Below are positions 1-27,252 of a stretch of DNA of 27,252 nt, one piece after another. How positions within the stretch are numbered: position 1 is the first letter of the stretch; each line of letters starts with the position of its first letter. The translations under genes were made by a program, and so were the position numbers. Origin of the DNA: a virus; the IMG/VR virus record IMGVR_UViG_3300027899_000057, positions 1 through 27,252 of that record; one strand, given 5' to 3'. The notes under the pieces were generated by a model. That model saw only the letters and a list, made by a program, of their open reading frames with translations, made no database searches and was not told the DNA's origin.

Positions 1-1
1 T

Positions 2-142
2 GCTGCACTACGCGCTGAACTAGTAAGCACGCTAGCTTCTATTAGCAAATTTGCTGATGCTAAAAAGCTATCGGTTGATGAACTGCGTAACACCATCATA
101 GCGCTCAAAGAAGTAGCTGGAAAGGTAAACCATGCGCAGTGA
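2..142 (+). CDS. C-terminal end of an unknown protein (partial)
   Basis: The reading frame is open from the window edge and stops at TGA 140-142, giving 46 residues that end in NHAQ. The visible part is rich in Ala, Leu and Lys and looks helical, with the stretch KKLSVDELRNTIIALKEVAG. Its last ten bases overlap the start of the next gene, the tight packing typical of this block. The start lies outside the window. I do not recognise the family and propose no function. Confidence that it is coding comes from the overlap and the amphipathic composition. Confidence 0.6.
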   Translation, partial: AALRAELVSTLASISKFADAKKLSVDELRNTIIALKEVAGKVNHAQ

Positions 143-335
143 CATTGAACAGCTTATTGAACTAGAAAAGCAGCAAACGAATCTGCGAGTCAGGTTCGTG
201 CATTTGCAAAACCAACTGTCTGAACTGCTTGCTGATCTAGAGATTCTGTCACACCGAAAAGAAAGAATTTTGCTGAAGATGAAACGCACAACTATGGATG
301 CCAACAATGAGCAACTACCGAAAAAACCTGTTTGA
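132..335 (+). CDS. Small coiled-coil protein, unknown function
   Basis: This encodes a 67-residue protein starting at ATG 132 with an AAAGGT ribosome binding site six bases upstream. Residues 4-55 are almost entirely helical, with heptad-like Leu/Ile spacing (IEQLIELEKQQTNL, then LQNQLSELLADLEIL), so a short coiled coil is likely. The tail is basic. It overlaps the upstream gene by about 10 bases and the following gene by about 29, so translational coupling is likely. There is no signal peptide or membrane segment. I do not recognise the family; small coiled-coil proteins of this sort are common among accessory phage genes. Confidence 0.7.
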   Translation: MRSDIEQLIELEKQQTNLRVRFVHLQNQLSELLADLEILSHRKERILLKMKRTTMDANNEQLPKKPV

Positions 336-504
336 TGACTGTGTATTTCCAAGTGCATCTGAACTGGCTAGTATGCTGGGGCTGGATGCTGTACCTTTGG
401 ACGCTGAGGTGCACGATGCCATTGCAGCGAGTCTGGAAGAACATACGGCTGGGGCAGACAACGCCTCTATGGGTAGCCGCGATGGTCTGGATAGAGGCCG
501 GTGA
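307..504 (+). CDS. Small acidic protein, unknown function
   Basis: This 65-residue frame (MSNYRKNLFDD...) starts at ATG 307; an in-frame ATG at 298 is an alternative. The middle reads like a real acidic helical protein (SASELASMLGLDAVPLDAEV, then HDAIAASLEE). The last residues, SRDGLDRGR, are less convincing. The competing frame from 332 is Trp-rich and implausible over the same DNA but becomes protein-like after about 482. The gene may end here, or its C terminus may be reached by a +1 frameshift into that frame (see findings). Function unknown. Confidence 0.5.
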   Translation: MSNYRKNLFDDCVFPSASELASMLGLDAVPLDAEVHDAIAASLEEHTAGADNASMGSRDGLDRGR

Positions 505-592
505 TCCCGTTGCTGAGTGGCGCTCTGCTGACGCCTACGCAGCGGGCCGTAAGCCTGTGAGATACTTCAACAAGTGGCGTAAGTTGCAATAG
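482..592 (+). CDS. Very small basic protein, or frameshifted tail of the preceding gene
   Basis: A 36-residue frame runs from ATG 482 to TAG 592 (MVWIEAGDPVAEWRSADAYA, then a basic aromatic tail including YFNKWRKLQ). Its composition is protein-like, unlike the same frame upstream of 482. It overlaps the preceding gene by 23 bases in the +1 frame. No clear ribosome binding site precedes ATG 482, so it may be translated by coupling, or be the C-terminal part of the 307 gene through frameshifting or an old frameshift mutation. No family is recognised. Confidence 0.4.
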   Translation: MVWIEAGDPVAEWRSADAYAAGRKPVRYFNKWRKLQ

Positions 593-606
593 CAGCGACG
601 AAGTTG

Positions 607-635
607 TTGACAAAGTTTGTACAGTATGGCATACT
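607..635 (+). promoter_or_regulatory. Sigma70-like promoter, rightward
   Basis: A perfect -35 box TTGACA (607-612) is followed by a 17-base spacer and CATACT (630-635, 4 of 6 matches to TATAAT). It lies in the 593-680 gap, the only sizeable gap in the left block, and would drive the 681 gene, the tRNA and the genes after it. A second TTGACA occurs at 645-650 but has no good -10 box. Inferred from sequence only. Confidence 0.5.
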
Positions 636-680
636 CAGTTGCAGTTGACAGCGGTGGTGCTGGCTAGCTAGGGGTGCAGT

Positions 681-953
681 ATGTCTAAAGCAATTTTGAA
701 GCGGGTTGTGCCGGGTTTTTATGTGTTGCACGGCGCTGACCATATTCGCGTGCATCAGCATAAGGGTCGTACTTGGAATGGTCGCGATGGTGCCATTGGT
801 TACACCGAATACGTTGTGACTGATACTACGCGTAAGAAGCCTGAAATGCCTTGGGATACTTACTTGCAGGATTTGATTCTTGTCAAGTGCAGTACGCTTG
901 CGCAGGTGCGCTTCTGGTTGGCCAAGAACACCGATAAGTACGTCAATATCTGA
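681..953 (+). CDS. Small protein of unknown function
   Basis: This encodes a 90-residue protein starting at ATG 681 behind a strong AGGGGTG ribosome binding site. It has mixed composition with an N-terminal beta-like stretch (KRVVPGFYVLHGADHIRVHQ) and a conserved-looking C terminus (AQVRFWLAKNTDKYV). It is basic in the middle, with no Cys pair and no membrane segment. It follows a probable promoter, and its TGA stop is only four bases before the tRNA gene, so both probably lie on one transcript. I do not recognise the family. Coding potential is good; function unknown. Confidence 0.75.
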   Translation: MSKAILKRVVPGFYVLHGADHIRVHQHKGRTWNGRDGAIGYTEYVVTDTTRKKPEMPWDTYLQDLILVKCSTLAQVRFWLAKNTDKYVNI

Positions 954-957
954 GTAT

Positions 958-1041
958 GTGGGGATGGCGGAATAGGTAGACGCAGCGAACTTAAACTTCG
1001 CTGTCAGCAATGGCATACGGGTTCAAGTCCCGTTCCCCGCA
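958..1041 (+). tRNA. tRNA-Leu, anticodon TAA
   Basis: A class II cloverleaf folds cleanly. The acceptor GTGGGGA (958-964) pairs with TCCCCGC (1034-1040, one G-U pair) and is followed by discriminator A 1041. The D arm is GCG...CGC with the GGTAGA loop. The anticodon stem GCGAA/TTCGC holds the loop CTTAAAC, giving anticodon TAA. A long variable arm (GTCA/TGGC) and a T arm ACGGG-TTCAAGT-CCCGT complete it. The long variable arm and anticodon agree on leucine (codons UUA/UUG). CCA is not encoded, so the host must add it. Phage tRNAs usually supplement codons rarer in the host. Confidence 0.93.
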
Positions 1042-1063
1042 CTAACTAGTATAGAGGTTATTC

Positions 1064-1366
1064 ATGTACTATGATTGCAACGGTAACCCGGTGAAATGGG
1101 AAGACAAGGCTGGTGAGGCGTCAAGCCTGCGCACCGGCAAGTGCACGCAACTCAACGATAGCTATGACAACAAGCTTGCTATCGTTGAGGAAATGTGGAC
1201 ACGTCCCTTTGACAAAACCAATACGTTTGCGTATTGGCGTGCTGAAATCAACGTCGGTGTTTATAACTGGTCTTGTGGTCACTTTGTTACGGCTACGGAA
1301 GCTAAGGATGCCAGCAACAAAATGTTGCTGCTGTGTAAGGTCATCATTGAAGATAGTGGGGTTTAG
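1064..1366 (+). CDS. Hypothetical protein
   Basis: This encodes a 100-residue protein starting at ATG 1064 with an AGAGG ribosome binding site. The N-terminal part is polar (MYYDCNGNPVKWEDKAGEAS). The centre has aromatic, beta-like segments (FAYWRAEINVGVYNWSCGHF) and the end is hydrophobic. Cys residues are scattered and do not form an obvious zinc site. It lies between the tRNA gene and the winged-helix-like gene and is separated from the latter by one base, so it is probably co-transcribed and coupled. Family not recognised. Confidence 0.75.
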   Translation: MYYDCNGNPVKWEDKAGEASSLRTGKCTQLNDSYDNKLAIVEEMWTRPFDKTNTFAYWRAEINVGVYNWSCGHFVTATEAKDASNKMLLLCKVIIEDSGV

Positions 1367-1367
1367 T

Positions 1368-1778
1368 ATGGGTGGTCATCGGTTGAGTCATGTACTGTTG
1401 GTTAAAGCGTGCAAAGAAAGCTTGGCAGCTAATGATGGCGTCCTGTACGCTGACGACGTTGCCCTGCGCTGTGACAGTGAGCCTGCTACCGTCACACGCA
1501 ACATCAAGATGCTGGTGGCTGCTGGGCTACGTGGTCTGCCTGAGTTCACACGCCGCGTCAAAGCATCGCGTGAGTCCGCCGATGGCACCGCTAAGGTCGC
1601 AGATCCATATAACATTCAGTTTTGGGACGGCGACAAGTGGCGTATCGGTTCTGTGATTCGTATTGTCGTAAAAGGCAAGCACAAGGGTTGGATGGTAGTC
1701 AAATTCGGCAACAAAAAGACTGAGATTGACCCCAACCATCTTGATCGTCGTGGTATGCCTCTTTTCAAGAAAATCTAA
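1368..1778 (+). CDS. Winged-helix-like DNA-binding protein (putative regulator)
   Basis: This encodes a 136-residue protein starting at ATG 1368, one base after the previous stop and behind GTGGGG. The frame is open much further upstream, but that part overlaps the 1064 gene. Residues about 8-62 look like a helix-turn-helix: ADDVALRCDSEPATVTRNIK, followed by MLVAAGLRGLPEF. The layout closely matches the leftward protein at 2671-3024 (NDG, two helices, then KLLREAGLEIPAL). Residues 85-136 look like a small beta domain (IQFWDGDKWRIGSVIRIVVK). It may bind DNA and regulate phage transcription; this is inferred from the motif only. Confidence 0.7.
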   Translation: MGGHRLSHVLLVKACKESLAANDGVLYADDVALRCDSEPATVTRNIKMLVAAGLRGLPEFTRRVKASRESADGTAKVADPYNIQFWDGDKWRIGSVIRIVVKGKHKGWMVVKFGNKKTEIDPNHLDRRGMPLFKKI

Positions 1779-1790
1779 CGGTGGTGTGCA

Positions 1791-2201
1791 ATGATTGAAG
1801 TTGTTTCCGCAGTCATTGCAAATGATGCTGGTGATGTTCTTGTTGCACTTAGGTCTGCTGGTGCTAGTGCTGGTTCTTGTTGGGAAACACCCGGTGGTAA
1901 AGTTGACCCCGGTGAATCTCACGAACAGGCATTACGTCGCGAGATACGTGAAGAATTGGGCGTTGAATTGGCTAGTGTTGGCAAGATCGTTGCTGACGTG
2001 GTTGTGCCCGGTAGGCGGGCAGCGCTGCACGTAGTGTTCTACGCCTGCACGATGCCTGCCGGGGCCAAGCCGCGCCGTCTGGCGGGGCAGGAACGCCTGT
2101 GCTGGGCACACCGTGACAAGCTTGCCGACCGCCGCATGACGCCGGGTAACATGGCGGCAATGGGCAAGATTATCAACTACTTGAGGAAGGTAGCCAAATG
2201 A
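1791..2201 (+). CDS. Nudix hydrolase (MutT-like)
   Basis: This encodes a 136-residue protein starting at ATG 1791 behind GGTGGTG. It has a complete Nudix box at residues 36-58 (G-x5-E-x7-REIREELGV), whose Glu residues bind the catalytic metal. The Nudix family hydrolyses nucleoside diphosphates linked to other groups, such as oxidised dNTPs, dNTPs, NADH or capped RNA. The short length and N-terminal EVVSAVIANDAGDVLVALRS resemble MutT/Nudix dNTP pyrophosphatases. The substrate here cannot be deduced. In a phage it might sanitise the dNTP pool. It overlaps the next gene by ATGA at 2198-2201. The C-terminal half is more GC-rich than its neighbours. Confidence 0.92.
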   Translation: MIEVVSAVIANDAGDVLVALRSAGASAGSCWETPGGKVDPGESHEQALRREIREELGVELASVGKIVADVVVPGRRAALHVVFYACTMPAGAKPRRLAGQERLCWAHRDKLADRRMTPGNMAAMGKIINYLRKVAK

Positions 2202-2326
2202 GAAACAAAGAACACGCGTATAAGCACAATGTAATGGCACGAACGTATTTGCCACGCTCGCGGTTGCCCGCTACTGCTGCAAATGGCAACACAGACGGCA
2301 CTGTAAACATAGAGGTAGTATTATGA
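2198..2326 (+). CDS. Small basic protein, unknown
   Basis: This 42-residue frame starts at ATG 2198, overlapping the Nudix stop (ATGA), and ends at TGA 2326, which overlaps the next start in the same way. The protein is basic at the N terminus (MRNKEHAYKHNVMARTYLPR) and polar at the end. The double ATGA coupling is the main support for it being translated. Its first residues resemble those of the next gene (MRNKEH versus MSNKEGMHK), which may reflect a small duplication. No family recognised. Confidence 0.55.
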   Translation: MRNKEHAYKHNVMARTYLPRSRLPATAANGNTDGTVNIEVVL

Positions 2327-2484
2327 GCAACAAAGAAGGTATGCACAAACGTTACTATCGTGGCGGTGAATGGAACTATCATTCTGCTAGTCCGCATCCT
2401 GTAACCAAGCGTTTGTACAGCCGACAAGCACGTCGTCGGGTCAAGCGTACGATGCAACGCGAGCTTGACAAGCCGGAAGAATAG
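2323..2484 (+). CDS. Small very basic protein, unknown
   Basis: This encodes a 53-residue protein from ATG 2323 with an AGAGG ribosome binding site about seven bases upstream and an ATGA overlap with the preceding gene. It is strongly basic in the C-terminal half (KRLYSRQARRRVKRTMQREL) with an aromatic N-terminal region (RYYRGGEWNYH). Such charge suggests nucleic acid or nucleoprotein contact, but this is only inference. It is the last rightward gene; the terminators begin 40 bases downstream. Confidence 0.65.
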   Translation: MSNKEGMHKRYYRGGEWNYHSASPHPVTKRLYSRQARRRVKRTMQRELDKPEE

Positions 2485-2524
2485 CGCTATGATACCAGCA
2501 GCTTGATTCCTGTCATCAAGCACA

Positions 2525-2560
2525 AAAGGGCCAGCAGTATATCGGTGCTGCTGGCCCTTT
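2525..2560. terminator. Hairpin terminator of the rightward block
   Basis: A perfect 13-bp stem AAAGGGCCAGCAG / CTGCTGGCCCTTT has a 10-base loop. The stem ends in TTT and is followed by CTGTTTTA on the + strand, fitting intrinsic termination of rightward transcripts. The AAAA on the other side would serve leftward transcripts less well. Confidence 0.8.
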
Positions 2561-2588
2561 CTGTTTTACCGCTAACAATTTCAGACGC

Positions 2589-2629
2589 AAAAAAGCCCGG
2601 TTGGTGTGCAAATCCAACCGGGCTTTTTT
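2589..2629. terminator. Bidirectional intrinsic terminator
   Basis: A perfect 16-bp stem AAAAAAGCCCGGTTGG / CCAACCGGGCTTTTTT has a nine-base loop. A GC-rich core flanked by six A and six T gives a U tract in both directions, so it can stop both the rightward block and the long leftward block that converge here. Confidence 0.9.
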
Positions 2630-2638
2630 GTTGTGTCC

Positions 2639-2663
2639 GCTACGTGTGAATCGCACACGTAGC
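2639..2663. repeat. Inverted repeat beside the leftward stop codon
   Basis: A perfect 10-bp inverted repeat GCTACGTGTG / CACACGTAGC has a five-base loop. It lies eight bases beyond the stop of the leftward helix-turn-helix gene. It has no U tract, so it may protect the mRNA 3' end or be a protein-binding site. Confidence 0.5.
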
Positions 2664-2670
2664 AGGCGGC

Positions 2671-3024
2671 TTAGTCCTCGTCGTCATCCTCGACAACGCG
2701 GGCCGGTTCCTTCTTGGCGGGCTTCGCAGCCTTGGCGGCCTTCGGGGCCTTCGGGGCCGGGGCTTCGTCCTCGCCGTCATCGTCGCCGTCCAGAATCGAC
2801 TGCAAGCCCGACACGTCACGCGTGGACTTGCGGCGACCGCGCTTCAGCGCCGGGATTTCCAGACCGGCTTCACGCAACAGCTTCACACGACGGTAAATCG
2901 CAGCCGGGGTAACGCCAACCTTTTCAGCCAGCGCAATCGCCGTGAGATCGCCATCATTTTCCAGAATGCAATCACGGATTGCACGCGCCAATTGCTTGTC
3001 AGTAACCTTAGTTTCAAACGCCAT
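2671..3024 (-). CDS. Helix-turn-helix DNA-binding protein with acidic tail
   Basis: This encodes a 117-residue protein with a strong AAAGGGA ribosome binding site before ATG 3024. Residues about 8-65 form a winged or MarR/replication-initiator-style helix-turn-helix (LTAIALAEKVGVTPAAIYRR, then VKLLREAGLEIPAL). After a basic hinge (KRGRRKS) comes an Ala/Lys/Pro linker and an acidic end (VVEDDDED). It resembles the N-terminal part of the rightward 1368 gene. It is the last gene of the leftward block but has its own sigma70-like promoter, which suits an independently expressed regulator. An alternative role is a DNA-architectural protein; the target is unknown. Confidence 0.8.
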   Translation of the reverse strand: MAFETKVTDKQLARAIRDCILENDGDLTAIALAEKVGVTPAAIYRRVKLLREAGLEIPALKRGRRKSTRDVSGLQSILDGDDDGEDEAPAPKAPKAAKAAKPAKKEPARVVEDDDED

Positions 3025-3106
3025 GATAAGTTCCCTTTCTAAGCTGGCAACTGGTGCCAGTCGCCGATCGCCGGCGCGTCACACCACCGTGCCGCGTCGT
3101 GTAGTA

Positions 3107-3135
3107 GTTGTACCACGTCAGGTATGCCGTGTCAA
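3107..3135 (-). promoter_or_regulatory. Sigma70-like promoter for the helix-turn-helix gene
   Basis: Read leftward, a perfect -35 TTGACA (3135-3130), a 17-base spacer and -10 TACAAC (3112-3107) lie upstream of the 3024 start. The -35 overlaps the last codons of the upstream gene. The roughly 80-base leader that follows has GC-rich dyads such as CCGGCG. The box spacing equals that of the rightward promoter at 607-635. Confidence 0.55.
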
Positions 3136-3686
3136 CTATTTTTGTGGTATCGACGCTGATGTTCTGCGTGCGCATTGAGCCATCGTTCAACCGTTGAGCC
3201 ATCGGTAACGGCATTGTACGGCAGCGTGTCACCGCACTCGCAGACAAACCCATACGCTAACTGTACGAAAACAGTTGAGTTAGCAGTATTGGCAGAAAGC
3301 TTATGCCGGTGAGCAAACTCTTTTATGGCTATCGGTGTATGCCGTGTGTGGTACGCAGCATTGTAAGCAGTCACGACTGAAATCCAGTATGCTTCTGCAC
3401 GACGTTGAGGCGCAGTTTGTGCGATAATGTGCTGTAGTTTGGCTAGCTTATCAGCCATAGCACTCGCAGCGGTCACAGCAAGATCATGCGCTGATCTGCG
3501 GTATGGCGGCGTAGTATGCCACGGTTTCAGCAGCTTTTCACACGTGGTACATTTACGTCGTCTTTCAGCAGATAGTAGCACAGCGCCATTACGATAAGCT
3601 CGATGGCAAAGTGACTTTTCTTCTGTTAGCCAAAAATGCGCTACAAGATGATTCTCTATGTAACGCCAATCATGTACGCCAGCCAT
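3132..3686 (-). CDS. Putative zinc-binding protein, unknown function
   Basis: This encodes a 184-residue protein from ATG 3686. Two Cys/His clusters are visible: residues about 27-49 (SLCHRAY...KCTTCEKLL), a likely CH/CxxC zinc site, and a C-terminal C-x-C...H-x2-H pattern (FVCECGDTLPYN, then ALNAH-like WLNAHAEH). The centre is helical and basic, resembling a helix-turn-helix (IAIKEFAHRHKLSANTANS). It may be a nucleic-acid-binding protein, but no known family is recognised. The start follows the upstream stop closely with only a weak ribosome binding site, suggesting coupling. The end overlaps the promoter of the next gene. Confidence 0.7.
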   Translation of the reverse strand: MAGVHDWRYIENHLVAHFWLTEEKSLCHRAYRNGAVLLSAERRRKCTTCEKLLKPWHTTPPYRRSAHDLAVTAASAMADKLAKLQHIIAQTAPQRRAEAYWISVVTAYNAAYHTRHTPIAIKEFAHRHKLSANTANSTVFVQLAYGFVCECGDTLPYNAVTDGSTVERWLNAHAEHQRRYHKNS

Positions 3687-3689
3687 AGA

Positions 3690-3968
3690 CTACAACCGAC
3701 CACGTTTGGTGCGGTCCAAATCATCAAGCCTGTCAACGGCATTGTCCAGACCGTTCTTAAGCACGTGGCGCACTTCCATTTCAATCAGGTCGCGCAATGA
3801 AGCAGTTACTAGCATACCATCATACCACGACGTGAAGTACTTAGGCATAGTGGTATTGATAATGGTCTTTGCTTTTTCCTCATCGTAGTCATGCAGCAGG
3901 ATTCCTGCAATCTCAAACGCTGAACGGCTAAAGCTAAACTTGATATCGACGACGTAAGAATCTGGCAT
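3690..3968 (-). CDS. Hypothetical protein
   Basis: This encodes a 92-residue protein from ATG 3968 behind AGGTAATAAC, four bases after the stop of the upstream helicase gene. The N terminus looks like a beta strand (YVVDIKFSFSRSAFEIAGIL). The rest is helical and charged (DLIEMEVRHVLKNGLDNAVD) with a basic end. No Cys, signal peptide or membrane segment is present. The tight spacing with the helicase suggests co-expression and perhaps a DNA-metabolism role, but no family is recognised. Confidence 0.75.
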   Translation of the reverse strand: MPDSYVVDIKFSFSRSAFEIAGILLHDYDEEKAKTIINTTMPKYFTSWYDGMLVTASLRDLIEMEVRHVLKNGLDNAVDRLDDLDRTKRGRL

Positions 3969-3972
3969 GTTA

Positions 3973-5142
3973 TTACCTGTAAAAAATGGCTAGGCGCTTT
4001 GCAGCGCGCGTGATTGCAGTGTACATAAGTTTGCGATACTGCACAGGTTCTTTCTTGCTAAACCATGACAACGAACCACAATGTACGATGCCAACTTCTG
4101 ACCACTGACTACCCTGTGATTTGTGCACAGTAATGCACTCACCATAATCGACAGGAATTGCCTGCTTACGGTAGCCTGCATCGGGCATGTCGTCCAGAAT
4201 CCAGCGCCAGTCGCCAAGGGGGCTACCTGCCTCAATGTGACGCGGTACGACGATTGCTGAGCCATTGTCGGGGCTTGTCCAGTACACGCGCAGCATGTCG
4301 CCAAGGTCGTCAATGGCGGCGACAGTACGTGTATCGCCATTCATCAGGCCAATTGTCGTGTTGTTGCGTAGGCAGATAAACGTGTCGCCAACCTCTAGAG
4401 GTTCTGTGCGTTTCATCTTGTCACGAATCTTTGTGTTCAACTCAGCACGTGTAGCATTGCTGAAGCACAAAAGTGTAGCATCAATACCTGCTTTACGCCG
4501 TTCAATCAGCCAGTCAACAGCATCATCTTCGCCAAGCAAGTCTACGTCTGGACTATCTAATTCCAACTTTGCCGCAGTAGTCCACTTCTCACCGTTGCGC
4601 ACAGCGGTAGCCATACGGATGATCGGGCTTTCCAGTGCCTGCCGGTGTACCTGCGTAAGCAACGTCGTGGGCTTATCCATGCGTGGGCCAACGGCGTCTT
4701 TAACTGGCGGCAATTGCTCGCGATCACCGACGTACAATACTTGCACATCAGCAGCCATTTTGAGCATGAAGTCAGCATGTAATTGCTTTCCAATCATACT
4801 AGCTTCATCAACAATAACCAAGCTACCAATTGGTGCAACTGCGCGCACGTCCAAAAATACCAGATTGCCGTCAACGTCGTTTAGCGCTTTTTCGTACAGC
4901 AAACGATGGATGGTGCTGGCCGGTTTGCCAGTAACTTCGCGTAGTCGTGACGCAGCTTTGCCAGTCGGTGCCATTAGCGCGACATTTCTGTGCTGCTCAG
5001 CCCACGCAATTACTGCACGCATTAGCGTAGTTTTACCGCTGCCAGCAGGACCGATGAGAACCATCTCACGTTCACCTGCTGCAATAGCATCTTGGATGAT
5101 CGCGAATGCCAACTTCTGATCTGGACTCAGTTCAATTTCCAT
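3973..5142 (-). CDS. Dda/RecD-like SF1 DNA helicase
   Basis: This encodes a 389-residue superfamily 1B helicase. Counting from MEIELS, motifs are Walker A GPAGSGKTT (31-39), motif Ia MAPTGKAASRL, Walker B LVIVDEAS (to 115), motif III GDREQLPPV (139-147), and C-terminal VHKSQGSQW and YTAITRA. This fits T4 Dda and the ATPase core of RecD2, 5'-3' helicases that act at forks and in recombination. Size is close to Dda (439 residues), with no large extra domain. I chose ATG 5142. A GTG at 5154, overlapping the previous stop, would add four residues but has no ribosome binding site. It probably serves replication together with the polymerase, helicase and recombinase encoded upstream. Confidence 0.93.
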   Translation of the reverse strand: MEIELSPDQKLAFAIIQDAIAAGEREMVLIGPAGSGKTTLMRAVIAWAEQHRNVALMAPTGKAASRLREVTGKPASTIHRLLYEKALNDVDGNLVFLDVRAVAPIGSLVIVDEASMIGKQLHADFMLKMAADVQVLYVGDREQLPPVKDAVGPRMDKPTTLLTQVHRQALESPIIRMATAVRNGEKWTTAAKLELDSPDVDLLGEDDAVDWLIERRKAGIDATLLCFSNATRAELNTKIRDKMKRTEPLEVGDTFICLRNNTTIGLMNGDTRTVAAIDDLGDMLRVYWTSPDNGSAIVVPRHIEAGSPLGDWRWILDDMPDAGYRKQAIPVDYGECITVHKSQGSQWSEVGIVHCGSLSWFSKKEPVQYRKLMYTAITRAAKRLAIFYR

Positions 5143-5150
5143 AGTAGTTC

Positions 5151-5924
5151 TCACAAGTATGCGTCTGGAAACAGTAGGCTACCAGCAGGTTGAAGTGGTG
5201 CAACAATTGCGTTTTGAAAAGAAACGTTTTTGCCTTTGAAAACACGCTGAAGTATGTCAAGGTGTTCATTGGCACGTCTTATCGTTGGGCCGGTGTAGAA
5301 GTCCATGTGTGCACGTATGTCAGACATTACAAGCACTGACCATGCACAAATAGCTGTAGACAATTCTTCTGGTGTAACATCGTTGAACGGCTTAATTTGA
5401 AAATAGTTATCACGATGGTACGTATGAATAAGCATGTCTAGTTTGAGCAAAAAGTCGTGTAGGCTGTACGAGACTTTGTAGTCGGCTGACCACGTATCAG
5501 CCTGTATCGCACACCACGGCTCTGTCACAAGTACCAGTTTTATCAGGTTTATGTCTTGCCAGCCGTCCCTGCTGTCATAGCACACGCTAAATATCTTGCA
5601 CAAATCATCGTGCTTAGCCGTTGCATACCGCGAAGCATTGTACTCATAGTAATCTACGCCGTTTTTTCTGGACAGAACACGCGATAACACGCCGCTACCG
5701 AACATAAAAGTTAGCATATTGCCAACTTTGAAACAATTACGCTGGTTGTTTTCTAGACCAATGACTGCTAACGCGTCTTCGACTGTGATGCGTAACTTTC
5801 CTGTGAAGTCCCACGGTTTACGCTCAGCGTATTGCTGTACGATAGGTGCGTATTTAGCGTATTCTTCATCCGTAAATCTGTAGGGCGGCTTTGCTGCGGA
5901 TGAAGTTTGCTGTTTCTTCTGCAT
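5151..5924 (-). CDS. Hypothetical protein, 257 residues
   Basis: ATG 5924 follows GGGG by four to five bases. The frame overlaps the end of the upstream methyltransferase gene by 59 bases and ends in GTGA next to the helicase start. The N terminus is charged (MQKKQQTSSAAKPPYRF). Residues about 45-85 look like a small basic domain (LRITVEDALAVIGLENNQRN), possibly a helix-turn-helix. The rest is helical and aromatic. No known domain is recognised. Its place between a DNA methyltransferase and a helicase suggests a role in DNA metabolism, but this is context only. Confidence 0.8.
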   Translation of the reverse strand: MQKKQQTSSAAKPPYRFTDEEYAKYAPIVQQYAERKPWDFTGKLRITVEDALAVIGLENNQRNCFKVGNMLTFMFGSGVLSRVLSRKNGVDYYEYNASRYATAKHDDLCKIFSVCYDSRDGWQDINLIKLVLVTEPWCAIQADTWSADYKVSYSLHDFLLKLDMLIHTYHRDNYFQIKPFNDVTPEELSTAICAWSVLVMSDIRAHMDFYTGPTIRRANEHLDILQRVFKGKNVSFQNAIVAPLQPAGSLLFPDAYL

Positions 5925-6375
5925 TTTTCCCCATGACTACAAGCGCTGAACCGTTATTGCCGCCAGTCTTTGCTGTGCCGTTTACTGTGTCAAACTTCAC
6001 ACGTCCGTTCAAAAATAGCACAATGCTGTGCCGCCAAATGTACTTATGCCAGTACCGTTCACCCGGTATTGCTGGTATAAGCATGACAATGGTAAGGTCG
6101 GGGTGTTGTGCAAGCTGCTCAGCAGCACGCGCAATCCAGACGCTACAGTTGTTATAGGGCGGATTCATAAACACGATACCGCGCAAGCCGTGGTTCCATG
6201 ATAGTGTACCGGCATCCTGACCACGCCGTATGTCAAATGTGCGCCCAACAGGCACGCTGACGCCGACGTGGCTATCCTCTGACCAGAACGGGTCAAGCGC
6301 AATACGTGGCAACCATTCAAGAATCCAGAGTGGTGTAAACCATTCGTCAGAAAGTTTACCGGGCTGATTAGCCAT
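5866..6375 (-). CDS. DNA N6-adenine methyltransferase (phage Dam-like)
   Basis: This encodes a 169-residue protein from ATG 6375 behind TGAGG. Near the N terminus it has SDEWFTPLWIL, and at residues 71-74 the catalytic NPPY motif (IVFMNPPYNN), followed by GNNGSALVVM. This matches the phage Dam family (Pfam Dam, PF05869), in which DEW-x-TP and NPPY are conserved. It would transfer methyl groups from S-adenosylmethionine to adenine N6, often protecting phage DNA from restriction. Target site unknown. The start overlaps the upstream gene by eight bases, and the 3' end overlaps the downstream gene by 59 bases. Confidence 0.9.
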   Translation of the reverse strand: MANQPGKLSDEWFTPLWILEWLPRIALDPFWSEDSHVGVSVPVGRTFDIRRGQDAGTLSWNHGLRGIVFMNPPYNNCSVWIARAAEQLAQHPDLTIVMLIPAIPGERYWHKYIWRHSIVLFLNGRVKFDTVNGTAKTGGNNGSALVVMGKNAEETANFIRSKAALQIYG

Positions 6376-6748
6376 TTGAAGCCTCATTCAATACGGCAGT
6401 AGCTTTTTGAAACGTTGGCAGCACAATCAATGTAAAGAAGTCAAGCAACTGCATAGCATGGTGTTCTTCATCAACATGAATGATGTGCCGCTTGTCATCT
6501 ACGTTGTATCCCAAGTTTACTGCGTGCCTTTTCAGCGCAAAAGCTAGATTACGCGCCATGATTGCATTACTGCCAGCATGACCTGTAATCAAACCCGGCG
6601 AATCAAGCTCATTAGGATGCCTGATGTAGTAAGCAGCTATGTGGCCAACAGCAGTAGAACATAGCATGATAACATGCACAACGCCGTCCTTTTGAAACTG
6701 CGCTAGCATATCAGCTAAAGGCTTTAGCTTGTCTAAATCTTCTTCCAT
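6368..6748 (-). CDS. Hypothetical protein
   Basis: This encodes a 126-residue protein from ATG 6748, overlapping the lytic transglycosylase gene by 16 bases and the methyltransferase gene by eight. The sequence is His-rich (HVIMLCSTAVGHIAAYYIRH, then HIIHVDEEHHAM), and some of these could bind metal, but no standard motif is formed. The stretch HVIMLCSTAVGHIAAYYI is fairly hydrophobic, though its His residues make a membrane helix uncertain. Family not recognised. Coding support is the tight overlap on both sides. Confidence 0.75.
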   Translation of the reverse strand: MEEDLDKLKPLADMLAQFQKDGVVHVIMLCSTAVGHIAAYYIRHPNELDSPGLITGHAGSNAIMARNLAFALKRHAVNLGYNVDDKRHIIHVDEEHHAMQLLDFFTLIVLPTFQKATAVLNEASNG

Positions 6749-7137
6749 AATGACACCACCGTATCAGCGTATGAAGTTCCCTCGCAGGAATTGCCTGTAG
6801 AGTAGCAGGCCAATGCATCGTGCCAAGAATCAGTATGTTTGCGCCACGTTTTGATTGCAATGGCACTGGACAAGATACCTACTTGAACGTCTGACCGCAT
6901 TTCAGCACAGGTAAATGCACTGTATCTGTGGTCAACTTGGCCCAATCCACAGCACGGACCCCGCTTGGCGCGATAATTGAAGCCGCTTTCGTGTTCGGTA
7001 ATGGCCACCAGAAGCCCGCTAGGCACCCTAGAAGCCTCTGAAACGTCCCAAGCCACAAGGGACACCACCGCAGACGAAACAACGCGGCCTGCGGGCTGCT
7101 GTGAGATCACAGCCAGCATGAAAAGCAGTTTATTCAT
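6733..7137 (-). CDS. Lytic transglycosylase (SLT domain)
   Basis: This encodes a 134-residue protein from ATG 7137 behind AAGG. A Lys plus hydrophobic N terminus (MNKLLFMLAVI), and a second hydrophobic patch near residues 21-30, suggest export or membrane tethering. The SLT signature is clear: PSGLLVAITEHESGF with catalytic Glu 50 in the ESGF motif, GLGQV at 64-68, and a C-terminal LACYSTGNS that matches the usual A-x-YN-G loop. Such enzymes cleave peptidoglycan between MurNAc and GlcNAc without hydrolysis. It could be the phage endolysin or a virion entry lysin; no obvious holin lies beside it. Confidence 0.85.
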   Translation of the reverse strand: MNKLLFMLAVISQQPAGRVVSSAVVSLVAWDVSEASRVPSGLLVAITEHESGFNYRAKRGPCCGLGQVDHRYSAFTCAEMRSDVQVGILSSAIAIKTWRKHTDSWHDALACYSTGNSCEGTSYADTVVSLWKKI

Positions 7138-7441
7138 TCCTAACCTTCCAGTTTGCTGTTGGGGCTTTGTTCAAAAACCGCTCGACAAACTTTTTCGCAG
7201 TATCATCTGGATAAGAACGTGTGCCCCAACAGACCGGCATACCGACCATCAGGATTTCCCAAGCACATTTATCTTGCCCAAATGGTACTGCTGTTATCAG
7301 GCAGCGAAGATGCGGCCTGTCTTGTGGTGCAAATCTGGATATGCCAATTGCCTGCCAAACATTGCCGACAGGCTGCACAGTCCATTGCACGTTATCAAAG
7401 AATGCGCAAATTGTTTCTAGGTCGGTGCGTGTGTGATTCAT
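7130..7441 (-). CDS. Hypothetical protein
   Basis: This encodes a 103-residue protein from ATG 7441, ending eight bases inside the lytic transglycosylase gene. It has no predicted membrane segment and is Trp- and Cys-rich (CAWEILMVGMPVCWGTRSYP). No ribosome binding site precedes the ATG; instead the spacer carries the 13-base string discussed in the findings. The position between terminase and lysin genes would suit a lysis accessory protein, but nothing in the sequence supports a holin. Family not recognised. Confidence 0.7.
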   Translation of the reverse strand: MNHTRTDLETICAFFDNVQWTVQPVGNVWQAIGISRFAPQDRPHLRCLITAVPFGQDKCAWEILMVGMPVCWGTRSYPDDTAKKFVERFLNKAPTANWKVRNE

Positions 7442-7461
7442 CGTGTACTGTAGTAGGGCAG

Positions 7462-9003
7462 TTACCGCGAAAGCAGATTGTTGTGCACGCTCTTGACGGT
7501 ATTGCCGCCCTTCCGTGCACCTTCACGTGCAATCCACAGCGCCATCAAGCTATCACCCGTGTGCTGCTCAGGATCGTAGTACAGCAGTTGCTGAATAAGC
7601 TCGCGGACTTCTGGATCAACATCAGTACCATCGCGACCTGACGGAATAATCCACTTACCGCTAGCAAATTCAGCAGCCAATGATTCAACGCCAAATACCG
7701 GGTCATTCTTATTGCGGCCAGTTTCAAACGTGTACACTGGTACAATGGTGCCATCAGTAACGTCATTGTTGATTAGGTCAGCAAACAGCTTCTGCGTTGC
7801 GTTACCTTCAACATAGACAATGCTCATCATGTTTCTGGCAGTCAGTCGGATTTTGCGCATAAGCTCAATACCCGGCATACGACCACCCTGTGCATTGATG
7901 ATTTCTCTATCACCATTTGAGTACACGGCAATAGTCATCAAAACAGACCTACCACCAGTGGTACGCAATGATGCACCAATATCTACGCCTGTGTACACAC
8001 GACAACCGGGCGGCACAGCATCAAGCCGCTGGCGCATGTAGCGGCCCTTACCACGCAGAATTGCAGCGTTAATCCATTCTTCCTTGAAGCGTGCTTCAGT
8101 GTTTGAACGGGCTACGCACATCATCTGGCGTGCGAATTCAACCTCACCAATTTCTGCACGTTTGCGTTCAATACGTTCCTGTGACCAGCGCTCAGGCCAC
8201 AATGACTTGCCAGTGAAATCAGTGATTGGATAGCGCTTTGAAATGTATCCGGGGCGAGAAGCAAGAAAATGCATCAGGTCATCGGGATGGTACGCATTAC
8301 CAACCACAACGACACGCGACTTATCGGTAACACGACCAAGCAACGTAGACACAACCCAATCAATTGTCTTTTGACGCAATGCTGGCGTGCGCGTATTTTC
8401 CCACGTCAGTACGTCATCAAGAATGAGCAAGTCAATACGTGCACCAAGAATTGAACCAAACAAACCGATGCTTTGAAACTGCGGGTCTTTGGCTGGCGTA
8501 TCACGTTTGAGTTTCAGCGCCTTGGAAGTCCACGGCGTTTGCGGGATAATGCCCGGAAACGTATCACGAAACGCCGTGGACTTGCTCATGTATTCGCCAA
8601 CAGTACCAAGAATCTTTGACGACAGTGATCCAGTGCTGGATACAACTACGCAACGAAGATTGGTATTGCAAGCGATTTCATACATGCTACGGGCAATACT
8701 GATTTGGAAAGTTTTGCCAGATTCAACGTGCCCCCAAATGATTGAACGCCTATGTTCTGAGATAAGGTCTTGCCATTCGTTGTGGTATTGTGACATGACC
8801 ACAGGATTGCCAGTTTCCTCATCGCGTAACACGTGGCGAATGAACCACTTAGGGTCTGTTCGTGCCACTACACAACGTGCTGCATACTGCTGGTGCGCCA
8901 GCCGTGTTGCGTCAATACCAAGGTCTTCAAGACCGCGCTTTAATGCGTTAGCACCTTGCTTGGTAGTATTGTCCGTTCTGTAGTCACGAAGTGTGCGAGC
9001 CAT
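7462..9003 (-). CDS. terL: Large terminase subunit
   Basis: This encodes a 513-residue DNA-packaging motor. The ATPase has a variant Walker A GHVESGKT (91-98) and Walker B LLILDD (192-197), with coupling motif VVVVGNAYHPDD. The RNase H-like nuclease has the acidic residues D341 in TGVDIGAS, E399 in YVEGN and D484 in TGDSLMALW. Length and order fit TerL, which cuts concatemers and pumps DNA into the procapsid. ATG 9003 follows GAGGA and overlaps the preceding stop by one base (TAATG), consistent with a TerS-TerL pair. The packaging strategy cannot be read from this. Confidence 0.95.
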   Translation of the reverse strand: MARTLRDYRTDNTTKQGANALKRGLEDLGIDATRLAHQQYAARCVVARTDPKWFIRHVLRDEETGNPVVMSQYHNEWQDLISEHRRSIIWGHVESGKTFQISIARSMYEIACNTNLRCVVVSSTGSLSSKILGTVGEYMSKSTAFRDTFPGIIPQTPWTSKALKLKRDTPAKDPQFQSIGLFGSILGARIDLLILDDVLTWENTRTPALRQKTIDWVVSTLLGRVTDKSRVVVVGNAYHPDDLMHFLASRPGYISKRYPITDFTGKSLWPERWSQERIERKRAEIGEVEFARQMMCVARSNTEARFKEEWINAAILRGKGRYMRQRLDAVPPGCRVYTGVDIGASLRTTGGRSVLMTIAVYSNGDREIINAQGGRMPGIELMRKIRLTARNMMSIVYVEGNATQKLFADLINNDVTDGTIVPVYTFETGRNKNDPVFGVESLAAEFASGKWIIPSGRDGTDVDPEVRELIQQLLYYDPEQHTGDSLMALWIAREGARKGGNTVKSVHNNLLSR

Positions 9004-9764
9004 TATTCTTCCTCAGAGTCTTCGCCAGCTTCAATGGCAATCAAATTGTTGCCGTGTTCCAGCGCTTCATGCAGAGTATCGCGGATACCATGTAAAGTTG
9101 CAATAGCTTCTTCATGGCTCATGTTGCCGCCAACACCACCACTCATATCATCAGGTTCGCCAAGCACACGCCGTTCAATAGCAATTGAACGCTCTGCAAT
9201 ACCGATAGCTTGGTCTGACAACACGCCAATCTTTGCCATCAGTTGCAAAGTATCATGCAGGTCAAGCTCTACGCCCATTGTAGACATACGCTCAATCTGC
9301 AAAATTGCCTTGTTTACCAGCGGCTCAATTGCCCGGTTAAGCTTCTGTGTTCGTGATAGCAGCGTAAGCGCATGGTTGCGCGTACTTTTTACCATCAAGC
9401 CTTCTTCTCTACGTGCTGCAATCACATCATTTCTAGCAGCAGCAATTTCATTATCGGAAGGTGGCGGAACTGATTGACGCAGACCCGTAACCTGTATTTG
9501 GTTTTGGGGTGCATTCGGGGTGGCTGTCGTGATCGCGAGCGCGTCATTTCTGGCGGCTGCACGCGCTTTGACCTTATCTTCCTTGATCACTTTTTCAATT
9601 GGCTTCGCCCAAGCTATGCTAGGCCAACCTTCCTTATAGGCACGCCATGCTACTTTAGGCGAAACACCTACTGCTTCTGCGGCTTTACGGTAGCCCATTT
9701 GCCCATCGCGCATTGCTTCTAACAATGCGGTGTACTGCACTTTTGTAATCGTCGGATCTAGCAT
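9003..9764 (-). CDS. Putative small terminase subunit
   Basis: This encodes a 253-residue protein from ATG 9764 behind AGAGGA. Residues about 10-50 contain a helix-turn-helix (YRKAAEAVGVSPKVAWRAYK), typical of DNA-recognising TerS. A long central helical part (IAAARNDVIAARREEGLMVK through about 200) would suit ring assembly, and the end is acidic (AGEDSEEE). It ends at the start of TerL with a one-base overlap, the usual arrangement of the pair. It is somewhat longer than many TerS proteins. The role is inferred from the motif and the neighbour. Confidence 0.7.
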   Translation of the reverse strand: MLDPTITKVQYTALLEAMRDGQMGYRKAAEAVGVSPKVAWRAYKEGWPSIAWAKPIEKVIKEDKVKARAAARNDALAITTATPNAPQNQIQVTGLRQSVPPPSDNEIAAARNDVIAARREEGLMVKSTRNHALTLLSRTQKLNRAIEPLVNKAILQIERMSTMGVELDLHDTLQLMAKIGVLSDQAIGIAERSIAIERRVLGEPDDMSGGVGGNMSHEEAIATLHGIRDTLHEALEHGNNLIAIEAGEDSEEE

Positions 9765-9811
9765 AGCAATCCTCTTTGCACTGGAAGCAGCCGGTAGCTG
9801 GTGTTATATCA

Positions 9812-10663
9812 TTACTCTTTGAGCACTCGACGTGCCAGAGGAAATACTGTAGCAGCTTGTTCAACGACAGCAACGTCGCAAAAATCGCGCATGATACGCC
9901 AAGCGTTTAGTGGGTCTGAATCTGCGGCGGCGCGGGGAAGCCACTGGTGCCAGCCCTCAGTTGTGCCGTAGATTATACCAATGGGATTGTCGGCGTGGCC
10001 ATAGGTATAAGGCGGGTACAGCCCAAGCTTATACTGTTGCATGTACGCAAAGACTTCTGAAGTAGACCAATCGAAAATCGGGTTGACGCGAGCCATACCA
10101 GACTTGACAGTATAAGAACCACCAGCACCGACGCTGTTGCCGCCAACAATTTTGGTGCCATCATTGCTGAGAACTTTACCGTCACGAGAACGCCTGCCGA
10201 AAACAATGCCAGCGCAACGATGATTTTTGGCGTACGCATCTTGCAGCCGCCATTTCTCACGGCGAACGAAATCTACTGACCTATCAGTAGACCAAAGCAT
10301 TGCAGGATTGCGTTGCAGCCAAGCAAAGTTCATCGGAACTCGCAGCACGTTTTCTTCTGCTACGTGCTGGTCAATGAATTCGTTGACGCTTGGGAACTCT
10401 AAATGGTTGGACACAATGAACGGCGGTAGACAGCCGCTGTGCTGGCGTGCAAGGTGCGCAATCACCTGTGAGTCCTTGCCGCCTGACCATGCCACAGCGA
10501 GCCGCCTGTGCTGCCTGACGGCTTCGTCAAGGCGTGCGTGGGCGGCAGCTACCTTGGCATCAAATGCAGGCGTACCAATCAGACTAACCGATTCATGGTA
10601 CATTTTCCAGTAGGCAGCGGACAATTTAAGCTGCTTAGCTTCATCAGGAAATAAGCCTTTCAT
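9812..10663 (-). CDS. PAPS-reductase-like PP-loop protein
   Basis: This encodes a 283-residue protein from ATG 10663 behind AGGTG. The PP-loop SGGKDS at residues 60-65 marks the adenosine nucleotide alpha-hydrolase / PAPS reductase family. Further family-like elements are FIVSNHLEFPSVNEFIDQH and, toward the end, NPIFDWSTSEVFAYM. True PAPS reductases reduce 3'-phosphoadenylyl sulfate, but phage and DndC-type relatives instead activate sulfur or other groups with ATP. The reaction here is unknown. It overlaps the nuclease-like gene by 20 bases and ends a cluster with a second PP-loop protein and two ParB-like proteins. Confidence 0.85.
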   Translation of the reverse strand: MKGLFPDEAKQLKLSAAYWKMYHESVSLIGTPAFDAKVAAAHARLDEAVRQHRRLAVAWSGGKDSQVIAHLARQHSGCLPPFIVSNHLEFPSVNEFIDQHVAEENVLRVPMNFAWLQRNPAMLWSTDRSVDFVRREKWRLQDAYAKNHRCAGIVFGRRSRDGKVLSNDGTKIVGGNSVGAGGSYTVKSGMARVNPIFDWSTSEVFAYMQQYKLGLYPPYTYGHADNPIGIIYGTTEGWHQWLPRAAADSDPLNAWRIMRDFCDVAVVEQAATVFPLARRVLKE

Positions 10664-11219
10664 TTAGAATCACCTGTAGCCTGTCTTTGGCTTTACGCTT
10701 CATATTATCCGTAACTGTTTCAAATCGGCCTGTGTCTGTGTCAAAGTGCACGTCAAAAAACGTGCGCCTAAGTGCTGACAAAAGAAATGCCTGCTCAGCA
10801 AGCGCAATTCTTGGATTTTTAGTGCGCCCATTCAGCAAAAAGTGATCCGTAGCGTCTAGTACTACATTACAGCGCCCACGCAACCCAACTTCAATTAAAC
10901 CCCAGCCTTGCGGAACTTTAGCGACGTTTATTCGCAAGCTTTCTGGCACCATGAAATAACGAAGGTCGCCGGGATGGTCTACAGAAGCTTCTATGTCGTG
11001 GATCATCTTGTGCCGGTCGGCAGCGAAATCACTTTTTGACACCTTGCATTCAACAAGTATTGATACAGCGGTATTTGGTCTAATTCTTGTTCGCCATTTC
11101 CAGCCAAGAGCATCTGGACTGTAACGGTGTCCCTCAAAGCGTGGCTCAGAAAAGTACACTTTACAGTCCTGCTTTTTAAGCCACTTTACAGCGCAAGCTA
11201 CAACTTCTGAGTGTGTCAT
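10644..11219 (-). CDS. PD-(D/E)XK-type protein (MmcB-like)
   Basis: This encodes a 191-residue protein from ATG 11219 behind AAGGT, with an ATGA overlap with the ParB-like stop. The N-terminal helix contains a Glu. A strand pair follows: YSPDALGWKW (PD at 35-36) and ILVECKVSKSDFAADRH (E57-x-K59), the core of the PD-(D/E)XK fold. The string ECKVSKSDFAADRH is very like the MmcB family, described as DNA-repair proteins, in which E-x-K-x-S-x-x-DF is conserved. It could cut or bind DNA. The C-terminal 60 residues are not recognised. The cluster context suggests it acts with the ParB and PP-loop proteins. Confidence 0.7.
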   Translation of the reverse strand: MTHSEVVACAVKWLKKQDCKVYFSEPRFEGHRYSPDALGWKWRTRIRPNTAVSILVECKVSKSDFAADRHKMIHDIEASVDHPGDLRYFMVPESLRINVAKVPQGWGLIEVGLRGRCNVVLDATDHFLLNGRTKNPRIALAEQAFLLSALRRTFFDVHFDTDTGRFETVTDNMKRKAKDRLQVILNERLIS

Positions 11220-11776
11220 TTTACCTTAGTACCATATGTTGCTTTTTTCTTGTTGGACCGCGAAGCCTTACTCAAACCCTCGCGGGTAGGCACCCAACCG
11301 GCACCAAAGCTGTCCTGCCCCATCAATTCTGGATTGCCACGCAATTCTGATAGGCGTTCCTGTTCTTCAGCTTCCATACCCAAACGATTCTCAATTTGGT
11401 CTTCCGTAAAACCAGCACCTTGAAGCTCGCGTACAATGTTACCCATTGCAAGAATACCGTGGCTACCACGTGCACGATTGTGGCGCACAGTAGAAAGCAT
11501 ATGGTCAATGCGAACCTTATTGCGCAGGATTACAACAGGAACCTGCCCACTGTGCAAGTCTTGTATTGCAGCATCGCGGCTAGCTAACGTCCAGCGGTGA
11601 AAGCCGTCAACAATCTCAAACTTTTCAGTCACCACAATAGGCTGTGTCCAACCGTCTTCAATGATTGACTGCTTTAGCAAGTCCATTTCCGGCCCAAATA
11701 CGTGATTTGGGTTGTAGTCATTGGCGTGCAGGTCTTCTGGATACATCCAAATAACCTTGTCAATTGGATTGCTCAT
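11216..11776 (-). CDS. ParB-like nuclease-domain protein (IbrB-like)
   Basis: This encodes a 186-residue protein. I chose ATG 11776, which overlaps the IbrA-like stop (ATGA). The frame is open further upstream, but only through that gene. Residues about 10-70 carry the ParB/Srx fold: LHANDYNPNHV, LLKQSIIEDGWTQPIVVT and DGFHRW (57-62). The remainder is helical with a basic end. A ParB-domain protein directly following a PAPS-reductase-like protein of the DUF3440 type is the known IbrA-IbrB arrangement. Some ParB folds bind CTP or act as nucleases or kinases; here the activity is unknown. Confidence 0.8.
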   Translation of the reverse strand: MSNPIDKVIWMYPEDLHANDYNPNHVFGPEMDLLKQSIIEDGWTQPIVVTEKFEIVDGFHRWTLASRDAAIQDLHSGQVPVVILRNKVRIDHMLSTVRHNRARGSHGILAMGNIVRELQGAGFTEDQIENRLGMEAEEQERLSELRGNPELMGQDSFGAGWVPTREGLSKASRSNKKKATYGTKVK

Positions 11777-12942
11777 TTCTTCACACCTTTGCTGCCAATA
11801 ACCTTGCGGTCTGACCACGCGCTGTCTGACATTGTTTCTTTGCGACGGCGTAAATCGCCACGGTAAGCAATCTGGTAAAGACGTTCCCAAGAAATCAACT
11901 CACCCTTTCCATAGTCAGGAATTGGAATGCCGATATTCTTCTTGAAATGCGTGCGAATAGCAGACTCGATACGCGCTGCCAGCTTGGCGCGGATATCGGC
12001 AGGATGGCGCTCAATTGCCTCACGAATCTGCGCTTGCCAGTAATCCGGCCCTGTACCTGCATGACTAGCTGCCGTGACGTTGTGCAGCCCGTACAGGGGC
12101 GACTCACTGTAGCGTGCAGCCGTGGCAGCGCCCGGTACACGCCGCAGCATCTTTTCCCAAATAGCAGGTTCAAGTAAACCGAAATACTTTAGCGCACGCA
12201 ATGGTTCTTCAGCAAATGGCGGCGAAATACGCTGCTTTGTTGGTGTGATACCAGCGCGAGTGTACTTGTCATAGATCACATTGTAATCCCAGCCAAACTT
12301 AGTCGGTGCCGTCCACACGTCGCCGACAAGCCAGTCATAGATAGGCTTGCACATTGTTACGTGCGGTGCATTGCTATCTGGTGCAAGCCAATTATCCTCA
12401 GTGCGCATAGATACCACGCGAAGACGGCGTAGTGACTCTTGCGCACGCAGACCGATAGCTACGCCATAGGATAGCGTTTTGTCCGGGAAAAAGAGATTAT
12501 TGGATTGGTATGCCGGTGCACGGTTGTTTGGGTCGGTAGGAAAATTCGCAATTTCTGTAATGCCTTCGGGCGGCATAGGACGGCACCACAAATGCTTTGA
12601 TTCCGGTGCCCACGGATACCAGTAAGGTTGTTTAGTGCTACATGCGTTACGGTTTTTGAAAGGCATACAGTACCAGCGAAGCGATACGTCTTTACGCTGT
12701 GAAATTCTGCGGACATACTGTACCGTGTCATCCCAAATACCTTCCTCATCATAGAATACCACGTCTACTGGCCCATAGCCGATACGATTGGCTTCTTCTA
12801 GGACAAGGTTAAGAACAGCCGTGCTGTCTTTACCGCCAGAAAACAGCACAGATACCACGTCAAAGCGCGTGAACATATCTGCAACGCGTTCACGTGCCAA
12901 CTCGTATGTAGTCTTCTCTACAAACTTTTTCTTAAGTACCAC
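11773..12942 (-). CDS. PAPS-reductase-like protein (IbrA / DUF3440-like)
   Basis: This encodes a 389-residue protein. I chose GTG 12942, with AGGTG seven bases upstream and one base after the previous stop; an ATG at 12972 adds ten residues but has a poor ribosome binding site. The PP-loop is SGGKDS at 35-40 (VVSVLFSGGKDSTAVLNLV). It is followed by VDVVFYDEEGIWDDT, CSTKQPYWYPWAP and SYGVAIGLRAQESLRR. Large size and Trp/Cys content fit the DUF3440 branch (IbrA), a regulator partner of a ParB protein in enterobacteria. The PP-loop uses ATP to adenylate a substrate; the substrate is unknown. Confidence 0.85.
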   Translation of the reverse strand: MVLKKKFVEKTTYELARERVADMFTRFDVVSVLFSGGKDSTAVLNLVLEEANRIGYGPVDVVFYDEEGIWDDTVQYVRRISQRKDVSLRWYCMPFKNRNACSTKQPYWYPWAPESKHLWCRPMPPEGITEIANFPTDPNNRAPAYQSNNLFFPDKTLSYGVAIGLRAQESLRRLRVVSMRTEDNWLAPDSNAPHVTMCKPIYDWLVGDVWTAPTKFGWDYNVIYDKYTRAGITPTKQRISPPFAEEPLRALKYFGLLEPAIWEKMLRRVPGAATAARYSESPLYGLHNVTAASHAGTGPDYWQAQIREAIERHPADIRAKLAARIESAIRTHFKKNIGIPIPDYGKGELISWERLYQIAYRGDLRRRKETMSDSAWSDRKVIGSKGVKK

Positions 12943-12943
12943 G

Positions 12944-13207
12944 TTAGTGCACCTGTGCTGTTGAAAAACCATGATGGTCTAAAACCTGCTCGACCACAGC
13001 AACCAAATCATGTGACAGTTGATGGTCCGCACGTGCGCTGACCATGATTGCCCAGCCTTCGTGTGTGGTATCCTTGTCGGCACCTTCAACTGTGTAGTTG
13101 ACAGATACACGACGACAAATCACACCTTTGACGCGCATGTCATCAATCAGGTCACATAGCCCACTACAGAAGTCACTGCTTGGTTCTTGCAGGTCAAACA
13201 CACTCAT
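12944..13207 (-). CDS. Hypothetical protein
   Basis: This encodes an 87-residue acidic protein from ATG 13207, which overlaps the bicupin stop (ATGA). It contains LDDLID-like helices near the N terminus (FCSGLCDLIDDMRVKGVICR) and a central beta pair (VSVNYTVEGADKDTTHEGWA). Four residues form a possible Cys pair, but there is no standard metal motif. It lies between the bicupin and the IbrA-like gene with no spare bases, so it is probably part of that pathway. Family not recognised. Confidence 0.7.
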   Translation of the reverse strand: MSVFDLQEPSSDFCSGLCDLIDDMRVKGVICRRVSVNYTVEGADKDTTHEGWAIMVSARADHQLSHDLVAVVEQVLDHHGFSTAQVH

Positions 13208-13905
13208 TTACCACCACCGTGCTTGATGTACGTACGGTTAATCATGGGGTGATTGTCGTCAGTCGGACCAGTATTGCTGTCTGGATGGAAAGCAATAATA
13301 TCCATCGTTGCACCATCAATGTCAGTGCGAAAGCTATGCCGTTCCTGTGGCGGAATGACAAATGCTATACCGGGACGCAGTTCAATTTCCCAAGTATTTC
13401 CGGTATCATCGCAGTACGCACGGCCCTCACCAGCAACCACCAGCCCAAGGCGGATAGTGGGGTGAATGTGCTGCGTTTGCAGAATACCGATAGGAAAATG
13501 AAGGTGATTCAAGCACGCATCGCCAGCACGCGGTGGCGGGATAAGCACAGTATCACTGCAACCATCAATGTATGACAGACGGCCAATTTCTTCACGCACT
13601 GAAAACATTTCAAGCGGATTGAAACCATAGCGGAAAAACAGCACAACTGCGGTGTTGTCATGTAGTGCCATAATGTGCGCGCCAACACCAACAACAAAAC
13701 ACGCACCTTCATTAAGTTCATGTGTGCCATTGATAGTAGACACGCGCGCTGGACCGCCGTACACATAGCCGTACACAGCAGCAATAACAGTAACTGTAAG
13801 TTGCTGTTTGCTAGTTACAAGATGCATCGCTGTTGGGTAAAAGTCACGCTCAAACCGACACAGCGTGTCATTGCTATGCGCAGCAGTAATGTCAAATGAC
13901 CGCAT
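13204..13905 (-). CDS. Bicupin-fold protein
   Basis: This encodes a 233-residue protein from ATG 13905 behind GAGGA, one base after the ParB-like stop. The second half is a clear cupin: HLHFPIGILQTQHIHP, then GLVVAGEGRAY and IELRPGIAFVIPPQERHSF, with several possible metal ligands. The first half has a cupin-like rhythm (GTHELNEGACFVVGVGAHIM) without the His pair, so a two-domain protein with one metal site is likely. Cupins include dioxygenases, isomerases and binding proteins; the reaction is unknown. It is embedded in the ParB/PP-loop cluster and may act on the same substrate. Confidence 0.8.
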   Translation of the reverse strand: MRSFDITAAHSNDTLCRFERDFYPTAMHLVTSKQQLTVTVIAAVYGYVYGGPARVSTINGTHELNEGACFVVGVGAHIMALHDNTAVVLFFRYGFNPLEMFSVREEIGRLSYIDGCSDTVLIPPPRAGDACLNHLHFPIGILQTQHIHPTIRLGLVVAGEGRAYCDDTGNTWEIELRPGIAFVIPPQERHSFRTDIDGATMDIIAFHPDSNTGPTDDNHPMINRTYIKHGGGK

Positions 13906-13906
13906 G

Positions 13907-14650
13907 TTAATCCTCATCCTCGTCTTCGGTAGTTTCTTCGTCAGTAGTGCCAACATTACCCATGTACAAATCACACAGGAACATCAATGCATCTACGTTT
14001 TTCTTGACACCAGTTTCACGCTGCTGCACAGCGCGCAAAGCCTGCGTGACCTTTTTGCGGTCAGACGGAATCAGGTTGAACGTCAGTGGCACAGGCGTTT
14101 CTTCAGCGTCGTCAGCATCGGCATCGCTAGGTTCAATACCTTCATCGCCGTCAAAACCACCCTCATCAGCACCGCTAACATTGCTGTCTTGGTATTCTTC
14201 AAGAAAGCCAGTACTCAAATCCTTGAACACGTCAAGTTCGTCGTGGCGCATACCTGACACGTCGGCAATCCATTCAAGCTCACCGCCAAGGGCTTGCGTG
14301 TCTTTGATATACTGTTCAAGTTCGTCGGCTTTCCATTCTGCGCCAATACGATTCAAACCAAGCGCGAGCGTACGAGCCTGCACTTCGTCATCAACGTCAA
14401 CAATGATTGACGGAATCTTTGTTTCACCAGCATCCAGCATGGCTTGCAAGCGATGGTGTCCGTTCAGCACTTCGTAACCATCATCGGTCATACGCACGAT
14501 AATCGGTTCAACAAAGCCCACAGTGGAAATACTAGTTTCCAACATGCGGGCCATTTCATCGTCCATAGCTCGCGGATTACCACCGTGGAACTTGACGATC
14601 TTGTCAACGTTGATTTGCTTGTAACCGACAATACGATTCTGGACTGCCAT
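13907..14650 (-). CDS. ParB-like nuclease-domain protein with acidic C terminus
   Basis: This encodes a 247-residue protein from ATG 14650 behind AAAGGTG. An in-frame upstream start at 14674 would overlap the preceding small gene. The ParB fold covers residues about 8-100: INVDKIVKFHGGNPR, ISTVGFVEPIIVR and VLNGHHRLQAML (GHHR at 64-67). A helical region and an acidic linker (DADADDAEETPVP) follow, then a second helical part and an acidic tail (TTEDEDED). It heads the ParB/PP-loop cluster. Other phage ParB-like proteins are methyltransferase partners or DNA-binding cofactors; here the role is unknown. Confidence 0.82.
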   Translation of the reverse strand: MAVQNRIVGYKQINVDKIVKFHGGNPRAMDDEMARMLETSISTVGFVEPIIVRMTDDGYEVLNGHHRLQAMLDAGETKIPSIIVDVDDEVQARTLALGLNRIGAEWKADELEQYIKDTQALGGELEWIADVSGMRHDELDVFKDLSTGFLEEYQDSNVSGADEGGFDGDEGIEPSDADADDAEETPVPLTFNLIPSDRKKVTQALRAVQQRETGVKKNVDALMFLCDLYMGNVGTTDEETTEDEDED

Positions 14651-14652
14651 GA

Positions 14653-14826
14653 CTAAACACCTTTCTTTGCGCATTCTTTACGCAAGTTGTGAGCAATACG
14701 CTCAAGTTTCTTTTCGCCACACATAGCCAATGGGATAGTATCGTCTGACGTTCTAGGCTGAACGCCTAGCCGCTTTGTCATGGCGATGATTTCAGAAATC
14801 AAACGGCCTTTGCTTACGTCACTCAT
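14653..14826 (-). CDS. Small basic protein in the recombination block
   Basis: This encodes a 57-residue protein from ATG 14826 to TAG 14653. It starts by overlapping the SbcC-like stop (ATGA) and ends two bases before the ParB-like ATG. The sequence begins MSDVSKGRLISEIIAMTKRL and has a helical, basic end (KKLERIAHNLRKECAKKGV). It contains two Cys but no clear metal motif. Being coupled on both sides is the main evidence that it is real. The family is not recognised. It may be a small helical DNA-binding or adaptor protein. Confidence 0.75.
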   Translation of the reverse strand: MSDVSKGRLISEIIAMTKRLGVQPRTSDDTIPLAMCGEKKLERIAHNLRKECAKKGV

Positions 14827-16607
14827 GCTGCCCCAAAGACAATGCGGTTAGCTGCTGGAATTTGCGACTCTAAATCGCGGCGATGCGTGATTACCATAAC
14901 CATGCGATCACTGGCAAGTTCTTCAATTGCTTCAATCACTGAGCGTGTACCACCCGCGTCAAGCGCATCAAAAACTTCGTCTGCAAACACACTCGCACCG
15001 TGTTGGCGCGCTGCACCAGCGACTACTTCTGATAGGGCAAACATGATCGCAATGTCCACACGCCGACGTTGACCGGCGCTGCACGACTTGTACGATTTGT
15101 CATCGCCGCTGCCAAGCACGCCAAGCAGAATAGAATCACCAGAAACTGACATATCAATTGACAGCTTATCGTCAGAGATACGCTTAATCCATCTATCCGC
15201 TGTTTGACCTAATGCAGCTACTGCGTCGTCAACAAGACGTGCACGTACACCTTTTGTACCAAGTACTTTCTCAGTAGTACGAAGCACGGCAACTGTAATT
15301 GCTTTTTGGTTGACTTCTTCAAGCTTGGCAGTTGCTTCAGCAGCAGCTTTTTTAGCTGTACGTTCAAGCGTATTACAGCGTTCCGCAAGCTGGTCAACGT
15401 TTGAACTGTCCGCTGGTGCTGACGCTAACAGCCTATCAAGTTGTGCTTTTAGTGAGTCTTTAGCGGCCTTTGCAGTAGACAGTTTTCTTTGCTGATTAGC
15501 GACAGTATTTGAAATAGTGTCCAATTCACGGATGCGTTGACGCATGGTGTGCAGCGCAGTATTGTGCTTGTCACAAGTTGAACGCACAGAATCGCGCGCA
15601 TTCAACAACTGCGTTTTGGCCTGCGATGCTTCAAGACGTGCATTTGATAGCATTTCAGCAGACGACATGCGCCATTCATCAGCCATAGGACGTTCGCAAG
15701 TAGGACAATTACCATCTTCAAATTGCTCAAATTGATGCTCTACGTTATTGCAGGTTGACTCAGCAACGCGAGCATCAGCAGTAAGTTGGTGTAAAGAACG
15801 CTCAGCAACCTTTACTGCGTTTTCTGCTTCACCAATTTTAGCCCACAAATCGGTGCGTTCTTCCTCGATAGACTCTTGGCTGCTGCCAGTATCATCATCC
15901 AGCAGCGCGGCGTAGTCAGCCTTGGCGTTTTTGAAGCGCAACCGGGCCTGTGTGACCTGTTCTTCATGCGCAGCAGCAGCGTTGGCTACTTCGTCAATTG
16001 CACGCAGCAGAGCGCGGTGTGCTTCGTCTGCGCGGGCATTCGCTGCCGCGTGGGTTGCCTGCGCAACTGCCGCTGCCGTAGTTGCAGCACTCACGATACT
16101 TTCAGCAGCTTTGATATCAGCGCGGCAACTATCCAATGCAACATCAAAAGCGTCCAAGCCAAGTACTGCTTCAAATGTGCGCTTTCGTTCTGCATCTGTA
16201 GCAGCGGTAAACTTGGTAGCATCATCGGAAGCCAACACTGAACTACGAAGCCACATATCATAGCTTGGCAGAATCTTGTCAAGTTCTTCCTGAGCTTTTT
16301 GTGCCGTGTCGTATTCTACGTCGTTGATTAGTACAGTCATTTTCTTGCCGCGCTTGCGGTCACGAATGACGTTTAGCTTTTTGCCGTCAATTTCAACAGT
16401 AATTGCGACCATCGTGCCTTCGTCGCGGCTTGGGTCGGTGCCACGCACAGTCTTGCCATACAAGCCCCATGCGATAGCTTCAATGATTGCAGTTTTGCCA
16501 GAACCATTTGGACCAGAAACAACTACAATGCCTTTCTCTGGAAATTTGACAGCCAGCTTCTTGTGCGCTGGTGTGAAGTTACTGGCAGTAAGTGAAATGA
16601 CACGCAT
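14823..16607 (-). CDS. SbcC/Rad50-like ATPase, T4 gp46 type
   Basis: This encodes a 594-residue SMC-like ATPase, partner of the following Mre11-type nuclease. Walker A is GPNGSGKT (32-39). A long coiled coil of about residues 160-450 is broken by the zinc hook CPTC (301-304). The ABC signature is SAGQRRR (510-516), and Walker B is VFADEVFDALD with D543 and E544. Size matches T4 gp46 (about 560 residues) rather than bacterial SbcC (about 1,050). The gp46/gp47 complex resects DNA ends for recombination-dependent replication. ATG 16607 directly follows the gp47 stop (TAGATG), with GGGGG upstream. Confidence 0.95.
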   Translation of the reverse strand: MRVISLTASNFTPAHKKLAVKFPEKGIVVVSGPNGSGKTAIIEAIAWGLYGKTVRGTDPSRDEGTMVAITVEIDGKKLNVIRDRKRGKKMTVLINDVEYDTAQKAQEELDKILPSYDMWLRSSVLASDDATKFTAATDAERKRTFEAVLGLDAFDVALDSCRADIKAAESIVSAATTAAAVAQATHAAANARADEAHRALLRAIDEVANAAAAHEEQVTQARLRFKNAKADYAALLDDDTGSSQESIEEERTDLWAKIGEAENAVKVAERSLHQLTADARVAESTCNNVEHQFEQFEDGNCPTCERPMADEWRMSSAEMLSNARLEASQAKTQLLNARDSVRSTCDKHNTALHTMRQRIRELDTISNTVANQQRKLSTAKAAKDSLKAQLDRLLASAPADSSNVDQLAERCNTLERTAKKAAAEATAKLEEVNQKAITVAVLRTTEKVLGTKGVRARLVDDAVAALGQTADRWIKRISDDKLSIDMSVSGDSILLGVLGSGDDKSYKSCSAGQRRRVDIAIMFALSEVVAGAARQHGASVFADEVFDALDAGGTRSVIEAIEELASDRMVMVITHRRDLESQIPAANRIVFGAA

Positions 16608-17663
16608 CTAAACCCCCAAATACTTTTTAGCGTGCGCCAATACTAACTCACGTGTCACGTTATCCGGCAGAGGCATCTTTGCAACAAAGGCATCAAGTTT
16701 TTCTGCCAGCGTTGTAGCAGACTTGGTAGCGAGCATTGCAGCAGCGGTAGCTTCACGCTGTTCGTCAACATTTTGTAGCACTTCAATGTACGGATTGTCG
16801 GATACGGCTGCGGTGACTTCGCGCAACTCAGACGTGCCCACTGTCATGCGACAGTATAATGGTGCGGATTCTGGATTAGTCCTAACCAGATCAGCGTGTT
16901 GCGCGAGTGAATCAACGACGACAAAACGCGGGCCGGGAATAGTAGCTATGGTAGATTTACCACCAGAATAGATAGCAATTCTACCGTAATCAAAGCCGGG
17001 ATTGTCAAAGCCAGTCGGGGTCAGCGCACCAATCTGGCAGATACGCTTGCTGTGCTGGTGAAACGAGTGCCAGTCGCCGCTATACCAGCGCTGGATACCG
17101 TGCGTGTCACACAATTCTTCAAGCAAGCGTGATTCAAATGCACCAGCCTGTTCACGTAGCCACGGCGGTGTGCTGCCGCCAATGATACCAAAGTGCGATA
17201 CCACAATCTTTATGCCAGAAACTGCGTTCAAGGTAAGGCGCAGTTTTTCCTCAGTGAAGTTAGGCGTAAATGGAATGAAAAGCACATCGCCAACTTTTGT
17301 GGCGTCCAAATACACGCTGCATGACGGATTGCTTCGCAGTACACCGATTGCATGACTCTCTGGTGCGGCAGCACTGTATTCATGGTTTCCAAGCAAGAAA
17401 TGGTAGTTCACTTCTTCATGTGTCATAAGTGCTGAAACTGCCAAGTCAATCAAGTGCGGTTCTGGCCGCAGGCTATCAAAGAAGTCACCAGCAAAGATTA
17501 CATCAAGCTCGCCATCGTAGTCATCGCGTGCATACGAGACTGCTGTGTTGATTGATGCAATGATTTGAGTAGCACGCTCGTTGCATCCAAAGCTATTTGA
17601 CTTACCGCCGAACCTACGATGATTGGCAAGGTGCACGTCACCGATAATGCAAATACGCTTCAT
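16608..17663 (-). CDS. SbcD/Mre11-like nuclease, T4 gp47 type
   Basis: This encodes a 351-residue metallophosphoesterase from ATG 17663, overlapping the recombinase stop (ATGA) with AAAGGTG upstream. The family metal-binding motifs are all present: GDVH (8-11), AGDFFD (58-63), GNHE (92-95), VSHFG (155-159) and GDWHSFHQH (196-204). With the SbcC-like ATPase it would form the end-resection nuclease that trims double-strand ends in phage recombination and replication. Length is close to T4 gp47 (339 residues). The two genes are adjacent without spacer, so equal expression is likely. Confidence 0.95.
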   Translation of the reverse strand: MKRICIIGDVHLANHRRFGGKSNSFGCNERATQIIASINTAVSYARDDYDGELDVIFAGDFFDSLRPEPHLIDLAVSALMTHEEVNYHFLLGNHEYSAAAPESHAIGVLRSNPSCSVYLDATKVGDVLFIPFTPNFTEEKLRLTLNAVSGIKIVVSHFGIIGGSTPPWLREQAGAFESRLLEELCDTHGIQRWYSGDWHSFHQHSKRICQIGALTPTGFDNPGFDYGRIAIYSGGKSTIATIPGPRFVVVDSLAQHADLVRTNPESAPLYCRMTVGTSELREVTAAVSDNPYIEVLQNVDEQREATAAAMLATKSATTLAEKLDAFVAKMPLPDNVTRELVLAHAKKYLGV

Positions 17664-18700
17664 TTAGCACCTTTCTTTGCCGGTGCAGCTTTCTTGTACA
17701 CAGCAGCCTTTTTAGGTGCCGTAACACCATCAAACGTCGGGATAATGCTTTCATTATCGCCACCGGGCCAGTGCAATTCAGTACGCGCAACCTGTGCAGC
17801 CTTTGCTGACACTTTAGTGTCATCGCTAAGTACGCCAACGTCTTTAGCGAAGTTCACAATCATCCAATTGGCATCCCAACCAGACTCGTACAGGATACGT
17901 GCGCGGAATTTACGCTTGTCCGGTGATACCTTGTTTTTGCGACTGTAAATTGACACATCAAGACCGACAGTTTCGTCACCTTTCTTTGCCGTAGCGCCAC
18001 CTTGAATGTGCAGCCGCCATGCCACATGAAACTTCAGAACACCGCTGGACGGCGTAGTAGTAGGGTCGCCAAAAGTCACGCCAATCTTTTCACGTGCTTG
18101 ATTGATGATCACAACAGCCACGCCAGTTTCCGCAGCGCGCATTGACATAACACGCATAGACCGTGCCAGTACACGACCACGCTCAGCCATTGCCGCTTTC
18201 TTTTCCATCATGCCATCTTCCAACTCTTTAACAGTCGGCGTGGCAGCAAGGCTATCCCAAACAACTACAACAGGATGATCCTGCGTAGAAACTACGTCAG
18301 CTAAAAGCGTGTCCAATTGGTCAAGCACTTCTTCAACAGAAGACGGCTCACACAAAATCAAGCTATCACAGTCAACGCCAAGTGCCTCAGCACGGTTACG
18401 TTCAAATGTAGCTTCTGTTTCAATCAGGATACCGACACCACCTTGACGCTGTGCAGAAGCGATAATTTCCATGCCAAGTGACGACTTACCGCGTCCTTCC
18501 TCAGCAAAGATTTCGCCCATGCGCCCAAGCGGGATGCCACCGATATCCGCAAAAATGTAGTTGTTTAGCACGTCAAGTTTGGTGATAATCACACCACGTA
18601 AAGTTGACCGCGTGCTGATTGGTTCGCCAGCAAAGCCAATTGACGACTTTGGAAACTTGGTTTGTAGGCGTGCTTTGATTGCTAGTGCTAAATCTGACAT
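17660..18700 (-). CDS. RecA/UvsX-like recombinase
   Basis: This encodes a 346-residue strand-exchange ATPase. I chose ATG 18700 with GGGGT upstream; the extra 13 residues of the longer frame lie in the hairpin leader. Walker A is AEEGRGKSS (66-74), with Ala in place of the first Gly. Walker B is VVVVWDSLAA. The loop VVIINQAREKIGVTFGDP and TTTPSSGVLKFHVAWRLHI matches RecA, where NQ-R-K-GV-FG-PE--PGG is typical. The C-terminal tail is Lys/Ala-rich. It would coat single strands produced by the SbcCD-like pair and promote pairing, aided by the ssDNA-binding protein encoded just upstream. The neighbours suggest T4-like recombination-dependent replication. Confidence 0.93.
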   Translation of the reverse strand: MSDLALAIKARLQTKFPKSSIGFAGEPISTRSTLRGVIITKLDVLNNYIFADIGGIPLGRMGEIFAEEGRGKSSLGMEIIASAQRQGGVGILIETEATFERNRAEALGVDCDSLILCEPSSVEEVLDQLDTLLADVVSTQDHPVVVVWDSLAATPTVKELEDGMMEKKAAMAERGRVLARSMRVMSMRAAETGVAVVIINQAREKIGVTFGDPTTTPSSGVLKFHVAWRLHIQGGATAKKGDETVGLDVSIYSRKNKVSPDKRKFRARILYESGWDANWMIVNFAKDVGVLSDDTKVSAKAAQVARTELHWPGGDNESIIPTFDGVTAPKKAAVYKKAAPAKKGAK

Positions 18701-18720
18701 TGTATTACCCCGTAAAGCGA

Positions 18721-18760
18721 ACAGGGGATACGTGCACACCGCCGTGCACGTATCCCCTGT
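18721..18760 (-). other. Perfect 17-bp hairpin in the recombinase leader
   Basis: ACAGGGGATACGTGCAC pairs perfectly with GTGCACGTATCCCCTGT across a six-base loop. It sits in the 84-base gap between the ssDNA-binding protein stop and the recombinase start. No U tract follows in the leftward direction, so it is not an obvious intrinsic terminator; RNA processing, mRNA stabilisation or a protein-binding site are alternatives. Confidence 0.8.
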
Positions 18761-18784
18761 GTTAACTAACGACTACGAAAATGA

Positions 18785-19729
18785 CTAGTCTTCATCATCT
18801 TCGTCTTCGTCGTCAATCTCAACGTCATCAATGACGCGGCCCTTGGGTGCAGCATCGGACGCCGCACGACGCGAGCGTGGCGGCTCATCGTCATCGTCAT
18901 CAGCAGCGCGCGACTGCTTACCCTGCTTTTTCATAATCGCCTTGAACTCATCTTCATCAACGCCTTCAATCAGCGCCTTCATAACCGAAGCAGGAAGCAT
19001 ACGCGTATACTTACGCGGGTCATGCTGCTCAGCAATCAGGTGCATCAATTCGTCGCCCAATTCCTTGTGGGCGGACGGCTTGACTTCATAGCGCGTATCC
19101 TTCATCGTCGTGCCCTTACGGCGAACGATGATATCAAAGCCCTTGATAGTCGGGTTGCTGAAATCGCCGTACACGGCCTGTTCACCATCAGAAGCATCAA
19201 AGTCTTCTGGCGGATTACGCAGCGCTTCAATAGCCTTGACAATTGACGGCGTGCTGATCTGCACCATCTTCACGGTAACTTCATCCGGCTCAGCGTCAGC
19301 ATCGCGGATAATACCATTGAACAGCAGAACCGGCTTAGCCCAAAAATTGCGGCTATTCTCTTGGTCAATCGGATTGGCACTACGCGACAGTGTATTGCCG
19401 TACTCACAAATCGGGCAAACACTGCGCTCAGACACCGACCGTCCACGCCACAGGCATTCCGTGGCAATAAACTTGTCATCAGTGGTCTTCAAACCGTGCT
19501 GAAAGATTTTCATGTACGGCGTACTGCCAGTACCCCACGTGGCGTCACGCAATTTCGGCAGCATACGCATGACCGTTTTGCCGACCGGGAATTTGCGGAA
19601 GACAACGCCTTCGCTATCCTTGTCGTTTTGCTTCTTGACTTCACGCGCGTCATCATCCGTCCAATCGACGTAACCGACGTTCGCCAAACCAGTATTCTTT
19701 GCTTTGGTAATTTCAGTAGACTTAGCCAT
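18785..19729 (-). CDS. gp32-like single-stranded DNA-binding protein
   Basis: This encodes a 314-residue protein from ATG 19729. An N-terminal basic region precedes an OB-fold-like core (VFRKFPVGKTVMRMLPKL). A likely zinc site is H78, C92, C105 and C108 (CLWRGRSV...VCPICEY), as in T4 gp32. Later come PTIKGFDIIVRRKG and RYEVKPSAHKEL. The end is a long acidic tail (VIDDVEIDDEDEDDED), the usual partner-docking arm of ssDNA-binding proteins. Size equals T4 gp32 (301). It would coat single strands for the polymerase and recombinase. Its leader is structured (19774-19820), which recalls the autoregulated gp32 mRNA, but that regulation is inferred. Confidence 0.9.
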   Translation of the reverse strand: MAKSTEITKAKNTGLANVGYVDWTDDDAREVKKQNDKDSEGVVFRKFPVGKTVMRMLPKLRDATWGTGSTPYMKIFQHGLKTTDDKFIATECLWRGRSVSERSVCPICEYGNTLSRSANPIDQENSRNFWAKPVLLFNGIIRDADAEPDEVTVKMVQISTPSIVKAIEALRNPPEDFDASDGEQAVYGDFSNPTIKGFDIIVRRKGTTMKDTRYEVKPSAHKELGDELMHLIAEQHDPRKYTRMLPASVMKALIEGVDEDEFKAIMKKQGKQSRAADDDDDEPPRSRRAASDAAPKGRVIDDVEIDDEDEDDED

Positions 19730-19773
19730 TATATACTCTCAGTGTTGCAAATTGCGCTATGCGCTGGTGCTAC

Positions 19774-19820
19774 CAGATTAGGGCTGGTTCCCATCTGTAG
19801 TAGGGCAAGTTCCCTGCTAC
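19774..19820 (-). promoter_or_regulatory. Structured leader of the ssDNA-binding protein gene
   Basis: Read leftward, two hairpins follow each other. One spans the upstream stop codon: GTAGCAGGG / CCCTACTAC, eight of nine pairs. The other is CAGAT-GGG / CCC-(TA)-ATCTG with loop AACCAG. ACCAG in that loop can alternatively pair with CTGGT just downstream, so two mutually exclusive folds exist. A short GCGC/GCGC hairpin (19754-19764) lies nearer the start. The ribosome site is weak (GAGAG). Confidence 0.5.
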
Positions 19821-20236
19821 TCGTTCAGTTCGTTACGGCGATTGGCCGCTAGCGTAACGAGCATATCTTTTTTGATTGATAAACTGACCAAACCATTCTT
19901 CAACAAAACGGAATCTGAATCAGCCTCAATTTCTTCCATGACGACGTTACCGTAACGCGGATCACCAGCGATGCGTGCCTTCACCATCGCCTCAGTGACC
20001 TTGCTACCGGATGCTTGTAGCATCTGCCGCACCTCAATGTCAAGCTCTGCGAGTACACGATCTTTGCGCACCTTGATTTCGTTGGAACGGCGCTGCGCTT
20101 CAGCATACGATGATGCTACGCGCATAAAATCTGCCGGTACACGGCGGCATTCCATATCAAGGTCATCTTCGTCAATGCTTGCATACGAACGCAGTTTGGA
20201 AATAGTGCTCTGAATACTGGATGGATTAGCGCTCAA
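19817..20236 (-). CDS. Small helical protein, possible UvsY-like recombination mediator
   Basis: This encodes a 139-residue protein. The only supported start is TTG 20236, which has a strong GAGGTG site four bases upstream; the first ATG lies 26 codons in. It is almost all helical (RVASSYAEAQRRSNEIKVRK), with a mid-protein SKVTEAMVKARIAGDP and a C-terminal SIKKDMLVTLAANRRNELNE. Length and helix pattern resemble T4 UvsY (137 residues), which loads UvsX onto gp32-coated DNA. The position between polymerase and ssDNA-binding protein genes supports this, but I see no decisive motif. Confidence 0.6.
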   Translation of the reverse strand: MSANPSSIQSTISKLRSYASIDEDDLDMECRRVPADFMRVASSYAEAQRRSNEIKVRKDRVLAELDIEVRQMLQASGSKVTEAMVKARIAGDPRYGNVVMEEIEADSDSVLLKNGLVSLSIKKDMLVTLAANRRNELNE

Positions 20237-23200
20237 GTTTCACCTCATTCATGCTTCCCCAGCTTTTACCAACTTTGCAGTCAGCAATAAGTGGGACGTT
20301 ACCGCTATACCATCCTTCCATGATCGGCGGGATGGCGGCTAGCAGTTGTGGTAGGGCAGACTCGTAAACTTCAAACAGCAACGAATCATGTACAGCAAGC
20401 ACAAGCTTGGCTTTGCACTTACTGGTACGCAGCCAATTTACTGATGCAGCAATTGACCGTGTGCAATAATCAGAGCCTGTTCCCTGCACAGGCGTATTGT
20501 ATGACGAACGCAAAGCGCTACTTGCAGACTCACTATCACTGCCAGCAATTTGCAGCATCGGACGACGCCGACCGGGCAGGCCATCCAAGTACGTGAACGC
20601 ATAGCCTGTCAGCGTAGTCTCACGTTCGCGTGCTGTAATCCATTTGGCAAGGCTAGGAAATGCACCAAAGATTGACGATTTGATTTTCTCAAGCACGCGT
20701 TCTTCAAGTCCTGTTTCTTCAGCCAATGAGCGAATGCTTTTACCATACAAAAGTGAGAAGTTAAACTGCTTGGCAGCATCGCGCTCTGGACCGTCTTTGG
20801 TGATATCCTCAGCACGTTTGCCCCACACGATAGGCGCAATCAATTGCGCTGTACGAAAGTGGTAGTCAACACCGCTTAAGAAAATCTCTGTCATTGCCAC
20901 GTCGCCAGACAACATAGCAGCGACACGCAATTCTAGCTGGCTGTAGTCAAACTCAACCAATACCCTGCCAATTCCTGCGCAGAATAGATCACGTACCTGC
21001 TTACCCAGCAGTGTTTTGGCGCGAGGAATATTTTGCAGGTTTGGATTTACGCAGTTATGCGAAAAGATACCACTAGTTTCATAGCTATGGTCTTCTTCAA
21101 CACTTAAGTCATAGACCTCATGGCTGCCGCTAGCGTAGATCGCTTTAACATCACACCAACTGTGTCTTTGACCTGCAAAAAATGAACTTCCCGATGGCCC
21201 TTGTTCGTCACCAACGCAAGATTGTCCAATAAATTGTTCCGCGAATTCCCATCTATGTGGTGCACTACCATTGCCAGTGGCAGATCCTGTGGTTCCAGTC
21301 CCAGCGCCTGCGCCATGACCAGCCTGTGCACAAATACACGATGATCCTTGTGCAGACAAGTCAGGTAGCCGTAGCCATCCTCGCAAAGACCTATCCAATT
21401 GTGGTGGGCTTCGCCAGTTTTTCCGTGCATCGGATTTAGTGTACCCGTTTTCGCCACAGAGTACCGCATCGCCTGTAGTGCGCGCAATTCTGCTTCTGGC
21501 ATGTGCGCATTCAGAATGTGGCAGACATTCTGAAAACTCGTTTTCAGCATTGTTGCAACAGTCGCATACGTCGGAAGCGTTTGTAAATCCCTGTACGCTG
21601 CTAAAGTTGCTTTCACGTTCTGCGGATTTGACACCCATTTCTTTGAAACACTCATATACGTAATCCTCTGCGTGCACCCACTGGCCGGTGCTTAGCAGCA
21701 GCCGATGGTCGGCTGTGCACGTCAAAGTGTTCCCGTTTGCGAGAACGAAGTCAAGCGTTTCACGTGTACCATTGGACCAGTGCGCCGTTACCTGCCGCCA
21801 GCGATTCATATGCGTCCAGACATAATCACCGACTACCACAGAACTAATAGGCAACACACCACGTTTTGTTTTTACTGGCGTCCAATGCGCTACACAGCTT
21901 AGTCGGCCAGTTTCTGCGCCATCTAATTTCATATCTGGATGGATGCGCCCATCGCCACGAATAGCATCTAGGATACCATCGGCGTATGTGCTTTTCAACT
22001 TGCTGACCTTGCGGTACTCGCCAAGTGCTGACAAAAACGGATGATTGGTTGCAGCAATGAGTGCCTTCATTGCTTTCTTGTCTGTTGACCGCTTTTTCAT
22101 GCCCTTGTACTTAAGGCCAAGCTTGTCAAAGATTAGTGAGGCGATTTGCGGGTTTGAGTTAGGGTTTTCCAAACCGTAGCCACGCAGAACCTTGTACTGT
22201 GACTCGACTGACATTGCCAACTGCGCCTGCAACGCGACGACGCGGCCCCTGTCTACCGGTGCACCCCAGCGCTCAATCTGGCACAGGGCTTCCGTGGCAG
22301 GTTGCACAACCAGCGTGAATACGCGTGCTGATAGCTCATCAGTCTTCAGCAGTTCAATTTGACGTGCAGCTTCACGATTGGTAGCGAGAACATCGCGTGC
22401 ATTGTACAAGCGAGTGATGACAGGATCTGTCATGGCATAAGCATACCGCTTAGCGTCTGCACCATCTGGCAAATAGAACTTATCACCCCAAGGCGCATAC
22501 AGTACCTTGGCTTCTTTATTCTGTTGTTTGCGCAAACGACGAATGGTTGAATCTAATTCTTTGCCGAATTCATCCTTGAACCCGCCCATGCCAACCATGT
22601 AACTCAGCGCATTGAGTGTCGCACCGGCATCCGCACGAAGCAGCTTGCGTACCAAACGAGTATCGTAGTACACGCCGCCGCACACAATACCAAACTCACA
22701 AAATACAGCATTTACGTCTACCTTGATTGATTGCCCAATCTTGGGTGTTTGCTTCTTTAGCAGCTTAGTAACTACGCTAAGGATTTCGTCATCCTCTAAT
22801 GCTTGCCAGTCAAACGAATACACAATGTCACTGCGGAACGCTGACAAAGCTAGCAAAGAAATACGAAACTCTTTATCGTATGGTTGCCCAAAGTACTCAC
22901 AGTCAAATGTAAGTGCTTCAGCATCAGACATATCATCTAGTGCCATGTACGCTTTGTGTGGCGTATTGACAATGACAAGTTTAGCAGCAAGAAAGTCTGG
23001 CTTATGCGACGACGCAAATGCTTTGACAAGTTCAAGTGCTGTATGCTGCTGCCACAATTGATTTGACGCAAGCAGCCACATTGGCGGCATAACGTGAATC
23101 ACAGTGTTATCACGTAAGAAACTGTACCCGCCAATAGCATCATGTACAGGCACAGCTTCGCCAAACACAGCCATTGCAGCTTCTGGTCCGAACACGATAA

Positions 23201-23582
23201 TGCAATACGGTTTGACGGTATTGATTGTGTCAACCAAATACTGACGGCAATTGTCAGGGCCATGCTTGTCAGTGACGTACGCGCACCGTGTGGCCGCTGT
23301 GTAGACGACAGGGCGAGTAGTGGCGTCAGCTATCAGACGGCGGATAATCGCGCCCTGTGGGCCAACTGCGGTGGCACCGCGTGCATCATCCTGCGGGGTA
23401 ATCTCATCGACTACTACCAGTACGGCCTCACCATGCTCAAACTTGCGCGTGGCGCTAGCAGGAATACAGCGATTGATTACTGTACGCCCTTCATGCAGCT
23501 TACATAGCTGGCAATTATCGTCACGTTCTGACGGTGCAGTCGTGTCAATAGCTAGTAGTGGCCGTACTGGAAATAGGCTCAT
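20226..23582 (-). CDS. polA: DNA polymerase I with N-terminal UDG-like domain and intein
   Basis: This frame encodes 1,118 residues, or 837 after removing the intein (residues 563-843). Residues about 20-195 resemble family 4 uracil-DNA glycosylases: four Cys at 24, 27, 100 and 112 fit the iron-sulfur site, but the catalytic GE-x-PG motif is DEITP, so glycosylase activity is doubtful. The 3'-5' exonuclease starts at FDCEYFG (D227, E229), then IGQSIKVD and YNARDV. The polymerase has motif A VEFDYSQLELR (D879), motif B KQFNFSLLYG and motif C AVHDSLLFEV (H1065, D1066). All catalytic residues remain. Start ATG 23582 overlaps the previous stop (TAATG). It is the main replicative polymerase here. 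Confidence 0.95.
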   Translation of the reverse strand: MSLFPVRPLLAIDTTAPSERDDNCQLCKLHEGRTVINRCIPASATRKFEHGEAVLVVVDEITPQDDARGATAVGPQGAIIRRLIADATTRPVVYTAATRCAYVTDKHGPDNCRQYLVDTINTVKPYCIIVFGPEAAMAVFGEAVPVHDAIGGYSFLRDNTVIHVMPPMWLLASNQLWQQHTALELVKAFASSHKPDFLAAKLVIVNTPHKAYMALDDMSDAEALTFDCEYFGQPYDKEFRISLLALSAFRSDIVYSFDWQALEDDEILSVVTKLLKKQTPKIGQSIKVDVNAVFCEFGIVCGGVYYDTRLVRKLLRADAGATLNALSYMVGMGGFKDEFGKELDSTIRRLRKQQNKEAKVLYAPWGDKFYLPDGADAKRYAYAMTDPVITRLYNARDVLATNREAARQIELLKTDELSARVFTLVVQPATEALCQIERWGAPVDRGRVVALQAQLAMSVESQYKVLRGYGLENPNSNPQIASLIFDKLGLKYKGMKKRSTDKKAMKALIAATNHPFLSALGEYRKVSKLKSTYADGILDAIRGDGRIHPDMKLDGAETGRLSCVAHWTPVKTKRGVLPISSVVVGDYVWTHMNRWRQVTAHWSNGTRETLDFVLANGNTLTCTADHRLLLSTGQWVHAEDYVYECFKEMGVKSAERESNFSSVQGFTNASDVCDCCNNAENEFSECLPHSECAHARSRIARTTGDAVLCGENGYTKSDARKNWRSPPQLDRSLRGWLRLPDLSAQGSSCICAQAGHGAGAGTGTTGSATGNGSAPHRWEFAEQFIGQSCVGDEQGPSGSSFFAGQRHSWCDVKAIYASGSHEVYDLSVEEDHSYETSGIFSHNCVNPNLQNIPRAKTLLGKQVRDLFCAGIGRVLVEFDYSQLELRVAAMLSGDVAMTEIFLSGVDYHFRTAQLIAPIVWGKRAEDITKDGPERDAAKQFNFSLLYGKSIRSLAEETGLEERVLEKIKSSIFGAFPSLAKWITARERETTLTGYAFTYLDGLPGRRRPMLQIAGSDSESASSALRSSYNTPVQGTGSDYCTRSIAASVNWLRTSKCKAKLVLAVHDSLLFEVYESALPQLLAAIPPIMEGWYSGNVPLIADCKVGKSWGSMNEVKLER
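21104..21655 (-). CDS. HNH homing endonuclease, nested in the intein in another frame
   Basis: This encodes a 183-residue protein starting at ATG 21655, in the +1 frame relative to the polymerase and wholly inside the intein. The N-terminal half contains a helix-turn-helix-like stretch (YATVATMLKTSFQNVCHIL) and a NUMOD3-like motif (GTLNPMHGKTGEAHHNW). The C-terminal half is an HNH domain: FVHRLVMAQAL, VVHHIDGNSRNNLLDNLAL (H132, H133, N141, N145) and KGHREVHF (H154). This is the standard layout of free-standing phage HNH homing nucleases, which cut intein- or intron-less alleles. An internal ribosome site precedes it. It should be an independent polypeptide, not a spliced part of the intein. 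Confidence 0.88.
   Translation of the reverse strand: MSVSKKWVSNPQNVKATLAAYRDLQTLPTYATVATMLKTSFQNVCHILNAHMPEAELRALQAMRYSVAKTGTLNPMHGKTGEAHHNWIGLCEDGYGYLTCLHKDHRVFVHRLVMAQALGLEPQDLPLAMVVHHIDGNSRNNLLDNLALVTNKGHREVHFLQVKDTVGVMLKRSTLAAAMRSMT
21664..21669 (-). promoter_or_regulatory. Internal ribosome binding site for the nested HNH gene
   Basis: AGAGGA lies eight bases upstream of the nested ATG 21655, inside the intein reading frame. It is as good as the sites of the surrounding genes. It supports separate initiation on the polymerase mRNA. Confidence 0.6.
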
Positions 23583-23782
23583 TATTTGCCCTTTTTGCTA
23601 GTACCTTCCAAACGCGCAGCCATACGACGCGTACGACGATTCGGATGCGGCGTATACCAGTTACCCTTCCACTTATAGCCAGCAGCTTTTGCCGCAGCAG
23701 TGTACTTCATGCTGTAGTTAAACGTTTCGCCAACAGGATTTCGCGGGGCCACAAACGCATTGTTCTCGTTAATCTCTTGCAT
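23582..23782 (-). CDS. Small basic protein, unknown
   Basis: This encodes a 66-residue protein from ATG 23782 behind a strong GAGGTG site. The end overlaps the polymerase start by one base (TAATG), so it is probably coupled to it. It is basic and aromatic (AGYKWKGNWYTPHPNRRTRR) with a Lys-rich end. This suggests nucleic-acid binding or interaction with replication proteins, but no family is recognised. A tRNA-like four-armed fold lies directly upstream of its ribosome binding site. Confidence 0.75.
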   Translation of the reverse strand: MQEINENNAFVAPRNPVGETFNYSMKYTAAAKAAGYKWKGNWYTPHPNRRTRRMAARLEGTSKKGK

Positions 23783-23803
23783 CAAACACCTCACCAAGTT
23801 GGT

Positions 23804-23868
23804 AACTGTGGCAGGATATGAACCTGCATTTTGGCGTTATTGCCACGTCTTGCTTAGACGACACAGTG
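23804..23868 (-). other. tRNA-like four-armed RNA structure
   Basis: Read leftward, CACTGTG pairs with CACAGTT (six of seven) and closes a junction of three perfect hairpins. They are CGTCT-AAGCA-AGACG, TGGC-AATAAC-GCCA and GCAGG-TTCATAT-CCTGC, with almost no unpaired junction bases. The last arm is a normal T arm apart from U where A58 is expected, and ACC follows the acceptor. The first two arms are too short for a functional D or anticodon arm, so it is probably not a decoding tRNA. Confidence 0.5.
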
Positions 23869-23904
23869 TACATCGCTACTTCAACTAGCGATTGGTAGGG
23901 CAGA

Positions 23905-24423
23905 CTAGTCAGCCAGCGCTTCAAACAGGGACTTGACGCGACCGTCCAGCTTGGCGTCGTCAAAGCGATCAACAACCGCGTGCTGACCCTTCAAAGCGCG
24001 AACAGCCTTGACAACGGCATTGACCTTCATGTTCTGGTCAACATAATAGCTGACGATATCCTTCAAGGTTTCAGCCGCTTCCAATTCTTCCGGCAAACCG
24101 TCATCATCTTCGTCCTCATCATCTTCGTCGTCAGCAGGCGGCAATTCGGCCTTCGGCGGCTTCGCAGCAGCCGGGGCGGGCTTCGGGGCGGGCGCTTCCG
24201 GCTTGGGGGTCTTCGCAGCAGCCGGGGCGGGCGCTTCCACCTTCGGGGCCGGGGCGGGTGCAGCAGCCGGGGCGGCACCACCAGTCGCGAACGTCACCAA
24301 CGACGCTTGCAACGCAAGCGCCTGTTCCGCCGTTTCCACGGTGAATTCAGTACTAACGACATAGCCGTTGTCTTCAAGCGCTTCAATCTTGCTACCAAAA
24401 AACTTTGAATTCTGCTTAGCCAT
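23905..24423 (-). CDS. Protein with Ala/Pro-rich linker and acidic stretch, unknown
   Basis: This encodes a 172-residue protein from ATG 24423 behind AAGGG. It has three parts. An N-terminal domain of about 45 residues (FFGSKIEALEDNGYVVSTEF) precedes a low-complexity Ala/Pro/Lys linker of about 50 residues ending in an acidic run (DDEDDEDEDDD). A C-terminal helical domain of about 65 residues follows (LKDIVSYYVDQNMKVNAVVK, then ALKGQHAVVDRFDDAK). The linker DNA is markedly GC-rich. It lies between primase and polymerase genes, so it may bridge replication proteins, but no family is recognised. Confidence 0.75.
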   Translation of the reverse strand: MAKQNSKFFGSKIEALEDNGYVVSTEFTVETAEQALALQASLVTFATGGAAPAAAPAPAPKVEAPAPAAAKTPKPEAPAPKPAPAAAKPPKAELPPADDEDDEDEDDDGLPEELEAAETLKDIVSYYVDQNMKVNAVVKAVRALKGQHAVVDRFDDAKLDGRVKSLFEALAD

Positions 24424-24433
24424 TTTAGTGCCC

Positions 24434-25297
24434 TTATAGTGGTGCAGTTATGCACTTCTCTACCTGTTCTTCAAGCCAGTCCCAACCAACTTCGTCGGGG
24501 TCTGTCCGCGCAGGCATTCTAACGTAGCCTGCCTGCGCGCCTTCTAGCCTTAACCGTTTGGCTAAAGCCCATCCCTCACGCCAAGCGTCACCGTCAAGCA
24601 CAACCGCAATCGGTCTTGACGAAGCCAATAGCGCTTCTACTTGTTCGTCACTTGGTTTACCCAACAACGCTACCGCGTTACCGTGACATGCTAGCGCATC
24701 AAAGATGCCTTCCACGACTATAACGGGTTTCTCTGTCTTTGTCAAGAGGCAGTTTGCATTGTACAGCAACCTAGCTCTCTGCATCCCCCTCGCGTTTAGA
24801 TACTTGCGGTCCTTCGTACCTGTGATATCGCGTGCGACCCAACCGGCCCAAACGCCTTCCTCAGCGGTCAAGAACGGCATGATGACGCGATTGCGACACA
24901 GGCCGTCCAAGCTGAAACCGATACTAGCAGAACGCACAGTGCTTGTCAAGATGTTTCTTTTGCGCAGGTAGTCACGTGCTTTCTTATAGCTAAGTGCAGT
25001 TTTGCCGTCACCACGCCCGATTTCCACATAACCTTCAGGCGGTGGAATACCGATAGGCTTATCGTCGTTCTTTTTCTTTGGGCCATCGTGTTCTTCAAAA
25101 CCATGAATGCGCCCAGCAGCATTACAGCGGAAGCAATGCCACCAACCTGAGCTAGAATGTAAACCGAATGATGCACGCTTATCTGAGCGACCAGTACGCC
25201 CAAGACAAACAGGACAATTTACACGTACCCAGCCATCGCCGCGTGTAGCACGCTGCAACAATTTATTCAGCCAATCTGTGTCAACATGCCCACTCAT
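24434..25297 (-). CDS. DNA primase (zinc finger plus Toprim)
   Basis: This encodes a 287-residue primase from ATG 25297, which overlaps the helicase stop (ATGA). The N-terminal zinc ribbon is CPVC (28-31) and CFRC (55-58) with GWWHCFRC, as in DnaG and T7 gp4. The Toprim domain has VIVVEGIFDAL (E196), VVLDGDAW (D235, D237) and DPDEVG (266-271). An N-terminal Toprim-core stretch (RNRVIMPFLT) also fits. There is no helicase-binding C-terminal domain; the short length resembles compact phage primases. It would make RNA primers for the lagging strand with the DnaB-like helicase encoded just upstream. Confidence 0.93.
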   Translation of the reverse strand: MSGHVDTDWLNKLLQRATRGDGWVRVNCPVCLGRTGRSDKRASFGLHSSSGWWHCFRCNAAGRIHGFEEHDGPKKKNDDKPIGIPPPEGYVEIGRGDGKTALSYKKARDYLRKRNILTSTVRSASIGFSLDGLCRNRVIMPFLTAEEGVWAGWVARDITGTKDRKYLNARGMQRARLLYNANCLLTKTEKPVIVVEGIFDALACHGNAVALLGKPSDEQVEALLASSRPIAVVLDGDAWREGWALAKRLRLEGAQAGYVRMPARTDPDEVGWDWLEEQVEKCITAPL

Positions 25298-26613
25298 TTA
25301 GCATTCCAATCTACGTACACAAGTGGTTCAACAGTCTGCCGTGCGCGCGACCAGTCTACTTCAATGGGGCCAACAGCATCGCGGCTCTTACCCTTACGTG
25401 ACGCAGAGATAAAGTACTCAATTGACGGTCTACCGGAACCGGGATCGTCAACGCGATTCAATGTCATAACAAGCGTGGCTGACCGGATTTTGTGCTTACT
25501 ATCTGAAATGTCGTCGTTGTCCAGTCGATTACGCCCCTTACCGCGAATGGCCTGTGATACCGTCCAGCACACAGATTTGCGTTCTTCAAATAGCGCGTGC
25601 AATTTGTCCATCGCCTTACCAGCAGCTTCATACGTGGTAACGTTGCGACTGACGCCAAGATCAAGCTTGTCAAGGTAATCAATTACTAGAAGATCACACT
25701 GTCTGCCAACTTGTGCTTCACAGCTAATCATCCACTCAATGATATCTTCAACTGTCGCAGTACCCGGCGCAAATGCCTTGATCACGCCGCGACCCATAGA
25801 CGGCAACAGCTTTTTGATGCGTCTACGCACCTCATCAGCATTGGAAGGAATGTCGTTGGTTGGCACGTCTGTGGACGCTGCAAGAAAACGCGCCTGTGCT
25901 TCATCCATAGGATTTTCGCAAGAAGCGTACAGTGCAAATGCGCCATGAAGGACATTGCCTGTGTAAATGTGGTTCAAGAACATAGACTTTCCGCCTTTGT
26001 CCAAACCAATAGCCATTGAAACACCCGGCGCAGCACCACCACCTAAATACTGATCAACTTCGTGAATGTATAGTGGCAAACGTTTGGTGCGCGCAGACGC
26101 AACAACAAAGTCAACCATGTCTTCGCCAATCAGTGCGCCGATTGAACCATCAACTTGTCCGATACGTTTTGCCGTATTCAGAGCCTTTTCAACAGCTTCA
26201 ATCTCAGCAGAACCAGCGTACGCATCTGCGGCAATGTTGGCAGCATCGCGTAGCTTTTCTTGCTTTAGGATTGGTGAGATTTCTGCGGAAAGTTGTATCG
26301 CGTCAGGAATGTCGTTGATTTCATACACAGCCAGAAGCATGTTTCTGACGGCGCGCAGTTCTTTCAACTTGATTTTGCCATCAACTACCCAGCGTTTAAG
26401 GCGCTGGATAACAATGCCAACTGACGACGGACCATTACCTGTGTCGTGTGCAATCGCAGCAATAGCCTGCAAGCACAGTTCAACCGCAGGATTAGCCATG
26501 CGGTCTGCTTCAATGTATTTTGCACAAGTGCCCCAAAATTTGGGTACTGTGCAAGCATGTAGAGCAATTACTGGTTCGATATCATCATCGAATCCATACG
26601 GCTGACTTGACAT
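25294..26613 (-). CDS. dnaB: DnaB-like replicative helicase
   Basis: This encodes a 439-residue protein from ATG 26613 behind GAGGA. The N-terminal 150 residues are helical, as in the DnaB N domain. The RecA-like motor has Walker A GLDKGGKS (203-210), Walker B DLLVIDYLDKLD (307-318), and SQAIRGKGRNRLDNDDISDS followed by SATLVMTLNR. The Walker A has Asp in place of the usual Gly or Pro. Length fits phage DnaB proteins. It would unwind the fork 5'-3' and recruit the primase encoded next to it. Whether the 27252-end gene is its loader is not known. Confidence 0.9.
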   Translation of the reverse strand: MSSQPYGFDDDIEPVIALHACTVPKFWGTCAKYIEADRMANPAVELCLQAIAAIAHDTGNGPSSVGIVIQRLKRWVVDGKIKLKELRAVRNMLLAVYEINDIPDAIQLSAEISPILKQEKLRDAANIAADAYAGSAEIEAVEKALNTAKRIGQVDGSIGALIGEDMVDFVVASARTKRLPLYIHEVDQYLGGGAAPGVSMAIGLDKGGKSMFLNHIYTGNVLHGAFALYASCENPMDEAQARFLAASTDVPTNDIPSNADEVRRRIKKLLPSMGRGVIKAFAPGTATVEDIIEWMISCEAQVGRQCDLLVIDYLDKLDLGVSRNVTTYEAAGKAMDKLHALFEERKSVCWTVSQAIRGKGRNRLDNDDISDSKHKIRSATLVMTLNRVDDPGSGRPSIEYFISASRKGKSRDAVGPIEVDWSRARQTVEPLVYVDWNAK

Positions 26614-26622
26614 GAAAAATCC

Positions 26623-27252
26623 TCACATGGCTGCGGTTCCACGTGTTTTTTCGCAATCTTGGATGGCTCGTTTCAACAGCGTATCAAACTGTGTTCGCGG
26701 CCAGTGCTTCACTACTAGGGCGCGGACAACAGGACGGCGATCGTATTGCTGGGAAAGCCAAATATCATCCCAACATGCAGCCCATCGGTATAACAGTTCG
26801 CGTGCGGAAGCGGGCCATGTGATAACAGCAGCACTAGTATACTTCTTGCGGCATTCATCAGCGCTTTTTCTGATGCGCAACTTTGAAAACATCCATGTGC
26901 TAGGCGGGGCATTGCGTCGGTGTTGGTTCAATTCTGTCCACAATGTAAAGCTGTAGCTTATCCATGCTGAAGGTGTGATATCTGCTTGGATAAGTTCGCG
27001 TGTGCAATCTTCAATTGCTTTGTGGTATTTGTTGAGATTGATGTAAGTCGCATCCCTACGGTATCTATTCGTGTATTCAGCACGGTAGGCTGAGACAAGC
27101 GTACTACCGGCGACAGCAACACTAGTGCGTAAAATCGGTGTTGGCAGATTCAATGGTTCCAGCTTTAGCCGTACCGAATCCTCATCAGCAAACAGTGCCA
27201 ATACCTGCTCTTTCCAGTCATCAGGTTTGAACGACAACCCGTTGACGGTAAA
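26623..27252 (-). CDS. Hypothetical protein, N terminus beyond the window
   Basis: The leftward frame is open to the window edge, so at least 209 residues are present and the true start is probably outside. A TTG at 27237 is the only near start and has no clear ribosome site. The sequence is basic and Trp-rich (TWPASARELLYRWAACWDDI, then SQQYDRRPVVRALVVKHW), with helical segments and no recognised motif. It sits just upstream of the DnaB-like helicase. A helicase loader or DNA-binding role is possible from position only. Confidence 0.75.
   Translation of the reverse strand, partial: FTVNGLSFKPDDWKEQVLALFADEDSVRLKLEPLNLPTPILRTSVAVAGSTLVSAYRAEYTNRYRRDATYINLNKYHKAIEDCTRELIQADITPSAWISYSFTLWTELNQHRRNAPPSTWMFSKLRIRKSADECRKKYTSAAVITWPASARELLYRWAACWDDIWLSQQYDRRPVVRALVVKHWPRTQFDTLLKRAIQDCEKTRGTAAM

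Follow-up and report, generated by a model that had tools for sequence, protein, structure and literature searches.

We analysed a 27,252-nt stretch of viral DNA (IMG/VR record IMGVR_UViG_3300027899_000057, positions 1 to 27,252; hereafter the window) and found, next to the terminase genes, a cluster whose core is a conserved phage module of five genes: ParB1, bicupin, PP1, ParB2 and PP2, encoding two ParB-like proteins, a bicupin and two PP-loop ATPases. Our preferred reading, for which confidence and doubt are about evenly balanced, is that these five genes constitute a phage system for the activation and transfer of a metabolite, likely modifying phage DNA. The adenylate-and-transfer pathway proposed in an earlier interpretation (hereafter the sequence-only reading) still gives the best account of the cluster, and other phages share this arrangement. 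The combination had not been recognised as a described system, and no description of it was found in the literature searched, with earlier mention of parts of the module possible in Maindola 2014 and Iyer 2013 (ParB/Srx proteins and phage base modification). The cassette thus seems to be undescribed.

Gene layout and conservation

The seven leftward open reading frames noted initially were all located in the 9812-14674 region and are, as proposed, tightly coupled. The first encodes ParB1, a stand-alone ParB/Srx-fold protein (13907..14674, on the minus strand as are all seven genes and the terminase genes; ParB_N 4.7e-12, PHROG 620/498, PADLOC MTase_II 2e-14). Its frame reaches 14674, the end at 14650 given previously being an internal ATG. 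ParB1 almost abuts the bicupin gene (13204..~13917; Cupin_2/AraC_binding), which occupies a metabolite-supply slot between ParB1 and PP1. Then come an 87-aa frame with no assigned function (12944..13207, ORF call), PP1, an IbrA-like PP-loop ATPase with DUF3440 and a predicted adenylating enzyme (11773..12972; PAPS_reduct, DUF3440), ParB2, an IbrB-like ParB protein (11216..11776; ParB_N, PHROG 2159 1.4e-61), a PD-(D/E)XK-like protein (10644..11219) and PP2, a second PP-loop ATPase and an optional module member (9812..10663; PAPS_reduct 1.1e-10). Three junctions are 4-nt ATGA overlaps (13207/13204, 11776/11773 and 11219/11216; at the second, the ParB2 start, the ATG at 11776, overlaps the PP1 stop) and two further junctions overlap by 20-29 nt. 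Downstream of the seven genes lie a candidate TerS (9003..9764), proposed from its position directly before TerL and with weak HTH matches only, and TerL, the large terminase subunit (7462..9003; tblastn to annotated terminase large subunits). An SbcC-like ATPase (14823-16607), paired with an SbcD-like gene, lies beyond ParB1.

A nucleotide search of phage records with the window cluster gave no match, and an IMG/VR scan with a single PP1 sequence found nothing; homologous loci in IMG/VR were recovered with alignments instead of the single-sequence query. In 209 loci, phmmer detected no homologue of the PD-(D/E)XK and 87-aa genes, and the conserved unit therefore comprises five genes. Of the seven-gene set, the same order recurs in unrelated phages for these five, while the two others are not part of it. 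Such recurrence of genes and gene order in phages that are not related shows the cluster to be more than a chance assembly. In the 99 dereplicated PP1 loci, the module genes are mostly in a few fixed orders, with ParB2 present in 96, ParB1 in 69, PP2 in 42 and the bicupin in 37.

The label 'MmcB-like' given to the PD-(D/E)XK gene was not confirmed, the only matches being to PHROG 631 (unknown function) and, weakly, to PHROG 5429. A PDB search with this protein gave no match; a PD...ECK motif is visible by eye.

PP-loop enzymes and the IbrA/IbrB pair

PP1 matches both PAPS_reduct (37.4 bits, cut-off 22.5) and DUF3440 (36.7 bits, cut-off 25) in one protein, and its nearest folds are FAD synthase, PAPS reductase and CysD. 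The PP2 family profile is closest to CysD (5.5e-14). The SGGKDS motif is intact in both enzymes. In PP1, this motif and about 20 other residues are invariant or nearly so over 160 sequences, whereas in PP2 the invariant residues are S60, G62, K63, D64, G156 and Y219. The adenylation fold of these enzymes is well supported and their chemistry would probably be adenylation.

The Pfam name PAPS_reduct, together with weak DndC and BrxP matches, would fit auxiliary sulfur-metabolism genes (a true PAPS reductase) or a DndC-like DNA phosphorothioation, and the sequence-only reading had pointed to sulfur modification by proteins of the DndC type. We consider this very improbable, since the ECGxH or APS-type cysteine motif was found in none of 228 sequences (0/160 PP1 and 0/68 PP2), nor was any PAPS-reductase or Fe-S cysteine pattern, and the CysH and DndC models remained far below cut-off (for DndC, TIGR03183, 20.8 against 290.4). 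No cysteine of the window PP2 is conserved in its family, and PP1 has one conserved cysteine (C102), which is Ala in some members. An identification as PAPS reductase (CysH) was rejected: the catalytic ECGxH cysteine is absent and the CysH equivalog cut-offs were not reached. The DndABCDE, Ssp and BREX type 4 phosphorothioation systems also associate a PP-loop protein with a ParB-superfamily partner (DndB), but the window has neither DndC features nor a recognised DndD/DndE pair, and none of the annotated window genes is a DndA/B/D/E neighbour. Sulfur chemistry is thus disfavoured.

IbrA/IbrB-type genes are common in phages, where they are usually labelled as sulfur metabolism genes or prophage co-activators. 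The pair corresponds to YbdN/YbdM in E. coli K-12 and, to our knowledge, no biochemical function is known for it. The same architecture, PAPS_reduct plus DUF3440 followed by a ParB gene, is found in PP1-ParB2, where the adjacent small ParB overlaps PP1 by the ATGA in the window and accompanies nearly all PP1 loci (see above); the ParB2 motifs DGxHR and NRARGxH are invariant. These features, and the public annotation 'co-activator of prophage gene expression', would be expected if the two proteins co-activated the transcription of phage or prophage genes, the role in which IbrAB was first described, with the other genes as unrelated neighbours. Such a role appears improbable to us, because 160 sequences show almost no variation at the catalytic PP-loop residues and because supply genes, PP2 and glutamine amidotransferase (GATase) would be senseless for a pure regulator. 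In contrast to IbrA/IbrB, the window pair shares its operon with ParB1, PP2 and a supply gene, beside the terminase. In E. coli, the repressor of ybdNM is CitR, a regulator with an effect on citrate lyase genes as well (PMC9068703).

In the activation-and-transfer system that we favour, PP1 and ParB2 would activate the substrate as an AMP ester and pass the group to the target, while PP2, where present, would adenylate the supplied molecule and, with a class II GATase in some phages, give the amide. The module could thereby offer IbrA/IbrB-type genes a testable biochemical role and a likely substrate class. In several relatives (L057, L069, L074, L101 and others), PP2 adjoins a split, stand-alone class II GATase, an association reminiscent of asparagine synthetase (class II GATase plus PP-loop). 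However, PP2 is CysD/PAPS-reductase-like and not of the Asn_synthase family, and the window itself carries no GATase.

The metabolite-supply slot

Swaps among related phages indicate, beyond the sequence-only reading, that the bicupin position is a metabolite-supply slot whose content is exchangeable, and this slot is well supported. Among the 99 dereplicated PP1 loci, an adjacent supply gene was present in 66 of the 69 carrying ParB1 and in only 4 of the 30 lacking it (Fisher 1.6e-16). Because the bicupin scan necessarily selects for loci with a bicupin, we recalculated the main statistic from the PP1-scan loci alone: a supply gene accompanied 27/28 ParB1+ against 3/28 ParB1- loci. This gene can be a bicupin, a Na+:solute symporter (SSF), another membrane protein, a TctC or sulfonate/taurine-type binding protein, a small cupin, an aldehyde dehydrogenase or a glutamine amidotransferase. 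Multi-TM genes directly adjoin the module in 21 of 26 cases, compared to 97/1096 for all genes (P 4e-19).

Supply genes substitute for each other at one operon position in related phages. Between L133 and L137, whose PP1, ParB2 and TerL are 71%, 63% and 64% identical, a bicupin and a symporter share the same slot. Similarly, a bicupin in L138 is replaced by TctC at the same position in L146, and in L130/L120 a bicupin occurs within a symporter clade. Symporter and bicupin also appear mutually exclusive (0/19 co-occurrence, P 4e-5), a result confounded by phylogeny and to which we give less weight than to the sister-pair swaps.

The AF2 model of the window bicupin has a confident two-barrel fold (pLDDT 92.5) resembling bicupin folds of the PDB, including ureidoglycine aminohydrolase (TM 0.68), BacB and AerE. 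Nine residues are invariant in 38 homologues (C116, D118, Q143, H146, H148, R152, H190, H207 and H219). No match was found among annotated phages, and one partial match was found on a plasmid. Cellular bicupins adjoin Asn-synthetase-type PP-loop genes (motif in 44/468 near versus 14/554 far genes; P 1.6e-6), a second likeness to asparagine synthetase, and this offers a starting point for studying an uncharacterised bacterial bicupin that is widespread and associated with such enzymes. The bicupin fold, like the gene identities, the intact PP-loop and ParB motifs and the conserved module, is read from sequence and models.

We propose that a small molecule, in all likelihood a carboxylate or the corresponding amide, is produced or taken up by the product of the supply gene, which is the bicupin in the window and a symporter, a solute-binding protein or other enzymes in other phages. 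Against a single system of this kind, GATase, PP2 and supply-gene types differ among phages, which could reflect several distinct chemistries. In a wider and more doubtful extension, a phage family may decorate its DNA with environment-derived or on-demand metabolites, using a conserved PP-loop/ParB engine to which different importers (Na+ symporter, TctC, sulfonate/taurine-type ABC proteins) or different enzymes (bicupin, aldehyde dehydrogenase with GATase) can be coupled interchangeably. If so, swapping one gene could alter the chemical identity of the phage's DNA coat.

ParB1 and the nature of the target

ParB1 belongs to a ParB type that in other phage proteins forms part of N6/N4 DNA methyltransferases: its HMM matches the N-terminal domains of the Lagaffe, Shimadzu and nd4 methyltransferases (E 1e-25 to 1e-32), which carry a DPPY motif. 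In the Faecalibacterium phages FP_Taranis and Pioen, a membrane protein-ParB1-IbrA-IbrB set lies in the slot where these three relatives have the methyltransferase. The module therefore sits in the slot of a DNA-modification gene, in a small sample: two phages with the module are compared to three with the methyltransferase, and all five are at most distantly related to the phage of the window. The methyltransferase genes resemble the module in their position upstream of the terminase and their ParB family, but the module has PP1-ParB2 and a metabolite-supply gene in place of a methyltransferase. More generally, the module is frequently just upstream of TerS-TerL, with TerL at most 5 kb downstream in 31/54 ParB1+ loci against 2/23 pairs. 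Slot swapping, terminase-side position and methyltransferase replacement are all shown by sequence comparison and modelling.

Modified DNA, one of the products suggested by the sequence-only reading, is favoured by this location and replacement. We infer DNA as the target, as well as the substrate class, the order of steps and an anti-restriction role. ParB1 would steer the reaction to DNA, and the likely outcome would be phage DNA that is modified shortly before packaging and resists host nucleases. If the product is on DNA, this would be a type of phage DNA modification that is supplied through its own transporter and whose chemistry changes with the slot; it would give phages a new way to hypermodify DNA and to evade restriction and CRISPR. 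A related case is the CmoX/CmoY hypermodification, where 5-carboxymethylcytosine is converted to a glycyl amide in phage DNA (PMC12783734). There too, ParBc genes occur in the vicinity, and a metabolite is joined to the base by an AMP-forming enzyme. The window has PP-loop enzymes instead, transporters are found in the module slot, and no CmoX, CmoA or AMP-forming ligase was detected among the window genes annotated. Known base-hydroxylation, base-J, DpdA and hmU-kinase genes were absent from the Pfam-scanned genes of this 27-kb record, perhaps a fragment. Likewise, the window genes tested included no known base-activating enzyme that could provide the acceptor on DNA.

Alternatively, the product could be a free small molecule or modified nucleotide (an anti-defence decoy, a signal or a nucleotide-pool product), with the ParBs as NTP-binding kinases or switches and PP1 and PP2 as adenylyltransferases. 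PP1 and PP2 resemble FAD synthase and CysD, both acting on small molecules, a metabolite-supply gene is nearly always present, and cellular bicupins lie beside Asn-synthetase genes without evident DNA link. The ParB fold also includes small-molecule enzymes, with CTP, ATP or GTP binding reported in a survey (PMC12704722). The packaging-side site and the exchange with ParB-DNA methyltransferases nevertheless favour DNA, and two ParBs per module would be unusual for pure small-molecule synthesis; we hold this alternative to be unlikely, though far from negligible. Much less probable is an RNA target, for example tRNA modified in the manner of the TilS/TtuA/Ncs6 PP-loop enzymes to escape host tRNA-cutting defences. 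TilS, TtuA and NcsA are among the PP-loop relatives in structure lists, but no RNA-binding domain was found, ParB1 is of the DNA-methyltransferase-associated type and the module is upstream of the terminase.

A ParB partition system was also considered and rejected (TIGR00180, 38.6 versus 58.45 bits; no ParA among the window genes annotated). An IbrA-IbrB pair is also carried by Streptococcus thermophilus phage CHPC877. The pair is often located elsewhere in genomes, near an SNF2-like helicase, and need not therefore be linked to packaging.

The module in the window and in other loci

The window derives from a tailed phage (27,252 bases, IMG/VR virus record) whose leftward gene run encodes PolA, a primase-like protein, a gp32-like SSB, RecA/UvsX, SbcC/D-like proteins, the cluster studied here, TerS and TerL. 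The SbcC/SbcD-like pair (14823-17663), followed by RecA/UvsX and the SSB, lies directly upstream of the module. PolA, a family A DNA polymerase (20226-23582), contains a predicted intein (Intein_splicing match, residues 597-843), and a tRNA-Leu (anticodon taa, 958-1042) is encoded on the + strand, against the direction of the cluster. All seven cluster genes reported by the sequence-only reading were found, and they are translationally coupled. Five belong to recognised families: two ParB_N proteins (ParB1 and the IbrB-like ParB2), two PAPS_reduct PP-loop proteins (PP1 and PP2) and one cupin protein (the bicupin). PP1 also carries DUF3440 and is thus IbrA-like. A PD...ExK motif is visible in the sixth (PHROG 631), and the seventh is a small protein of no assigned family.

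Besides the window, 209 loci were gathered by alignment-based IMG/VR scans with PP2 and PP1, a bicupin scan and phage records. In these loci, some of them truncated, the longest ORFs were taken as genes by a simple rule and labelled by HMM, and fixed gene orders recur across them. Dereplication at 75% PP1 identity left 99 PP1-carrying loci, with ParB2 in 96, ParB1 in 69, bicupin in 37 and PP2 in 42; PP2 labels with low scores (about 115-160) are less secure, as PP1 too is recognised by the PP2 profile. The orders PP1-ParB2 and PP2-ParB1-PP1-ParB2 were each observed in 19 loci, ParB1-bicupin-PP1-ParB2 in 18 and ParB1-bicupin-PP2-PP1-ParB2 in 4; the window order is shared with locus L090. The proposed seven-gene grouping therefore holds in other phages for the five-gene module, but not for the PD-(D/E)XK and 87-aa genes, which are regarded as passengers, homologues of neither having been found in the 209 loci. 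Tandem PP1 copies also occur in single modules (three in L074:9121-13438, two in L086:11874-14140).

Proposed metabolite supply and the bicupin

The bicupin fills the gap between ParB1 and PP1 in the window. Elsewhere the occupant of this slot is a symporter in L137 and L150, the solute-binding protein TctC in L146 and L148, and in L141 a single cupin accompanied by an aldehyde dehydrogenase. At the operon head, L029, L072 and L085 have other membrane proteins, and L041 has an ABC permease with an NMT1/SsuA-like binding protein. Neighbour clustering placed a Na+:solute symporter immediately ahead of PP2 in numerous loci, among them L002 and phage record MT836198, and GATases adjoin PP2 in further loci. 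Such supply genes, which would provide a metabolite to the module, were present in 66/69 loci with ParB1 versus 4/30 without it (27/28 versus 3/28 in loci unselected on bicupin). Of 26 multi-TM genes, 21 lay beside the module, a position held by 97 of 1096 genes (P 4e-19). IbrA-IbrB pairs without ParB1 (L176-L210) form a separate clade, in which supply genes are rare and a SNF2-like helicase gene is nearby in 14 dereplicated loci.

L133 and L137 have in common the upstream gene, ParB1, PP1 (71%), ParB2 (63%), a presumed TerS and TerL (64%), while their ParB1-PP1 slot holds a bicupin in one and a symporter in the other. In a quick-search tree, sister PP1 sequences accompany a bicupin (L138) and TctC (L146), and the bicupin loci L130/L120 are nested within the symporter clade. 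That the bicupin and importers replace one another at this position suggests that they feed substrate, not necessarily an identical one, to the same engine.

The bicupin is a two-barrel protein (confident model) with invariant histidines in barrel 2. Among 67 bacterial contigs in which a bicupin was called, 35 encode an SGGxDS protein no more than four genes away; the proteins examined were Asn_synthase with or without GATase, and the motif is enriched relative to distant genes (P 1.6e-6). In marine phages that carry the bicupin without PP1 (L092:4651-8600, L104:6117-8618, L087:6871-8603), a QueC/Asn-synthase-like SGGIDS protein immediately precedes it, possibly a second modification pathway. 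The bicupin thus has partners from several distinct PP-loop families. The closest solved relatives of the TctC-type proteins are BugD, Bug27 and terephthalate-binding proteins, and the slot aldehyde dehydrogenase resembles aminobutyraldehyde dehydrogenase. Together with the bicupin partners, these likenesses plausibly indicate a carboxylate or amino acid substrate. L092 also has a radical-SAM gene upstream of the PP-loop protein and bicupin. The bicupin is also common in bacterial chromosomes (L216-L295), those of Myxococcota, cyanobacteria, Lewinella and Methylococcales; frequent companions there are Asn synthetase and a zinc-ribbon/Toprim-like protein with a TOP6A-Spo11_Toprim match.

PP-loop chemistry and the probable target of the module

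Both PP1 and PP2 retain SGGKDS along with a number of invariant residues. The PP1 model (pLDDT 87) matches the folds of FAD synthase, PAPS reductase, CysD and TilS, and the PP2 profile best matches CysD (5.5e-14). A DndC-type sulfur modification had been considered from the sequence; the absence of a PAPS-reductase or Fe-S cysteine pattern from both families counts against sulfur chemistry and argues for adenylation as their probable reaction. A class II GATase adjoins PP2 in L057, L069, L074, L101 and others. These neighbours correspond to the GATase and PP-loop halves of Asn synthetase and would form a two-part enzyme of that type.

The ParB1 HMM matches the ParB domain at the N terminus of phage N6/N4 methyltransferases (E down to 1e-32). 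A recognised TerL was found within 5 kb downstream in 31 of 54 ParB1 loci with enough sequence versus 2 of 23 pair-only loci, the median distance in ParB1 loci being 839 bases. Among phages related by TerL, the Faecalibacterium phages Taranis and Pioen carry membrane protein-ParB1-IbrA-IbrB ahead of TerS, whereas Lagaffe, Shimadzu and nd4 have in its place a ParB-methyltransferase with a DPPY motif. The ParB match, TerL proximity and shared slot make DNA the most likely target.

A 2025 study described ParBc genes of unknown role near CmoX cytosine-modification genes (PMC12783734), and E. coli ybdNM is repressed by CitR, whose effects extend to citrate lyase genes (PMC9068703). A 2025 ParB-fold survey (PMC12704722) mentions neither PAPS, phosphosulfate nor IbrB. 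In the literature found (some relevant older work lies outside the search), IbrA/IbrB appear only as annotations or co-activators, and we take the module, with the functions that we infer throughout, for a probable and apparently new form of phage nucleic-acid or metabolite modification.
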